From the NCBI RefSeq assembly GCF_034353875.1, contig NZ_CP133784.1:3190501-3254500 (forward strand): DNA of 64,000 nucleotides, read 5' to 3'. Under the pieces are notes generated by a model. It was not told where the DNA came from. It was given only the letters and a program-made list of their open reading frames with translations, and searched no databases. The stretch's first letter is position 1; each line of letters starts with the position of its first letter. The translations under genes were made by a program, and so were the position numbers. The stretch is from Pseudomonas sp. MH9.2. Its GTDB lineage: Bacteria; Pseudomonadota; Gammaproteobacteria; Pseudomonadales; Pseudomonadaceae. Shown piece by piece: positions 1-64,000 of this stretch.

Positions 1-2
1 CC

Positions 3-728
3 CGAAATCTATCCCTCACCGAAATCGGTCAGGACTTTTATGAAGCATTCAAAGGTATTGTCGCGGACATCGATAACGCCTTCGATAATGTATTAAAAGG
101 GCATAATCGGGTGTCCGGCAAGTTGCGCTTCAGTTCCACCAGTGAATACGGCGAGGCTTATATTCTTCCGTTGATACCGCAATTTATAGAGCGCTATCCG
201 GAAATAAAACTCTGTTATAACTTTAACGCGTCACTCAATGATCTGGTGGCGGAAAAGTTAGACCTCGTTATCCGTTTAGGCAGTTTGGCGGACTCGGCTT
301 TCAAGAGCCGTAAACTGGCGGATTATGAAATTGTCCTAGTGGCGACCGAGACGTTTCTTGCGCGTCACCCGGTGCAAACTCCTCAGGACCTGAATTCGGT
401 GCCGTGGATCGCCAACAGCAACCTGCAGGCACCGACCCAGTGGACGTTGCGCCATCCGCACTTGGGGACTGTCGAGATCAACGGGATCAATCAGTTTGAA
501 TCCAATTCTTCCACGGCTATCCGCTCCATGACGTTGTCGTCGCTGGGCGTCTCGGTGCTACCCGCGTGGGTGGTCAAGGACGACATTGTCAGCGAGCGGT
601 TGATTCGCCTGTTGCCCGATTATTCGTTGCCCTCGCAATCCGTCAACGTGGTGTTTCCCAACAGCCCGCATTTGCCCCACAAATCGAGGGCGTTCATTGA
701 TTTCCTGTTGCTGCATCTGGCGCAGTAA
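3..728 (+). CDS. LysR-family transcriptional regulator, 5' end outside window
   Basis: The reading frame is open from the first bases of the window, so the gene starts upstream and the DNA-binding helix-turn-helix is missing here. The first residues contain the LysR linker signature SLTEIGQDFY, where family members have LTxxG at the end of the winged-helix domain. The rest is a LysR substrate-binding domain (PBP2 fold) with the usual VSGKLRFSS opening, a DLVIRLG strand and the SLGVSVLPAWVV segment near the C-terminus. An internal GTG at 111 is not the start because homology runs through it. A strong terminator follows at 739. The effector and target genes cannot be told from this fragment. 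Confidence 0.9.
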   Translation, partial: RNLSLTEIGQDFYEAFKGIVADIDNAFDNVLKGHNRVSGKLRFSSTSEYGEAYILPLIPQFIERYPEIKLCYNFNASLNDLVAEKLDLVIRLGSLADSAFKSRKLADYEIVLVATETFLARHPVQTPQDLNSVPWIANSNLQAPTQWTLRHPHLGTVEINGINQFESNSSTAIRSMTLSSLGVSVLPAWVVKDDIVSERLIRLLPDYSLPSQSVNVVFPNSPHLPHKSRAFIDFLLLHLAQ

Positions 729-738
729 GTACCAAATA

Positions 739-773
739 AAAGCCCCTGAATGAGAGATTCAGGGGCTTTCGTT
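739..773 (+). terminator. Rho-independent terminator of the LysR gene
   Basis: A 13-bp perfect stem, AAAGCCCCTGAAT at 739-751 with its complement at 757-769, closes a GAGAG loop. It lies 10 bases after the LysR stop codon. The left arm begins in an A run, so it may also stop transcripts arriving from the right. Confidence 0.85.
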
Positions 774-928
774 TAACCGGATTTCCGATCATTGTGCGAA
801 TAAGCAAGAAAATCGCTCCGTTTTAGGACGCTGCGATTGCTCGAAAGTGTTTTCACACAACCTCGGCATGAAGCAGCCGCTTGAAAGCGTCTACGAAACT
901 AAGGGCGATTCAAAAGCCAGGATCAGTA

Positions 929-1072
929 ATGGCCACGTTGACAAATTTCGAGAAAGCACACATTTCGTTCATGACACTATTCGACTCCACTGCGTTCAAA
1001 ACACACTCAGCGCAAGCTGGGCAAAAATCGCCCGTCACACCAGCACAACGCTTAGCGTTGGCTTTTTTATAA
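929..1072 (+). CDS. Possible small protein (47 aa), unrecognised
   Basis: This ATG has an AGGA ribosome-binding site at 919-922 with a 6-base spacer, and the frame runs 47 codons to a stop at 1070-1072. A hairpin followed by six T lies over its last codons, as expected for the end of a short transcript. The product has no signal peptide, no membrane segment and no motif I recognise. The frame stays open upstream to an ATG at 881, and another frame (847-1083) overlaps it, so coding is not proven. The stretch may instead be a small RNA or contain nothing functional. The whole 729-1079 gap holds nothing else I can support. Confidence 0.25.
   Translation: MATLTNFEKAHISFMTLFDSTAFKTHSAQAGQKSPVTPAQRLALAFL
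1046..1068 (+). terminator. Terminator-like hairpin with T6
   Basis: CAACGC (1046-1051), a TTA loop and GCGTTG (1055-1060) form a short stem followed by GC and six T. The T run is on the right, so it ends rightward transcripts. It does not suit the leftward Nramp gene next door. It implies a short transcript starting somewhere in 775-1000. Confidence 0.5.
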
Positions 1073-1079
1073 CGAAAAT

Positions 1080-2366
1080 TTAACCGGGGATGAACATTCC
1101 AACGGCTGCCGCTCCCATGACTGCCGTTGCTATCCAGCCGAGGATGAGCAGAGGTCTGCTTGCTGTAAAAGCACCCATTACAGATTTCTTCGAAACCAGG
1201 AGGAGAATGACAACCATCAGGGGCACGGCGACCAGACCGTTGATGACAGCGCTCCAGAACAACGCCTTCATTGGACTTATTGGCGAATACTGGATGCCGA
1301 GTCCGGCAAGTACGCTGATGGAGATGATGGCGTAGAACCCACGCGCATCATTCACTTTTCGTTCGAGGCCCTTCCTCCAGCCCATGGCTTCGGAAAGAGC
1401 ATAGGCTCCAGAGCCCGCCAACACAGGCACGCCGATCATGCCGACACCGAGAATGCCAAGCGCGAAGAGCATGTAGGCAAAGTCACCGGCGAGCGGTCGC
1501 AGAGCACTTGCTGCCTGCGCTGCCGTGTTGATGTCGGTAACGCCAGACACGTGGAGCGTAACGGCGGTCGCAAGAATGATGAAGTAGGCGGTGAGATTGG
1601 AGTAGAGCATGCCGCTCCAGGTATCCCATTGGATGCGTCGGAGTTCCGGTGCGGCGGAGGGCGCATCGCGCAGGAGTGGCATGCTGCTTGAGTGTGCTTC
1701 CATGTCCTCAACTTCTTCTGAGGCCTGCCAGAAAAAAAGGTATGGACTGATGGTCGTGCCGAAAACCCCGACGACCATGGCAGCAGTGCTCGAGTCCAGG
1801 GTGATTTGGGGCCAGAACGTGTGTGTTGCGACCTGCCCCCAGGGAACATGAACCGTAAACAATACGGCGGCGTAGGCCAATAGCGAGACCGTCAGCCACT
1901 TCAAGATGAAGACGTAACGGTGATAAGGAACGAACAGCTGCAGCAGGATCGTCACGGACACAAAAAAAGCAGTCATGAGGTGCCGGTTGACGCCAGAAAC
2001 CAGTTCCGCAACCTCGCCCATGGCAGCGACATCTGCGGCAATATTCAGGGTGTTGGCCACGAGCAGTAGACACAAAACGCACGGAAGTACGATGGGCGGG
2101 AACGCATCCTTGATATTGGCAGCGAGTCCTTTCCCTGTAACTCGGCCGATGTTCGCACACATCGATTGAATGGCGGCCATCAAAGGATAGGCCACGGGCA
2201 TCGTCCACAGCATATCAAGGCCAAATTGCGCGCCAGCCTGGGAGTACGTAGCAATACCACTTGGGTCGTCGTCCGCCACACCGGTAATGAGGCCCGGCCC
2301 GATTCGCGACAACGGGTGCTCCTTCAGCCGCTTCCAAAGAACCCCACAGGTACGCATCAGTCGCAC
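1080..2366 (-). CDS. Nramp-related divalent metal transporter, atypical metal-site motifs
   Basis: A 428-aa, very hydrophobic inner-membrane protein with about 11 predicted membrane segments that belongs to the Nramp (MntH/SLC11) superfamily. Classical Nramp proteins bind metal through DPGN in segment 1 and MPH in segment 6. Here segment 1 reads DDDPSG (residues 32-37), and the segment 6 position reads roughly TTISPYLFFWQ, without the Met that selects transition metals. This is therefore the Nramp-like branch, and the substrate (Mn, Mg or another cation) is uncertain. The start is GTG at 2366, chosen because AGGAG (2373-2377 on this strand) sits 6 bases upstream; the ATG at 2357 would be 15 bases away. 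It appears monocistronic. Confidence 0.85.
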   Translation of the reverse strand: MRLMRTCGVLWKRLKEHPLSRIGPGLITGVADDDPSGIATYSQAGAQFGLDMLWTMPVAYPLMAAIQSMCANIGRVTGKGLAANIKDAFPPIVLPCVLCLLLVANTLNIAADVAAMGEVAELVSGVNRHLMTAFFVSVTILLQLFVPYHRYVFILKWLTVSLLAYAAVLFTVHVPWGQVATHTFWPQITLDSSTAAMVVGVFGTTISPYLFFWQASEEVEDMEAHSSSMPLLRDAPSAAPELRRIQWDTWSGMLYSNLTAYFIILATAVTLHVSGVTDINTAAQAASALRPLAGDFAYMLFALGILGVGMIGVPVLAGSGAYALSEAMGWRKGLERKVNDARGFYAIISISVLAGLGIQYSPISPMKALFWSAVINGLVAVPLMVVILLLVSKKSVMGAFTASRPLLILGWIATAVMGAAAVGMFIPG

Positions 2367-2790
2367 GACTTACTCCTGGGCTGCCCTGTGCAATAAGCTT
2401 TTAATGTCGAGAATGAAGCACTGAGATGTGTTCATTTCCTGTACCGGGGCACCGTAAGAATAATCACTCAGTGGGTTATAACGATCAAAAAATGAATGGG
2501 TTGAAAGCCCCGGATAAAAAGTCAGACAAGCCCACGGCAGATCACCTAACGCACTCATATTCCTCCCCTGCAACCCAAGGTAAAACACGGTTACTTCATG
2601 ACATTATTGGCGGAACTCAAAGAAACCATACACTAAGCAATGGCATTGTCAAATCACTGACTAAGGCAGTGGAAAAACAAAATAAAGTCAAGTATTTGAC
2701 TGCTTGTAAGAGAATAATAGATGTTTTTTGATCAATCATTACCTCATTCTCAACAGGCATGGCCTGAGTGAAATACGATGTAATCGGTCA
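2367..2790. other. AT-rich intergenic stretch without a supported gene
   Basis: About 580 bases separate the Nramp start from the plsC stop, and this left part is clearly more AT-rich than its surroundings. It must contain the Nramp promoter (leftward). An imperfect palindrome AGTCAA-GTAT-TTGACT lies at 2686-2701. Open frames at 2426-2731 (+) and 2370-2588 (-) lack ribosome-binding sites and recognisable protein character, so I do not call them genes. Confidence 0.5.
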
Positions 2791-2819
2791 TAAAAAAAGC
2801 CGGCCTCATGGGCCGGCTT
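2791..2819 (-). terminator. Terminator of the glyQ-glyS-gmhB-plsC transcript
   Basis: AAGCCGGCC (2797-2805) and GGCCGGCTT (2811-2819) form a perfect 9-bp stem with a 5-base loop. On the minus strand it is followed by seven T, so it stops leftward transcription about 130 bases after the plsC stop codon. Confidence 0.85.
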
Positions 2820-2936
2820 CGTCACAATCCTGAAAACTTATGCACTTTTTTTGCTCATTAATCAGCTTAAGAAATAAGTATATAAATTAATAAGTTGGCG
2901 CGATTTTTTTAAAGGATTGCAAAAATGGTGCACAGG

Positions 2937-2945
2937 TTATCCACA
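2937..2945 (+). other. Consensus DnaA box TTATCCACA
   Basis: Exact 9-mer just beyond the plsC stop, the leftmost of twelve exact copies in the window. The strand given is that reading TTATCCACA. Confidence 0.55.
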
Positions 2946-2949
2946 GATC

Positions 2950-3720
2950 CTAAACAACCGCATTCTCTTCGCTCGGTGCTGGTGCAACCACTGACCCCAT
3001 AGCGCGTTGCGTTGCTTCATTCCAGGCCGCGACCCGGTCATTAAGCGCTGCGATGGCGCGTGGGCCCGTGCCCTCGGCATACATAGGTTCGCCAATAACT
3101 AACTCAATGGTGCCCGGCTTTTTCGCCCAACCTTCTTTTGGCCAGTACTTGCCTGCGTTGTGTGCAATGGGCAGCACCGGCAGGTTTGCATTCACGGCCA
3201 GCGCTGTGCCACCTCGGGAGAACTTACCAATCTGTCCAAAAGGAACGCGAGTACCTTCCGGAAAGATCAACACCCATACGCCATCCTTGAGCAGTTCATG
3301 GCCTCTTTTGGCGACATGCTTGAGTGCCGCTTTTGGATTGTCACGATTGATCGCAATCGGCCGTAGCATCGCCATCGCCCAACCGAAGAACGGGACGTAC
3401 AACAGCTCACGCTTGAGCACCTGGCTCAGAGGTTCGAAGTGCGCCGAGAGGAAGAAGGTTTCCCAGGTGCTCTGGTGATTGGACAGAATCACACAGGGCT
3501 GTAGCGGGATATTTTCCTGACCTTTTACTTCGACATGAATGTTCAAAAACACCCGCGTCAGCCACAACGCACAGCGGCACCAGTACACGTTGATAAAACG
3601 GTAGCGGGCGCGGAAAGGCAAAAACGGGGCGACAAAGAAACTCAGTGTGCACCACAGAAGAGAAGTGGTGCACAACAGCAGGTAAAAGAAGAAGGTTCTG
3701 ATTGCCTGCATGATCGACAT
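2950..3720 (-). CDS. plsC: 1-acyl-sn-glycerol-3-phosphate acyltransferase (PlsC/LptA-like)
   Basis: Transfers an acyl chain to lysophosphatidic acid at the inner membrane, the second acylation in phospholipid synthesis. It matches the pseudomonad lptA/PA0005 position beside gmhB and glyS. An N-terminal membrane segment (residues 6-35) is followed by the PlsC catalytic motif in the variant NHQSTWE (His82, Glu87; HX4E rather than HX4D), the substrate motif FPEGTR (153-158) and LPIAHNAG near 183-190. The frame extends upstream to 3801, but that would overlap gmhB. I take the ATG at 3720, giving 256 aa and a 31-base gap, because the MSIMQAIRTFF start matches the family. It is the last gene of the leftward glyQ-glyS-gmhB-plsC run. 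Confidence 0.93.
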   Translation of the reverse strand: MSIMQAIRTFFFYLLLCTTSLLWCTLSFFVAPFLPFRARYRFINVYWCRCALWLTRVFLNIHVEVKGQENIPLQPCVILSNHQSTWETFFLSAHFEPLSQVLKRELLYVPFFGWAMAMLRPIAINRDNPKAALKHVAKRGHELLKDGVWVLIFPEGTRVPFGQIGKFSRGGTALAVNANLPVLPIAHNAGKYWPKEGWAKKPGTIELVIGEPMYAEGTGPRAIAALNDRVAAWNEATQRAMGSVVAPAPSEENAVV

Positions 3721-3751
3721 AGGAGCTTTTACCGTTGCGGGCGATGCCCGT

Positions 3752-4312
3752 CTATTTACAAGTGTGGATAAGTTCTGCGGCAACCGCCGCCAGATCGTCA
3801 AAAACCAGAGTGCCTGGGGGCAAAGGGTTACCCATTGTTTTGAGACCTTTACCGGTCTTTACCAAAACTGGTTGAGAGTCGACGGCCAGCGCCGCCTCCA
3901 AGTCACCCTTACTATCGCCAACAAACCAGATGCCCGCCAGATCTACCGCGTAATGATGGGCAATCGCTTTGAGCATGCCCGGTTTTGGTTTGCGGCAATC
4001 GCAGCCTTCATCCGGACCGTGTGGACAAAAAACGATCAGGCCGACTTCACCACCCTGCTCTGCCACCAGATGGCGCAAGCGCGCGTGCATGGCTTCGAGT
4101 GTGGCGACATCGTAAAACCCGCGGGCAACGCCGGACTGGTTAGTGGCGACGGCCACCGTCCAGCCGGCCTTGCTCAGGCGTGCAATAGCCTCGATCGAGC
4201 CCGGAAGGGGAATCCACTCCTCCACCGACTTGATGTAAGCGTCGGAGTCATGATTGATTACCCCGTCCCGGTCCAGAATCAGCAGCTTCAAGCCTTGCCC
4301 CTTCAACATCAT
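3752..4312 (-). CDS. gmhB: D-glycero-beta-D-manno-heptose 1,7-bisphosphate 7-phosphatase
   Basis: Cytoplasmic HAD-superfamily phosphatase that removes the C7 phosphate in ADP-heptose synthesis for the LPS inner core. The 186-aa protein has the nucleophile loop LDRDGVIN (Asp14, Asp16), the second HAD motif TNQSG (57-61) and the GmhB zinc loop with Cys96, His98, Cys104 and Cys106 followed by RKPKPGM. Its ATG overlaps the glyS stop in an ATGA arrangement, so the two are translationally coupled. A second ATG immediately follows the first. An exact DnaA box covers its last codons (3763-3771). Confidence 0.95.
3763..3771 (-). other. Consensus DnaA box (TGTGGATAA on plus strand)
   Basis: Exact 9-mer inside the 3' end of gmhB. 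Confidence 0.5.
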
Positions 4313-6363
4313 CCCAGCAGCGAAATGTCGGCAACGCCCAGGAACAGGCCGCGTAAGCGAGCCAGCAAGGCATAACGATTGGCGCGTACGCTGGCATCTT
4401 CAGCATTGACCATCACGGCTTCGAAGAACGCATCGACTGGCTCGCGCAACGCAGCCAAACGAGCCAGTGCTTCACTGTACTGACGCGCTGCGGCCATCGG
4501 TTGCACCGCTTGGTCCGCTTGCTGAATCGCCGAGTACAACGAAAACTCGTGCGCGTTATCGAAGTATTTAGGTTCGACGGTGCTGGCGATATTGCCTTGC
4601 GCCTTGCTCAACAGGTTCGACACACGCTTGTTCACCGCCGCCAACGCGGAAGCTTCAGGCAGCTTGCGGAAGGCTTGCACCGCTTGAACCCGCTGATCGA
4701 AATCAAGGGCTGAAGCCGGTTGCAGAGCCCGTACCGACAGATACGTAGCGACTTCGACACCTTCATCTTCGTAACGCGCACGCAGGCGGTCGAAGATGAA
4801 CTCCAGCACTTGTTCGGCCAGGCCGGCGGGTTTGATCTTCGCACCGAACTGAGTCACGGCGAAGGTCACGGTCTGCACCAGATCGAGGTCCAGCTTCTTG
4901 TCGATCAGGATCCGCAGCACGCCCAACGCAGCGCGGCGCAGTGCATACGGGTCTTTGCTGCCGGTGGGCAACATGCCGATACCGAAGATGCCGACCAGCG
5001 TGTCGAGCTTGTCGGCCATGGCGACGGCTGCACCGGTCAGAGTGGTTGGCAGTTCGGCGCCAGCACCACGAGGCATGTATTGCTCGTTCAGTGCCAGTGC
5101 GACGTCTTCAGGCTCGCCGTCGGCCAAGGCGTAGTAATAACCGGCAACACCCTGCATTTCAGGGAATTCGCCGACCATCTCGGTCGCCAGATCGCACTTG
5201 GACAGCAAACCTGCACGTGTTGCGCGCTTGGCATCTCCACCAATGCGGGGGGCGATGAAGGCAGCCAGTTTCGATACGCGCTCGGCTTTATCGAAAACAC
5301 TGCCTAACTGGGCCTGGAACACTACGTTTTGTAGGCGCAGATTGAAGGTTTCCAGCTTCTGCTTCTTGTCTTGCTTGAAGAAGAATTCGGCGTCGGTCAA
5401 CCGTGGGCGAACCACTTTTTCGTTGCCGGAAATGATTTGCGCCGGGTCTTTGCTCTCAATGTTGGCCACGGTGATGAAGCGTGGCAGCAACTTACCGTCG
5501 GCATCCAGCAGGCAGAAATACTTCTGGTTGTCCTGCATGGTAATGATCAGTGCTTCTTGCGGCACGTCGAGGAAGCGTTCTTCGAACGAGCACACCAGCG
5601 GTACAGGCCATTCGACCAGCGCGGTGACTTCATCGAGCAGGCTTGGCGGCACAATCGCGGTGCCTTCCTGCAGTGTTGCCAGTTCGGCGACGCGCTTGCT
5701 GATCAGCTCACGACGCTCGGCGAAGTCAGCCAATACGTGGGCGCCACGCAAGTCTTGCAGGTAGTTGGCAGGCGAAGTGATGCGCACGCTTTCCGGGTGA
5801 TGGAAACGGTGACCACGGGAGTCACGGCCTGCGGTCTGAGCAAGGATGGTGCAATCGACCACTTGATCGCCAAACAGCATGACCAGCCATTGGGTTGGAC
5901 GCACGAACTCTTCTTTGCGCGCACCCCAGCGCATGCGCTTGGGGATCGGTAGGTCGTTCAGAGAGTCTTCAACGATGGTTGGTAGCAGACTCGTCGTCGG
6001 CTTGCCGACGATGTTCTGACTGAACCGCAACTTCGGCCCGCTCTGATCGATCTCGCTCAGTTCTACGCCGCACTTCTTGGCGAAGCCCAGTGCGGCTTGA
6101 GTCGGATTGCCTTCAGCATCGAAGGCGGCCTGGCGTGGTGGACCGTCGAGGTTGACGCTGCGATCCGCTTGTTGCGTAGCGAGTTGGGTAATCAGTACGG
6201 CCAGACGACGCGGCGCAGCGTAGACCTGTTTGGCGCTGTAGCTGAGGCCAGCGGCCTGCAAGCCTTTTTCGATGCCCGCGAGGAACGCGTCACCCAGAGC
6301 GCCAAGGGCTTTGGGTGGCAGTTCTTCGGTGCCCAATTCAACCAGGAAATCTCGAGCACTCAT
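4309..6363 (-). CDS. glyS: Glycine--tRNA ligase beta subunit
   Basis: Large subunit (684 aa) of the bacterial alpha2beta2 glycyl-tRNA synthetase, which charges tRNA-Gly in the cytoplasm. The length is normal for the family (about 680-690 aa). The N-terminus [15 protein letters not shown] is the typical GlyS opening, and the C-terminal third is the DALR-like anticodon-binding part that ends in [18 protein letters not shown]. The ATG overlaps the glyQ stop by four bases (ATGA) and the stop overlaps gmhB likewise, so glyQ, glyS and gmhB are tightly coupled. Confidence 0.98.
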
Positions 6364-7316
6364 TGTGCAGCCTCCAGCTTAGCCAACACTTCATCACGTA
6401 AATCGGGGGGTGCCATCGGGAAGCCCAGCTTGGCTCGGGCTTGCAGATAGCTCTGCGCTACCGAACGGGCCAACGTCCGTACCCGCAGGATGTACTGCTG
6501 ACGCGCGGTGACCGAAATCGCCCGACGTGCATCCAGCAGGTTGAAGGTGTGCGAGGCCTTGAGGACCATTTCGTAGCTTGGTAATGGCAGCTGGAGCTCA
6601 ATCAGGCGACTGGCTTCGCTCTCATAGAAATCAAACAGTTCAAACAGTTTCTCAACGTTGGCGTGTTCGAAGTTGTAAGTCGATTGCTCGACCTCGTTCT
6701 GGTGGAACACATCGCCGTAGGTCACTTTGCCGAACGGGCCGTCGGTCCAGACCAGGTCATAGACCGAATCCACACCTTGCAGGTACATGGCCAGGCGTTC
6801 CAGACCGTAGGTGATTTCACCGGTCACCGGGTAGCACTCAATGCCGCCTGCTTGCTGGAAGTAGGTGAACTGGGTGACTTCCATGCCATTGAGCCAGACT
6901 TCCCATCCCAGACCCCAGGCGCCAAGCGTTGGCGATTCCCAGTTGTCTTCGACGAAACGAATGTCATGCACGAGTGGATCAAGGCCAACGTGCTTCAGGG
7001 AGCCGAGGTACAGCTCCTGGAAGTTGTCCGGGTTAGGCTTCAATACCACCTGGAATTGGTAGTAATGCTGCAAGCGGTTCGGGTTTTCGCCGTAGCGGCC
7101 ATCAGTCGGGCGTCGGCTGGGCTGCACATAAGCGGCGTTCCAGGTTTCCGGGCCGATGGCGCGCAGAAACGTAGCGGTATGGAATGTGCCGGCGCCGACT
7201 TCCATATCGTAGGGCTGAAGCACCACACAACCTTGCTCGGCCCAGTATTGTTGAAGGGCGAGGATCAAGTCTTGGAAGGTACGCACGGCTGGCGTAGGCT
7301 GGCTCACGAAATTCAC
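6360..7316 (-). CDS. glyQ: Glycine--tRNA ligase alpha subunit
   Basis: Catalytic class II subunit of heterotetrameric glycyl-tRNA synthetase, which makes glycyl-adenylate. At 318 aa it is close to the E. coli protein (303). It opens with the typical [18 protein letters not shown] and contains [19 protein letters not shown] and [19 protein letters not shown], the conserved ATP and glycine pocket segments. It is the first gene of the leftward run, and the 70 bases to the divergent tag gene must hold both promoters. Confidence 0.98.
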
Positions 7317-7386
7317 CTGTGCTGGGGCTGCGATTTAAAGAGCGGGAGTATACCCGATTCGGCCGCACCTCCACCCTTGGAGCCTT

Positions 7387-7938
7387 ATGCCACGCTGCTT
7401 TTGGTGCAACGAAGATCCGCTATACATCGCTTATCACGATCAAGAGTGGGGCGTGCCGTTGCGCGATGCGCAGAAACTCTTCGAGTTGCTATTGCTCGAA
7501 GGGTTCCAGGCCGGTCTTTCCTGGATCACGATTTTAAAGAAACGCGCACGCTATCGTGAAGTCTTGTTCGGCTTCGATGTGCAGCGCGTGGCGCAGATGA
7601 GCGACGCTGAAATCGAAGCGCTGATGCTCGACCCCGGCATCATCCGCAACCGCCTCAAACTCAATGCCGCCCGGCGCAACGCGCAGGCCTGGCAAGCCCT
7701 GGAAGACCCGGTGGAATGGCTTTGGTCGTTTGTGGACGGGCAGCCAAAAATCAATCACTTCGAGGGTCGCAGCCAGGTTCCGGCCGTCACTCCTGAAGCT
7801 GAAGCGATGAGCAAAGCCCTGAAAAAGGCTGGCTTCACGTTTGTCGGACCCACGATTTGCTACGCCTTCATGCAGGCCGCAGGCATGGTCATGGATCACA
7901 CCCTTGAGTGTGATCGATACGCCGTCTTGAGCCGCTGA
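7387..7938 (+). CDS. tag: DNA-3-methyladenine glycosylase I
   Basis: Removes 3-methyladenine from alkylated DNA to start base-excision repair. The 183-aa protein keeps every hallmark of E. coli Tag: zinc ligands Cys4 and His17 at the N-terminus and His171 and Cys175 (HTLEC) at the C-terminus, with Glu38 and Trp46 in the base pocket. It is divergent from glyQ and is followed 38 bases later by the LpxL-like gene on the same strand, as in other pseudomonads. Confidence 0.97.
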   Translation: MPRCFWCNEDPLYIAYHDQEWGVPLRDAQKLFELLLLEGFQAGLSWITILKKRARYREVLFGFDVQRVAQMSDAEIEALMLDPGIIRNRLKLNAARRNAQAWQALEDPVEWLWSFVDGQPKINHFEGRSQVPAVTPEAEAMSKALKKAGFTFVGPTICYAFMQAAGMVMDHTLECDRYAVLSR

Positions 7939-7975
7939 TGGTTACAATAGCGGCCTTGCGAATTCGGGAGTGATC

Positions 7976-7984
7976 TGTGGATAA
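7976..7984 (-). other. Consensus DnaA box over a start codon
   Basis: TGTGGATAA on the plus strand includes the GTG start codon (7977-7979) and first two codons of the LpxL-like gene. Confidence 0.5.
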
Positions 7985-8864
7985 GTTCAAAGGCGCCCTT
8001 TTGGTCGGGCTTTTGCGGCTATTTGCCCTGTTGCCATGGCGAGTGGTGCAGTGGGTCGGTACGTCCATCGGCTGGTTGATGTGGAAACTGCCCAACCGTT
8101 CGCGCGAAATAGCGCGTATCAATCTGTCCAAGTGTTTCCCTGAGCTGGACGCTGGCGAACGTGAGCGTCTGGTTGGCCGCAGTCTCATGGACATCGGCAA
8201 GACGTTCACCGAAAGCGCCTGCGCCTGGATCTGGCCCGCTCAGAAATCAATCGATCTGGTGCGTGAAGTCGAAGGGCTTGAAGTGCTGGAAGCCGCGCTG
8301 GCCTCAGGCAAGGGCGTGGTTGGCATCACCAGCCACTTGGGCAACTGGGAAGTGCTTAACCACTTCTATTGCAGCCAGTGCAAACCGATCATTTTTTACC
8401 GGCCGCCGAAACTCAAGGCGGTGGACGATCTGCTGCGCAAACAGCGTGTGCAACTGGGCAATCGCGTGGCGGCCTCGACCAAAGAAGGCATCCTCAGCGT
8501 TATCAAGGAAGTGCGCAAAGGCGGTTCAGTGGGTATTCCGGCCGATCCCGAGCCCGCTGAGTCTGCAGGTGTGTTCGTGCCCTTCTGCGCGACCCAGGCG
8601 TTGACCAGCAAGTTCGTGCCCAACATGTTGGCCGGAGGTAAAGCCGTGGGCGTTTTTCTGCATGCGATCCGTCTGGCCGATGGTTCCGGTTACAAGGTGA
8701 TCCTCGAAGCGGCCCCCGAGGCGATGTACAGCACTGACACGCAAACGTCGGCGGCGGCCATGAGTCAGGTTGTCGAGAAGTACGTGCGGGCTTACCCCAG
8801 CCAGTACATGTGGACGATGAAGCGTTTCAAAAAGCGTCCACCGGGCGAAAAGCGCTGGTATTGA
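7977..8864 (+). CDS. LpxL/HtrB-type lipid A (lysophospholipid) acyltransferase
   Basis: A 295-aa inner-membrane acyltransferase of the LpxL/LpxM family, which adds secondary acyl chains to lipid A. An N-terminal hydrophobic helix (residues 6-35) precedes the catalytic motif SHLGNWE (His120, Glu125; HX4E). The conserved IFYRPPKL and YMWTMKRFKKRPPGE segments follow. This is the PA0011-type paralogue found beside tag. Members differ in acyl chain and target position, so the exact LPS substrate is not settled by sequence. The start is GTG at 7977, and a DnaA box covers it. Confidence 0.9.
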   Translation: MDKFKGALLVGLLRLFALLPWRVVQWVGTSIGWLMWKLPNRSREIARINLSKCFPELDAGERERLVGRSLMDIGKTFTESACAWIWPAQKSIDLVREVEGLEVLEAALASGKGVVGITSHLGNWEVLNHFYCSQCKPIIFYRPPKLKAVDDLLRKQRVQLGNRVAASTKEGILSVIKEVRKGGSVGIPADPEPAESAGVFVPFCATQALTSKFVPNMLAGGKAVGVFLHAIRLADGSGYKVILEAAPEAMYSTDTQTSAAAMSQVVEKYVRAYPSQYMWTMKRFKKRPPGEKRWY

Positions 8865-8874
8865 AGGCTGCCAG

Positions 8875-8909
8875 CTGTGGATAACTGCTGCAATTGAAGT
8901 TATCCACAG
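8875..8909. repeat. Inverted pair of DnaA boxes, 12-bp perfect arms
   Basis: CTGTGGATAACT (8875-8886) and AGTTATCCACAG (8898-8909) are exact inverted copies around an 11-base centre. Each arm contains a full DnaA box (8876-8884 and 8900-8908). It lies in the 121-base gap between the convergent LpxL-like and trkA genes. No T run follows, so it is not a standard terminator. Confidence 0.8.
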
Positions 8910-8985
8910 TCTTGGCAACCACTTTCCAGTGATTCGATCATGGGATTGTCCCGTACCGGCCTTTCCAATTGATCGGTGCCGCTGA

Positions 8986-10359
8986 TTAAAAAAAGCTCAA
9001 GCCGACCTGAAACAGCCGCTCTACGTCGCGGATATATTTTTTATCCACAAGGAACAGAATCACGTGGTCGCCGGACTTGATCACCGTGATGTCGTGGGCG
9101 ATCAGCACTTCTTCGGCGCGAATGATTGCGCCGATGGTAGTGCCTGGCGGCAGTGTGATGTCACGGATGGCGCGACCGATGACCTTGCTCGACCTGGCAT
9201 CACCATGGGCGACGGCTTCAATGGCTTCGGCTGCACCACGACGCAATGAATGCACGCTGACAATGTCGCCACGGCGAACGTGAGTCAGCAAGGTGCCGAT
9301 AGTCGCCAGTTGCGGGCTGATCGCGATATCGATCTCGCCGCCCTGTACCAGATCCACATACGCCGGGTTGTTGATGATGGTCATCACTTTGCGTGCGCCG
9401 AGGCGTTTGGCCAACAGCGAGGACATGATATTGGCCTCGTCATCGTTGGTCAGCGCCAGGAACAGATCGACTTCGGCGATGTTTTCTTCCAGCAGTAAAT
9501 CCCGGTCCGACGCGCTGCCCAGCAGGACCACGGTGTTATCCAGTGTTTCCGAAAGGTGACGACAGCGGGCCGGGTTCATCTCGATGATCTTGACCTGATA
9601 GCGACTTTCGATGGCTTCGGCCAGCCGTTCACCGATATGCCCGCCGCCCGCGATGACGATGCGTTTGTAGCTTTCATCCAGGCGGCGCATCTCGCTCATG
9701 ACGGCGCGGATGTTTGCTTTGGCCGCGATGAAAAACACCTCGTCATCCACTTCAATGACGGTATCGCCTTGGGGGGCTATCGGCCGGTCACGGCGGAAAA
9801 TCGCGGCGACCCGGGTGTCGACGTTAGGCATGTGTTCGCGCAACTGACGCAGCTGTTGGCCGACCAGCGGCCCGCCGTAGTACGCCTTGACCGCCACCAA
9901 CTGGGCCTTGCCGCCAGCAAAATCGATCACTTGCAGCGCGCCGGGGTATTCGATCAGGCGCTTGATGTAGTTGGTCACCACCTGTTCCGGACTGATCAGC
10001 ACGTCCACGGGGATCGCGTCGTTATTGAACAGACCGGCACGGGTCAGGTAGGCCGCTTCGCGCACGCGGGCGATTTTGGTCGGGGTCTTGAACAGGGTGT
10101 AAGCAACCTGACAGGCGAGCATGTTGGTCTCGTCGCTGTTGGTCACCGCCACCAACATATCGGCATCATCCGCGCCGGCCTGACGCAGCACCGTGGGGAA
10201 CGAACCGCGGCCCTGAACGGTACGGATATCAAGGCGATCGCCCAGATCACGCAAGCGATCGGCGTCGGTGTCGACCACGGTGATGTCATTCGCTTCACCG
10301 GCCAAATGTTCAGCCAGCGTACCGCCGACCTGTCCTGCGCCGAGGATGATGATTTTCAT
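8986..10359 (-). CDS. trkA: Trk potassium uptake system NAD-binding protein TrkA
   Basis: Peripheral cytoplasmic subunit that gates the TrkH/TrkG K+ channel in response to NAD(H) or nucleotides. At 457 aa it matches E. coli TrkA (458). It has two tandem RCK units: the first begins [17 protein letters not shown] with its GxGxxG loop, the second [17 protein letters not shown] near residue 235, and each is followed by a TrkA-C domain. The trkH partner is not in this window. A DnaA box lies near its 3' end (9041-9049). About 180 bases with REP-like sequence separate it from rsmB upstream, so co-transcription is uncertain. Confidence 0.97.
9041..9049 (+). other. Consensus DnaA box TTATCCACA
   Basis: Exact 9-mer inside the 3' end of trkA, about 130 bases from the inverted DnaA-box pair. 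Confidence 0.5.
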
Positions 10360-10397
10360 CGTTCACTCCTTGAAACGAGTTAGCACGGCAAACCCGA

Positions 10398-10529
10398 TGC
10401 AGGAGCGCGCTTGCAGCTACGCGCCCCCGCCGTGATCGGCTGCGTATGCGTAGCAGTCGGGAAAATATTGGATTCACCACCGGAGGAAGGTCGTGCCGAC
10501 CTTATCGCAGGCAAGCCAGCTCCTACAGG
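10398..10529. repeat. REP/REPIN-like inverted repeat between rsmB and trkA
   Basis: A degenerate left unit, TGCAGGAGCGCGCTTGC, at 10398 and a right unit with GCAAGCCAGCTCCTACAGG ending at 10529 face each other. This is the GTAGGAGC...GCTCCTAC type of Pseudomonas REP sequence. The left arm is eroded. Confidence 0.6.
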
Positions 10530-10537
10530 ATCCGGCA

Positions 10538-11857
10538 TTACACAGCCGCGATCTTGATCAGCTTGGCATAGTAGAAGCCATCGTGGCCGCCTTCCTGGGC
10601 AAGCAGCTGGCGACCGTGCGGTTGTTTCAGGCCGGGCGGCTGTTGCCCGAGCTGACCGGCGATGTCCAGTTCGCGCGCGCCGGGTGTGCGAGCCAGGAAC
10701 GCCTCGATTACTTCGGTGTTTTCCATCGGCAGCGTCGAGCAGGTGGCGTACAGCAGGATGCCGCCGACTTCCAGCGTCGGCCAAAGCGCGTCGAGCAATT
10801 CGCCCTGGAGCGTGGCGAGCGCGGGAATGTCGTCAGCCTGACGCGTGAGCTTGATATCCGGGTGGCGACGGATCACGCCCGTCGCCGAACACGGCGCATC
10901 GAGCAGGATGCGTTGGAACGGTTTACGGTCCCACCATTGGCCTGTGTCACGGGCATCGGCAGCGATCAGCTCGGCGTTCAGGCCCAGGCGATCAAGGTTT
11001 TCCCGGACGCGGACCAGGCGTTTGGCCTCCAGATCCACCGCGACCACACCTGCAAGCAATGGCTGTACTTCCAGCAGATGGCAGGTTTTGCCGCCAGGGG
11101 CGCAGCACGCGTCGAGTACGCGTTGGCCGGGGACCAATTGCAGCAGGTCGGCAGCCAATTGCGCGGCTTCGTCCTGCACGCTGATCCAGCCTTCGGCGAA
11201 GCCAGGCAGGGTGCGCACATCGCACGGTTCGTTCAGCACAATACCGTCCTGGCTGAAGACGCAGGCGTGGGCTTCGATCCCGACGTTTTGCAGCATCTGC
11301 AGGTACGTATCGCGGCTGTGGTGACGGCGATTGACCCGCAGGATCATCGGCGGATGGGCATTGTTGGCCGCGCAGATCGCTTCCCACTGCTCTGGCCAAT
11401 ACGCCTTCAACGCTTTTTGTAGCCAGCGTGGGTGCGCAGTGCGGACCACGGGGTCATGTTCCAGCTCGGCCAGAAGTGCTTCGCTTTCCCGTTGGGCGCG
11501 ACGCAGTACGGCATTCAGCAACGCCTTGGCCCAAGGCTTTTTCAGCTTGTCGGCGCACCCGACTGTTTCACCGATGGCGGCGTGGGCCGGGATGCGCGTG
11601 TAGAGCAACTGATAGAGGCCGACCAACAACAATGCCTCGACATCGGCATCGACGCTTTTGAAGGGCTTTTGCAGGAGTTTTGCCGCCAGTGCGGACAGTC
11701 GTGGCTGCCAGCGAGCAGTACCGAAGGCCAGGTCTTGAGTCAAACCGCGATCACGGACCTCGACTTTATCCAGCTGGGTGGGCAGCGAACTGTTCAGCGA
11801 GGCTTTGCCATTGAGGACGGCGGCCAATGCTTTGGCGGCAGCGAGACGCGGGTTCAT
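10538..11857 (-). CDS. rsmB: 16S rRNA (cytosine-967-C5)-methyltransferase
   Basis: Methylates C967 of 16S rRNA using SAM (RsmB/Sun/Fmu). The 439-aa protein has an N-terminal NusB-like RNA-binding domain (about 1-140) and a C-terminal Rossmann methyltransferase. In it I see the SAM motif [10 protein letters not shown], the catalytic motif [19 protein letters not shown] and the second cysteine motif LLYATCS. Its ATG overlaps the fmt stop in an ATGA, so it is translated together with fmt. It is the third gene of the leftward def-fmt-rsmB group. Confidence 0.97.
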
Positions 11858-12828
11858 TGGCCGTGCACCGTCTGCTCGGGCGCAATGACACCCAGCACCG
11901 TGCCAACAGCGAATTTCTCACGACGGCTGTTGAACAGGTCCGCGAAGTTCAGCGCTTTGCCCCCCGGCAATTGCAGGCGCGTCAGGCGCAAGGCCTGTTG
12001 GCCGCAGGCGACAATCAAGCCGTCCTTGCTGGCGCCGAGGATTTCACCCGGTGCGCCCTGCCCGTCGTCGAGACTGGCTGCCAGCACTTTCAGGGCTTCG
12101 CCATTGAGTGTGCTGTGGCAGATCGGCCAAGGATTGAACGCCCGCACCAGACGCTCCAGCTCAATAGCCGGACGGCTCCAGTCGACGCGCGCTTCGTCTT
12201 TGTTCAGCTTGTGAGCGTAGGTCGCCAGGGTGTCGTCTTGGACTTCACCCTGCAACGTGCCATCGGCCAGCCCGGCGATGGCTTGAATCACTGCGGGCGG
12301 GCCGAGCTCGGCGAGCCGGTCATGCAGGCTGCCACCGGTGTCCTCGGCAGTGATCGGGGTCGTGACTTTGAGCAGCATTGGCCCGGTGTCCAGGCCTGCT
12401 TCCATACGCATTACCGTCACGCCGCTCTCGGCATCGCCGGCTTCTACCGCACGCTGAATCGGTGCGGCACCACGCCAGCGTGGCAGCAGCGAAGCGTGGC
12501 TGTTGATGCAGCCCAGGCGGGGAATATCGAGCACCACTTGCGGCAGGATCAGGCCATAGGCGACCACCACCAGCAAGTCGGGCTTGAGCGCGGCCAGCTC
12601 AGCTTGAGCGCCAGCATCACGCAGGGTTGGCGGTTGCAATACGGCGACACCGTGCTGCTCAGCCAGCTGTTTGACCGGGCTCGGCATCAGCTTTTGCCCA
12701 CGGCCAGCCGGGCGATCAGGTTGGGTGTAGACCGCAATCACTTGATGGGGGCTGGCGAGCAAAGCCTTGAGGTGTTCGGCGGCAAATTCCGGGGTGCCGG
12801 CGAAGACGATGCGCAGTGGCTCAGTCAT
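11854..12828 (-). CDS. fmt: Methionyl-tRNA formyltransferase
   Basis: Formylates initiator Met-tRNA with 10-formyl-tetrahydrofolate. The 324-aa length is normal. It shows the N-terminal [10 protein letters not shown], the formyl-transfer motif with Asn and His in [18 protein letters not shown], and the C-terminal OB-fold tRNA-binding part. It overlaps rsmB downstream. def, which removes the same formyl group later, is 140 bases upstream on the same strand with a REPIN in between. Confidence 0.98.
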
Positions 12829-12858
12829 GGGCTTCTCGATAAAGGAAATACACAGACG

Positions 12859-12949
12859 TGTAGGAGCGGGCTTGCCCGCGAAGGCCGCAACCCGGTGTGC
12901 CTGATGTGGACCATGTTGCCTGGTTCGCAGACAAGTCAGCGCCTACAGG
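12859..12949. repeat. REPIN between def and fmt
   Basis: TGTAGGAGCGGGCTTGCCCGCGAAG at the left end is a full Pseudomonas REP. Its partner at the right end, GCAGACAAGTCAGCGCCTACAGG, is in opposite orientation, about 90 bases end to end. It fills most of the gap between two functionally linked genes. Confidence 0.8.
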
Positions 12950-12968
12950 TTGAAGGATTTGAATCGGA

Positions 12969-13475
12969 TCAAGCGTTCTGCTTGTGCAGTTTTTCCAGCT
13001 TCTTCTTGATCCTGTCGCGCTTGAGGGTGGACAGGTAATCGACAAATAACTTGCCGTTCAGGTGATCGCATTCATGCTGGACACACACCGCCAGCAAACC
13101 CTCTGCGATCAGCTCATAGGGCTGACCGTCCCGGCCTAGAGCCCTGATTTTGACTTTCTGTGGGCGGTCGACGTTTTCATAGAAGCCTGGCACTGAGAGG
13201 CAGCCTTCTTGATACTGCTCCACCTCGTCGGTCAGGATGTCGAACTCGGGGTTGATGAACACCCGTGGATCGCTACGATCTTCGCTAAGGTCCATGACCA
13301 CGACACGCTTGTGCACGTTGACCTGAGTTGCAGCCAAACCAATGCCTGGCGCTTCGTACATGGTTTCAAACATGTCGTCGACCAACTGGCGAATGCCGTC
13401 GTCTACCACTGCCACAGGTTTGGCGATGGTGCGCAGGCGCGAATCGGGAAATTCGAGGATGTTTAAAATAGCCAT
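12969..13475 (-). CDS. def: Peptide deformylase
   Basis: Removes the N-formyl group from nascent proteins with a metal-dependent active site. The 168-aa protein has the three deformylase motifs in order: GIGLA (44-48), EGCLS with metal ligand Cys92, and HECDH with His134, Glu135 and His138. It is the first gene of def-fmt-rsmB and is divergent from the LysM gene; the roughly 140 bases between them carry both promoters. Confidence 0.98.
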
Positions 13476-13616
13476 ATACGTTAGAGCTGCACTTGTAGGG
13501 TAAAGTCCAAAATCGGCTGCCGGGTTTCGCCGGTTAGAGCTGGCAACCTTGCAAAACCTGAGCCTCTGGGGCTCTTAGTGTTTCACGCGAAGCCATATGA
13601 TAAAGGGATTCACCGC

Positions 13617-14642
13617 ATGAGGAAATCACTACTCGCCCTGCTGCTGTTGGCCTCTACCGGCCTTTGTCAGGCGCAAGTGCAGCTCAGGGAAGGACATCCA
13701 CAGAATTACACCGTCGTCCAAGGTGACACGCTTTGGGACATTTCCGGCAAATTTTTGCGCGAGCCATGGAAGTGGAAGGAGATATGGAAGGCCAATCCGC
13801 AGATCGCCAACCCTGACCTGATCTACCCGGGCGACTTATTGTCCCTGGTGTATGTCGATGGCCAGCCGCGGATGGTACTCAACCGTGGTGCTTCACGTGG
13901 CACCATCAAGCTGTCGCCCCGGATTCGTACCACGCCGATGGCCGAAGCGATCCCAAGCATTCCGCTGGCCGCGATCAATAGTTTTCTGCTCAACAACCGC
14001 ATCATCGATGACCCCGCCGATTTCCAGAAAGCCCCGTACATCGTCGCCGGTAACGCCGAACGCGTGCTCAGCGGCATGGGTGACCGGATCTACGCGCGGG
14101 GCAAATTAGACCCTGAGCACACCGCCTATAACCTCTTCCGTCAGGGCAAAACCTACACGGACCCGTTGACCGGGCAGTTTCTCGGGATTAACGCCGATGA
14201 CATCGGCAGCGGTGAAATCGTTGCCCACGAAGGCGATGTCGCGACCCTGGTGTTGCAGCGTTCGACCCAGGAAGTGCGTCTCGGCGACCGGCTATTCATC
14301 AGCGAAGAGCGGCCAATCAACTCGACTTTCATGCCCAGCTCACCTCAGACCGAAGTTAACGGCCTGATCATCGATGTGCCGCGCGGAGTGACCCAGATCG
14401 GTGAACTCGATGTGGTGACGCTGGATCGGGGTAAGAGCGATGGGCTGGCCGAAGGCAATGTGCTGGCTATTTACAAGACCGGCGAAGTCGTTCGTGATCG
14501 GGTGACGGGTGAGCAAGTGAAGGTCCCGGATGAGCGCGCGGGATTGGTGATGGTTTTTCGCACTTATGAAAAGCTCAGCTATGGTTTGGTACTCAATGCC
14601 ACGCGTTCTTTAGCGGTCATGGACAAGGTGCGGAACCCGTAA
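13617..14642 (+). CDS. LysM-domain secreted cell-wall-binding protein
   Basis: A 341-aa exported protein. The signal peptide (residues 1-19, ending LCQAQ) is followed by one LysM peptidoglycan-binding domain at about 29-77, visible in NYTVVQGDTLWDIS and ANPDLIYPGDLLSL. The remaining 260 residues are beta-rich and lack a catalytic motif I recognise. The frame is open back to 13578, but the ATG at 13617 begins the signal peptide and has an AAAGGGA site upstream. This is the PA0020-type protein found between def and dprA in pseudomonads. Its role is not known to me. Confidence 0.9.
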   Translation: MRKSLLALLLLASTGLCQAQVQLREGHPQNYTVVQGDTLWDISGKFLREPWKWKEIWKANPQIANPDLIYPGDLLSLVYVDGQPRMVLNRGASRGTIKLSPRIRTTPMAEAIPSIPLAAINSFLLNNRIIDDPADFQKAPYIVAGNAERVLSGMGDRIYARGKLDPEHTAYNLFRQGKTYTDPLTGQFLGINADDIGSGEIVAHEGDVATLVLQRSTQEVRLGDRLFISEERPINSTFMPSSPQTEVNGLIIDVPRGVTQIGELDVVTLDRGKSDGLAEGNVLAIYKTGEVVRDRVTGEQVKVPDERAGLVMVFRTYEKLSYGLVLNATRSLAVMDKVRNP

Positions 14643-14662
14643 AGCTATGTGTCGAAATAGGG

Positions 14663-14685
14663 TCATGTCTGTCCACCGGACATGA
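14663..14685. other. Small hairpin after the LysM gene
   Basis: TCATGTC (14663-14669) pairs with GACATGA (14679-14685). There is no T run, so a terminator role is only possible, not shown. Confidence 0.3.
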
Positions 14686-14710
14686 ACTTATCAAATAGTT
14701 ACTAACAGAG

Positions 14711-14719
14711 TTATCCACA
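14711..14719 (+). other. Consensus DnaA box TTATCCACA
   Basis: Exact 9-mer about 45 bases upstream of dprA, in its likely promoter region. Confidence 0.5.
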
Positions 14720-14763
14720 GGTTGTCCGGCTGTTAACGGGGCGCTACAGATCAAGGAAGATCT

Positions 14764-15888
14764 ATGCCGCTGTTCGATACTGCTGCGTCCTCACCTGCCG
14801 AACTTGAAGCGCGCTTACGTGTGCATCGTCTGCCTGAGGTGGGGCCAAAACGCTTTCATAAGCTAATCAATGCCTTTGGTTCGGCGTCGGCCGCACTCAG
14901 CGCTCCTGCCAGCGCCTGGCGTGCCTTGGGCTTGCCAAGCGCCAGCGCCGAAGCCCGGCGCAGCCCACAAGTCCGCGATGGCGCCAGTGCTGCTTTGGCT
15001 TGGCTTGAGCGTCCCGGTCAGCATTTACTGATGTGGGACGACCCCACCTACCCTGCACTGCTGGCTGAAATTGCCGATGCACCGCCGTTGCTGTTTGTGG
15101 CCGGTGACCCGAGCATTCTTGAGCGTCCGCAGTTGGGAATGGTCGGCAGTCGACGCGCTTCCAAGCCTGGACTGGATACGGCCACAGCCTTTGCCCGAAG
15201 CCTGGCGGGCGCCGGTTTTGTCATCACCAGCGGCCTCGCGCTGGGTATCGATGGTGCCGCGCATCAAGGTGCTTTGGACGTTGGTGGGCAGACAATTGGC
15301 GTCTTGGGCACGGGCATCGAAAATTTTTATCCACAGCGCCATCGTCAGTTGGCAGCGACCATGAGTGCCCAAGGCAGTGCCGTGGTTTCCGAGTTCCCTC
15401 TGGACGCCGGGCCGCAGGCGAGCAACTTCCCACGCCGCAATCGAATCATCAGTGGATTGTCGCTGGGTGTGTTGGTGGTCGAGGCCAGCGTCGCCAGCGG
15501 TTCGTTGATCACCGCACGGCTGGCAGCGGAACAGGGCCGCGAGGTGTACGCGATTCCAGGCTCGATTCATCACCCCGGTGCCCGCGGGTGTCATCAACTG
15601 ATTCGTGACGGTGCGGTGCTGGTCGAAACCGTCGAACACATTCTTGAAACCCTGCGCGGTTGGCAGAACATTGCCAGCCCTGCGGCCGCCTCTATCGCGC
15701 CCTTGCCGTCAACAACCGCTGCCAGACATCCCCTGCTTGATTTGTTGCATGCTGCGCCACACACCAGCGAAGGGTTGGCACTGTCGAGCGGCTGGCCGTT
15801 GCCAAAAGTATTAGCAGCGTTGACCGAGCTGGAACTGGATGGGCGCATCAGCAGTGAGGCAGGACGATGGTTTGGCCGTGCGCGCTGA
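14764..15888 (+). CDS. dprA: DNA-processing protein DprA (Smf)
   Basis: Binds incoming single-stranded DNA and loads RecA during natural transformation; it is widespread even in species with no known competence. The 374-aa protein has an N-terminal SAM-like helical region, then the Rossmann-like DprA domain with MVGSRRASKPG, ITSGLALGIDGAAHQGAL and FPRRNRIISGLS, and a C-terminal winged-helix domain (about 310-374). A DnaA box occurs inside the gene (15327-15335). tsaC follows after 38 bases, the usual pairing. Confidence 0.97.
   Translation: MPLFDTAASSPAELEARLRVHRLPEVGPKRFHKLINAFGSASAALSAPASAWRALGLPSASAEARRSPQVRDGASAALAWLERPGQHLLMWDDPTYPALLAEIADAPPLLFVAGDPSILERPQLGMVGSRRASKPGLDTATAFARSLAGAGFVITSGLALGIDGAAHQGALDVGGQTIGVLGTGIENFYPQRHRQLAATMSAQGSAVVSEFPLDAGPQASNFPRRNRIISGLSLGVLVVEASVASGSLITARLAAEQGREVYAIPGSIHHPGARGCHQLIRDGAVLVETVEHILETLRGWQNIASPAAASIAPLPSTTAARHPLLDLLHAAPHTSEGLALSSGWPLPKVLAALTELELDGRISSEAGRWFGRAR
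15327..15335 (+). other. Consensus DnaA box TTATCCACA
   Basis: Exact 9-mer inside dprA. Confidence 0.45.
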
Positions 15889-15926
15889 GGTTAAACTGCC
15901 CGTAGCGTTTACCCGGAGAGAGAACA

Positions 15927-16484
15927 ATGGTCAGCAGTTGGCGTGTGCAGCAAGCCGCACGAGAGATTCGAGCCGGTGCGGTGATTGCCTACCCAACCGA
16001 GGCGGTATGGGGGCTGGGCTGTGATCCCTGGAATGAAGAGGCGGTGTATCGGTTGCTGGCAATCAAATCCCGTCCTGTGGACAAAGGCCTGATTCTGGTG
16101 GCCGACAACATCCGCCAGTTCGACTTTCTCATGGAGGACTTTCCTGAAGTCTGGATCGATCGTATGGCCAGCACTTGGCCAGGCCCCAATACCTGGCTGG
16201 TGCCGCATCAGAACCTGCTGCCCGAATGGATCACTGGTATTCACGACACGGTGGCATTGCGCGTCAGCGATCACCCGCAGGTGCGTGAACTGTGTTCGCT
16301 GGTCGGACCGCTGATCTCGACATCCGCCAACCCGCTCGGGCGTCCGGCTGCCCGGACGCGTATTCGGGTTGAGCAGTATTTCCGTGGGGACATCGACTGG
16401 GTGCTCGGCGGCCTGCTGGGTGGGCGCAAGCACCCCAGTCTGATCCGTGACCTGGTGACCGGCGAGGTTGTTCGTCCAGGCTAG
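15927..16484 (+). CDS. tsaC: Threonylcarbamoyl-AMP synthase
   Basis: Makes threonylcarbamoyl-adenylate from threonine, bicarbonate and ATP for the t6A37 modification of ANN-decoding tRNAs. The 185-aa protein is the short TsaC (YrdC) form, not the long Sua5 form. It shows [14 protein letters not shown], the [12 protein letters not shown] basic motif and [15 protein letters not shown] near the C-terminus. It follows dprA closely on the same strand and converges with qor. Confidence 0.97.
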
Positions 16485-16494
16485 GGTTTTGGGC

Positions 16495-17469
16495 TTATGG
16501 AATCAGAATCGTTGAGCCTGTGGTGCGCCGGGCGCTGAGCTCGGTTTGCGCCTTGGCTGCGTCTTTCAAGGCGTAGCGCTGGACGTCACCCACCTTGACC
16601 TTGCCGCTGGTAAGCATCGCGAACAGCTCGTCGGCCATGCGTTGCAGGTTTTCGGGGTTGGCGTAAGTAGCCAGTGTTGGGCGAGTGACGTACAGCGAGC
16701 CTTTCTGCGCGAGAATTCCCAGGTTAACCCCGGCCACGGGCCCTGATGCGTTGCCGAAGCTGACCAACAAACCGCGCGGCGCCACGCAATCGAGCGACGT
16801 CAGCCACGTGTCTTGCCCCACACCGTCGTATACCACCGGGCATTTCTTGCCGTCGGTTAATTCCAGAACCCGTTTGACCACGTCTTCTTTGCTGTAATCG
16901 ATGGTCGCCCATGCACCGAGTGCCTTGGCATGAGCGGCTTTTTCCGGCGAACTGACAGTCCCGATCAGCTTCACACCCAGGGCCTTGGCCCATTGGCAAG
17001 CCAGCGAACCGACGCCGCCAGCAGCGGCATGGAACAGCACCGTTTCACCACTCTTCACCGCATACGTCTGACGCAGCAGATATTGCACGGTCAGGCCTTT
17101 AAGCATCACCGCTGCAGCGTCTTCGAAGCTGATTGACTCCGGCAACTTCACCAGATTCGCGGCGGGAATCACGTGGATGTCACTGTATGCACCCAGTGGA
17201 CCAACGCCGTATGCCACGCGGTCGCCGACCTTGAACTGGCTGACTTCGCTGCCGACCGCTTCAACCACACCCGCCCCTTCGGTCCCCAGGCCTGACGGCA
17301 TGGATGGCGCCGGATACAGCCCGCTGCGGAAATAGGTGTCGATGAAATTGAGGCCAATCGCCTTGTTGCGCACGCAGACCTGCTGTGGGCCCGGTTCGGC
17401 AGGTTCGAAGTCCACATACTCAAGGACTTCAGGGCCACCCACGGTGCTGAATTGGATACGCTTTGCCAT
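16495..17469 (-). CDS. qor: NADPH:quinone reductase, zeta-crystallin type
   Basis: Zinc-independent medium-chain dehydrogenase that reduces quinones with NADPH. The 324-aa protein has the N-terminal GroES-like domain with NFIDTYFRSGLY and the Rossmann domain with HAAAGGVGSLACQWAKALG, the NADP-binding AAxGGVG loop. No structural zinc cysteines are present. The frame is open to 17574, but I start at the ATG at 17469 because a GGAG site precedes it and family proteins begin MAKRIQF. It is divergent from hemF, as in P. aeruginosa. Confidence 0.95.
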   Translation of the reverse strand: MAKRIQFSTVGGPEVLEYVDFEPAEPGPQQVCVRNKAIGLNFIDTYFRSGLYPAPSMPSGLGTEGAGVVEAVGSEVSQFKVGDRVAYGVGPLGAYSDIHVIPAANLVKLPESISFEDAAAVMLKGLTVQYLLRQTYAVKSGETVLFHAAAGGVGSLACQWAKALGVKLIGTVSSPEKAAHAKALGAWATIDYSKEDVVKRVLELTDGKKCPVVYDGVGQDTWLTSLDCVAPRGLLVSFGNASGPVAGVNLGILAQKGSLYVTRPTLATYANPENLQRMADELFAMLTSGKVKVGDVQRYALKDAAKAQTELSARRTTGSTILIP

Positions 17470-17576
17470 CTGTTCATCTCCGGTGATGAGTGGAAACAAA
17501 AAATACGGAAAAAGACTACTACGAAAAGGGCCATCGAACGCTCTCCCTTGATCTTCGTCAACTGCGGCGGCCATAA

Positions 17577-18566
<990 letters not shown>

Positions 18567-18592
18567 TACCGGGTCAAAATTCAGGAATCCCC

Positions 18593-19417
18593 ATGGACCG
18601 CTACGTCGTTTTCGGTAACCCCATTGGTCACAGCAAATCGCCGTTGATCCATCGTCTGTTCGCCGAGCAGACCGGTCAGCAGCTCGATTACAGCACCTTG
18701 CTGGCGCCGCTGGACGATTTCATCGGCTGCGCTCAGGCGTTCTTTGAGCACGGCCAGGGCGCCAACGTCACCGTGCCGTTCAAGGAGCAGGCCTTTCGCT
18801 TGGCCGACAGCCTGACCGAGCGCGCACAGCGTGCGGGTGCCGTGAACACGTTGCGTAAGGGGGCCGATGGTCGACTGCTCGGCGATAACACCGATGGCGC
18901 GGGGTTGGTGCGGGATTTGAAGGTAAATGCCGGCGTCAGCTTGCAGGGCAAACGCATCCTTCTGCTCGGCGCGGGTGGTGCGGTACGGGGTGCGCTGGAG
19001 CCGCTGCTGGCTGAAAAACCGCTGGCGGTGGTGATCGCCAATCGCACCGTGGAAAAAGCCGAGTTGCTGGCCCATCAATTCGCCGACCTGGGGCCGGTGT
19101 CCGCCGCTGGTTTCAGTTGGCTGGCAGAGCCGGTAGACCTGATCATCAATGCCACTTCCGCCAGCCTCGCGGGTGAGCTGCCGCCGATTTCGCCAAGCCT
19201 TATTCTGCCGGGTCACACCGTCTGCTACGACATGATGTACGGCAAAGAGCCGACGCCATTCTGCCGCTGGGCCACCGAGCACGGCGCGGCCCACGTGCTG
19301 GACGGTCTGGGCATGCTCGCCGAGCAGGCTGCGGAGGCGTTCTATCTATGGCGCGGCGTTCGCCCGGATACGGGGCCTGTGCTGGCTGAGTTACGACGGC
19401 AGTTGGCCAGCGCCTGA
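18593..19417 (+). CDS. aroE: Shikimate dehydrogenase (NADP+)
   Basis: Reduces 3-dehydroshikimate to shikimate in the aromatic amino-acid pathway. The 274-aa protein starts at the ATG at 18593 with AGGA upstream. It has the substrate site NPIGHSKSP (Ser14, Ser16), the catalytic lysine in NVTVPFK (Lys64), Asp101 in DNTDG, and the NADP-binding loop [15 protein letters not shown] with the NRT motif. It is directly downstream of hemF and converges with the SulP gene. Confidence 0.98.
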
Positions 19418-19442
19418 TGCCTGGGCGCCCGCCCGGTCACCG

Positions 19443-21011
19443 TTAATCCTCGAACAGAATCGGGCATTTCTCTGGTCCTTCGAGCTTGCGCAGTTCCTCG
19501 ATCACTTGGGGCCGGGCGCGCCTGAGGGTCAGGCTGCGGCCATGGGCACGCAGGCGGCGGGCTTCCTGATGGAGCATTTCAACGCCTGAATAATCGATGA
19601 AGTTGATGTGTTGCGCATCGATCACCACGCGCGGCCCCTTACTGCGTTGCAGAATGACTTGCAGGTAATGGCTGGCGCCGAAAAAGATCGAGCCGCCGAC
19701 CCGCAGGATATCGTCGTCGCCATCGCGCCACTGCTGGACCCGTGGTTGTGAGGTGCGCTTGAGGTAGAAGAACAGCGACGCCAGCACGCCCGCGTAAATC
19801 GCCGTTTGCAGCTCCAGCAACAGGGTCGCCAGGCAGGTCAGTGCCATCACCAGGAACTCTGGATGACTGACGCGGAACAGCGAGCGAATGCCGCGATGGT
19901 CGACCAATCCCCAGCAGATCAACAGGATCGATGCTGCCATGCTCGGGATCGGGATGTGTGCGATCAACGACGCCCCGGCCACCGCGAACAACGCCACCCA
20001 CAGCGCCGAAAATACCCCGGCCAATGGCGAGCGAGCGCCGCCTTCGTAACTCAGGCCTGATCGAGTAAAGGAGCCGGAGGACAGATAGCCCGAGAACAAG
20101 GCGCCCACCATGTTGGACAGGCCTTGGGCGCGAAGTTCTTGATTGGCGTTGAGCAATTGTTGCGAGCGTGCGGACAGCGAGCGGGCAATCGACAAGCTGG
20201 TGACCAGCCCGAGCATGCCTACTGCCACGGCACTGGGCAGGAGTTTCAGAGCCAGCTCCAGGTCCAGTGGTAATGCACTGAACGGCGGCAAATGCCCAAC
20301 GAAGGCGCTGACCAACTTAACGTGGCCGAACATCGCGGGCCACAGCCAGACCAACACACTCCCGGCCACCAGGGTGATCAGTAGCGTCGGCCAACGGGGC
20401 ACCAGGTATTTCAGAAACGCGCCCAGGCCCAGGGTTATGGCGCCTAGCATCAACGAGGGGTGGTCGATCTCGCCCCGATGCTCAAGCAGCGTCATCAGGC
20501 TTCGAAGCGCGGTAGTCTGGCCGCTGAGTTCCAGGCCGAACAAATTAGGCAGTTGCCCCAACGCAATCACCACGGCGGCGCCCAAGGTAAAGCCCAGCAC
20601 CACCGAATGTGAAACGAAGTTCACCACAGCGCCAAAGCGCAGCAGCCCCAGCAGCCATTGAAAGATCCCGGCGAGAAAGGTTAGCAACAGGATCAAGGTG
20701 ATGTAGTCCTGGCTGCCCGGAGCCGCCATGGGACTGATGCTGGCGTACAGCACGATAGAGATCGCCGCGGTGGGGCCGCAGATCAAGTGCCACGACGAGC
20801 CCCACAGGCAGGCGATCAGCACCGGAACGATGGCCGCGTACAGACCGTATTCAGGCGGCAAGCCGGCGATCAGGGCGTAAGCGATGGATTGCGGCAGCGC
20901 TAGAATCGCTCCGCTCAGCCCCACCACGGCATCACGACCGACGCTGGCGCGGGTCTGCCGGGGCAGCCATTCGAGGAACGGCAAAAATTTGTGGCGATTG
21001 AGCCAACCCAT
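19443..21011 (-). CDS. SulP-family anion transporter with STAS domain
   Basis: A 522-aa inner-membrane transporter of the SLC26/SulP family, which moves sulfate, bicarbonate or other anions. About a dozen hydrophobic segments fill residues 20-410, including the SulP signature ALPQSIAYALIAGLPPEYGLY near the N-terminus. A cytoplasmic STAS domain ends the protein with INFIDYSGVEML. It lies downstream of betC and choX on the same strand, separated by a 140-base gap with a hairpin, which suggests sulfate as substrate, although that is inference. Confidence 0.92.
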   Translation of the reverse strand: MGWLNRHKFLPFLEWLPRQTRASVGRDAVVGLSGAILALPQSIAYALIAGLPPEYGLYAAIVPVLIACLWGSSWHLICGPTAAISIVLYASISPMAAPGSQDYITLILLLTFLAGIFQWLLGLLRFGAVVNFVSHSVVLGFTLGAAVVIALGQLPNLFGLELSGQTTALRSLMTLLEHRGEIDHPSLMLGAITLGLGAFLKYLVPRWPTLLITLVAGSVLVWLWPAMFGHVKLVSAFVGHLPPFSALPLDLELALKLLPSAVAVGMLGLVTSLSIARSLSARSQQLLNANQELRAQGLSNMVGALFSGYLSSGSFTRSGLSYEGGARSPLAGVFSALWVALFAVAGASLIAHIPIPSMAASILLICWGLVDHRGIRSLFRVSHPEFLVMALTCLATLLLELQTAIYAGVLASLFFYLKRTSQPRVQQWRDGDDDILRVGGSIFFGASHYLQVILQRSKGPRVVIDAQHINFIDYSGVEMLHQEARRLRAHGRSLTLRRARPQVIEELRKLEGPEKCPILFED

Positions 21012-21084
21012 GAAACTCTCGGTAATTTTGCAGAGGCGTAAGGGTGAGGTTTTAGCGATGTGGGCGCAAGTGAAGGTGACCGCT

Positions 21085-21147
21085 GCGCGCTTCTACAGGG
21101 AAATGCGATCTACTGTAGAAGCGCGCTTGCCCGCGATAAGCCCAAAG
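21085..21147. repeat. REP-like 14-bp inverted repeat between choX and sulP
   Basis: GCGCGCTTCTACAG (21085-21098) and CTGTAGAAGCGCGC (21113-21126) are perfect inverted copies with a 14-base loop. The right arm continues as CTTGCCCGCGATAAG, like a REP. It follows the choX stop in the leftward direction and could reduce read-through into sulP. Confidence 0.7.
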
Positions 21148-21151
21148 GGCT

Positions 21152-22072
21152 TTAAAGCGTGGCTTTTACCGCCGTCAGTGCATCCTTCTCGTCGAGGGTT
21201 TTCACCCCGTCGAGCCATTTATCCAGGACTGCCGGGTTGGCTTTGATCCAGGCCTTGGCCGCTTCAGTGTTGGTGATTTTCTTGTTAACCACCTCGGCCA
21301 TGATGCTGTTCTCCATTTCCTGGGTGAAGCTCAGGTTGGTCAGCAACTTGCCTACGTTCGGACAGGCCTGGCTGTAGCCCTTGCGGGTCAGGGTATAAAC
21401 GCTGCCGGTGTCACCGAAATAAGCCTCGCCACCTTTGAGGTAGTGCATTTTCAGCTGCACGTTCATCGGGTGCGGGGTCCAGCCGAGGAACACCACGAAG
21501 CTTTGTTTCTTCACGTTGCGACTGACTTCAGCCAACATCGCCTGCTCACTGGACTCAACCAGTTTCCACTGGCCCAGGTCGAATTCGTTCTTTTTGATGA
21601 TCGATTGCAGCGACAGGTTGGCCGGTGCGCCGGAGCCGATGCCATACAGCTTCTTGCCGAACTTGTCGGCAAACTTGTTCAGGTCGGCAAAGTTATGCAC
21701 ACCCGCGTCCCAGACATAGTCCGGCACGGCGAGGGTGAATTCGGTGCCGTCCAGGTTCTTGGCCAACTGTGTGACATCGCCATTGGCCACGAACTTGTCG
21801 TAAAAGCCTTGTTGCGCAGGCATCCAGTTGCCGAGGAAGACATCCACCTGGCCATCCTTGAGCCCACCGTATGCAATCGGTACCGCGAGCGTGTCGACCT
21901 TGGCCTTGTAACCCATGCCGTCCAGCAAGACGCTGGCGATGGCGTTGGTCGCGGCGATATCGCTCCAGCCCGGATCCGCCATTTTTACCGTGCTGCAACT
22001 CTGCTCGGCATAAGCGGAAACGCTGCCCAATGCCATGAAACCGACCGCAAGTGTTGTGGATAACTTCATCAT
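21152..22072 (-). CDS. choX: Periplasmic choline-binding protein (ChoX-type)
   Basis: Substrate-binding protein of a choline ABC importer. After a signal peptide (1-22, ending AYA) the 306-aa protein keeps the residues that form the aromatic choline cage in ChoX: Trp36 and Asp38 (GWSD), Trp83 (GNWMP), Tyr119, Asn152 and Trp198 (LGWTPHP). No permease or ATPase gene is nearby, so it is an orphan binding protein and probably docks to a choline/betaine permease encoded elsewhere. It follows betC by 36 bases, which points to uptake of choline or a related quaternary amine. An alternative start is the second Met, one codon later. Confidence 0.92.
   Translation of the reverse strand: MMKLSTTLAVGFMALGSVSAYAEQSCSTVKMADPGWSDIAATNAIASVLLDGMGYKAKVDTLAVPIAYGGLKDGQVDVFLGNWMPAQQGFYDKFVANGDVTQLAKNLDGTEFTLAVPDYVWDAGVHNFADLNKFADKFGKKLYGIGSGAPANLSLQSIIKKNEFDLGQWKLVESSEQAMLAEVSRNVKKQSFVVFLGWTPHPMNVQLKMHYLKGGEAYFGDTGSVYTLTRKGYSQACPNVGKLLTNLSFTQEMENSIMAEVVNKKITNTEAAKAWIKANPAVLDKWLDGVKTLDEKDALTAVKATL
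22055..22063 (-). other. Consensus DnaA box (TGTGGATAA on plus strand)
   Basis: Exact 9-mer inside the signal-peptide codons of choX. A second copy lies 53 bases to the right (22116-22124). Confidence 0.45.
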
Positions 22073-22108
22073 GAGTGTGCCCCTTTGGTTTTTTTAGTCT
22101 TGGCAGGG

Positions 22109-23614
22109 TTAGGGTTGTGGATAACGTGCTTTGCGTTCCAAGTCATCAAGGTCGATGTGGTTACGCATGTATTGCTGACTGGCGTCTACCAGCGGCTGGT
22201 GATCCCAGCTCTTCAGCTTGCCGATGGCCAACGACTGCGCGACAAAGCGCCGCCGACGTTGACTGGCGAGCACTTGTTGGTGGATCGCCGGTATGTCCCA
22301 CTTGGCCCGTGCTTCGGCCAGAAAATCAGCGAACAGTTGCTGATGCGCCGGTGACTGGCTCAGCTCTTCGCGTTCTTGCGGATCATTGTTCACATCAAAC
22401 AGCAGGCAAGGGTCCTGTTCCGAATAGATGAATTTATAGGCGCCACGTCGAATCATCATCAACGGACCGATCGTGCCTTCGGCCATGTATTCGCCAAACA
22501 CTTCGTCATGCCCCGGCTCACCCCGCAAATGGGGGACCAGTGAGCGACCGTCTAACGGCAGGCCGGCTTCCAGTTCGCCCTCGGCCAGCGCAACGAAGGT
22601 TGGCAGTAAGTCGGCGGTGGACACCGCAGCGCTGACCCGACCCGCCGTGAACTGCCCCGGCGCGTAGACCAGCAGTGGTACGCGGGCTGACATCTCGAAC
22701 CAGTGCATTTTGTACCAGAGGCCGCGCTCGCCCAGCATGTCGCCGTGGTCGCCCGAGAACACGATAATGGTGTCGTCGGCCAGACCGGTGTCTTCGAGGG
22801 TTTGCAGGAGCTTGCCGACATTGCTATCGATGTAACTGCACGCCCCGAAATAGGCGCGGCGCGCATCGCGAATCTTATCCACAGGCATCGGCTTGTCCCA
22901 CAGGTCGTAGACCTTGAGCAGACGTTGCGAGTGCGGGTCTTGCCCGGCTTGATCGGCATGCGGTCGCGGCAGCGGGATGTCTTCGTCGCGGTACATGTCC
23001 CAGAAGGTTTTCGGGATGGTGTACGGGTCGTGAGGGTGGGTCATGGACACGGTCAGGCAGAACGGCTGATCACCCTCTTCGCGGATGTGATCGAACAAAT
23101 ATTGCTGGGCCTTGAACACCACCTCTTCGTCGAAATCCAGCTGATTGGTGCGCACGCAGGGACCGGCTTGCAGCACCGACGACATGTTGTGATACCAGCT
23201 TGGCCGCACATCCGGCTCGTCCCAGTTCACTGACCAGCCATAGTCAGCCGGGTAAATGTCGCTGGTCAGGCGTTCTTCATAGCCGTGTAACTGGTCCGGC
23301 CCGCAAAAGTGCATCTTGCCGGACAGCGCGGTCTTATAGCCGAGGCGACGCAGGTAATGGGCATAGGTCGGTACATCGGCCGGGAAATCAGCGGCGTTGT
23401 CATAGGCGCCGATCTTGCTCGGCAGTTGGCCGCTGACCAGGGTGAAACGCGAGGGCGCGCACAGCGGACTGTTGCAATAGGCAGCATCGAATACCACGCC
23501 TTCGGCGGCGAGGTGGCTCAGATTGGGCATTTTGATAGGAGATGAGGCGTAAAACGGCAACATCGGCGCGGCCATTTGATCGGCCATGATGAAAAGAATG
23601 TTCTTGCGCTTCAT
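22109..23614 (-). CDS. betC: Choline-sulfatase
   Basis: Hydrolyses choline-O-sulfate to choline and sulfate, feeding glycine betaine synthesis and sulfur supply. The 501-aa alkaline-phosphatase-superfamily enzyme has the metal site MADQ near residues 10-13, the formylglycine-forming motif CAPSR with Cys52, FSGDHGDMLGERGLWYKMHWFE split over residues near 280-305, and the C-terminal choline-sulfatase extension. No signal peptide is seen, so it is cytoplasmic. I start at the ATG at 23614, where MKRKNILFIMADQ matches the family; an ATG at 23632 is also possible. It is divergent from its likely regulator and upstream of choX. Confidence 0.95.
   Translation of the reverse strand: MKRKNILFIMADQMAAPMLPFYASSPIKMPNLSHLAAEGVVFDAAYCNSPLCAPSRFTLVSGQLPSKIGAYDNAADFPADVPTYAHYLRRLGYKTALSGKMHFCGPDQLHGYEERLTSDIYPADYGWSVNWDEPDVRPSWYHNMSSVLQAGPCVRTNQLDFDEEVVFKAQQYLFDHIREEGDQPFCLTVSMTHPHDPYTIPKTFWDMYRDEDIPLPRPHADQAGQDPHSQRLLKVYDLWDKPMPVDKIRDARRAYFGACSYIDSNVGKLLQTLEDTGLADDTIIVFSGDHGDMLGERGLWYKMHWFEMSARVPLLVYAPGQFTAGRVSAAVSTADLLPTFVALAEGELEAGLPLDGRSLVPHLRGEPGHDEVFGEYMAEGTIGPLMMIRRGAYKFIYSEQDPCLLFDVNNDPQEREELSQSPAHQQLFADFLAEARAKWDIPAIHQQVLASQRRRRFVAQSLAIGKLKSWDHQPLVDASQQYMRNHIDLDDLERKARYPQP
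22116..22124 (-). other. Consensus DnaA box (TGTGGATAA on plus strand)
   Basis: Exact 9-mer overlapping the 3' end of betC. Confidence 0.45.
22875..22883 (+). other. Consensus DnaA box TTATCCACA
   Basis: Exact 9-mer inside betC. Confidence 0.45.
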
Positions 23615-23715
23615 GTATTCGCGGCATTCCATAGTGGATATTTATGCGAGAGTGCTGCGCTTGAGGATGCGACCCACAGGTTTAGTGGTAAAGCCCATGC
23701 AAAACAATACCTAGG

Positions 23716-23730
23716 ATAAGCTCAGCTTAT
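23716..23730. promoter_or_regulatory. LysR-type operator (T-N11-A palindrome) at the regulator start
   Basis: ATAAGCT-C-AGCTTAT is a perfect 7-bp-arm palindrome containing T-N11-A (T23717 to A23729), the LysR binding pattern. It covers the first two bases of the regulator's ATG and faces betC about 100 bases away, so it may serve both autorepression and betC control. Confidence 0.55.
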
Positions 23731-24679
23731 GTATGAAGCTCTTGGTGATCTTTCACTGGATCTGCTGCGTGCTTTTGAGGCCGCCGCGAGACAGCGCAGC
23801 TTTACCGCGGCGGCTGTTGAGCTGGGCACCACGCAGCCTGCCGTCAGCCAGCAAATAAAACGCCTGGAAGAACAGCTTGCTACACGGTTGTTCGACCGCA
23901 TCTATCGGGGCATCGAGCTGACAGAGGCGGGCGAGGTGCTGTTCGGTTATGTGCAAGCCGGGTTGCAGTCCATCGAGGGCGGGCTAAATGCCGTCACCGC
24001 CCAGCGCCAACATGAGGTGCTGCAGGTCGCCACGGACTTTGCGTTTGCCGCCTATTGGTTGATGCCGCGTCTGCATCGGTTTCACCAGGCCAATCCGGAT
24101 GTGGACGTCAGCTTGGTCACCAGTGAGCGTAGTTACAACATGTTGCGCGCCGATGTCGACGTCGCGGTGCTGTTCGGCGATGGGCGTTTCAAGCAGGGTG
24201 AAAGCCGTTGGTTGTTCAGCGAAGAAGTGTTCCCGGTGTGCAGCCCGCAATTGCTGGCCGGGCGTTCCCTGCCCTTGCCCACTGATGCGCTGCTGGAGCT
24301 TCCACTGCTGCACTTGCGGGGCGAAGGCAGCAGCAATTGGTTCGACTGGAGCGGCGTGTTTCGTGCGCTGAATATTCAGCAGGCACCTGCCCCCGGCCAA
24401 TTGCGCTTCGACAATTACACCCTGCTGATCCAGGCTGCAATTGCCGGTCAGGGCGTGGCCATCGGTTGGCGGCATCTGGTCGATGCGCTGCTGGAGCAAG
24501 GGCTGCTCTGTCGCCCCATCGCCGCCACCGCCATCTCGGCCCACGGTTATTACGTCGTACTGCCCCAGCGAAAACGGCGAGTGCAACTGGTGCAGCAATT
24601 CGTCGACTGGCTGGCGACCGAGCAGGCGCAGAGTGGGGACTTGCTGGCGGGCAGGCCGTTGCCCTCGATTGCGGTGTGA
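23729..24679 (+). CDS. betR: LysR-family regulator of choline-sulfate utilisation
   Basis: A 316-aa LysR regulator divergently transcribed from betC, the arrangement seen for the choline-sulfate regulators of pseudomonads and rhizobia. The N-terminal helix-turn-helix reads RSFTAAAVELGTTQPAVSQQ (about 23-42), followed by the linker RIYRGIELTEAGEVLF. The C-terminal domain is a PBP2-type sensor. A T-N11-A palindrome overlaps its start codon. The ligand is probably choline-O-sulfate or choline, an inference from position only. The betR name is by this context. Confidence 0.88.
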   Translation: MYEALGDLSLDLLRAFEAAARQRSFTAAAVELGTTQPAVSQQIKRLEEQLATRLFDRIYRGIELTEAGEVLFGYVQAGLQSIEGGLNAVTAQRQHEVLQVATDFAFAAYWLMPRLHRFHQANPDVDVSLVTSERSYNMLRADVDVAVLFGDGRFKQGESRWLFSEEVFPVCSPQLLAGRSLPLPTDALLELPLLHLRGEGSSNWFDWSGVFRALNIQQAPAPGQLRFDNYTLLIQAAIAGQGVAIGWRHLVDALLEQGLLCRPIAATAISAHGYYVVLPQRKRRVQLVQQFVDWLATEQAQSGDLLAGRPLPSIAV

Positions 24680-24704
24680 TCCGGCAGTCGTCTACACATT
24701 TCAT

Positions 24705-25358
24705 TTAGCACACAAAATTCACGTGCTCTCGCACATGCAGGTTCAAGAGCAATTCATCCGCGATGCCTGCGGCCACTCGAGCCAGCCGCTCCAGGGGTTC
24801 GGCCAGGCCCGGTTCAAGGGTGTCGCTGATCTGGCTAAAGTGCTCGATGCTCAGCCCGAGTACGCCTTGGGGAGCGTTGACCAACGTCCAGTCCAGGTCA
24901 CTGTCGCGCAATAACTCGACGATGGTTTCCGCCGCATTTCGCTGTTGCTCGTCAGTTTCAGGCGCCTCGTCAAGCACGGCGAAGTTGCCCGCCAGCACCA
25001 GTCGCTTGATACCCATGCGTTGCATGCCTTGGATCAAGTTCTGGGTGGCGCTGATTTGATCTACTGGCCCCGGCGTTATCGCGGGTCGCGTTTCACCGCT
25101 GCCCACGGGCAATACGTGGGCGTCCAGCAGGCAAATGACCGCCGAGCAGCCAGCTACGCTTTGACTGACGCGCTCGGCGTCGAACAGGTTGCCGACTTTG
25201 GTGCGCAATCCCGGACGCGGCGCCAAGGCGTTCAAATCATCGAGAATGGCGATGACTTCATGCTGGCGCCGCAGGAATTCTGCCATCAAGGCGCTGCCAA
25301 AACTGCTGATGGCACCGTACAAAACCAGTTTCAGAACCGGAGTTTCGGCATTCTTCAT
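24705..25358 (-). CDS. NAD(P)-binding Rossmann-fold protein (NmrA/SDR-like)
   Basis: A 217-aa soluble protein. It begins LKLVLYGAISSFGSALMAEF (residues 9-28), a Rossmann strand-turn-helix with a weakened glycine motif (GAxxxxG). KRLVLAGNF near residue 120 and the DLDWTLVNAP segment near 155 match atypical short-chain dehydrogenases and NmrA-like sensors. No Tyr-x3-Lys catalytic pair is evident, so it may bind NAD(P) without classic dehydrogenase chemistry. AAGGA precedes the ATG. It converges with the regulator upstream in the map, and no functional partner is apparent. Confidence 0.7.
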   Translation of the reverse strand: MKNAETPVLKLVLYGAISSFGSALMAEFLRRQHEVIAILDDLNALAPRPGLRTKVGNLFDAERVSQSVAGCSAVICLLDAHVLPVGSGETRPAITPGPVDQISATQNLIQGMQRMGIKRLVLAGNFAVLDEAPETDEQQRNAAETIVELLRDSDLDWTLVNAPQGVLGLSIEHFSQISDTLEPGLAEPLERLARVAAGIADELLLNLHVREHVNFVC

Positions 25359-25375
25359 AGCGAGTAATCCTTGTC

Positions 25376-25384
25376 TGTGGATAA
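25376..25384 (-). other. Consensus DnaA box (TGTGGATAA on plus strand)
   Basis: Exact 9-mer in the divergent gap between the Rossmann-fold gene and the DOPA-dioxygenase-like gene; the rightmost exact copy I found. Confidence 0.5.
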
Positions 25385-25459
25385 CGTCTCTCTAAGGTTC
25401 TGACCCTTTTTATCCCGCAGCAGTTCGCGTCCGCGCAGCGGTTATTTGGAGATTGAGCA

Positions 25460-25792
25460 ATGCACGGTGTTGAGGGCTACCACGCCCACGTTTATTTCGA
25501 CGAGCAGACCATCGATCAGGCCCGTGCATTGTGCGAAGAGGTTGCGCGGCGTTTTGGGGTAAAGATGGGGCGGATGCATGAAAAGCCGGTAGGTCCGCAC
25601 CCAAACTGGAGCTGCCAGCTGGCGTTTGATCACGCCCAGTTGGCGGATGTGGTGCTCTGGCTGGCGCTTAATCGCAAGGGGTTGGTGGTGTTGCTGCACC
25701 CGCTGACGGGCGATGACCTGGCGGACCACACGGAGCATGCGATCTGGATGGGGGCGGTTCGGGATCTGGACGTTTCGATGTTCAAGCGGTAA
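25460..25792 (+). CDS. DOPA 4,5-dioxygenase-family protein
   Basis: A 110-aa protein of the small DOPA_dioxygen family, extradiol-type enzymes or homologues first known from fungal betalain-like pigment synthesis. The family's histidine motifs are all present: GYHAHVYF (His8, His10), VGPHPNWSCQ and LLHPLTGDDLADHT. A GGAG site lies 8 bases before the ATG. The bacterial substrate is unknown. It stands alone and converges with the CigR-like gene across an inverted repeat. Confidence 0.88.
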   Translation: MHGVEGYHAHVYFDEQTIDQARALCEEVARRFGVKMGRMHEKPVGPHPNWSCQLAFDHAQLADVVLWLALNRKGLVVLLHPLTGDDLADHTEHAIWMGAVRDLDVSMFKR

Positions 25793-25814
25793 GAGGGTTA
25801 GTCAGCGTGACGAA

Positions 25815-25859
25815 TCTGCAGGAGAAACCGGGACGCGCAGTCGGGTTGGCTCCTGCAGA
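25815..25859. repeat. Inverted repeat with CTGCAGGAG arms between convergent genes
   Basis: TCTGCAGGAG (25815-25824) and CTCCTGCAGA (25850-25859) are perfect inverted copies, extended inward by AACC/GGTT. It sits between the DOPA-dioxygenase-like and CigR-like stops and may act as a shared stem-loop terminator. A relative of it occurs at 37461-37526. Confidence 0.65.
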
Positions 25860-25866
25860 GAATCAA

Positions 25867-26331
25867 TCAGTTCAGCACGCCCTCAAGGATGGTGTAGATC
25901 ACCCCGGTGGTCAGCGCGATCAACACTATGTCGGGGCCCACTCGACGCCATTCGTAACCGTCGTAACGCGGCAATTGCTCAATCGCGCGCGGGTCCAGGC
26001 GCTCGCCGTAGCCGTAGGGCAGTGGACGGCCGCGCTCAATACGGAAGCCTGGAGGCAGAGGTTGGCCACGACCGATGAATTCGCGGTGATCATGAAAGGA
26101 CCGTCGCGCCTCGTCAAAATTTTCTGGCGGGCGACGTGGGCCATGATCGTCACGACGATCATTGCGCTCATCGTGGCCGCGATTTTCCTGGTTGCCATTG
26201 CCTTGGTGATTTTCGCCCTGACGGCCGCCATCCTGGCCGCCACGCTGATCGCGTTCATCGGCATGCAACAACGGGCTGGCACTGATCATCAAGATACCCA
26301 GGCCTGCAATCAAACGGGTTGGCAGTTTCAT
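25867..26331 (-). CDS. RcnB/CigR-family periplasmic protein
   Basis: A 154-aa exported protein. The signal peptide (1-24, ending LLHA) is followed by a very hydrophilic Gly/Asn/Asp/Arg-rich stretch (about 26-68) and then a C-terminal RcnB-type domain with GYGERLDPRAIEQLPRYDGY, EWRRVGPDIVLI and a hydrophobic tail. RcnB limits Ni/Co efflux stress in E. coli and CigR restrains virulence in Salmonella; which applies here is unknown. The low-complexity region is biased in composition but the frame is intact. Confidence 0.82.
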   Translation of the reverse strand: MKLPTRLIAGLGILMISASPLLHADERDQRGGQDGGRQGENHQGNGNQENRGHDERNDRRDDHGPRRPPENFDEARRSFHDHREFIGRGQPLPPGFRIERGRPLPYGYGERLDPRAIEQLPRYDGYEWRRVGPDIVLIALTTGVIYTILEGVLN

Positions 26332-26357
26332 TTCTCGTTCCTCGAAATTCGGTCAGC

Positions 26358-26393
26358 AAAAAGGGGTTTAAGCCATCGGCTCTAAACCCCTTT
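26358..26393 (-). terminator. Terminator of trpBA
   Basis: AAAGGGGTTTA (26360-26370) and TAAACCCCTTT (26383-26393) form an 11-bp stem with an inner GCC/GGC pair. On the minus strand it is followed by five T. It lies 60 bases after the trpA stop codon. Confidence 0.85.
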
Positions 26394-26452
26394 CGCTTGT
26401 TACTTGGTGTGTCTGCCGAGGTTTAAATTCCTCGCTCACCCAATCTTTACTC

Positions 26453-27265
26453 TTACTTGACACGGGCCTTGCGCACGCCTTCGGCCAAGGCCGAGCACAG
26501 GCTCAACACGTCGTCGATTGCCTGCTTCGGTGACGCGGCGGTGGCGATCTTGTCCACCAGTGCCGAACCCACTACAACGCCGTCAGCCAGTCTGGCAATC
26601 GCGGCCGCCTGCTCTGGAGTACGGATACCGAAACCGACGCTGATTGGCAGATCGGTGTGGCGACGCAGACGTTCGATGGCGGTTTTAACTTGATCCGAGG
26701 TCGCGGAACCGGCCCCGGTGACACCCGCGACCGACACGTAGTAAACGAAGCCGGAGCTGCGTTCCAGCACGCGTGGCAGGCGCGCGTCATCGGTGGTCGG
26801 TGTGGTCAGGCGAATGAAATCGATGCCTGCGGCCTGGGCCGGGGTTGCCAGTTCGGTGTCATGCTCTGGTGGCAGGTCGACGATGATCAAACCGTCGACC
26901 CCGACTTCTTTGGCTTGAGCGACGAACGCTTCGACGCCAAAGCGGTGGATCGGGTTGTAGTAACCCATCAGCACGATCGGGGTGGTCTGGTCATTGACGC
27001 GGAATTCGCCAACCATTTTCAGGGTTTTCGCCAGTGTCTGCCCAGCGTCCAGTGCGCGCAGGGTCGCCAGCTGGATCGCCACGCCGTCGGCCATTGGATC
27101 GGTGAACGGCATGCCCAACTCAATCACATCGGCACCCGCTGCTGGCAGGCCTTTAAGAATGGCCAGCGATGCATCGTAGCCAGGGTCGCCGGCGGTGACG
27201 AAGGTCACCAGTGCCGCACGGCCTTCGGTTTTCAGCTCGGCAAAGCGTTGTTCCAGGCGGCTCAT
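26453..27265 (-). CDS. trpA: Tryptophan synthase alpha chain
   Basis: Splits indole-3-glycerol phosphate into indole and glyceraldehyde 3-phosphate and passes indole to TrpB. The 270-aa TIM barrel has its catalytic acids at Glu49 (VIELGMPF) and Asp60 (DPMAD), plus [10 protein letters not shown] and GFGIRTPEQ. Its ATG overlaps the trpB stop in an ATGA, matching the 1:1 alpha2beta2 complex. Confidence 0.98.
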
Positions 27266-28491
27266 ACCAGTTTCTCCTGAGTCTTGGCATCGGCGGCCAT
27301 ATGGTCCATCACGGTTTGCATGTCTTTATCGCCACGGCCCGAGAGGCAGACCACCATCAAGTGGTCATCGCGCAGGTTGCTTGCACGTTTCATGGCTTCG
27401 GCCAAGGCGTGCGCGGTCTCCAGAGCGGGGATGATGCCCTCCAGGAGGCAGCAGTGGTGGAAGGCTTCGAGGGCTTCGTCATCCGTGATGCTGACGTACT
27501 CAACGCGCTTCACTTCATGCAGGTAAGCGTGCTCAGGGCCAATGCCAGGGTAATCCAGGCCAGCTGAAATCGAGTGCGCGTCGGTGATCTGGCCGTCGGC
27601 ATCCTGGAGCAGATAGGTGCGATTGCCGTGCAATACGCCGGGAACACCGCCGTTCAGGCTGGCGGCGTGCTTGCCGGTATGAACCCCGTGACCACCGGCT
27701 TCGACGCCGATGAGTTTGACGCTGGCATCATTGAGGAACGAGTGGAACAGGCCCATGGCGTTGGAACCGCCACCGACACATGCGATAAGGCTGTCTGGCA
27801 GGCGGCCCTCTTTTTCCTGCAGTTGTACTTTGGTTTCTTTGCCGATGATCGACTGAAAGTCGCGCACCATCGCCGGGTACGGGTGTGGACCAGCCACGGT
27901 ACCGATCATGTAGAAGGTGTCGTCGACATTGGTCACCCAGTCGCGAAGGGCTTCGTTCATGGCGTCTTTCAGGGTGCCGGTGCCGGAGGTGACCGGGACG
28001 ATTTCCGCGCCCAACAGCCTCATGCGGAACACGTTGGCCTGTTGACGCTCGATGTCGGTGGCGCCCATATAGATCACGCACGGCAGACCGAAGCGGGCAG
28101 CGACGGTGGCGGTAGCCACGCCATGCATGCCAGCACCGGTTTCAGCGATCAGGCGTTTCTTGCCCATGCGCTTGGCCAGCAACACCTGGCCAATACAGTT
28201 GTTGATCTTGTGCGCGCCGGTGTGGTTCAGCTCTTCGCGCTTGAAGTAGATTTTCGCGCCGCCGCAATACTCGGTCAGGCGTTCCGCGAAATACAGCGGG
28301 TTTGGACGGCCGATGTAGTCGCGCTGGAAATAGGCCAGTTGCTCGATGAATTCAGGATCAATCTTGGCGGCTTCGTACTCGCGGTTCAGGTCGAGTACCA
28401 GTGGCATCAAGGTTTCAGCCACGTAGCGGCCGCCGAATGAGCCAAACAGGCCATTGGCATCAGGGCCGCTGCTGAAGTTAGTCTGGGTCAT
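27262..28491 (-). CDS. trpB: Tryptophan synthase beta chain
   Basis: PLP enzyme that condenses indole with serine to tryptophan. The 409-aa protein carries the PLP lysine in HTGAHKIN (Lys95), the phosphate-binding GGGSNAMG loop and [10 protein letters not shown] at the N-terminus. The frame is open to 28566, but I start at the ATG at 28491 behind GGAGGT with an ideal spacer. It is divergent from trpI; in pseudomonads TrpI activates trpBA when indoleglycerol phosphate accumulates. Confidence 0.98.
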
Positions 28492-28615
28492 GGGACCTCC
28501 AGGTGGTTTGAAGAAAAGGATTAGCCAATCAGGCAATGAGCTCACTTTAACCAGCACGAGCATCAATGAAAACCGATAAGATCAACGCAACCTGTCAGGA
28601 AAACTCACAGATACC
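28492..28615. promoter_or_regulatory. Divergent trpBA/trpI control region
   Basis: This 124-base gap between the trpB and trpI starts must contain both promoters and, by analogy with P. aeruginosa and P. putida, the TrpI sites. I did not find a clean palindrome that fixes the sites. Confidence 0.6.
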
Positions 28616-29515
28616 ATGAGCCGCGATCTCCCTCCCCTCAACGCCCTGCGCGCTTTCGAAGCGGCGGCGCGCTTGAACAGCGTCAGTCAGGCTGCCGAGC
28701 AGCTGCACGTCACCCACGGGGCGGTCAGTCGCCAGCTTAAAGTGCTTGAAGAGCATCTGGGGCTGGCCTTGTTCGTCAAGGATGGGCGCGGCCTTAAACT
28801 CACAGATGCCGGCATTCGTTTGCGTGATGCCAGTGCCGAGGCGTTTGAGCGGTTGCGTACCGTGTGTGCGGAGCTGACCCACGATAAGGCTGATGCGCCT
28901 TTCGTTCTCGGCTGTTCGGGCAGCCTGCTGGCACGCTGGTTTATCCCGCGCCTGGGCCGACTGAATGCCGAACTGCCGGATCTTCGTCTGCACTTGTCGG
29001 CGGGCGAAGGCGATCTAGACCCGCGTCGACCGGGTCTGGACGCGTTGCTGATCTTCGCCGAGCCACCATGGCCTGCGGACATGCAGGTCTATGAACTGGC
29101 CAGCGAGCGTATTGGCCCGGTCCTCAGCCCACGGTTTGCGCGTTTCGAGCACCTGCGCCAGGCACCAGCTCAAGCGCTGCTGAGTGAGGCATTGCTGCAA
29201 ACGACGTCGCGTCCGCAAGCCTGGCCTCTTTGGGCACAACAAAACGGCATCGAGCCTGCTGCCTTGCATTACGGGCAGGGTTTCGAGCATTTGTATTATT
29301 TGCTGGAGGCAGCCGTCGCCGGGCTGGGCATCGCCATTGCCCCGGAACCCCTGGTCGCCGATGATTTGCGCGCCGGACGCCTGGCTGCGCCTTGGGGTTT
29401 CAGTGAAACCCCGGCGCAGCTGGCGTTATGGGTACCTAAACGCGCCGCAGACGGGCGTGCTCAGCAGTTGGCGCAGTGGCTCAAGACTGAGCTTGAGCGT
29501 GCTGCCAGCGGCTGA
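28616..29515 (+). CDS. trpI: LysR-family activator of trpBA
   Basis: A 299-aa LysR protein divergent from trpBA, the conserved Pseudomonas arrangement. The helix-turn-helix lies in [21 protein letters not shown] (about 20-40) and the sensor domain includes [12 protein letters not shown]. The known inducer in this genus is indole-3-glycerol phosphate, whose pathway enzymes are elsewhere. Its stop directly abuts that of the DUF883 gene on the other strand. Confidence 0.95.
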
Positions 29516-29842
29516 TCAGTGAGTGCGTTTGCACAATAGGTAAGCTGCCAGCAGACCGACAGCGCCTACGGCCACACCTGCGGTGGTCCACGGGTGTTCT
29601 TGAGCGTAATCACGGGTAGCGACACCGGTTTCGCGGGTCTTTTCCTTGACGTCTTCATACACATCACTGAGCAGGTGGCGTGAATGGCTCAGTGCGCTTT
29701 CGGCGTTGGCTTTCAAGGCTTTCAGGGTTTTGTGCGACTCTTCCGAGGCGTCGGACTTAAGGCTCTCAAGGGACTTGAGAAGGCTTTCGATCTCGGCTTC
29801 CATGCTTTGCAACGAGGCTTTACGTAAAGAAGTGTTGGCCAT
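29516..29842 (-). CDS. DUF883 (ElaB/YqjD-type) membrane-anchored protein
   Basis: A 108-aa protein with a long charged helix, probably coiled coil (residues 10-70), then EHPWTTAGVAVGAVGLLAAYLL, a C-terminal membrane anchor with glycine spacing typical of this family. In E. coli, YqjD and ElaB tether ribosomes to the inner membrane in stationary phase; that role is inferred, not shown, here. It converges with trpI with no intervening base. Confidence 0.9.
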   Translation of the reverse strand: MANTSLRKASLQSMEAEIESLLKSLESLKSDASEESHKTLKALKANAESALSHSRHLLSDVYEDVKEKTRETGVATRDYAQEHPWTTAGVAVGAVGLLAAYLLCKRTH

Positions 29843-29997
29843 GGTGGATCTCCTGCATTGATGAGAGGCGTGTGTTCTTTCCGACTGCGGGGTTTGAGGA
29901 AAGTGCGGTGCGTATTAACGTTTCAGATGATTTTCGCTCAGGGAGTAAGGTGCAATTTCACTGCTACGCTCTTATCGACACCTTCAGGAGAACCGTC

Positions 29998-30213
29998 ATG
30001 ACTGATCACCATACCTACAAGAAAGTCGAGTTAGTCGGCTCATCGTCCACAACGATTGAAGACGCCATCAATAATGCAATCGCTGAAGCCAATAAGAGCA
30101 TCAAGCACATGGAGTGGTTCGAAGTGCTGGAAACCCGAGGGCACATCAGAGAGGGCAAGGTTGCACACTATCAGGTCACCCTGAACGTCGGCTTCCGGAT
30201 TGAGAATAGCTGA
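29998..30213 (+). CDS. Dodecin, flavin-binding dodecamer
   Basis: A 71-aa small flavoprotein that stores or buffers flavins as a hollow dodecamer. HHTYKKVELVGSSS, IEDAINNAIAEANKS, HMEWFEV (with the flavin-stacking Trp40) and GHIREGKVAHYQVTL match the family end to end. The frame is open back to 29872, but the ATG at 29998 with GGAG upstream gives the family's usual length. It appears monocistronic. Confidence 0.95.
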   Translation: MTDHHTYKKVELVGSSSTTIEDAINNAIAEANKSIKHMEWFEVLETRGHIREGKVAHYQVTLNVGFRIENS

Positions 30214-30350
30214 CTGCGCTGAACTTTCGCACTGGCCGATTGCCATAATTTCCGCTACACACAAGAGAACCCGCTGTCTAGAAACGGTTGGCGCGGTCAA
30301 GGACTTGGGTTGTTTTTCAACCTGGTTAATTTAACGAGGGAGTGTGACCA

Positions 30351-30575
30351 ATGAAGAAAATTCTACTGGCAGTTGGTTTGTTAAGCATTGCGGGAACTGC
30401 GATGGCAGCTGGCAAGTCCTGTGATGATTTGAAGTCGGAAATCGACGCGAAGATCAAGGCAAAGGGCGCCTCGACCTACACGTTGGAAGTCGTCGCCAAA
30501 GGCAGTGCGGCCGACGGGAAAGTAGTCGGTACCTGTGAACGCGGTACCAAGGAAATCGTGTACAAACGCGGCTGA
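30351..30575 (+). CDS. DUF1161 small exported protein
   Basis: A 74-aa protein with a cleavable signal peptide (1-20, ending AMAAG) and a 54-residue mature part containing two cysteines in KSCDDLKSEID and VVGTCERGTKEIVY, which are likely to form a disulfide. This is the DUF1161 pattern, common in pseudomonads and of unknown function. A paralogue lies at 32513-32746. A strong terminator follows 16 bases after the stop. Confidence 0.9.
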   Translation: MKKILLAVGLLSIAGTAMAAGKSCDDLKSEIDAKIKAKGASTYTLEVVAKGSAADGKVVGTCERGTKEIVYKRG

Positions 30576-30591
30576 CTTATCGCTGTTTCAT

Positions 30592-30622
30592 AAAAAACCG
30601 ACGCACATGGCGTCGGTTTTTT
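30592..30622. terminator. Bidirectional terminator
   Basis: AAAAAACCGACGC (30592-30604) pairs perfectly with GCGTCGGTTTTTT (30610-30622) over an ACATG loop. Six A on one side and six T on the other let it stop the DUF1161 gene and the converging flavin oxidoreductase gene. Confidence 0.9.
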
Positions 30623-30666
30623 ATGTCCAGTGACGGGGTTTTCGCCACTCTTTTTTTGGGTGAGCC

Positions 30667-31668
30667 TCAGCCCAGCACGGTTTGCGCCAGAATCTCATAC
30701 GAGCGCAGTCGATCCGTGTGTTCATACAGGTCGCAGGTGAAGATCAACTCATCGGCTTGGGTCTGTTCCAGCAGCACATCCAGTTTGGCGCGGATTTTCT
30801 GCGGGCCGCCGACCATCGCCAGGCCGAGGAAACTCGCGACCGCTTCGCGCTCATGGGGTAACCATAGGGCGTCCATGGTGTCGACCGGTGGACGCTGCAT
30901 CAGGCTTTGGCCGCGCATCAACGCCAGAATCCGCTGATAGACCGAGGTTGCCAGGTAATCCGCATGTTCGTCGGTATCGGCAGCCACCAATGGCACGCCG
31001 AGCATGACGTACGGCTTTTCCAAATAGGTCGAGGGCTTGAAATGATTACGGTAGACGCGAATGGCTTCGTGCATGTAACGCGGCGCAAAGTGTGAGGCAA
31101 AGGCATATGGCAGACCGCGCTCCCCTGCCAGTTGCGCGCTGAACAAGCTGGAACCCAGCAACCAGACCGGAACGTTAGTGCCCGAACCCGGCACAGCGAT
31201 CACTTTTTGATCAGGTGTGCGCGGTCCGAGATAGCGCAGAAGCTCGGTGACGTCTTCAGGAAAATCGTCGGCGCTGCCGGATCGCTCACGACGCAGGGCG
31301 CGAGCGGTCATTTGATCGGAGCCTGGTGCGCGGCCCAGGCCCAGGTCGATCCGCCCCGGGTACAGGCTGGCGAGGGTGCCGAACTGTTCTGCGATTATCA
31401 GCGGTGCATGGTTGGGCAGCATGACCCCGCCCGCCCCGACCCGAATCGTCGAGGTGCCACCGGCCAGATAGCCGAGCAACACCGCTGTCGCGGAGCTGGC
31501 GATGCCGTCCATGTTGTGGTGCTCAGCGACCCAGAAACGGTTGTAACCGAGTTTTTCAACATGCTGCGCCAAATCCAGCGAATTACGCAGAGACTGCGCC
31601 GGGCCGGCATCCTGGCGCACGGGCACCAGATCGAGGGTTGAGATTTTGATATCCGCTAAACGTTTCAT
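30667..31668 (-). CDS. LLM-class flavin-dependent oxidoreductase
   Basis: A 333-aa luciferase-like monooxygenase family protein (TIM barrel, FMN/F420 class; in this genus FMN). Typical segments are [24 protein letters not shown] split across residues 40-64, [15 protein letters not shown] and [13 protein letters not shown]. The substrate is unknown; members act on alkanals, sulfonates and other compounds. It is convergent with the DUF1161 gene and divergent from osmC. Confidence 0.9.
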
Positions 31669-31829
31669 AAGCCGCTAAATAGCCTCTGGAGTGCGTTGTG
31701 CAGGCTTGGCCTATGACGCCTGAGGATGACCAAAACCTACCCTGATTTATAAAGAATGTGGGCAGATATCTGAGATTCAATGGCTGGGCCGGAAAAGTCC
31801 TACTGAATTACTAGGTTTTACCGGCAGTT

Positions 31830-31857
31830 GAACTTTATCGAGACGGCCATCCTCAGA
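31830..31857 (+). promoter_or_regulatory. Candidate AlgU (sigma-E type) promoter of osmC
   Basis: GAACTT (31830-31835), a 17-base spacer and TCAGA (31853-31857) match the AlgU pattern GAACTT-N16-17-TCtgA. It lies 50 bases before the osmC start. osmC is a known envelope/osmotic-stress gene in pseudomonads. Confidence 0.6.
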
Positions 31858-31906
31858 ACCTTAGTCCCTGTGCGAACCCCCTCGCACACTGTCATGAGGA
31901 GAGACC

Positions 31907-32338
31907 ATGAGCATTATCAAGAAAGCATCGGCACATTGGGAAGGCGATCTGAAGAGCGGTATTGGTAGCCTCTCCACCGAAACCAATGTCCTTAACAAAG
32001 CACCCTACGGCTTCAAGGCGCGCTTCGAAGGCGGCAAGGGCACCAATCCGGAGGAGCTGATTGGCGCGGCTCATGCGGGCTGTTTCTCTATGGCGCTGTC
32101 GATGATTCTCGGCGAAGCCAATCTGAAAGCCGACAGCATCGATACTGAAGCCCAAGTGACCCTGGAGCAATTGGCTGAAGGTTTTTCCATCACTGCCGTG
32201 CACCTGATCCTTAAAGCGAAGATCCCGGGCGCCACGCAGCAGCAGTTCGACGAACTGACCAGGAAAGCCAAGGAAGGCTGCCCGGTGTCCAAAGTGCTGA
32301 ACGCGAAAATCACCCTGGACGCAACGCTGGTCAGCTAA
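31907..32338 (+). CDS. osmC: OsmC peroxiredoxin (organic hydroperoxide reductase)
   Basis: A 143-aa cytoplasmic thiol peroxidase that reduces organic hydroperoxides. The two catalytic cysteines are in place: Cys59 in AAHAGCFSMALS and Cys125 in AKEGCPVSKVLN, as in E. coli OsmC rather than the shorter Ohr spacing. GAGGAGA precedes the ATG. An AlgU-like promoter lies upstream and a GC stem-loop follows the stop. Confidence 0.95.
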   Translation: MSIIKKASAHWEGDLKSGIGSLSTETNVLNKAPYGFKARFEGGKGTNPEELIGAAHAGCFSMALSMILGEANLKADSIDTEAQVTLEQLAEGFSITAVHLILKAKIPGATQQQFDELTRKAKEGCPVSKVLNAKITLDATLVS

Positions 32339-32360
32339 TCGACCTCGTTGCCACGACTAG

Positions 32361-32388
32361 GCCCGCACAGCTCAGCCTGTGCGGGCTG
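32361..32388 (+). terminator. Terminator-like stem after osmC
   Basis: GCCCGCACAG (32361-32370) and CTGTGCGGGC (32377-32386) form a perfect 10-bp stem with a 6-base loop, followed by a weak TGTT. Confidence 0.7.
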
Positions 32389-32512
32389 TTCACTCGCTCT
32401 GCCCTCCGTATTCAGCCGCTATTGACGTCACACGTGGCCGACGTAATGAAAGTCGAATGGATCGTTGCAGCGTTAGCGCAGTACTCTGTGCGCCGTATCG
32501 AAGGAGTCGAGT

Positions 32513-32746
32513 ATGAAACGTTTCGTTTTAGCTGTTATCTGTACCGTATCGGCCACCAGCGTGTTGGCGGCAGTCAAACCCTGCGAAGAACTCAAGGCCG
32601 AGATCGAGTCCCGAATCCAGGCCAATAATGTGAGTTCCTACACCCTGGAAATCGTCAGCAATGACGAAGTGCATGACCAGAACATGGTCGTCGGCACATG
32701 CGAGGGCGGCAGCAAAAAAATCATCTACCAAAAGAACGACAAGTGA
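32513..32746 (+). CDS. DUF1161 small exported protein (second copy)
   Basis: A 77-aa protein with a signal peptide (1-19, ending VLAA) and the same layout as the gene at 30351: KPCEELKAEIESRI, SSYTLEIVSND and VVGTCEGGSKKIIYQ, including both cysteines. The two differ enough to be old duplicates rather than a recent copy. Its stop abuts that of the converging lipoprotein gene. Confidence 0.9.
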   Translation: MKRFVLAVICTVSATSVLAAVKPCEELKAEIESRIQANNVSSYTLEIVSNDEVHDQNMVVGTCEGGSKKIIYQKNDK

Positions 32747-33157
32747 TCACAGACAGGTGACCTCGCGGTCTTCGGCGACCATCTGGCGCTGGGCGTCATA
32801 CAAACGGCCGCTGATGGTGATGCCAGCCGAGCGTCCTTCGAGACGATAACGTTGCCCTGGGGCGAAGTGGTCATAACGCAGGACGATGTAACACGTCCGT
32901 TGCGAGCTCTCGAACATTCCGCCAAACCCGCCGCCGTAGATCTCGTAGTCATACCGCATCTGCAACTCGTGGCTGCCGGGCGGCACCTGAAAGTAACGCC
33001 CGTCGTCCAGTCGCTTACCGTCGAGCTTGTCGGCCATCACCAGGTTCCCGGTGTAGGTGAACATCTCGACCCACGCCTGTTGCGGGTCAGCAGGCGGCAT
33101 AGGGCTGGCGCACCCGGCGAGGGCAATCAGGGCAGATATCAATAATGGCTGGCGCAT
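32747..33157 (-). CDS. Small lipoprotein, unrecognised function
   Basis: A 136-aa protein with a lipoprotein signal, LISALIALAGC, whose Cys is at about residue 16, so it is membrane-anchored in the envelope. The mature part contains TGNLVMADKLDG and YDYEIYGGGFGGMFESSQRT and two further cysteines, and it looks beta-rich. This is a PA0062-type conserved protein next to osmC and I know no assigned role. The ATG at 33157 with GGAG upstream is preferred to the upstream Met at 33232 because the lipobox must be N-terminal. Confidence 0.75.
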   Translation of the reverse strand: MRQPLLISALIALAGCASPMPPADPQQAWVEMFTYTGNLVMADKLDGKRLDDGRYFQVPPGSHELQMRYDYEIYGGGFGGMFESSQRTCYIVLRYDHFAPGQRYRLEGRSAGITISGRLYDAQRQMVAEDREVTCL

Positions 33158-33252
33158 GGCAGGCTCCGTGATCGAACACGTGTTAATGATAGTTGCGTCA
33201 GGGGCGGACTGTCCGGCATAACGCTTATTCAATAAGAGATTAAGGCCGGAGC

Positions 33253-34317
33253 ATGATTCGACACGACAGGCTGTTTCTCAGCCGTGGTTTTGCGCTACTG
33301 ACGTTGTTCTTGCTTGGCGGCTGCTCCAGCATCGATTACTACAGCCAACTGGCCAGCGGTCAATGGCGCTTGCTGCATGCCCGTGAACCGGTGGCCGAGG
33401 TCATCGCCGACCCCAATAGCGCCCCGGCATTGCGCGAGCATCTGATCAAATCGCAGCAGGCTCGGGCTTTCGCCAGCCATCAACTGCACCTGCCGGATAA
33501 CCCCAGCTACCGCCTGTATGTCGATATCGGCCGACCTTATGTGGTGTGGAATGTGTTCGCGACAGGGGCGTTCTCGCTGGACCCGGTCACCCATTGCTTT
33601 CCAGTCGCCGGGTGCGTCGCGTATCGCGGTTATTACAGCCAGGGCGCAGCCAGAGGCGAGGCCGCGTTGCAGCGTCAGGCAGGCATGGATGTCTACGTCA
33701 GTGGGGTAGAAACATATTCCACGCTGGGCTGGTTCGACGATCCCATTCTTAGCTCGATGCTCAGTCGGGGTGATGAGCGCATGGCCGCGTTGATTTTTCA
33801 CGAGCTGGCGCATCAGCGTTTTTATGTGAAGGACGACACTGAGTTCAACGAGTCTTATGCCAACTTCGTCGAGCAGGAAGGCGCCCGCCAATGGCGGGCG
33901 GCACGAGGGTTGGCCCCGCAAAGCCTGGCGGCCTCGAAACAGAATGATCAGTTTATTCAGTTGGTTCTGGATACTCGGGAACGCTTGAAGGCACTGTACG
34001 ATCAGCCACTCGCGGCCGAGATGATGCGTGAGCGCAAAGCGGCGGAGTTCGAGCGGTTGCGCCGTGATTATAGGCAGATGCGCGATACGCAGTGGGCAGG
34101 CGATAAACGCTTCGATCCCTGGATCAATGCGCCGATGAACAACGCCAAACTGCTGCCCTTTGGACTCTACGACCAGTGGGTGCCGGCATTTGCCGCGCTG
34201 TTCAAGCAGGTCAACGGTGACTGGCCCGCGTTCTACGGCGCAGTGGAAAAGCTGGGAGCGCTGCCGATGGAACAGCGCAAGGCGGCGTTGCGGAGGCTGG
34301 CGGGATCAGACACATGA
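33253..34317 (+). CDS. Putative aminopeptidase lipoprotein (zincin)
   Basis: A 354-aa lipoprotein with signal LLTLFLLGGC (lipobox LGGC). The zinc metallopeptidase motif HELAH appears in ALIFHELAHQRFYVKDD, followed by FNESYANFVEQEG, whose Glu residues are placed to give the third zinc ligand. This matches the predicted aminopeptidase family PF10023, whose substrate is not known to me. It is divergent from the small lipoprotein gene. A REPIN follows its stop. Confidence 0.88.
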   Translation: MIRHDRLFLSRGFALLTLFLLGGCSSIDYYSQLASGQWRLLHAREPVAEVIADPNSAPALREHLIKSQQARAFASHQLHLPDNPSYRLYVDIGRPYVVWNVFATGAFSLDPVTHCFPVAGCVAYRGYYSQGAARGEAALQRQAGMDVYVSGVETYSTLGWFDDPILSSMLSRGDERMAALIFHELAHQRFYVKDDTEFNESYANFVEQEGARQWRAARGLAPQSLAASKQNDQFIQLVLDTRERLKALYDQPLAAEMMRERKAAEFERLRRDYRQMRDTQWAGDKRFDPWINAPMNNAKLLPFGLYDQWVPAFAALFKQVNGDWPAFYGAVEKLGALPMEQRKAALRRLAGSDT

Positions 34318-34318
34318 C

Positions 34319-34450
34319 TGTAGGAGCTGCGAAGACCATTCAACGCGGCCCACCGGCTGCCCCTTGATCCCGATCATGGCGGCAGGGTCAAACCCAAACC
34401 CGTCGGAAGCCCGTGCCGGGCTTATTCGCAGACAAGTCAGCTCCTACAGG
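34319..34450. repeat. REPIN after the aminopeptidase gene
   Basis: TGTAGGAGCTGCGAAG at the left and GCAGACAAGTCAGCTCCTACAGG at the right are facing REP-type ends about 130 bases apart. The element fills the gap between two convergent genes. Its right end closely matches that of the element at 12859-12949. Confidence 0.75.
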
Positions 34451-34458
34451 GGATCAGC

Positions 34459-35007
34459 TCACAGCGGCTGATCGTAACCTTCGGCCAGGTGTTGATCCTT
34501 GAGCTTCACGTAGTTGCTGGCGCTGTAGCTGAAGAATGCGCGCTCTTTGTCTGTCAGCGCCCGCACCTGTTTCACCGGGCTGCCAACGTACAGAAAGCCG
34601 CTCTCCAATCGCTTGCCCGGCGGTACCAGGCTGCCAGCGCCGATGATCACCTCGTCCTCGACCACCGCACCGTCCATGACGATGCTGCCCATGCCGATCA
34701 AGATGCGATTACCGACCGTGCAGCCATGCAGCATGACTTTATGGGCGATGGTCACTTCATCGCCAATCAGCAGGGGAAAGCCGTCCGGGTTGAACGGGCC
34801 CGCATGGGTAATGTGCAGCACGCAGCCGTCCTGGACACTGGTGCGCGCGCCGATGCGGATGTGGTGCATGTCGCCGCGAATCACGGTCAACGGCCAGATC
34901 GAACTGTCGGCGCCAATCTCTACATCGCCGATCACCTCCGCCGAATAGTCGACAAATGCGCGCTCGGCGAGCACTGGAATGTGGTGCTGATATTTGCGAA
35001 TAGCCAC
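34459..35007 (-). CDS. Gamma-carbonic anhydrase-family protein (YrdA-like)
   Basis: A 182-aa left-handed beta-helix protein. Hexapeptide repeats run through most of it, and the metal-ligand histidines of gamma-carbonic anhydrases are visible in CVLHITHAGPF and VTIAHKVMLHGCTVG. The E. coli homologue YrdA is of uncertain activity, so carbonic anhydrase function is only probable. GAAGGAA precedes the start. It is divergent from prlC, the standard pseudomonad arrangement. Confidence 0.92.
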   Translation of the reverse strand: MAIRKYQHHIPVLAERAFVDYSAEVIGDVEIGADSSIWPLTVIRGDMHHIRIGARTSVQDGCVLHITHAGPFNPDGFPLLIGDEVTIAHKVMLHGCTVGNRILIGMGSIVMDGAVVEDEVIIGAGSLVPPGKRLESGFLYVGSPVKQVRALTDKERAFFSYSASNYVKLKDQHLAEGYDQPL

Positions 35008-35110
35008 GATAGGTTCCTTCTCTGAGACTTATAGATGGGTCTGAGTGCTGCGGTCAGCGTCGATTGTAATTAAGATGTGCCAGTGATTCTTCCAGCCAAG
35101 GTGCTAAACC

Positions 35111-37162
35111 GTGAGCGCGAACAACCCTCTTTTACAGTCGTATGACTTGCCACCCTTCTCGGCGATCCGCGCTGAGCACGTCAAACCGGCGATTGACCAG
35201 ATCCTTGCCGACAACCGTAGCGCGATTGCCGAGATCCTTGTGACCCAGGGCAAACAGCCGACCTGGGCCGGTCTGATCCTGGCCATGGACGAGCTCAATG
35301 ACCGCCTGGGCGCGGCCTGGAGCCCGGTCAGCCACCTGAATGCCGTGTGCAACAGCGCCGAATTGCGCGAGGCCTATGAGTCTTGCCTGCCAGCGTTGAG
35401 TGCCTACTCTACCGAGATGGGCCAGAACCGCGAACTGTTCCAGGCTTTCGAGGCATTGGCCAACAGCCCGGAAGCCGCCGGCTTCGACGTGGCGCAGAAA
35501 ACCATTCTCGAACACTCGCTGCGTGATTTCCGCCTGTCGGGTATCGACTTGCCGCCTGCACAGCAACAGCGTTATGCCGAGGTGCAGAGCAAATTGTCTG
35601 AGCTGGGCAGCCGCTTCTCCAACCAACTGCTCGATGCGACGCAGGCGTGGACCAAGCACGTTACCGACGAAGCCGCCCTCGGCGGCCTGACGGACTCGGC
35701 CAAAGCGCAGATGGCCGCCGCAGCCAAGGCCAAGGACCTCGACGGCTGGTTGATCAGCCTGGAATTCCCGAGCTACTACGCGGTAATGACTTACGCCGAA
35801 GACCGCGCCCTGCGTGAAGAAATTTACGCGGCCTACTGCACCCGAGCTTCCGATCAGGGCCCGAATGCCGGTCAGAATGACAACGGTCCGGTCATGGAAG
35901 ACATCCTCGACCTGCGCCGTGAATTGGCCCAGCTGCTCGGTTTTGCCAGCTTCTCCGAGTTGAGCCTGGCGACCAAAATGGCTGAGACCAGCGATCACGT
36001 GTTGAGTTTCCTGCGCGATCTGGCCAAACGCAGCAAGCCGTTCGCCGTTCAAGACCTGCAACAGCTCAAGGCCTATGCCGCCGAGCAAGGCTGCGCCGAC
36101 CTGCAAAGCTGGGACAGCGGTTTCTACGGGGAAAAGCTCCGTGAGCAACGCTACAGCGTCTCCCAGGAAACCCTGCGCGCTTACTTCCCAATCGATAAAG
36201 TGCTGACCGGCCTGTTTGCTATCGTGCAGCGCCTGTATGGCATTGAAATCGCCGAGCAAACAGGTTTTGACACCTGGCACCCGGATGTTCGTCTGTTCGA
36301 AATCACAGAAAACGGCCAACACGTCGGACGCTTCTTCTTCGACCTCTATGCTCGCGCCAACAAACGTGGCGGCGCCTGGATGGACGGCGCACGGGATCGT
36401 CGTCGTACGGCTAAAGGTCTGCTGCAAAATCCGGTGGCGAACCTGGTGTGCAACTTCACCCCTGCGGTAAGCGGCAAGCCTGCGCTGCTGACCCACGATG
36501 AAGTGACCACCCTGTTCCACGAATTCGGTCATGGCCTGCATCACCTGCTGACCCGCGTCGAACACGCGGGCGTGTCGGGTATCAACGGCGTGGCGTGGGA
36601 CGCGGTCGAGTTGCCGAGCCAGTTCATGGAGAACTGGTGCTGGGAGCCTGAAGGCCTGGCGCTGATTTCAGCGCATTACGAAACCGGCGATGCGCTGCCG
36701 CAGGACTTGCTGGAAAAAATGCTCGCCGCGAAGAACTTTCAGTCCGGACTGATGATGGTTCGCCAGCTGGAATTCTCGCTGTTCGACTTCGAACTGCACG
36801 CCACCCATGGCGACGGTCGCAGTGTGCTGCAAGTGCTTGAGGGCATTCGCGATGAAGTGTCGGTGATGCGTCCGCCGGCCTATAACCGCTTCCCCAACAG
36901 CTTCGCGCACATCTTTGCCGGCGGTTACGCGGCGGGTTACTACAGCTATAAGTGGGCTGAAGTGTTGTCGGCCGATGCGTTCTCGAAGTTCGAGGAAGAA
37001 GGGGTGTTCAACTCCGACACCGGTCGCGCGTTCCGCGAAGCGATTCTGGCGCGCGGCGGCTCACAGGAGCCGATGGTGCTGTTCGTCGACTTCCGCGGAC
37101 GTGAGCCGACGATTGACGCACTCTTGCGCCATTCAGGCTTGAGTGAGGGAGCGGCACTATGA
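35111..37162 (+). CDS. prlC: Oligopeptidase A
   Basis: Cytoplasmic M3 zinc metallopeptidase that degrades signal peptides and short peptides. At 683 aa it matches E. coli PrlC (680). The zinc motif is HEFGHGLHHLL near residue 474, with the downstream Glu in AVELPSQFMENW. The start is GTG at 35111 followed by SANNPLLQSYDLPPF, typical of the family. The yheV-like gene overlaps its stop by ATGA. Confidence 0.97.
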   Translation: MSANNPLLQSYDLPPFSAIRAEHVKPAIDQILADNRSAIAEILVTQGKQPTWAGLILAMDELNDRLGAAWSPVSHLNAVCNSAELREAYESCLPALSAYSTEMGQNRELFQAFEALANSPEAAGFDVAQKTILEHSLRDFRLSGIDLPPAQQQRYAEVQSKLSELGSRFSNQLLDATQAWTKHVTDEAALGGLTDSAKAQMAAAAKAKDLDGWLISLEFPSYYAVMTYAEDRALREEIYAAYCTRASDQGPNAGQNDNGPVMEDILDLRRELAQLLGFASFSELSLATKMAETSDHVLSFLRDLAKRSKPFAVQDLQQLKAYAAEQGCADLQSWDSGFYGEKLREQRYSVSQETLRAYFPIDKVLTGLFAIVQRLYGIEIAEQTGFDTWHPDVRLFEITENGQHVGRFFFDLYARANKRGGAWMDGARDRRRTAKGLLQNPVANLVCNFTPAVSGKPALLTHDEVTTLFHEFGHGLHHLLTRVEHAGVSGINGVAWDAVELPSQFMENWCWEPEGLALISAHYETGDALPQDLLEKMLAAKNFQSGLMMVRQLEFSLFDFELHATHGDGRSVLQVLEGIRDEVSVMRPPAYNRFPNSFAHIFAGGYAAGYYSYKWAEVLSADAFSKFEEEGVFNSDTGRAFREAILARGGSQEPMVLFVDFRGREPTIDALLRHSGLSEGAAL

Positions 37163-37446
37163 CTGAGGCACCGGTAACGATCACCAAAAGACGCTTTATT
37201 GCCGGGGCTGTCTGCCCGGCGTGCAGCGAGCCTGACAAGTTGATGATGTGGAGCGAGAACGACGTCCCTCATCGCGAATGTGTGGGCTGCGGTTACTCCG
37301 ACACCCTCAACGAGCAGGGGCTGTCCGTGCCCAAAGAACTCGGCACGCGGGTCAACAAACCAGTGGTAAAAGCGGCCGATCCAAAGGTGCAGGGCGTGCA
37401 GTTTTTCCCTAATCCCAAGCTGAAAAAGCCGGTTGATCCAAGCTAG
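37159..37446 (+). CDS. YheV-family zinc-ribbon protein
   Basis: A 95-aa protein with a four-cysteine zinc ribbon: CPAC at about 19-22 and CVGCGYSDTL at about 41-50. It overlaps prlC by four bases (ATGA), so the two are translated together, and the prlC-yheV pairing is conserved in gamma-proteobacteria. The function is unknown; the C-terminal tail is Lys/Pro-rich. Confidence 0.9.
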   Translation: MTEAPVTITKRRFIAGAVCPACSEPDKLMMWSENDVPHRECVGCGYSDTLNEQGLSVPKELGTRVNKPVVKAADPKVQGVQFFPNPKLKKPVDPS

Positions 37447-37460
37447 ATCGCTGGTTTCCC

Positions 37461-37526
37461 CCTGCAGGAGATGCCATCCCATCGTCGACGCCGCGCTATC
37501 GACGACGGGGCGGGGCCTCCTGCAGG
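37461..37526. repeat. Nested inverted repeat with CCTGCAGGAG arms
   Basis: CCTGCAGGAG (37461-37470) and CTCCTGCAGG (37517-37526) are perfect inverted copies, and CGTCGA/TCGACG (37483-37488, 37499-37504) nest inside. It starts 15 bases after the yheV-like stop and probably ends that transcript. The rest of the 37447-37821 gap is AT-rich and should hold the dehydrogenase promoter; I see no firm -35/-10. Confidence 0.65.
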
Positions 37527-37821
37527 TATTTCCCCGATATCCCCTCCAAAACATAACCGCTCGCCAGAGACGGGAATGGTCTTTTTTCGCCTAAACGAAC
37601 GGTTATTTCGAATCTGATACCGATTTCATTTGTCGGAATGATCTGATTTTTGATGCTGAAACGATTTTTCTTATTGTTAGCCTGCTACCATTTGTAACTA
37701 AAGCTTGCCGGCGTGTTCTGTAATCAAAGTCGTGACACCTTGTCTGTGCGACCCAACAGCCCCGAAAAGACGGGCCGTCCAAGAGCGGCTCCTTAACCGT
37801 GATCGCAAGATGAGGTCTCCC

Positions 37822-38568
37822 ATGTCTGAGCAAGACAATCCGCGGCGTGAGTTTCTGCGCAAAACCCTGACGTTGATCCCCGTGGTGACGGTTGCCAGTG
37901 CTGGTTTCGGTCTGGGCAGTAGCGTCGTGTTGGCCCAACCACCGGTCGTGACCACCGCCACACCGCCACCCGAAGCCCCTGCCAGTCATGGGGTGTACGA
38001 GCCGAATTATTTCACGGCTGAAGAATGGGCCTTCATCAACGCGGCGGTCGCGCGCCTGATTCCGGATGACGAACAAGGTCCTGGCGCCCTGGAAGCCGGT
38101 GCGCCGGAATACATTGATCGGCAGATGAACACGCCGTATGCCAGCGGTGCACTGTGGTTCATGCAAGGGCCTTTCGTGGCCGACGCGCCGAAGGAAATGG
38201 GTTGGCAGAGCAAGCTGGTGCCCAAGGACATCTACCGTCTGGGCATCGCTGACTGCGACATCTGGTGCAAACAGCAATACGGCAAGGTCTTCGCCGAGTT
38301 GAGCCCGTCTGCGCAGGACGAGGCACTCAAGCAGCTGGAAGCAGGCAAGGCGACGTTTGACAGCGTGCCGCCGAGTCTGTTTTTCAATCTGTTGCTGCAA
38401 AACACCAAGGAGGGTTTTTTCTGCGACCCGATCCACGGTGGCAATAAGGGCCTGGTTGGCTGGACCATGGTCGGTTTCCCAGGCGCTCGCGCCGATTTCA
38501 TGGATTGGGTCGAACGCAACGAGCCCTACCCGTTCCCGGCAGTGTCTATTCGCGGCGAGAGGGCTTGA
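37822..38568 (+). CDS. Gluconate 2-dehydrogenase-type small (gamma) subunit
   Basis: Third subunit of a membrane-bound FAD dehydrogenase that oxidises gluconate (or a related sugar or polyol) in the periplasm. The 248-aa protein starts MSEQDNPRREFLRKTLTL: an RR motif at residues 8-9 before a hydrophobic stretch, a twin-arginine export signal. The body belongs to the gluconate 2-dehydrogenase subunit 3 family (FTAEEWAFINAAVARLIPDD). The start at 37822 is chosen because it places the RR motif correctly and has GAGG upstream. The flavoprotein gene starts 2 bases after its stop. Confidence 0.9.
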   Translation: MSEQDNPRREFLRKTLTLIPVVTVASAGFGLGSSVVLAQPPVVTTATPPPEAPASHGVYEPNYFTAEEWAFINAAVARLIPDDEQGPGALEAGAPEYIDRQMNTPYASGALWFMQGPFVADAPKEMGWQSKLVPKDIYRLGIADCDIWCKQQYGKVFAELSPSAQDEALKQLEAGKATFDSVPPSLFFNLLLQNTKEGFFCDPIHGGNKGLVGWTMVGFPGARADFMDWVERNEPYPFPAVSIRGERA

Positions 38569-38570
38569 GC

Positions 38571-40355
38571 ATGGCAACCATCATGAAGAAGGTCGATGCA
38601 GTGATCATCGGCTTTGGTTGGACCGGCGCAATCATGGCCAAGGAACTCACCGAGGCCGGGCTCAATGTGCTCGCCCTTGAACGCGGACCGATGCAAGACA
38701 CCTACCCGGACGGTAACTATCCTCAGGTAATCGACGAACTGACCTACAGCGTGCGCAAAAAGCTGTTTCAGGACATCTCCAAGGAAACCGTGACCATCCG
38801 TCACAGCGTCAATGACGTGGCCCTGCCTAACCGCCAACTCGGTGCGTTTCTGCCCGGCAATGGTGTGGGCGGCGCGGGTTTGCATTGGTCCGGCGTGCAT
38901 TTTCGGGTCGACCCAATCGAGCTTCGCATGCGCAGTCATTACGAAGAGCGCTATGGCAAAAGCTTTATCCCCAAGGACATGACCATTCAGGATTTCGGCG
39001 TCAGCTATGAAGAGCTGGAGCCGCACTTCGACTTCGCCGAGAAAGTCTTCGGCACCTCCGGTCAGGCGTGGACGGTCAAGGGCGAGAATGTCGGCCAGGG
39101 CAAAGGTGGCAATCCATATGCGCCCGATCGCTCCGATCATTTCCCCCTGGTGCCGCAGAAAAGAACCTACTCCGCGCAGCTGTTTCATACAGCTGCCGGC
39201 GTCGCGGGCTACAAGCCGTATGACCTGCCCTCGGCCAATACCTCAGGGCCTTACACCAACCCTTATGGCGCGCAGATGGGGCCGTGCAATTTCTGCGGAT
39301 TTTGCAGCGGGTACGTGTGCTACATGTATTCCAAAGCCTCACCCAACGTGAATATTCTGCCGGCGCTCAAACAGACCCCGACGTTCGAGCTACGGCCCAA
39401 TTCCCATGTACTGCGAATCAACCTCGACAGCAGCAAAACCAAGGCCACCGGCGTGACTTACGTCGATGCGCAGGGCCGGGAAATCGAGCAGCCGGCGGAT
39501 CTGGTGATCCTCGGTGCGTTTCAGTTCAATAACGTGCGCATGCTCCTGCTTTCCGGGATCGGCAAGCCTTACGACCCGAAAACCGGAGAGGGTGTGGTCG
39601 GCAAAAACTTCGCCTACCAGAACATGGCAACCATCAAGGCGTTCTTCGACAAAGACGTGTACACCAACAACTTCATCGGTGCGGGTGGCGCGGGCGTTGC
39701 GATTGATGACTTCAACGCGGACAACTTCGATCACGGGCCGCACGGTTTCGTCGGGGGCTCACCGATGTGGGTCAACCAGGCGGGCAGCCGGCCGATTGCC
39801 GGTACGTCGAACCCGCCGGGTACGCCAGCCTGGGGCAGTGCCTGGAAGCGCACCACCGCCGATTTTTATTCGCACCAAGTGTCGATGGACGCCCACGGCG
39901 CGCATCAGTCCTACCGGGGTAACTACCTGGATCTCGATCCGACCTACCACGATGCCTACGGCCAGCCTTTATTGCGCATGACCTTCGACTGGCAGGAAAA
40001 CGACATCAAGATGAACCAGTTCATGGTCTCGAAACTGAGCAAAATTGCCGAAGCCATGAACCCCAAAGCCATCGCCGTGTTGGGCAAAAAAGTGGGCGAG
40101 CACTTCAACACAGCTGCCTACCAGACCACCCACCTGAACGGCGGCGCGATCATGGGCACCGACCCGAAAACCAGTGTGATCAATCGCTACCTGCAGAGCT
40201 GGGACGTGCATAACGTTTTCGTCCCGGGGGCGTCAGCTTTCCCACAAGGTCTTGGTTATAACCCGACAGGTCTGGTGGCTGCGCTGACCTACTGGTCGGC
40301 CAAGGCAATTCGCGAGCAGTACCTGAAAAACCCAGGCCCGCTGGTTCAGGCATAA
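38571..40355 (+). CDS. Gluconate 2-dehydrogenase-type flavoprotein (GMC oxidoreductase)
   Basis: Catalytic 594-aa subunit. The FAD motif VIIGFGWTGAIMAKEL (GFGWTG at 14-19) opens the protein. A cysteine cluster, Cys239, Cys242, Cys245 and Cys250 in CNFCGFCSGYVC, matches the iron-sulfur site reported for FAD glucose and gluconate dehydrogenase catalytic subunits. The C-terminal GMC domain has TTHLNGGAIMG and GYNPTGLVAALTY. It has no export signal of its own and presumably leaves by the Tat route with the gamma subunit. The substrate could be gluconate, 2-ketogluconate or another polyol. Confidence 0.92.
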   Translation: MATIMKKVDAVIIGFGWTGAIMAKELTEAGLNVLALERGPMQDTYPDGNYPQVIDELTYSVRKKLFQDISKETVTIRHSVNDVALPNRQLGAFLPGNGVGGAGLHWSGVHFRVDPIELRMRSHYEERYGKSFIPKDMTIQDFGVSYEELEPHFDFAEKVFGTSGQAWTVKGENVGQGKGGNPYAPDRSDHFPLVPQKRTYSAQLFHTAAGVAGYKPYDLPSANTSGPYTNPYGAQMGPCNFCGFCSGYVCYMYSKASPNVNILPALKQTPTFELRPNSHVLRINLDSSKTKATGVTYVDAQGREIEQPADLVILGAFQFNNVRMLLLSGIGKPYDPKTGEGVVGKNFAYQNMATIKAFFDKDVYTNNFIGAGGAGVAIDDFNADNFDHGPHGFVGGSPMWVNQAGSRPIAGTSNPPGTPAWGSAWKRTTADFYSHQVSMDAHGAHQSYRGNYLDLDPTYHDAYGQPLLRMTFDWQENDIKMNQFMVSKLSKIAEAMNPKAIAVLGKKVGEHFNTAAYQTTHLNGGAIMGTDPKTSVINRYLQSWDVHNVFVPGASAFPQGLGYNPTGLVAALTYWSAKAIREQYLKNPGPLVQA

Positions 40356-40367
40356 GGAGCGATGATC

Positions 40368-41627
40368 ATGAAAAATCTGCTTATCGCGACCTTGGCCCTG
40401 TGTTTTGGTGCCCCTGCTTTCGCTGTTGATAACCCGGACTCGGGGTTAATCAAACAGGGCGAATACCTGGCGCGTGCCGGTGACTGCGTGGCCTGCCACA
40501 CCGCGAAGGATGGCAAGCCATTCGCCGGTGGGCTGCCTATGGAAACGCCCATTGGCACGATTTACTCGACCAACATCACCCCGGACAAGACCGGCATAGC
40601 CGCCTACAGCTTCGAGGACTTTGACAACGCTGTGCGTCAGGGTGTCGCCAAAAGCGGCAGCACCTTGTACCCCGCCATGCCCTATCCATCGTATGCGCGA
40701 GTGACCGAAGCCGACATGCAGGCGTTGTACGCGTACTTCATGAAAGGTGTAGAGCCCGTCGTTCAGGACAACAAGGCCGTCGACATCCCCTGGCCATTGA
40801 GCATGCGCTGGCCGTTGACGGGCTGGCGCTGGATGTTCGCGCCGAAGGTCGAGGCCTATCGGGCACCAGTCGCGCAAGATGCAGTGGTCAGTCGTGGCGC
40901 GTACCTGGTTGAAGGCCTTGGCCATTGCGGCGCGTGCCACACACCGCGGGCCATCAGCATGCAGGAAAAAGCCTTGAGCGCGAATGAAGGCAGCGTATTC
41001 CTGTCCGGCAGCGCACCGCTTGAAGGCTGGATCGCCAAAAGCCTGCGTGGCGATCATAAAGATGGCCTGGGGAGCTGGTCCGAGGCGCAGCTGGTTCAGT
41101 TCCTCAAAACCGGCCGCAGCGACCGCAGCGCAGTGTTCGGTGGTATGACCGACGTGATCGTGCACAGCATGCAATACATGAGCGATGAAGATTTGACCGC
41201 CATCGCCCGTTACCTGAAAACTCTGCCTGCCAACAACCTCGACGATCAGCCCCATCAATACGATGAGCAGGTCGCCAAAGCGCTGTGGAAAGGCGATGAC
41301 AGCAAAGCCGGCGCTGCGGTCTACATCGATAACTGCGCCGCCTGCCACCGCACCGATGGCCACGGCTATACCCGCGTGTTCCCGGCACTGGCAGGCAACC
41401 CGGTGTTGCAGTCCGAAGACGCGACCTCGTTGATTCACATCGTCCTCAAAGGCGGCACGCTGGCGGCGACCCATACCGCGCCGTCGACCTTCACCATGCC
41501 CGCCTACGCCTGGCGTCTGTCGGATCAGGAAGTGGCTGATGTGGTCAACTTCATCCGCAGCAGTTGGGGGAATCAGGCGGGAACGGTGAAGGCTGGGGAT
41601 GTCGCAAGCATCCGCAAGGCCGGTTGA
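40368..41627 (+). CDS. Triheme cytochrome c subunit of the gluconate-type dehydrogenase
   Basis: A 419-aa periplasmic membrane-attached cytochrome that passes electrons from the flavoprotein to ubiquinone. The signal peptide is MKNLLIATLALCFGAPAFA. Three heme c motifs are present: CVACH (40-44), CGACH (187-191) and CAACH (323-327). AAGGAG at 40354-40359 sits 8 bases before the ATG at 40368 but only 2 before the ATG at 40362, so 40368 is the start. It closes the three-gene operon. Confidence 0.93.
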   Translation: MKNLLIATLALCFGAPAFAVDNPDSGLIKQGEYLARAGDCVACHTAKDGKPFAGGLPMETPIGTIYSTNITPDKTGIAAYSFEDFDNAVRQGVAKSGSTLYPAMPYPSYARVTEADMQALYAYFMKGVEPVVQDNKAVDIPWPLSMRWPLTGWRWMFAPKVEAYRAPVAQDAVVSRGAYLVEGLGHCGACHTPRAISMQEKALSANEGSVFLSGSAPLEGWIAKSLRGDHKDGLGSWSEAQLVQFLKTGRSDRSAVFGGMTDVIVHSMQYMSDEDLTAIARYLKTLPANNLDDQPHQYDEQVAKALWKGDDSKAGAAVYIDNCAACHRTDGHGYTRVFPALAGNPVLQSEDATSLIHIVLKGGTLAATHTAPSTFTMPAYAWRLSDQEVADVVNFIRSSWGNQAGTVKAGDVASIRKAG

Positions 41628-41679
41628 TTAATGTGTGAGGGACCGCTCGCCCGGTGACGCTAGGCAAAAGGGTTGATCG

Positions 41680-41707
41680 CGGATACTGTATGCATAGACA
41701 GTATCCG
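41680..41707. promoter_or_regulatory. LexA (SOS) box upstream of the radical SAM gene
   Basis: CTGT-N8-ACAG (41686-41701) lies inside TACTGTATGCATAGACAGTA (41684-41703), which matches 17 of 20 positions of the E. coli-type consensus TACTGTATATATATACAGTA. Perfect 10-bp arms CGGATACTGT/ACAGTATCCG extend it. It ends 10 bases before the ATG at 41718, well placed to block initiation. Confidence 0.88.
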
Positions 41708-41717
41708 GAGAACCCTA

Positions 41718-42776
41718 ATGCCCACTGCTCTGCCCCCGCGCGGACGCGGAACCGCGAGTAATCCACACAATCGCTTCGCGCCCAACCGTTCGGTCGCGGA
41801 GGATGACGGCTGGTATCAGGAAGTACCGCGGACCCAAGGCACCGAGGTGTGTAGCGAGACGGCGAAAACCATTATTACGCGCAACACCTCGCCGGACATT
41901 CCTTTCGACCGCTCCATCAATCCTTATCGCGGCTGTGAGCACGGTTGCATTTATTGTTATGCGCGGCCCAGCCACGCCTATTGGGACATGTCGCCTGGGC
42001 TGGATTTCGAGACCAAGCTGATCGCCAAGACCAACGCTGCTGCGGTGTTGGAGCAGCAACTGTCCAAGCCGGGCTACCGATGCGCGCCGATCACGTTGGG
42101 GTCCAATACCGATCCTTATCAGCCGATTGAGCGTGAATACAAAATCACCCGCGCGACCCTGGACGTGTTGTTGCGCTATCGTCATCCGGTGACGATCATC
42201 ACCAAGGGGTCGTTGATTCTGCGTGACCTTGATCTGCTCGCCGAGTTGGCAAAGCAGCGGCTGGTGTCGGTGTTTATCAGCCTGACGACCCTTGATGATG
42301 AGCTCAAACGTATCCTTGAGCCTCGTGCGGCGGCGCCCAAGGCGCGGCTGAGGGCGATTCGGGTGATGCGTGAGGCGGGTATTCCCGTTGGCGTGTTGTG
42401 CGCGCCCATGATCCCGATGATCAACGACAGTGAGCTGGAAAGCTTGCTGGCTGAAGCCAAGGCGGCCGGTGCATTGAGCGCAAGCTACGTGATGCTGCGT
42501 TTACCGCTGGAGGTCGCCCCGTTGTTCGAGGAGTGGCTTCAGGCGCACTATCCACAGCGGGCAGCGCATGTCATGAGCCTGATTCGGCAGAGTCGCGGCG
42601 GCGAGGTGTATGACAGTCGTTTTGGCGTACGGATGCGCGGTGAAGGACCATTCGCCGATTTGCTGGCCCGGCGTTACAGTGTGGCGATCAAGCGGTTGGG
42701 CCTGAACCGGCGCGAAGGCTTTGATCTGGATTGCGACGCGTTTTGTCCGCCAGGGGGGCAGATGTCGTTGTTGTAG
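41718..42776 (+). CDS. PA0069-family radical SAM protein (SplB-like)
   Basis: A 352-aa radical SAM protein with the Fe-S motif CEHGCIYC (Cys73, Cys77, Cys80) and strand motifs TLGSNTDPYQP and TKGSLILRDLDLL. It falls in the Rv2578c/SplB-like group related to spore photoproduct lyase, but no substrate is established. A near-perfect LexA box immediately upstream marks it as an SOS gene, so a DNA-damage role is likely. The ATG at 41718, with GGAG upstream, is preferred to 41673, which would put the operator inside the coding region. Confidence 0.92.
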   Translation: MPTALPPRGRGTASNPHNRFAPNRSVAEDDGWYQEVPRTQGTEVCSETAKTIITRNTSPDIPFDRSINPYRGCEHGCIYCYARPSHAYWDMSPGLDFETKLIAKTNAAAVLEQQLSKPGYRCAPITLGSNTDPYQPIEREYKITRATLDVLLRYRHPVTIITKGSLILRDLDLLAELAKQRLVSVFISLTTLDDELKRILEPRAAAPKARLRAIRVMREAGIPVGVLCAPMIPMINDSELESLLAEAKAAGALSASYVMLRLPLEVAPLFEEWLQAHYPQRAAHVMSLIRQSRGGEVYDSRFGVRMRGEGPFADLLARRYSVAIKRLGLNRREGFDLDCDAFCPPGGQMSLL

Positions 42777-42932
42777 TGAGGCAGTCCCCATTGGCCCCGG
42801 GAACCTCGGCCTAGGGCGTTTTATTAAGTTTCAATTAAGCTTGGACGGCTACTGTCGACCCTGGAGTGACTGATCAGTCGCGCTCCAGGAGCAGCAGGAA
42901 AATCCACATCAATCCGTCAGAGAGAACCAGAC

Positions 42933-43664
42933 ATGAGTGACATGGATAAACAGCCTCCGGCTGCGTCGGCCAGCGCCTCGCCAGAGACGGAAAATGCCGA
43001 GGCAGCGCTTCAGCATATCGTTGACGGTTTTTTGCATTTTCGTCATGAGATCTTCCCGCAGCAGGAAGAACTCTTCAAGAAGCTCGCCACGGCTCAGCGT
43101 CCTCGGGCCATGTTCATCGCCTGCGCCGATTCACGCATCGTTCCCGAGCTGATCACCCAAAGCGCCCCCGGCGACCTGTTCGTTACCCGTAACGTCGGGA
43201 ATGTCGTGCCGCCTTACGGTCAGATGAATGGCGGCGTTTCCACCGCCATTGAATACGCGGTCATCGCCTTGGGCGTGCAGCACATCATCATTTGCGGGCA
43301 TTCCGATTGCGGCGCCATGCGCGCCGTCCTCAACCCTCAAACTCTGGAGAAAATGCCCACGGTCAAGGCATGGCTGCGGCATGCCGAAGTCGCCAAGACG
43401 GTGGTCGAAGACAACTGTCATTGCGCCAATGAACAGGAAAGCATGCACGTGTTGACCCAGGAAAACGTCATCGCCCAGTTGCAGCATTTGCGCACGCACC
43501 CTTCGGTAGCGTCGAAGATGGCCAGTGGTCACTTGTTCATCCACGGTTGGGTCTACAGCATCGAGACCAGCGAAATCCTGGCTTACGATGCCTCGCAAGA
43601 CCGGTTTCTGCCGCTCGACGGCACCCATCCGATACCGGTGGCAACACCCAGAGCGCGGTTTTAG
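42933..43664 (+). CDS. Beta-carbonic anhydrase
   Basis: A 243-aa cytoplasmic enzyme that interconverts CO2 and bicarbonate. Zinc ligands and catalytic pair are present: Cys64-Ala-Asp66-Ser-Arg68, and His123 and Cys126 in CGHSDCGAM. An extra Ala/Ser/Glu-rich N-terminus of about 25 residues precedes the conserved core. A SulP transporter gene follows 115 bases later on the same strand, the conserved PA0102-PA0103 pairing, which suggests the two handle bicarbonate together. Confidence 0.96.
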   Translation: MSDMDKQPPAASASASPETENAEAALQHIVDGFLHFRHEIFPQQEELFKKLATAQRPRAMFIACADSRIVPELITQSAPGDLFVTRNVGNVVPPYGQMNGGVSTAIEYAVIALGVQHIIICGHSDCGAMRAVLNPQTLEKMPTVKAWLRHAEVAKTVVEDNCHCANEQESMHVLTQENVIAQLQHLRTHPSVASKMASGHLFIHGWVYSIETSEILAYDASQDRFLPLDGTHPIPVATPRARF

Positions 43665-43779
43665 ACGCTCGCGTCTGATTCACAGCTGACTTTCATAAAA
43701 TCCTTCTTGGGCCTTTAACGGCAGTGCTTTCTATGCGCTGGCGGGCCTTGTTACGTCTGAAGAATCCCGGAGAGTCGTC

Positions 43780-45306
43780 ATGGGTACTGCAGAACTGAAA
43801 TCCGTTTTGCCTCGGGAGCTATTGGCTTCCGTGGTGGTGTTCCTCGTCGCCCTGCCCTTGTGCATGGGTATTGCCATTGCCTCGGGCATGCCGCCTGCCA
43901 AAGGGCTGATCACGGGCATTATCGGTGGTCTGGTGGTGGGTTGGCTGGCCGGCTCGCCGTTGCAGGTCAGCGGTCCGGCCGCCGGTTTGGCTGTCCTGGT
44001 CTTTGAAGTGGTGCGCGAACACGGGATGGCGATGTTGGGGCCGATCCTGCTTCTGGCGGGTCTGCTGCAGGTTTTGGCGGGGCGCTTCAAGCTTGGCTGC
44101 TGGTTTCGGGTCACCGCGCCTGCGGTGGTCTACGGCATGCTCGCCGGGATTGGCGTGCTGATCGTCCTGTCTCAAGTGCATGTGATGTTTGATGGCGGAC
44201 CCAAACCGTCCGGGCTGGATAACCTGATCGGGTTCCCCGCGAGACTGATCCAGGCTATCGGGCCGGGCACCGGCTTACAGGCCGGGATGCTTGGGCTGGG
44301 TACGATTGTGGTGATGTGGCTGTGGGACAAATGGCGACCAACGGCGTTGCGCTTTGTACCGGGCGCGTTGCTGGGTGTCGGTCTTGTCACCGTTGTCAGC
44401 CTGGCGTTCGCCCTGCAAATCAAGCGCGTCGAGGTGCCGGCCAATCTTGCTGAAGCCATCGACTGGTTGCGCCCCGCCGACCTGCTGAGTCTGGCGGATC
44501 CGGGTATTTTGATCGCGGCCTTCGCGGTGGCATTTATCGCCAGTGCCGAGACGTTGTTGTCCGCCGCTGCGGTGGATCGCATGCACAATGGCCCGCGTTC
44601 GGATTTCGACCGGGAACTGACCGCCCAAGGAGTGGGCAACATGCTCTGCGGTTTGCTCGGTGCCCTGCCGATGACCGGGGTCATTGTGCGCAGCTCGGCC
44701 AACGTCCAGGCCGGTGCTCGTACACGGCTGTCAGCGGTTTTTCACGGCGTCTGGTTATTGGCCTTCGTGTTGCTGCTGTCCAGTGTGCTGCAAAGCATTC
44801 CGGTCGCCAGCCTGGCGGGCGTTCTGGTCTATACCGGGTTGAAACTGGTCGACCTCAAGGCCTTTCGCGGGCTGGGTCGCTATGGCCGGATGCCGATGTT
44901 CACCTACGCCGCAACTGCAGTGGCGATCATCTTTACGGATCTGTTGACCGGAGTATTGATCGGTTTCGGTATGACCTTGGCCAAACTGGCCTGGAAAGCA
45001 TCGCGTTTGAAGGTCAGTCTGGTTGATCTCGAAGCCGAGGGGGAAATGGAGTTGCGATTGATGGGCGCTGCGACCTTCCTCAAAGTCCCGATGTTGACCC
45101 GGATTCTGGGGACCGTTCCGCACGGCAGCACGGTGCATGTGCCGCTCAATAACCTGAGTTATATCGACCACTCGTGTCTTGAGCTGCTTGAAGAGTGGGG
45201 ACGCGCCAATGCGGCCACAGGCTCGCGGTTGATCATCGAGCCTCGTGGCCTTAAGCGTCGACTGGAGGGGAGATTGCGCACAACGGCAGGCCTTGGTTCG
45301 GCCTGA
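43780..45306 (+). CDS. SulP-family anion transporter (carbonic-anhydrase-linked)
   Basis: A 508-aa inner-membrane transporter with about 10-12 hydrophobic segments and a short C-terminal STAS domain (VPLNNLSYIDHSCLELLEEW). It differs clearly from the SulP protein at 19443: the N-terminus is VVFLVALPLCMGIAIASGMPPAKGL, the form common in SulP proteins linked to carbonic anhydrase. Bicarbonate is therefore a likelier substrate than sulfate, by context only. Confidence 0.92.
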   Translation: MGTAELKSVLPRELLASVVVFLVALPLCMGIAIASGMPPAKGLITGIIGGLVVGWLAGSPLQVSGPAAGLAVLVFEVVREHGMAMLGPILLLAGLLQVLAGRFKLGCWFRVTAPAVVYGMLAGIGVLIVLSQVHVMFDGGPKPSGLDNLIGFPARLIQAIGPGTGLQAGMLGLGTIVVMWLWDKWRPTALRFVPGALLGVGLVTVVSLAFALQIKRVEVPANLAEAIDWLRPADLLSLADPGILIAAFAVAFIASAETLLSAAAVDRMHNGPRSDFDRELTAQGVGNMLCGLLGALPMTGVIVRSSANVQAGARTRLSAVFHGVWLLAFVLLLSSVLQSIPVASLAGVLVYTGLKLVDLKAFRGLGRYGRMPMFTYAATAVAIIFTDLLTGVLIGFGMTLAKLAWKASRLKVSLVDLEAEGEMELRLMGAATFLKVPMLTRILGTVPHGSTVHVPLNNLSYIDHSCLELLEEWGRANAATGSRLIIEPRGLKRRLEGRLRTTAGLGSA

Positions 45307-45344
45307 GTCGTGCGCGGTGTGGCGGTGCGCTGCAAGCCGTGGTG

Positions 45345-45998
45345 TCAGACGGCGCGGGTTTGCTCTAGATCAAGCCCGACGCCCAGCTGGCGCGACAGAC
45401 ACGGCCAGCGCTTCCATGCGGCTTCGGTGTCCGGGCTGATCAGGCGGTCGCGATAGGCTTCGACGGAATCGAGCGCGAAGCTTTCATCGTCGAGCATTTC
45501 GTCTACGGCATGATGGACGGCTTCGTCCAGTTGATTGGCGAACGCTTCGCCAATCAACTGGTGGGCAATCACGCTGGCCACGGTGGTATTCGATGGAATC
45601 AGCGGTTGGCCGAAGTGCTTGATGTAGAGGTCATTCACTTCTTCGACCAGACGATGGGCCAGATAGGCTTCATCCAGCAGGCTGTCCAGACCCTCGTGGC
45701 CGTCCATGATTGTCGGCGGCTGAAGAAAAAAGTGTTCGGCGATCTTCAATACGGGTTTGATTTGATCCTCGATACCGGCTTCGAGCGCGACCTCGTGGGC
45801 GGCGTCGAGCAAGTCCGGAACCAACTCGATATAAGCTGCAACAAAACGTGTCAGAACACCCTTTGCGTCCAGTTCAGGCAGGTGAATGGCAGGGTGAAGG
45901 TGTGGCAATTGAGTTTCCAGCTGACGTGACAATTGGCCGGTTTCGGCCTCGTGTTGATGTGCACGTTGAATCTGCTCGCGCAAAGCGGCGGTGTTCAT
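45345..45998 (-). CDS. Conserved hypothetical protein (PA0104-like)
   Basis: A 217-aa soluble, mostly alpha-helical acidic protein. There is no signal peptide, membrane segment or motif I recognise; YIELVPDLLDAAHEVALEAG and HRLVEEVNDLYIKHFGQPL give its character. It sits between the SulP gene and the cox operon as in other pseudomonads, on the opposite strand. AGGAG precedes the ATG. A perfect 18-bp palindrome lies 61 bases upstream. No function is assigned. Confidence 0.8.
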   Translation of the reverse strand: MNTAALREQIQRAHQHEAETGQLSRQLETQLPHLHPAIHLPELDAKGVLTRFVAAYIELVPDLLDAAHEVALEAGIEDQIKPVLKIAEHFFLQPPTIMDGHEGLDSLLDEAYLAHRLVEEVNDLYIKHFGQPLIPSNTTVASVIAHQLIGEAFANQLDEAVHHAVDEMLDDESFALDSVEAYRDRLISPDTEAAWKRWPCLSRQLGVGLDLEQTRAV

Positions 45999-46058
45999 GA
46001 AGGCTCCTGAAAGCAGTGAAGCAGGATTGAAAAGAAAACGAAGTCATACGGTAGCGTG

Positions 46059-46076
46059 CTTATAAAATTTTATAAG
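46059..46076. promoter_or_regulatory. Perfect 18-bp palindrome CTTATAAAATTTTATAAG
   Basis: Every base pairs about the centre. It is 61 bases upstream of the PA0104-like gene and about 300 upstream of coxB. It is AT-rich, so it may be an operator or part of a promoter. Confidence 0.55.
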
Positions 46077-46094
46077 ACGCATTTGTCATAACAA

Positions 46095-46112
46095 ATTCAC
46101 ATTTATGTGAAT
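46095..46112. promoter_or_regulatory. 18-bp inverted repeat ATTCACAT-TT-ATGTGAAT
   Basis: Eight-base perfect arms around TT. Its centre is 36 bases from that of the palindrome at 46059-46076. The order TCAC...GTGA is the inverse of a CRP/Vfr site, so I do not assign it to that regulator. The rest of the 45999-46378 gap holds the cox promoter, not located. Confidence 0.5.
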
Positions 46113-46378
46113 GAGATCTAAGGCGTGTCCAATTGCGTTACACATTTCGCGCCCGATATAGCCCCGAATCGACAATTTAGCCAGCTAACTAGTTTCGCCA
46201 CATCGCATTGCGAGGTCTGAGTCGCTGTCTATACTCGGGGCTGAAGGAAGATTAGCTGGTGACGCCCGACTGCATTTGCAGCCCTGGCCCCGACCGCCAA
46301 GTCCCCATTCTTGGCCGTCGCTCCCTTGGCCGCAGGTGAAAGCCGGCGGGATAACAAGAACGATAAGGGGAACCCGCA

Positions 46379-47506
46379 ATGATGCGACATCCACATGTCT
46401 GGATGGGCCTCCTGTTGTGGTCGGTATTCAGCCAGGCACAAGCCGCCTGGACCACGAATATGGCGCCGGGAGCGACTGTAGTCAGTCACGAAGTATTCGA
46501 CCTGCACATGACCATCTTCTGGATCTGTGTGGTGATCGGCGTTGTGGTATTTGGCGCCATGTTCTGGTCGATGATCGTCCACCGTCGCTCCACCGGTCAG
46601 GTGGCAGCCAAGTTTCATGAGAGCACGACCGTCGAAATTCTCTGGACGATTGTGCCCCTCCTGATCCTTATCGTAATGGCCATTCCGGCGACCAGAACCC
46701 TGATCAAGATGTACGACACCAGTGAGTCGGCGCTTGATATTCAGATCACCGGTTATCAGTGGAAATGGCATTACAAATACCTGGGGCAAGACGTCGAGTT
46801 CTTCAGCAACCTGGCGACCCCGGCGGCTCAGATTCATAACAAAGAAGCCAAGGGCGAAAATTACCTGCTGGAAGTCGACGAACCGTTGGTGGTCCCGGTG
46901 GGTGTGAAAATACGCTTTTTGGTGACCGCAGCCGATGTTATCCACTCCTGGTGGGTGCCGGCCTTTGCGGTTAAACGCGATGCCATTCCGGGGTTCGTCA
47001 ACGAAGCCTGGACCCGCGTCGATACGCCTGGCATCTATCGCGGTCAGTGCTCTGAACTGTGCGGCAAGGACCACGGTTTCATGCCCATTGTGGTCGAGGC
47101 CAAGTCCCAGGCCGATTTTGATACCTGGCTGGCGGGACGCAAAGCCGAGACGGTCAAACTAAAAGAACTGACCAGCAAAGACTGGACACTGGATGAGCTG
47201 GTCGCCCGCGGCGACAAGGTCTACCACACCACCTGCGTGGCGTGTCACCAGGCCGAGGGTCAGGGTTTGCCACCGATGTTCCCGGCGCTGAAAGGCTCGA
47301 AGGTGGCCACCGGGCCTAAGGCAGACCACTTGAGCACGGTCTTCCATGGTCGGCCAGGCACGGCCATGGCGGCGTTCGGCAAACAGCTTTCCGAGGTCGA
47401 TATCGCGGCGGTGGTGACCTACGAGCGTAATGCATGGGGTAACAGCAAAGGCGACATGGTCACCCCCAAAGACGTGCTGGCTCTGAAACAGGCGGACAGC
47501 AAATGA
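46379..47506 (+). CDS. coxB: Cytochrome c oxidase subunit II with fused cytochrome c
   Basis: Subunit II of the aa3 oxidase (375 aa), which takes electrons from cytochrome c at its periplasmic CuA centre. After a signal peptide (cleavage near QAQA) come two membrane helices (about 40-62 and 83-105), the cupredoxin domain with CuA ligands in CSELCGKDHGFM (Cys224, Cys228), and a C-terminal cytochrome c domain with CVACH (286-290), the caa3-type extension common in pseudomonads. It opens the cox operon. The start may be one codon later. Confidence 0.97.
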   Translation: MMRHPHVWMGLLLWSVFSQAQAAWTTNMAPGATVVSHEVFDLHMTIFWICVVIGVVVFGAMFWSMIVHRRSTGQVAAKFHESTTVEILWTIVPLLILIVMAIPATRTLIKMYDTSESALDIQITGYQWKWHYKYLGQDVEFFSNLATPAAQIHNKEAKGENYLLEVDEPLVVPVGVKIRFLVTAADVIHSWWVPAFAVKRDAIPGFVNEAWTRVDTPGIYRGQCSELCGKDHGFMPIVVEAKSQADFDTWLAGRKAETVKLKELTSKDWTLDELVARGDKVYHTTCVACHQAEGQGLPPMFPALKGSKVATGPKADHLSTVFHGRPGTAMAAFGKQLSEVDIAAVVTYERNAWGNSKGDMVTPKDVLALKQADSK

Positions 47507-47576
47507 TCCCTTCAATTGCCTATTCCTCTCGTTTCGCCCTGGCGTGCTTCGCTCCCCGTTTTGCAGGAGACAGGAC

Positions 47577-49172
47577 ATGAGTGCAGTGATCGATGACCAT
47601 GGCCACGCCGGCCATGATGACCACGCTCACGGCCCCGCAAAAGGCCTGATGCGTTGGGTGCTGACGACTAACCACAAAGACATTGGCACGCTGTACCTGT
47701 GGTTCAGCTTCTGCATGTTTTTACTGGGCGGCTCTTTCGCCATGGTGATTCGTGCCGAGCTGTTCCAGCCGGGTCTGCAAATCGTCGAGCCGGCCTTCTT
47801 CAACCAGATGACCACCATGCACGGGCTGGTGATGGTGTTCGGTGCAGTGATGCCCGCGTTCGTCGGCCTCGCCAACTGGATGGTCCCGTTGATGATCGGC
47901 GCACCGGACATGGCCCTGCCGAGGATGAACAACTTCAGTTTCTGGTTGCTCCCGGCTGCGTTCCTGTTGCTGGTGTCGACGCTGTTCATGCCGGGTGGTG
48001 GGCCGAACTTCGGCTGGACCTTCTACGCCCCGCTGTCGACCACCTACGCGCCGGAAAGCGTGACCTTCTTCATCTTCGCCATCCACTTGATGGGCATCAG
48101 CTCGATCATGGGCGCGATCAACGTGATCGCGACCATTCTCAACCTGCGTGCGCCCGGCATGACCTTGATGAAAATGCCGCTGTTCGTCTGGACCTGGCTG
48201 ATCACGGCCTTCCTGTTGATTGCGGTGATGCCGGTGCTGGCAGGTTGCGTGACCATGATGTTGATGGACATCCACTTCGGCACCAGCTTCTTCAGTGCGG
48301 CGGGCGGCGGTGACCCGGTGTTGTTCCAGCACGTGTTCTGGTTCTTCGGGCACCCTGAGGTGTACATCATGATCCTGCCGGCATTCGGCGCGGTCAGCTC
48401 GATCATCCCGACCTTCTCGCGCAAACCGCTGTTTGGCTACACGTCGATGGTGTATGCCACGGCGAGTATCGCCTTCCTGTCGTTCATCGTCTGGGCCCAC
48501 CACATGTTCGTGGTCGGTATCCCGCTGGTGGGCGAGTTGTTCTTCATGTATGCCACCCTGCTGATCGCCGTGCCCACCGGGGTCAAGGTGTTCAACTGGG
48601 TCAGTACCATGTGGCAGGGGTCGCTGACCTTCGAGACACCGATGCTGTTCGCGGTGGCGTTCGTGATCCTATTTACCATTGGCGGTTTTTCCGGGCTCAT
48701 GCTGGCGATAGCCCCGGCGGACTTCCAGTATCAGGACACCTACTTCGTGGTCGCGCATTTCCACTATGTACTGGTGCCGGGTGCGATCTTCGGGATCTTC
48801 GCGTCGGCCTATTACTGGTTGCCGAAATGGACCGGACACATGTATGACGAAACCCTCGGCAAGCTGCATTTCTGGTTGTCGTTCGTGGGCATGAACATGG
48901 CCTTCTTCCCGATGCACTTCCTTGGTTTGGCGGGCATGCCGCGCCGGATTCCGGATTACAACCTGCAGTTCGCCAACTTCAACATGGTGTCGTCCATCGG
49001 TGCCTTCACCTTTGGCGCGACGCAGCTTTTCTTCCTGTTCATCGTGATCAAAACCATTCGTGGTGGTCCGCCAGCACCGGCCAAACCGTGGGACGGCGCT
49101 GAGGGCCTGGAGTGGAGTATTCCTTCGCCTGCGCCCTATCACACCTTCACGACACCTCCGGAAGTGAAATGA
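47577..49172 (+). CDS. coxA: Cytochrome c oxidase subunit I
   Basis: Catalytic 531-aa subunit with 12 membrane helices, heme a and the heme a3-CuB site. The CuB and proton-channel segment WFFGHPEVYIMILPAFG, HHMF and the heme ligands in VAHFHYVLVPG are intact. The cytoplasmic N-terminus is His/Asp-rich (DDHGHAGHDDHAHG). The frame is open to 47544, but the ATG at 47577 has GGAG upstream and the usual MSAVIDDHGH start. The Cox11 gene starts one base after its stop. Confidence 0.98.
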   Translation: MSAVIDDHGHAGHDDHAHGPAKGLMRWVLTTNHKDIGTLYLWFSFCMFLLGGSFAMVIRAELFQPGLQIVEPAFFNQMTTMHGLVMVFGAVMPAFVGLANWMVPLMIGAPDMALPRMNNFSFWLLPAAFLLLVSTLFMPGGGPNFGWTFYAPLSTTYAPESVTFFIFAIHLMGISSIMGAINVIATILNLRAPGMTLMKMPLFVWTWLITAFLLIAVMPVLAGCVTMMLMDIHFGTSFFSAAGGGDPVLFQHVFWFFGHPEVYIMILPAFGAVSSIIPTFSRKPLFGYTSMVYATASIAFLSFIVWAHHMFVVGIPLVGELFFMYATLLIAVPTGVKVFNWVSTMWQGSLTFETPMLFAVAFVILFTIGGFSGLMLAIAPADFQYQDTYFVVAHFHYVLVPGAIFGIFASAYYWLPKWTGHMYDETLGKLHFWLSFVGMNMAFFPMHFLGLAGMPRRIPDYNLQFANFNMVSSIGAFTFGATQLFFLFIVIKTIRGGPPAPAKPWDGAEGLEWSIPSPAPYHTFTTPPEVK

Positions 49173-49173
49173 C

Positions 49174-49731
49174 ATGAGCGAAGCGCGCTCGATCAAACGC
49201 CTGGTGATCCGCCTGTTATTGCTGGTGGTCGTGATGTTCGCCTTCGGTTTTGCTTTGGTGCCGCTGTACGACGTGATGTGCAAAACGCTCGGTATCAACG
49301 GCAAGACCGGCGATAAATATGAAGGGTCGCAGGTCGTTGATCTGAATCGTCAGGTGCGGGTGCAGTTTGTCTCGAGCAACAACGTCGACATGGTTTGGGA
49401 CTTCTACCCCAAGGCGGAGGAACTGATTGTGCATCCCGGTGCGGTCAACGAGATGCTGTTCGTGGCCCATAACCCGACCAACAAGCCGATGACGGCGCAG
49501 GCTGTCCCCAGCATTTCGCCGGGCGACGTCGCGGTTTACTTCCACAAGACCGAATGCTTTTGCTTCACCCAGCAAGTGCTGCAGCCGGGGGAACGCATTG
49601 AAATGCCGGTGCGATTCATCGTTGATCGCGACCTGCCCAAGAGCCAGAAAGAACTGACGCTCGCTTACACGCTGTTCGATATCACCGCTCGCCAACCACC
49701 GGCTGCAAAAGTGGCAAGCAATGGCGGTTAG
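49174..49731 (+). CDS. ctaG: Cytochrome c oxidase assembly protein CtaG (Cox11)
   Basis: Copper chaperone that inserts CuB into subunit I. The 185-aa protein has one N-terminal membrane helix (residues 9-30), Cys36 just after it, and a periplasmic immunoglobulin-like domain with the copper motif ECFCFTQQ (Cys128, Cys130). It lies between coxA and coxC, the standard place. Confidence 0.97.
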   Translation: MSEARSIKRLVIRLLLLVVVMFAFGFALVPLYDVMCKTLGINGKTGDKYEGSQVVDLNRQVRVQFVSSNNVDMVWDFYPKAEELIVHPGAVNEMLFVAHNPTNKPMTAQAVPSISPGDVAVYFHKTECFCFTQQVLQPGERIEMPVRFIVDRDLPKSQKELTLAYTLFDITARQPPAAKVASNGG

Positions 49732-49773
49732 GACCTGGATTCATCCAGGGCGCCCGATAAGGAGAACAATAAG

Positions 49774-50661
49774 ATGGCAATTTACGAGCATTACTACGTT
49801 CCCGCGCAAAGCAAATGGCCGATCATCGCCACGGTTGGCATGTTCGTCACGATGTTCGGCCTGGGCACTTGGTTCAACGACATGAAGGCAGGACGGCCTG
49901 ATTCCCACGGGCCACTGATCTTTTTCGTCGGCGGCCTGCTACTGGCCTACATGCTGTTTGGCTGGTTCGGTGCCGTGATCAAGGAAGGCCGCAGCGGTCT
50001 GTACAGTGCGCAGATGGATCGCTCGTTCCGCTGGGGTATGAGCTGGTTCATTTTTTCTGAAGTGATGTTCTTTATCGCCTTCTTTGGTGCCCTGTTTTAC
50101 GTGCGCAACCTGTCGGGTCCCTGGCTGGGCGGTGAGGGCTCCAAGGGCATCTCACACATGCTCTGGCCTAATTTCCAGTACGCCTGGCCGCTGATGAATA
50201 CCCCTGATCCAAAACTTTTCCCGGGTCCTAAAGAGATCATCAATCCGTGGCATTTGCCGCTGATCAACACCCTTTTGCTGGTCAGCTCCAGTGTCACGGT
50301 CACCATCGCTCACCATGCGTTGAAAAAAGGCCATCGCGGCGCCCTGAAAATCTGGCTGGCACTGACGGTCTTGTTGGGGCTGGGTTTTCTGGCGTTGCAG
50401 GCTACCGAATACATCGAGGCCTATCACGAGCTGGGGCTGACCCTCGGCTCAGGCATTTATGGCGCAACCTTCTTCATGCTCACCGGGTTTCACGGGGCCC
50501 ACGTCACCATCGGCACGATCATTCTGTTTGTGATGTTGATGCGGGTGATGCGGGGGCACTTTGATGCCGAGCATCAATTCGGCTTCGAGGCGGCGAGTTG
50601 GTATTGGCACTTTGTCGACGTGGTGTGGATCGGCCTGTTTGTCTTTGTCTACGTCTTGTAG
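49774..50661 (+). CDS. coxC: Cytochrome c oxidase subunit III
   Basis: Subunit III (295 aa) of the aa3 oxidase with seven membrane helices. Typical segments are FRWGMSWFIFSEVMFFIAFF, ATEYIEAYHELGLTLGSGIYG and TGFHGAHVTIGTI, and it ends with YWHFVDVVWIGLFVFVYVL. AAGGAG lies before the ATG. Confidence 0.98.
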   Translation: MAIYEHYYVPAQSKWPIIATVGMFVTMFGLGTWFNDMKAGRPDSHGPLIFFVGGLLLAYMLFGWFGAVIKEGRSGLYSAQMDRSFRWGMSWFIFSEVMFFIAFFGALFYVRNLSGPWLGGEGSKGISHMLWPNFQYAWPLMNTPDPKLFPGPKEIINPWHLPLINTLLLVSSSVTVTIAHHALKKGHRGALKIWLALTVLLGLGFLALQATEYIEAYHELGLTLGSGIYGATFFMLTGFHGAHVTIGTIILFVMLMRVMRGHFDAEHQFGFEAASWYWHFVDVVWIGLFVFVYVL

Positions 50662-50670
50662 AGGCAAGGC

Positions 50671-50874
50671 TTACCAGCTGACGTGAGAGACCAATTGACC
50701 ACTGTAGAAGCCCCACGCAATCAGGATGACGGTGATGGCGGTCAGGCTGACACGCACGGTCAGGGCCCTTACCACTCGGGTGGAACCGCTGTCGTCTTTG
50801 ACTAGAAAGAACAGGCCGCTGAATAGACTGATCATCGTGGCAATAAGCAGTAGAACAATCGCCGCTTTGAGCAT
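50671..50874 (-). CDS. Twin-transmembrane small protein (DUF2909-like)
   Basis: A 67-aa inner-membrane protein with two hydrophobic helices (about 4-25 and 42-60) separated by a charged loop KDDSGSTRVVR. It matches the small PA0109-type protein conserved in this exact spot. It is the only minus-strand gene inside the cox operon, its stop 9 bases from that of coxC, so cox read-through transcripts would be antisense to it. A role in oxidase assembly is plausible but unproven. Confidence 0.82.
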   Translation of the reverse strand: MLKAAIVLLLIATMISLFSGLFFLVKDDSGSTRVVRALTVRVSLTAITVILIAWGFYSGQLVSHVSW

Positions 50875-50947
50875 GATGAAACTCCATGACGTTGGGGGAG
50901 GTATAGGCGATGTATTGCAGTATAGCTACCCACAATGGGGGCATGTC

Positions 50948-51688
50948 ATGAAGCGCTTCCAACCTGGCCGGGCACCGACAGTGGTGGTGTTTCTGTTACT
51001 GCCGCTGCTGATTTTTCTCGGCTTCTGGCAGCTTGATCGAGGCGAGGAAAAACGCGTATTGCTGACCCATTACGCCGAGCGCCGCGCGGCTGAACCGATG
51101 CCGGGCACCCACCTCGAACAAACAGTCGACCCCGCCTATCGTCGCGTGCAGTTGCGCGGCCAGTTCGACGCCGAACACACCCTGCTCCTGGACAACAGCA
51201 CCCGTGGCGGCAGGCCCGGTGTCGAGTTGATCCAACCGTTTCACGATCAGGCCAGCGGGTTGTGGCTGCTGGTCAATCGTGGCTGGCTGCCTTGGCCGGA
51301 ACGTCGCACGCCGCCGGTATTCAACACCCCCAGCCAAGTCTTGAACCTCAACGCCTGGGTGTATGTGCCGTCTGGCGCCACCTTCCAATTAGCGCCCGAC
51401 CCTGTGGGTGCCCCATGGCCGCGTTTGGTCACGGCGGTGGATCCGACAACGCTCTGGCCCGAACTGGGACGCCAGGGGTATGCCGATGAATTGCGGCTTG
51501 AGCCGGGCGTTGCCGCGTATCAACTCGATTGGCCGGTGGTGGCGATGGGCCCGGAAAAACACCTCGGTTACGCCGTTCAGTGGTTCGCCATGGCGGCGGC
51601 GCTGTTCGGCCTTTATCTGTACCTCGGATTACACAACGCCAAGGAGAAAAACCATGGGAGCGGCCATGAATCCACTCAACATGTCTGA
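50948..51688 (+). CDS. SURF1-family oxidase assembly protein
   Basis: A 246-aa membrane protein needed for heme a3 insertion into subunit I. It has a helix at each end (about 12-31 and 215-235) and a large periplasmic loop with LLLDNSTRGGRPGVELIQPF and LLVNRGWLPWP, the SURF1 signature. The ATG at 50948 is family-like (MKRFQPGR); the frame runs further upstream, but that part is antisense to the small membrane-protein gene. The next gene starts inside its last 12 codons. Confidence 0.94.
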   Translation: MKRFQPGRAPTVVVFLLLPLLIFLGFWQLDRGEEKRVLLTHYAERRAAEPMPGTHLEQTVDPAYRRVQLRGQFDAEHTLLLDNSTRGGRPGVELIQPFHDQASGLWLLVNRGWLPWPERRTPPVFNTPSQVLNLNAWVYVPSGATFQLAPDPVGAPWPRLVTAVDPTTLWPELGRQGYADELRLEPGVAAYQLDWPVVAMGPEKHLGYAVQWFAMAAALFGLYLYLGLHNAKEKNHGSGHESTQHV

Positions 51689-52247
51689 AACACGCGCGCC
51701 GCAGGGTCGCCGCAAGGGACGTTTGCAACTGATTCTGGTGTTGCTGGTGGCCCTCGGCCCGATCCTTCTGGCGACCGGCATGTACAAGTTGCAGTTCTGG
51801 GTGCCGGACGGCCGCAGCTACCACGGCGAGCTGATCGGTAACGGGCAAGGTCGCGCCGACCTCGGGGTGCCGGCCGACGAGCCCCGTTGGCAACTGCTGG
51901 TCAGTGCGCCGCAGGGCTGTGCGGCAGATTGCCAACAGCTGGTCTATCTGGCGCGGCAGGTCCAGATCGGTCTTGGCCGTGATGCGACTCGCGCCAGCCA
52001 TGCGCTGGCTACCGCACAACCGCTGGAGGCCAATTACTCGGCGAAGCTGACGCGCGAATACCCGCAGTTGCAGCGCTATCCGCTGGATCTATCGCGGTAC
52101 AACACCCTTGCACCCGGCGTTGAAGCGCCACACCTCTGGATCGTCGATCCCCACGGCAACCTGGTGCTGCGTTACGACGCCAAGGTCGACGGCAAGGACC
52201 TGCTCAACGATCTACGCCAACTGTTGAAACTGTCGAACATCGGATAG
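51654..52247 (+). CDS. SCO-like membrane-anchored thioredoxin-fold protein (PA0111-like)
   Basis: A 197-aa protein with one membrane helix (25-43) and a periplasmic domain. It is usually left as hypothetical, yet it has a CxxxC motif (Cys89-Ala-Ala-Asp-Cys93) after a strand, LLVSAPQ, and a conserved-looking His167 in IVDPHGNLVLRY. That spacing mirrors the copper ligands of the true SCO protein at 54250 (Cys84, Cys88, His173 in VDHSGNLALL). A copper-delivery or thiol-reductase role for CuA is my inference. AAGGAG at 51641-51646 sets the ATG at 51654; it overlaps the SURF1 gene by 35 bases. Confidence 0.8.
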   Translation: MGAAMNPLNMSETRAPQGRRKGRLQLILVLLVALGPILLATGMYKLQFWVPDGRSYHGELIGNGQGRADLGVPADEPRWQLLVSAPQGCAADCQQLVYLARQVQIGLGRDATRASHALATAQPLEANYSAKLTREYPQLQRYPLDLSRYNTLAPGVEAPHLWIVDPHGNLVLRYDAKVDGKDLLNDLRQLLKLSNIG

Positions 52248-52256
52248 GGCATCGTC

Positions 52257-53318
52257 ATGGCCAGACCTGGATTTCGCCTCGCTTTGTTTGCCACGCTGCT
52301 TGCGCTGGTTGTGGTGTTGCTCGGTGCCTACACCCGGCTGACCCACGCAGGGTTGGGATGTCCGGACTGGCCTGGCTGTTACGGTTTTATCAGTGTGCCC
52401 AACAGCGAGACGCAACTGGCGCATGCCGAATTGCACTTTCCCGAGGCACCGGTAGAAGCCCGCAAGGGCTGGAACGAGATGGTCCACCGTTACTTCGCGG
52501 GCACGCTGGCGCTGATGATCATGGCGCTGGCGGCCCAGGCCGTGCGTCGTCGCCATAACGGTGGGCAGCCGCTGAAATTGCCGCTGCTGATGCTCTGCGT
52601 GGTCATCGCTCAGGCCGCGTTTGGCATGTGGACGGTGACCCTCAAGCTATGGCCGCAGGTGGTTACGGCGCATTTACTCGGCGGCGTCGCGACCTTGAGC
52701 CTGCTGTTTTTGCTGACGCTGCGTTTGTCCGGGGCCTTTGCACCCTTGCCGCAGCTACCTTCTCGATTACGCCTTCTGGCGGCGTTGGGGTTGGTGCTGG
52801 TGATTGGGCAAATCGCCCTCGGCGGCTGGGTCAGCTCCAACTATGCCGCAGTGGCCTGTATCGACTTGCCCACCTGTCATGGCGAATGGTGGCCCAAAGC
52901 AGACTTCGCCAATGGCTTTCACCTCACGCAGCACATAGGCCCGAACTATCTGGGGGGGCAACTGGACAGTGATGCCCGCACCGCGATCCACCTGACGCAT
53001 CGCGTCGGCGCAGTCGTGGTGACCTTGGTACTGCTGGCGCTGGCCTGGCAACTGCAGCGAGCCGGGCTCAAAGGCATGGCTTCTCTGGTTTTGCTGGCCC
53101 TGGCGGCTCAGGTGGGATTGGGTATCAGCAACGTGATTTTTCATCTGCCGCTGCCGATTGCCGTGGCCCATAACGCTGGTGGTGCGGCCTTGATGTTGAC
53201 CCTGACCCTGGTGAATTACCGCACACGCTCAGCCCTTGGTTGGGCGACCAAGACGAAACGCCGACACCGCTTTGAAGTGCAAGGATCGGCTCACGGGCAG
53301 CTTCAACCCGGCAAATAA
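52257..53318 (+). CDS. ctaA: Heme A synthase (CtaA/Cox15)
   Basis: Oxidises the C8 methyl of heme O to formyl, giving heme A. The 353-aa protein has eight membrane helices in two four-helix halves. GAYTRLTHAGLGCPDWPGCYG at the N-terminus, split across residues 22-42, includes the paired Cys of this family, and the heme histidines are in NEMVHRYFAG and IHLTHRVGA. It is followed by cyoE, which makes its substrate. Confidence 0.96.
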   Translation: MARPGFRLALFATLLALVVVLLGAYTRLTHAGLGCPDWPGCYGFISVPNSETQLAHAELHFPEAPVEARKGWNEMVHRYFAGTLALMIMALAAQAVRRRHNGGQPLKLPLLMLCVVIAQAAFGMWTVTLKLWPQVVTAHLLGGVATLSLLFLLTLRLSGAFAPLPQLPSRLRLLAALGLVLVIGQIALGGWVSSNYAAVACIDLPTCHGEWWPKADFANGFHLTQHIGPNYLGGQLDSDARTAIHLTHRVGAVVVTLVLLALAWQLQRAGLKGMASLVLLALAAQVGLGISNVIFHLPLPIAVAHNAGGAALMLTLTLVNYRTRSALGWATKTKRRHRFEVQGSAHGQLQPGK

Positions 53319-53353
53319 CCTGGCACAGAATAATAACGAGAAGGAGAGACGCC

Positions 53354-54253
53354 ATGGCTACTCTAATCAGCGAGCGACACAGCCAGGCCATTTGGCGTGA
53401 CTACCTCGAACTGACCAAGCCCAAAGTGTTGGTGCTGATGCTGATCACCTCACTGGTCGGCATGTTCCTCGCCACACGCGCTGGAGTGCCTTGGACGGTA
53501 CTGGTGTTTGGCAACATGGGGATCGCTTTTTGCGCGGGCGGCGCGGCGGTGGTCAATCACGTGGTGGATCGACGCATTGATGCCGTGATGGCACGCACCC
53601 ACAAGCGACCAATCGCTGAAGGACGCGTGTCACCTGCGTCGGCCATGACCTTTGCCTTGCTGCTGGCGGTGGCCGGGCAAGCCTTGCTGTTGGCGTTCAC
53701 CAACCCGCTCACGGCGTGGCTGACGCTGGCCTCGTTGCTCGGCTATGCAGTGATTTACACCGGCTTTTTGAAGCGCGCCACACCGCAGAATATTGTGATC
53801 GGCGGCCTGGCCGGGGCCGCGCCGCCGCTGCTGGGTTGGGTTGCCATCACCGGGCATGTCAGCGCCGAACCGCTGCTGCTGGTGCTGATCATCTTCGCCT
53901 GGACCCCGCCGCACTTCTGGGCGCTGGCGATCCATCGCAAAGAGGAATACGCCAAGGCAGACATCCCGATGCTGCCCGTCACCCACGGCGAGCATTACAC
54001 CAAGGTGCATATTCTGCTGTACACCTTCGTCCTGCTCGCGGTCAGCCTCATGCCCTACGTGATTCACATGAGCGGCATGCTGTACCTGCTGTGTGCCCTG
54101 GGGCTGGGTGCGCGCTTTCTGCAATGGGCCTGGGTGCTGTACCGTGGCAGTAAGCCGCACGCGGCGATCAACACCTTCAAGTACTCTATTTACTACTTGT
54201 TCCTGCTGTTTATCGCGCTGCTTGTCGACCACTACTTATTGTTGAATCTATGA
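53354..54253 (+). CDS. cyoE: Protoheme IX farnesyltransferase (heme O synthase)
   Basis: Adds a farnesyl group to heme B to make heme O. The 299-aa UbiA-family protein has the prenyl-diphosphate motif NHVVDRRIDAVMARTHKRP (NxxxD) and YTGFLKRATPQNIVIGG, and about nine membrane helices. Position in the cox operon makes it the CtaB of this oxidase. The sco gene overlaps its stop by ATGA. Confidence 0.97.
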   Translation: MATLISERHSQAIWRDYLELTKPKVLVLMLITSLVGMFLATRAGVPWTVLVFGNMGIAFCAGGAAVVNHVVDRRIDAVMARTHKRPIAEGRVSPASAMTFALLLAVAGQALLLAFTNPLTAWLTLASLLGYAVIYTGFLKRATPQNIVIGGLAGAAPPLLGWVAITGHVSAEPLLLVLIIFAWTPPHFWALAIHRKEEYAKADIPMLPVTHGEHYTKVHILLYTFVLLAVSLMPYVIHMSGMLYLLCALGLGARFLQWAWVLYRGSKPHAAINTFKYSIYYLFLLFIALLVDHYLLLNL

Positions 54254-54882
54254 CTCGAGTTCAGAAAACCGTTTTTATTCTGGTCGCCCTGGTGGCGTTG
54301 GTCCTGGGCCTTACCGTCAACAAGGTGCTGTCTGGCAGAGGACAGGGCGATCCGACGGCGCTGATTGATGCAGGCATCATCCTGCTACCTACCAGCCGCA
54401 GTCTGCCTGACGTGAAGATGACCAATCAGGATGGCAAGCCGGTCGTCATGAATGAGTTGAAGGGTAAATGGACGATGCTGTTTTTCGGCTATACTTTTTG
54501 CCCGGATATCTGCCCAACCACGCTCGCCCAGCTGCGCCAGATCAAAAGCGAATTACCCAAGGACGTTGTGGGCAAGCTGCAAATCGTATTGGTCAGCGTC
54601 GACCCCAATCGCGATACACCGCAGCAGCTCAAGCAATACCTGGGCTACTTCGACCCCGAGTTCCAGGGAGTGACCGCGCCCGTCGACGACATCCAGAAAC
54701 TCGCCAACGCCGTGAGCATTCCATTCATCCCTGCCGACACCAGTAAGCCCAACTACACCGTCGACCACAGCGGCAACCTCGCCCTGCTTGGTCCGGACGG
54801 CACCCAGCGCGGGTTTATCCGGTCGCCGCTGAATAACCAGAAAATGATCGCGCAATTGCCGGGGTTGTTGGTCCGGGAGTAA
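54250..54882 (+). CDS. SCO-family copper chaperone
   Basis: A 210-aa thioredoxin-fold protein that matures the CuA site of coxB. It has an N-terminal membrane anchor (8-25), the copper motif FCPDICPTT (Cys84, Cys88) and the third ligand His173 in VDHSGN. It is the last gene of the cox operon, translationally coupled to cyoE. A short GTCCGG/CCGGAC hairpin without a T run spans its stop. Confidence 0.96.
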   Translation: MTRVQKTVFILVALVALVLGLTVNKVLSGRGQGDPTALIDAGIILLPTSRSLPDVKMTNQDGKPVVMNELKGKWTMLFFGYTFCPDICPTTLAQLRQIKSELPKDVVGKLQIVLVSVDPNRDTPQQLKQYLGYFDPEFQGVTAPVDDIQKLANAVSIPFIPADTSKPNYTVDHSGNLALLGPDGTQRGFIRSPLNNQKMIAQLPGLLVRE

Positions 54883-54919
54883 CCGGACGCTGATGGCCGT
54901 TTCGCGAATGAAGGCGACA

Positions 54920-55345
54920 TCACTTGGCAAACAACTGGCCAATGTCTTTGAAGGCTTTGAACTCCAGCGCATTGCCACACGGGTCGAGCAGGAACATGGT
55001 CGCCTGCTCGCCCACCTGGCCCTTGAAGCGAATGTATGGCTCGATAACGAACGCGGTTTCCCGGGATTGGAGTCGATCGGCCAGCGCTTCCCATTGATCC
55101 CATTCCAGCACCACGCCGAAATGCGGCACGGGCACATCATGGCCGTCCACCGGATTGCTCAGGGCTTGCTCCTGCGACGTGCTTTTTGCTTGGTGGTGAA
55201 TCACCAACTGGTGGCCGAAGAAATTGAAGTCGACCCAATGCTCGCTGCTGCGGCCTTCGCTGCAACCGAATACATCGCCGTAGAAATGCCGGGCAGCCGC
55301 CAGGTCATAGACCGGTACCGCCAAGTGGAAGGGGGGCAGCGCCAT
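54920..55345 (-). CDS. VOC-superfamily (glyoxalase/dioxygenase fold) protein
   Basis: A 141-aa protein with paired beta-alpha-beta-beta-beta modules: [20 protein letters not shown] at the start and [15 protein letters not shown] near the end. His and Glu residues at these positions are the usual metal ligands, with HFGVVLEW in the middle. The substrate is unknown. The ATG at 55345 is preferred to 55354 because GAGG is then 9 bases upstream instead of touching the start. It converges with sco. Confidence 0.88.
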
Positions 55346-55413
55346 GACAAGCATCCTCGTTCAGGGAGTGAAAGTGTCCTGAGTCTAGGCTAATGGCGCG
55401 TGGGGGTGTTTGA

Positions 55414-56190
55414 TCAGAATGCCGGAACGATTGCACCCTGGTATTTTTCCAGCATGAATTGCTTCAGTTCCGGGCTGTGCAAGGCGACGACCAGTTTTTG
55501 CATGGCAATCGAGTCTCTGTTTTCCGGACGTGCTACGAGGATGTTCACGTAAGGCGAGTCGCTGCCTTCGATGAGCAACGCGTCTTTGGCAGGGTCCAGT
55601 TTGACGCTCATCGCGTAGTTGGTGTTGAGCAGCGTCAGGTCAACCTGGGTAACCACGCGCGGCAATGTGGCCGCTTCCAGCTCGCGGAATTTCAGGTTTT
55701 TCTGGTTCTCGGCGATGTCTTGAGGCTTTGACAAGATGTTGCCCGGATCTTTAAGCGTGATCAGCCCGGCTTTGGTCAGCAACAGCAAGGCTCGACCTTC
55801 GTTGGCGGGTTCGTTGGGTAAGGCGATGTTGGCGCCATCGGGCAGGTCGTCGATCTTTTTTAGTAGGCCGTTCGAGTAAGCGCCCATGGGCTCGACGTGA
55901 ACCTTGGTCACGGCAATCAGGTCGGTGCCGTTGCTTTTGTTGAACTCATTCAGGGCCGGCTGATGCTGGAAGAAGTTCGCGTCGAGGCTTTTATCCGCGA
56001 GCAGCGCATTGGGCTGGATGTAGTCGCTGAATACCTTGATTTGCAGGTCGATCCCTTCCTTGGCCAGCATCGGCTTGATGAACTCAAGAACCTCCGCATG
56101 GGGCACAGCCGAGGCGCCGACGGTCAAAGTTTCATCGGCGTGCGCGCCCAGAGCAACAACTGCAGCCAATGCGGCGAGTAGCTTTTTCAT
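55414..56190 (-). CDS. metQ: Methionine ABC transporter substrate-binding protein
   Basis: Periplasmic D/L-methionine-binding protein of the NlpA/MetQ family (258 aa). SAVPHAEVLEF, FSDYIQPNALLADKSLDANFFQH (residues 54-76) and LPNEPANEGRALLLL are family blocks. The signal peptide MKKLLAALAAVVALGAHA has no lipobox cysteine, so it is a soluble periplasmic protein rather than a lipoprotein as in E. coli. It follows metI after 98 bases. Confidence 0.95.
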   Translation of the reverse strand: MKKLLAALAAVVALGAHADETLTVGASAVPHAEVLEFIKPMLAKEGIDLQIKVFSDYIQPNALLADKSLDANFFQHQPALNEFNKSNGTDLIAVTKVHVEPMGAYSNGLLKKIDDLPDGANIALPNEPANEGRALLLLTKAGLITLKDPGNILSKPQDIAENQKNLKFRELEAATLPRVVTQVDLTLLNTNYAMSVKLDPAKDALLIEGSDSPYVNILVARPENRDSIAMQKLVVALHSPELKQFMLEKYQGAIVPAF

Positions 56191-56288
56191 GCACTAACTC
56201 CGTTGAAACGGCCGCCTGCTGACGGGGCGGCTCTGGCCGGTCGGGCCTTGGCGGATCGGCGACCCGCCATTGTGTTTAGCGATTGCTG

Positions 56289-56966
56289 TTATCGGTGGGT
56301 GAAGTGCGTCACCAGCTTGTCGCCGATGGTTTGCAGAATCTGTACCAGCACCAATAACAATACGACCGTGACAAACATCACATCGTTCTGGAAGCGTTGA
56401 TAACCATAGCGAATAGCCAGGTCGCCCAGACCTCCGGCACCGACTGCACCGGCCATCGCGGTGAACGACACCAGTGCGATAGCCGTGACGGTTATGGCCG
56501 CCAGAATGCCGGGCCGCGCTTCTGGCAACAGTGCCTTGATGATGATTTGCCGAGTGGTGGCACCCATGGCCTGGGTCGCTTCGATGATGCCGCGATCCAC
56601 TTCCCTCAATGCGGTCTCGACCAGGCGAGCGAAGAAGGGCGTGGCGCCCGCCACCAGTGGCGGCAAGGTGCCGAGGACCCCGAGCGATGTGCCGGTGATG
56701 ATTTCGGTCAGTGGCATCATCACGATCAGCAAAATGATGAACGGCAACGCCCGCAGCAGGTTGACGATCAATGCCACGCCGGAATACAGACGGTCGTTCT
56801 CCAGTAACTGGCGCGGCGAGGTCAGGAACATCAACACGCCCAGCGGCAGCCCCAAGAGCACGGTAAAGGCCAGGGAAACGCCGAGCATCACCAGGGTGTC
56901 GCCCGTGGCGATCCAGATTTCGTACCAGTCGACGTTGGAAAACAGGTGGGTCAGGGCATCCATCAA
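56289..56966 (-). CDS. metI: Methionine ABC transporter permease
   Basis: A 225-aa inner-membrane permease with five hydrophobic segments and the ABC permease EAA loop in [20 protein letters not shown]. The N-terminus [20 protein letters not shown] is typical of MetI. Its ATG overlaps the metN stop by four bases, so both are translated together. Confidence 0.96.
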
Positions 56967-57970
56967 CGCAGCACCTCCATGTGAACATCCGCGGCGGTGA
57001 AGCGGGCGAAGGCTGCTTCCATGTCGCCACCGGTAATGGCCAGGGTCAGTTGCCCATAGGGGGTGTCTTTGATCCGGTCGATGCGCCCGGCGAGGATGCT
57101 GTAATCGACCCCGGTCTCCCGGGCGACAGTGCCCAGTAGCGGTGCGTAGGTGGCATCACCCTGGAACGTCAGGCGCACGATGCGGCCCTGCACATGGGCG
57201 AAATCATCGCGCAGTTCACCTTCGTCGATTTGCTCGTCTTCTTGCACGAAACGCTTGGTGGTCGGGTGCTTGGGATGCAGGAACACATCCGTCACGCTGC
57301 CCTGCTCGACGATCCTCCCGGCATCCATGACGGCAACGTGGTCGCAGACGCGGCGGATCACGTCCATCTCGTGGGTGATCAGGACAATGGTCAGATTAAG
57401 CTCGCGATTGATCTCGGCCAGCAATTGCAGGACCGATGCCGTGGTTTGCGGGTCAAGGGCGCTGGTGGCTTCGTCGCACAGCAGGATTTTCGGCTTGGTC
57501 GCCAGCGCACGGGCAATACCTACCCGCTGCTTTTGCCCGCCAGACAACTGGGTCGGGTATTTCTTTGCCTGATCGGACAGGCCCACGCGCTCAAGCAGTT
57601 CGGCCACGCGCTGATCGATCTGGCTGCGTGACATATCACCGGCCAGGGTCAACGGCATGGCAACGTTATCGGCGACGGTCTTGGAGGACAGCAGATTGAA
57701 GTGCTGGAATATCATCCCGACCTGTTGCCGGAAGCCTCGCAGAGCGTTGGCGTCGAACGCGGTGACATCTTCACCGTCGACGATGATCTGCCCGCCACTC
57801 GGGGTTTCCAGGCGATTGATCAGGCGCAGCAACGTGCTTTTTCCCGCGCCGGAATGACCAATCAGGCCGAAGACCTGACCGTCTTCGACACGCAGGCTGG
57901 TGGGATGCAGGGCGGGAATTTCCCGATCTGCGACCCGATAGGTTTTATGGACGTTATGAAACTCGATCAC
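56963..57970 (-). CDS. metN: Methionine ABC transporter ATP-binding protein
   Basis: ATPase of the methionine importer (335 aa). It shows Walker [10 protein letters not shown], the signature [15 protein letters not shown], Walker [13 protein letters not shown] and the switch His in [10 protein letters not shown]-terminal NIL domain (about 255-335), which senses methionine and inhibits transport in MetN, is present. It is the first gene of the leftward metNIQ operon, equivalent to PA5503-PA5505. Confidence 0.97.
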
Positions 57971-58341
57971 GTAGCGAACCTTGTGGGGGCGCGGTAAGAA
58001 AGGGTGGTGGAAGTGGCCGGATGCTCAGGCGTTCTTACTACCAGCGGACACCGGCTGGATAAGCCGGGCGCGCATTTTAGCCTGTCCAGCTGGAGGTTCT
58101 TAGCATTTATTTGATGGCAAACCTGCGAAACGGCAATAACGAGGTCGGTGGCGGCGGATTGCAGTGGTTTGCCTGTTGGTTAGACCAAAGGTCATGAAAA
58201 ACACGGAACGGCTGTTTTGAGCCTGAGTCAGTAATAAAGCGTCTCGATTTTCCTGAATGACGTGCCAGGAAAGGTTTTGCCGATCAGGCCCCGCGATTCA
58301 ACCCGCGCCAGGGCCGCCCGCAACCGAGGAGTTTTAGTCTG
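57971..58341. other. Divergent metN/katE intergenic region
   Basis: This 371-base stretch has no supported gene. It contains a CCGGCT/AGCCGG hairpin (58051-58067) and an 11-bp palindrome, GACCAAAGGTC (58183-58193). Promoters of metN (leftward) and katE (rightward) should lie here, but I could not assign -35/-10 boxes. Confidence 0.5.
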
Positions 58342-60510
58342 ATGGCTACCAAGAAGACCACAACCACTACCACGACCGGCGCCAGTTCCAATGTCAGCCA
58401 CAGCCAGCTGGCTGGCACTGACACCCTGGACCGTGGCAATACCAACGCCAAGCTGGACAGCCTGGAGCCGTTCCGTTCCGATGCCACCGAGCAGGCGCTA
58501 CGCACCAATCAGGGCGTAAAAATTTCCAATAACCAGAACACGCTCAAGGTCGGTGATCGGGGTCCGTCCTTGCTTGAAGATTTCATCATGCGTGAAAAAA
58601 TCACCCACTTTGACCATGAGCGCATTCCCGAGCGCATCGTGCATGCGCGGGGCACGGCGGCGCACGGTTACTTCCAGACCTATGAAAACCATGCCGCCCT
58701 GACCAAGGCCGGTTTCCTCCAGGACCCGGGGAAAAAGACCCCAGTGTTCGCGCGATTTTCCACCGTCCAGGGGCCGCGTGGCTCGGGCGATACCGTGCGT
58801 GACGTGCGCGGATTTGCGGTGAAGTTTTACACCGATGAAGGCAACTTCGATCTGGTCGGCAACAACATGCCGGTGTTCTTCATTCAGGACGCGATCAAGT
58901 TCCCGGACTTCGTTCACGCGGTAAAACCCGAGCCTCATAATGAAATGCCCACCGGCGGCTCCGCTCACGATACGTTCTGGGATTTCGTTTCGCTGGTGCC
59001 GGAGTCGGCGCATATGGTGCTGTGGACGATGTCCGACCGGGCCATCCCGAAAAGCCTGCGGACCATGCAGGGGTTTGGCATCCACACCTTTCGCTTGATC
59101 AACGCGGACGGTAAGTCGAGCTTCGTTAAATTCCACTGGAAGCCCAAATTTGGCGTGTGCTCGCTGCTCTGGGACGAGGCGCAGAAGCTGGCTGGCAAGG
59201 ACACGGACTTCCACCGTCGAGACTTATGGGAGTCGATTGAAACCGGCGATTACCCCGAATGGGAATTCGGTGTGCAGATTATCGCGGAGGAGGATGAGCA
59301 TACATTCGATTTCGACCTGCTCGACCCGACCAAGCTCATCCCCGAGGAGTTAGTGCCGGTGACGCCGTTGGGCAAAATGGTGCTTAACCGCAACCCGGAC
59401 AACTTTTTCGCCGAGACCGAGCAGGTTGCGTTCTGCCCTGGGCATATCGTGCCGGGCATCGACTTCTCCAATGATCCGCTGCTGCAAGGTCGACTGTTTT
59501 CCTACACCGACACGCAGATCAGCCGTCTGGGCGGACCGAACTTCCACGAGATTCCGATCAACCGCCCTGTCGCACCCAACCACAACGGGCAACGTGACGC
59601 GCAACATCGCACCACCCTCGACAAGGGGCGCGCGTCTTACGAGCCTAACTCCATTGACGGTGGCTGGCCGAAAGAGACGCCGCCCGGGGCTCAGGATGGG
59701 GGTTTCGAGACCTATCCAGAGCGCCTCGAAGCGCACAAGGTTCGTCGTCGTAGTGAATCGTTCGCCGACCATTTTTCACAAGCGACCCTGTTCTTCCAAA
59801 GCATGAGCGACCATGAGAAAGAACACATCATCGCGGCCTACAGCTTTGAGTTGGGCAAGGTGGAGCGCACCTGGATTCGTGAGCGTCAGGTGAATGAGAT
59901 TCTGGCCAATATCGACCTGAAGCTGGCCGCGCGCGTGGCACAAAACCTCGGTTTGCCTGCGCCGACTGCCGGTACCGTGCCCGGAAAGGCGGCGGTGACT
60001 CAATCCCCTGCGCTGAGCCAGGTCAACTTGCTGTCGGGCACCATTGTTTCGCGCAAAGTGGCCATCCTTGCAGCCAACGGCGTCGATGGTGCTGCCATCG
60101 CTGCGCTGAAGAAGGCCCTGGAAGTCGAAGGTGCGCACGCCAGGCTGCTAGGGCCTACCTCGGCGCCCGTCACCACGGCGGATGGCAAGCACCTCGCGGT
60201 GGACGCCTCTATGGAAGGCATGCCGTCGATCGCTTTCGACGCGGTGTTTGTGGCGGGCGGGGCCGAGTCGGTGAAAGCACTGAGCGCCAATGGCGTGGCA
60301 TTGCACTTCGTGCTCGAGGCCTACAAGCACCTCAAGGCTATTGCGTTGAATGGGGAAGCAAAACAATTGCTGGACGTGCTGCATCTGTCAGCTGATGAAG
60401 GCTTGCTGGTTGGCGGTAATGACAGCAAGGCGTTCAAGGCGTTTTTCGCGGCGATGGCCCAGCATCGGGTGTGGGCGCGTGAGCCTAAAACCAAGGCTGT
60501 TCCGGCGTGA
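58342..60510 (+). CDS. katE: Large-subunit catalase (HPII type)
   Basis: A 722-aa heme catalase that dismutates hydrogen peroxide. An unusual Lys/Thr-rich start ([15 protein letters not shown]) precedes the core with catalytic His101 in [12 protein letters not shown], the Asn in [11 protein letters not shown] and the proximal heme Tyr in [10 protein letters not shown]. The last 150 residues are the DJ-1/PfpI-like domain typical of clade 2 catalases. In this group katE is usually under RpoS, but no promoter is clear here. A REPIN follows. Confidence 0.97.
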
Positions 60511-60532
60511 TGACACACGGTCGACTGTAACT

Positions 60533-60618
60533 CCAGGAGCGCGCTTGCAAAATCGCATAAACCGTCAGCGTTTTTGGGACCGCTTCGCGGTCCATCGCGG
60601 GCAAGCACGCTCCTACAG
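60533..60618. repeat. REPIN after katE
   Basis: CCAGGAGCGCGCTTGC on the left faces GGGCAAGCACGCTCCTACAG on the right, with an inner GGACCGC/GCGGTCC stem. It fills the gap between katE and the converging lipoprotein gene. Confidence 0.75.
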
Positions 60619-60652
60619 TTGATTTTCGTCGCACATAAGTCTGTGGAGGACG

Positions 60653-61369
60653 CTACAGCTTCGCGGGTTTGAGAACGATATGCGCAGGTTGGCTGCGATC
60701 GATCTGCCGCTCCAGCTGTAATTCAAAGTCAGGATTGATTTTGATGACCCGTTTGGTCAACAAGGTTGCCAACCACGGGTAATCATCAGTGCGTGGCACT
60801 TGCAGGATCACTTGGCAGTTGAAAGCGGTCACGTCTGCGGCAATCGCGTCAAACTGGCGACGTAACTGCGTCATATCGCCGATTTTAAGTGCGATGGTGG
60901 TGCTTTCGACGGTGGGGTCGATTACCTTCGCGATACGTTTGGCTTCCGCAGCTTTCAGCTCGGCTTCGGCTTTTTCCAGTTCGGCTTTGCGTGCCTGGGT
61001 AATTGCACCATTCACGCCGCTAGTGAGCGCCGGGGCCTTGGGCATGAGTGCTCGGGCGCGGCTCAATGCGGTGGCCGCAGCGTTCACATCGCCCTTTTGC
61101 AGGACGATTTGACTGCGCTTCAAGTACGCCTCTGCCAACTGGTGTTGGTACTGCTCGATGCGCGGGTCGTCTGGCATCTGCGTTTGCAGAGCCTGCAACT
61201 GGTCTTCAGCGGTGGCCAGTTCGCTGCTGGCGATACTTTGCTCAAGCTGCTCAAAGCCCGTGGGCGCGGCGGCAGGCGCGGGCGTTTCGACTGTCGGCGC
61301 ACTTTGGCAGGCGCCCAACAGGATGGAAAATGCGGCAAGGAGCAGATAACGGGAGGCGAACAGCTTCAT
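60653..61369 (-). CDS. Lipoprotein with TPR-like and coiled-coil regions (PA5502-like)
   Basis: A 238-aa lipoprotein with signal LLAAFSILLGAC (lipobox LGAC). Residues about 40-115 look like helical TPR-type repeats (DQLQALQTQMPDDPRIEQY, KGDVNAAATALSRARALMP), and 125-150 is Ala/Glu/Lys-rich coiled coil. The C-terminal domain carries one Cys. It follows znuB on the same strand by 37 bases, as PA5502 does in P. aeruginosa, so it may share zinc control, though no zinc-binding motif is evident. Confidence 0.82.
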   Translation of the reverse strand: MKLFASRYLLLAAFSILLGACQSAPTVETPAPAAAPTGFEQLEQSIASSELATAEDQLQALQTQMPDDPRIEQYQHQLAEAYLKRSQIVLQKGDVNAAATALSRARALMPKAPALTSGVNGAITQARKAELEKAEAELKAAEAKRIAKVIDPTVESTTIALKIGDMTQLRRQFDAIAADVTAFNCQVILQVPRTDDYPWLATLLTKRVIKINPDFELQLERQIDRSQPAHIVLKPAKL

Positions 61370-61406
61370 TCCTGCGATTCTCTAATTGCGCAAAAAACGA
61401 GCAAGT

Positions 61407-62195
61407 CTACACCGCTCGCCGGGGGAGGACAAAACTCAACAAGAACAACGCGGCGGCGCATACCACTATAGACGGTCCAGCCGGGGTGTCTTTGAACCAC
61501 GATAAGGCCAGCCCGCCACAGACTGCAACCACGCCAAGCGCACTGGCGCCCAAAGCCATTTGCTCGGGGGAACGTGAGTGGCGTTGCGCGGCGGCTGCAG
61601 GAATGATCAGCAGCGAGGTGATCAGCAGGACACCAACGATTTTCATGGCCACCGCAATCACAATCGCGATCAGCAACATCAATGTCATGCGCAAGGCCGC
61701 GACGGGTAAGCCTTCGACGGTCGCCAGTTCTTCATGCACCGTAATGGCCAGCAATGGTCGCCACAGGGCGACGATCAGCGTCAGTACCGCCGCGCTGCCG
61801 CCCATAATCCAGGCCAGATCGGTGGGGCTGATCGCCAGCAGGTCACCAAACAGATAACCCATCAGGTCAATACGAACGTTGTGCATGAAGCTGAGGACTA
61901 CCAGCCCCAGTGACAACGTACTGGGCGCGAGAATCCCCAGCAGCGTGTCCGATGCCAGCGCCTGGCGCTGTTGCAGCGTCACCAACAGGATCGCCAGCAG
62001 GAGGCAACCGACGGTAACCGCCAGCGCCGGGCTGATATCCAGCACAAAGCCCAATGCCACGCCGAGCAAGGCCGCATGGGACAGGGTGTCGCCGAAATAA
62101 GCCATACGCCGCCAGACCACGAACGAACCCAAAGGGCCTGCAACTATTGCCAGCGCCAGACCCGCGAGCAAGGCATAGAGTAAAAAGTCAGCCAT
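61407..62195 (-). CDS. znuB: Zinc ABC transporter permease
   Basis: A 262-aa inner-membrane permease with about eight hydrophobic segments of the ABC-3 (Mn/Zn) family. [21 protein letters not shown] at residues 26-46 is the family signature. I start at the ATG at 62195 ([10 protein letters not shown]); the frame is open much further upstream, but that is inside znuC. It overlaps the znuC stop by 8 bases, so the two are coupled. Confidence 0.96.
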
Positions 62196-62985
62196 GCTTG
62201 CAGTTGTCTCCGTGGACATGAGTAGGGGGCGTGCCGGGCGCTGATGCAGCCTCTTCGACCACTGCGCCGTGTAAGTCATGGGCGTGATCGTGGTGGTGGT
62301 GATAGATCGCCAGGCTTTGCGCGTTTTTGCCGAACAATTCGACAAACGCCGGATCGTTGCTGACTTGCTCCGGGTGGCCTGAGCAGCACACATGCCGGTT
62401 CAGGCAAACTACCTGGTCGGTGGTGCTCATGACCAGGTGCAGGTCATGGGACACCATCAGCACGCCGCAGCCGTAGCGGTCGCGCAGGCGGGTGATCAAG
62501 CTGTACAGCTCAGTCTGGCCAGCCACGTCGACACCTTGCACGGGCTCATCAAGGACCAGCAACTCGGGTTCACGCAATAATGCCCGGGCCAGCAGCACGC
62601 GCTGCATCTCGCCGCCGGATATCCCTTGCAGCGGGCTGTCGATGACTTTCTCGGCACCTACTTCGATCAACGCCGCCAGCGCTCGTGGCCGGTCAACGCC
62701 GGGGACCAGTCGCAGAAAGCGCAGCACCGACAGGGGTAATGTGGGGTCCACATACAGCTTTTGCGGCATGTAGCCGACACGCAACTTCGGTTTGCGCCAG
62801 ACGCTGCCCGAGTTCGGTTTGAGCAGGCCCAGAACCGCCCGCACCAACGTGGTTTTGCCTGCGCCGTTAGGCCCGATCAGGGTCACGATTTCGCCCGGTT
62901 TTACGCTGAGCTGAATGTTTTCCAGCACGTTTTGCCCGGCAAACGTAACGGTGACCTGATCGAGACGGATCAATGCAGTGCTCAT
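62188..62985 (-). CDS. znuC: Zinc ABC transporter ATP-binding protein
   Basis: A 265-aa ATPase of the zinc importer. Walker A is GPNGAGKTT, the signature [16 protein letters not shown], and Walker [13 protein letters not shown]. The C-terminal tail is rich in His and Asp ([13 protein letters not shown] and [10 protein letters not shown]), probably a cytoplasmic zinc-binding segment. The ATG overlaps the zur stop by one base (TGATG), linking regulator and transporter translation. Confidence 0.97.
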
Positions 62986-63467
62986 CAGGCCGCCTTGCAG
63001 CCCGAACACAGGCCAACAATTTCGACCGTTTGCCCTTCTACGGTGAAACCCACCTCCGCCGCAGCGGCGATGATTGCCTTGCTGATGGCTGGGTGTTGCA
63101 GCTCGATAGCGGCATGGCACTCCCGGCAGATCAGAAACTGGCCCTGGTGCGCGTGCGTCGGGTGATTGCAGCCGGTAAAGGCGTTGAGCGATGCGATGCG
63201 GTGGACGAGGCCGTTTTCCAGAAGGAAATCCAGCGCGCGGTACACGGTGGGCGGCGCGGCGCGGCGGCCGTCTTCTTCACTGAGGACCGCGAGAATGTCA
63301 TAGGCGCCCAACGGTTTATGACTCTGCCAGACCAGTTCCAGCACGCGGCGACGCAGAGCGGTCAGGCGCAGACCTTGGCTCGCGCACAGCGCATCAGCCT
63401 CGGAGAGCGCGGTGTGCACGCAATGTGAGTGATCATGGGGGCGACTGGCCAGCGGTGTGTTGAGCAT
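62985..63467 (-). CDS. zur: Zinc uptake regulator Zur (Fur family)
   Basis: A 160-aa zinc-sensing repressor. It has a Fur-type winged helix ([20 protein letters not shown]) and the structural zinc cysteines CREC (114, 117) and CSGC (154, 157). An N-terminal His-rich stretch, HDHSHCVH, adds possible ligands. It is the first gene of the leftward zur-znuC-znuB run and is divergent from znuA, the conserved pseudomonad layout. Confidence 0.96.
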
Positions 63468-63493
63468 GGGCGGCGACGACTTTTGTGAGAGAC

Positions 63494-63506
63494 GTTATTA
63501 TGTTAC
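63494..63506. promoter_or_regulatory. Candidate Zur box between zur and znuA
   Basis: The core GTTATTATGTTAC, read on the minus strand as GTAACATAATAAC, matches 9 of the 12 defined positions of the gamma-proteobacterial Zur core GTTATANTATAAC. It is centrally placed in the 66-base divergent gap, so one repressor site could control both directions. Confidence 0.6.
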
Positions 63507-63533
63507 CTGTTCCTGCCTCCTTGAGTGGTCATC

Positions 63534-64000
63534 GTGTTCCGTCTTTTTGCCATTTTTATTGCTTTAAGTGCCAGTTTGCTGGTGATCAGCCCCGCTCACG
63601 CCGAGGTTCGGGTGCTGACCAGCATTAAGCCGTTGCAGCTGATTGCCGCTGCGGTGCAGGACGGCGTGGGCTCGCCAGAGGTGCTCTTGCCGCCCGGTGC
63701 GTCGCCGCATAACTACGCCTTGCGCCCGTCCGACGTACGGCGCGTGCGTGAAGTCGATTTGTTTTATTGGATCGGTCCAGACCTGGAAAGCTTCCTGCCT
63801 CGTGTGTTGCAAAGCCGAACGCTGCCGGTGGTGACGGTGCAATCGTTGCCGGAGTTGCGCCTGCGTCACTTCGCGGCGGACAGCCAGTCCCATGAGGCTG
63901 CCGATCCCGCCGAGCATGACCACGACCATCGCCCCGGCAGTCTGGATGCCCACTTATGGCTGTCATCGGTCAATGCGCGGGTGATCGCTGCGCGTATGGC
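63534..64000 (+). CDS. znuA: Zinc ABC transporter substrate-binding protein, 3' end outside window
   Basis: The frame from the GTG at 63534 stays open to the window edge (155 codons). It begins with a signal peptide (MFRLFAIFIALSASLLVIS, cleaved near AHA) and continues RVLTSIKPLQLIAAAVQDGV, a ZnuA opening. The first zinc-ligand His is in GASPHNYALRPSDV, and a His/Asp-rich loop (EHDHDHRPG) typical of ZnuA follows near residue 135, then DAHLWLS with the second ligand. It captures zinc in the periplasm for ZnuBC. Divergence from zur supports the call. Confidence 0.93.
   Translation, partial: MFRLFAIFIALSASLLVISPAHAEVRVLTSIKPLQLIAAAVQDGVGSPEVLLPPGASPHNYALRPSDVRRVREVDLFYWIGPDLESFLPRVLQSRTLPVVTVQSLPELRLRHFAADSQSHEAADPAEHDHDHRPGSLDAHLWLSSVNARVIAARM

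What the first reader, a model, noticed from the sequence alone, without database searches (positions are those of the whole stretch)
41680..41707. Near-consensus LexA box in front of an uncharacterised radical SAM gene
The 20-mer at 41684-41703 keeps CTGT-N8-ACAG and matches 17 of 20 positions of the E. coli-type LexA consensus, with arms extended to 10 perfect base pairs. It ends 10 bases before the ATG at 41718. The gene is SplB-like, related to spore photoproduct lyase, and from memory its P. aeruginosa homologue PA0069 is among LexA-controlled genes. This points to an SOS-induced radical SAM DNA-repair or damage-response enzyme of unknown chemistry.
Basis: partly seen in the sequence, partly recalled or inferred. 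Interest (0 to 1): 0.7.

Follow-up and report, generated by a model that had tools for sequence, protein, structure and literature searches.

The report
SOS-controlled radical SAM enzyme, clamp-tethered?
A gene for an uncharacterised DNA-damage enzyme carries the on-switch of the bacterial SOS alarm, as suspected, and its protein ends in a short conserved tag that resembles the docking peptide for the ring that holds replication enzymes on DNA, so it may act on damage at the replication fork by a still unknown radical chemistry.

The parts
41680..41707 (.). LexA-type operator; 10-bp arms, 20-mer core 41684-41703
   Evidence: conserved upstream of 64 of 70 orthologues, exact core
41707..41710 (+). 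GGAG, probable ribosome-binding site touching the operator
   Evidence: read; inference
41718..42776 (+). PA0069 family radical SAM gene, 352 aa, stop at 42774-42776
   Evidence: NF033668 502.7 bits, cut-off 360; PF04055; structure model pLDDT 89.9, pTM 0.87
41934..41957 (+). CxxxCxxC (residues 73-80), site of the radical SAM 4Fe-4S cluster
   Evidence: Cys in 64 of 64 at all three positions; cluster function from family knowledge
42108..42131 (+). TDPYQPIE loop (residues 131-138) with D132, Q135, E138 in 64 of 64; SPL has its Cys140 loop here by my alignment
   Evidence: SPL sequence; equivalence is inference
42759..42773 (+). C-terminal QMSLL (residues 348-352), sliding-clamp-binding-like motif
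   Evidence: Q348 in 60 of 63 and L351 in 61 of 63; counts and controls; motif definition from PMC11139829

Best explanation
LexA sits on 41680-41707 and represses the gene. DNA damage leads to LexA cleavage and expression of a 352-aa radical SAM enzyme with a spore-photoproduct-lyase-like barrel. Its C-terminal peptide QMSLL docks into the motif pocket of the beta sliding clamp (DnaN), which puts the enzyme on DNA at stalled forks or gaps. There its 5'-deoxyadenosyl radical acts on a damaged base or crosslink, reversing it or making it passable for translesion synthesis. Shown here by sequence: the box, its conservation with clade-specific box types, the family, the predicted fold, the absence of a conserved extra cysteine, the conserved C-terminal motif. 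Inferred: LexA binding, clamp binding, DNA as substrate. Unknown: the lesion and the chemistry.
Against: No binding or activity was measured. The clamp motif is short, and 70 of 205 tails miss the published definition (47 even relaxed), many Pseudomonas ones because they end QMSLI; QGELF/QGSLF tails of several genomes also miss it. The 30 of 30 group is a narrow set of related genomes. Model confidence of the tail falls only to 77 (341-350) and 56 (351-352), so it is not clearly disordered. Box exceptions: 11 of 20 same-class loci and 8 of 70 other-class loci lack the exact box, as do 10 of 29 Actinomycetota and 43 of 80 named loci for the boxes tested. Three of 71 genus members lack the gene, so it is dispensable. 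Archaeal loci: 0 of 30 met my PCNA-motif pattern. Neighbours other than rnhB and one dinB are mostly unrelated genes.
Confidence: 0.5

Rival explanations
1. SOS-controlled radical SAM DNA enzyme as above, but the conserved C-terminal Q-L-x-L-F/L binds another partner or packs on the barrel, with no clamp contact.
For: The tail is predicted as a short helix (347-351) of middling confidence; 47 of 205 tails miss even the relaxed motif.
Against: The pattern of kept positions (Q, L/M, L, F/L) is that of the published clamp motif, at the extreme C-terminus as in Pol II and Pol IV.
Confidence: 0.27
2. It is a genuine spore photoproduct lyase that repairs 5-thyminyl-5,6-dihydrothymine.
For: Best structural match is SPL; CxxxCxxC and the Tyr before the third Cys are kept.
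Against: No column besides the three cluster cysteines has Cys in more than 13 of 64 homologues, so SPL's Cys140 has no counterpart; sequence similarity to SPL is marginal (E 0.013). That spore photoproduct forms only in spores is stated in PMC4929162.
Confidence: 0.04
3. SOS-controlled enzyme that modifies RNA, a nucleotide or a protein rather than DNA.
Against: SPL stands clearly above these; SOS control and the clamp-like motif point to DNA.
Confidence: 0.15
4. The palindrome is not a LexA site but an RNA hairpin or another regulator's operator.
For: It overlaps the ribosome-binding site and could fold in RNA.
Against: In other classes the place is taken by GTTC-N7-GTTC, a direct repeat that cannot form that hairpin (62 of 70), and in Actinomycetota by GAAC-N4-GTTC; these are those clades' LexA boxes (recalled). 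This genome's lexA promoter has the same box.
Confidence: 0.02

Closest known systems
PA0069 family radical SAM protein (NCBIfam NF033668)
   Same: Full-length member, 502.7 bits over a cut-off of 360
   Different: The family is a hypothetical equivalog without known function; neither LexA box nor C-terminal motif is part of its definition
Rv2578c family radical SAM protein (NF038135)
   Same: Homologous; also under the clade's LexA box in 19 of 29 loci and often with the C-terminal motif
   Different: This protein scores 237 of 430 bits; the GRG-type N-terminus of the PA0069 type is absent in the aligned Actinomycetota
Spore photoproduct lyase (SplB; PDB 4fhc-4fhg)
   Different: 13% identity; no Cys140 counterpart; SOS box; clamp-like C-terminus
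Clamp-binding repair and translesion proteins (Pol II, Pol IV, Hda and others)
   Same: C-terminal or tail motif of the class Q-phi-x-[LM]-[FL]
   Different: None in the passages I saw is a radical SAM enzyme; binding untested here
Archaeal NreB and its SplB-like neighbour (PMC4929162, passages)
   Same: An SplB-like gene tied to a PCNA-binding repair family
   Different: There the motif is in a neighbouring protein and less clear-cut; here it is in the enzyme itself

Membership tests
LexA regulon (SOS response) | Operator of the organism's own LexA type in front of the gene | tested here: met
   own lexA promoter has the same type
LexA regulon (SOS response) | Operator conserved at orthologues | tested here: met
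   64 of 70 exact core, 69 of 70 near-consensus
LexA regulon (SOS response) | LexA binding and damage induction | not testable with these tools
   needs experiment; published SOS regulation of SplB proteins seen in passages only
PA0069 family NF033668 | Score above the curated cut-off | tested here: met
   502.7 against 360 bits
Rv2578c family NF038135 | Score above the curated cut-off | tested here: not met
   237.1 against 430 bits
Radical SAM mobile pair protein B TIGR04470 | Score above the curated cut-off | tested here: not met
   86.3 against 410 bits
Spore photoproduct lyase | Radical SAM CxxxCxxC motif and SPL fold | tested here: met
Spore photoproduct lyase | Hydrogen-donor Cys140 (role recalled; residue) | tested here: not met
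   no conserved Cys beyond the cluster in 64 homologues; residue-level equivalence by motif only, profile alignment did not reach it
Spore photoproduct lyase | Repairs spore photoproduct | not testable with these tools
   needs assay
Sliding-clamp client | Motif Q-phi-x-[LM]-[FL] or Q-phi-x-[LM]-x-[FL] | tested here: met
   QMSLL at 348-352; conservation; definition
Sliding-clamp client | Motif in an accessible, flexible tail | tested here: inconclusive
   last residues; pLDDT 77 (341-350) and 56 (351-352)
Sliding-clamp client | Binds DnaN through the motif | not testable with these tools
   needs binding assay or a predicted complex

The most novel reading that the evidence does not exclude
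A widespread, overlooked arm of the SOS response: a clamp-tethered radical SAM enzyme that directly reverses or converts template lesions at the replication fork by a chemistry without SPL's cysteine, kept under LexA in several phyla although the operator sequence changes from clade to clade, with a possible archaeal parallel through PCNA.
Probability: 0.35. Interest if true: 0.85.

Novelty: new variant of a known kind. Interest (0 to 1): 0.6.

Why it matters
One of the more widely shared SOS genes has no known substrate. A clamp-docking peptide on its product would place the enzyme at the replisome and make the question directly testable: bind DnaN, mutate the five residues, and look for the lesion among those that stall forks. 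A second direct-reversal radical SAM DNA repair chemistry would be new, and the missing cysteine says it cannot simply copy spore photoproduct lyase.

Tried and rejected
RNA hairpin or another operator: rejected because loci of other classes carry a direct repeat in its place.

A second regulon where the box is missing: three genomes of family f50 share CTGAGAC-N8-SSTA-N3-T just before the ATG and two of f58 have looser versions. The strict pattern has 4 places in 5 genomes, 3 of them this gene; the reversed control is also hit once on each strand in one genome. No sign of a regulon. All 4 f50 genomes looked at have TTAG-N6-TACTA in a lexA promoter; one of them (G409, L120) has TTAGCAATAATACTA before this gene, the other three do not.

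Archaeal PCNA motif: 0 of 30 loci fit my pattern; one (L312) ends with a partial QLKLTDF. Most of the 30 look like paralogues. Weak.

Neighbour survey: 73 same-strand neighbours gave RNase HII in 5 and polymerase IV in 1; the other listed families are mostly unrelated to repair, and only 25 of 54 families were shown. Phages: 3 partial hits, not followed. Viral-contig scans and a second structure job were not used.

Profile comparison with SPL aligned only 71 columns and did not reach Cys140, so the missing-cysteine claim rests on the lack of any conserved extra Cys. My control direct repeat CTTG-N7-CTTG is hit in 5 of 70 loci of other classes (shuffles 0.6), partly because the box there often reads GTTCTTG. 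The GGA-N5-TCC motif was computed but not printed, so it is not assessed.

Prior print: 'clamp-binding motif' + 'radical SAM' 0 papers; 'spore photoproduct lyase' + 'sliding clamp' 4 papers, 3 listed; 'SplB' + 'clamp' 3 papers. Of these I saw passages of PMC4929162 and of PMC3765255 (not its 'clamp' mention); the others only in the listing. 'PA0069' 3 papers, passages of two seen, no function given. 'PA0069' + 'LexA' 0; 'Rv2578c' 2 papers, listing only. The library is open-access only.

Rows dropped: L262 is the same gene as L244 and was dropped for the Actinomycetota box count (29), but both are among the 205 tails. Loci cut before the stop codon are not among the 205 (of 77 such loci, 37 show the strict motif at their cut end and 40 do not). 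Seven of the 77 relatives with a match were not fetched. In one relative (G009) the gene is interrupted; described only.

Full report
Observation. 0 of 100 dinucleotide shuffles of the window has such a site. The bare CTGT-N8-ACAG core is not rare enough by itself (77 places in the genome against 33 for the reversed control), but ACTGT-N8-ACAGT is (4 places against 0). This genome's best lexA match has the same box type in its promoter; a second LexA-like gene has none.

Conservation of the box. NF033668 is found in 77 of 115 relatives searched, 68 of 71 in the genus. I fetched 70 of the 77 loci. In 69 of 70 the best 20-mer within 150 bp of the start has at most 5 mismatches to the consensus, usually 10-18 bp before the ATG (the exception is L057). 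64 of 70 have an exact CTGT-N8-ACAG within 250 bp, against a mean of 0.2 in dinucleotide shuffles.

Other box classes. In a sample of 398 genomes of the phylum, 177 have a match and 171 are over the family cut-off; I examined 90 of these loci. Of the 20 from the same class, 9 have the exact gamma-type box. Of the 70 from other classes (mostly Alphaproteobacteria, inferred), 62 have GTTC-N7-GTTC and 0 the gamma-type box; shuffles give 0.4, coding-region controls 0. Of the 12 named plasmid records, Sinorhizobium meliloti, Methylobacterium aquaticum, Paracoccus ferrooxidans and Azospirillum brasilense carry GTTC-N7-GTTC, Streptomyces and Nonomuraea carry GAAC-N4-GTTC, and six have no exact box, Legionella adelaidensis among them (that Legionella lacks LexA is recalled). 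Among 29 Actinomycetota loci 19 have GAAC-N4-GTTC and 0 either proteobacterial box. Among 80 named loci from many phyla, 37 have one of the boxes tested and 43 none; the 43 include many from phyla whose box I did not know. Pedobacter polaris has CTAATATTTTTAG, which fits the CTAA-N5-TTAG motif of PMC8565304; the four other Bacteroidota or Balneolota loci do not. One of four genomes with a TTAG-N6-TACTA lexA promoter has that type before this gene. So in several clades the gene stays under the local LexA type while the operator sequence changes, which is strong evidence for a role in the DNA-damage response.

What was known. PMC3323433 (passages) reported LexA sites at splB in alpha- and betaproteobacteria and called the trait not observed in the gammaproteobacteria; Pseudomonas shows it here. 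PMC8565304 (passages) says SplB is SOS-regulated in several species, citing the P. aeruginosa study. PMC3765255 (passages) places SplB-like genes in neighbourhoods of ImuB-C. PMC5435343 (passages) lists an SplB gene of P. fluorescens among those induced by a tea polyphenol; I did not check that it is this family. The regulation is therefore not new.

The C-terminus. The protein ends ...CPPGGQMSLL. The review PMC11139829 (passages) defines the clamp-binding motif as Q-phi-x-[LM]-[FL] or Q-phi-x-[LM]-x-[FL], notes that some lie in C-terminal tails (Pol II, Pol IV), and does not use the word 'radical' in its main text. That E. coli MutS has the same five letters is recalled. In alignment A3, Q348 is kept in 60 of 63 and L351 in 61 of 63 sequences, while most of the linker before them varies. 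Over loci with a stop codon, the published definition is met in the last 14 residues by 36 of 53 (genus and order), 30 of 30 (L075-L104, a narrow group), 6 of 12 (plasmid records), 48 of 80 (named loci of many phyla) and 15 of 30 (Actinomycetota): 135 of 205. Allowing I or M at the last place gives 50, 30, 7, 51 and 20: 158 of 205. Shuffled tails average 0.8, 0.9, 0.2, 1.2 and 0.4, and 1 of 73 neighbour proteins has it. The related plasmid proteins of Runella, Paenibacillus and Nostoc lack it. Against: tails such as QGELF and QQQLF in several loci do not fit the aliphatic second place, and the model does not mark the tail as clearly disordered (pLDDT 77, then 56).

Context. rnhB (RNase HII) follows on the same strand in 26 of 30 of L075-L104 and in 43 of 182 loci searched. 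In Methanosarcina sp. KYL-1 the homologue directly follows a DNA polymerase IV gene; no other of the 182 loci has it. In archaea an SplB-like gene often neighbours NreB; its relative NreA needs its PCNA-binding motif for mitomycin repair (PMC4929162, passages). These fit replication-linked repair but are circumstantial.

Mechanism. Proposed: LexA release, synthesis, docking on DnaN by QMSLL, radical attack on a lesion at the fork. My odds: LexA control 0.95, clamp docking 0.7, DNA as substrate 0.8; together about 0.5. No lesion is named.

Verdict. The finding is right and its regulatory half was already known in outline. The clamp-binding-like motif together with the missing SPL cysteine is what I did not find in print (an open-access library only).

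Noticed in passing
L004 (G000:C1:4770790-4770807): A symmetrical ACTGTCATATATGACAGT lies about 140 bp before a 362-aa protein that looks actin-like by eye (MSEEVCAIVIDIGSS...); family not checked.
   Followed up: no
L001 (G000:C1:1572004-1572021): A strong LexA-type box (ACTGTTTATATATACAGT) in a region with repressor-like genes, beside a weak LexA-like match at 1571403-1571861 (41.5 bits): probably a prophage repressor region.
   Followed up: partly
L075-L104 and other loci: RNase HII (rnhB) follows the radical SAM gene on the same strand in 26 of 30 of L075-L104 and 43 of 182 loci.
   Followed up: partly
L119, L121, L122 (looser in L124, L125): No LexA box but a shared TGAGAC-N10-TANNNT element just before the ATG, possibly a leaderless promoter; not a regulon by pattern search.
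   Followed up: yes
window 41721-41790 (residues 2-25): A conserved N-terminal GRGxxxN...RF motif lies in a stretch of very low model confidence: a possible second short interaction or DNA-binding motif of the PA0069 type.
   Followed up: no
L274, L276, L283, L284, L286 and others: Many Actinomycetota copies have open frames of about 650-740 aa with matches spread over some 1.9 kb, consistent with inteins (NCBIfam has an intein-containing Rv2578c family).
   Followed up: no
L110 (Runella slithyformis plasmid pRUNSL02): A distant radical SAM relative without the clamp motif sits between HipA-like genes and a UvrD-helicase-domain gene on a plasmid typed as conjugative.
   Followed up: no
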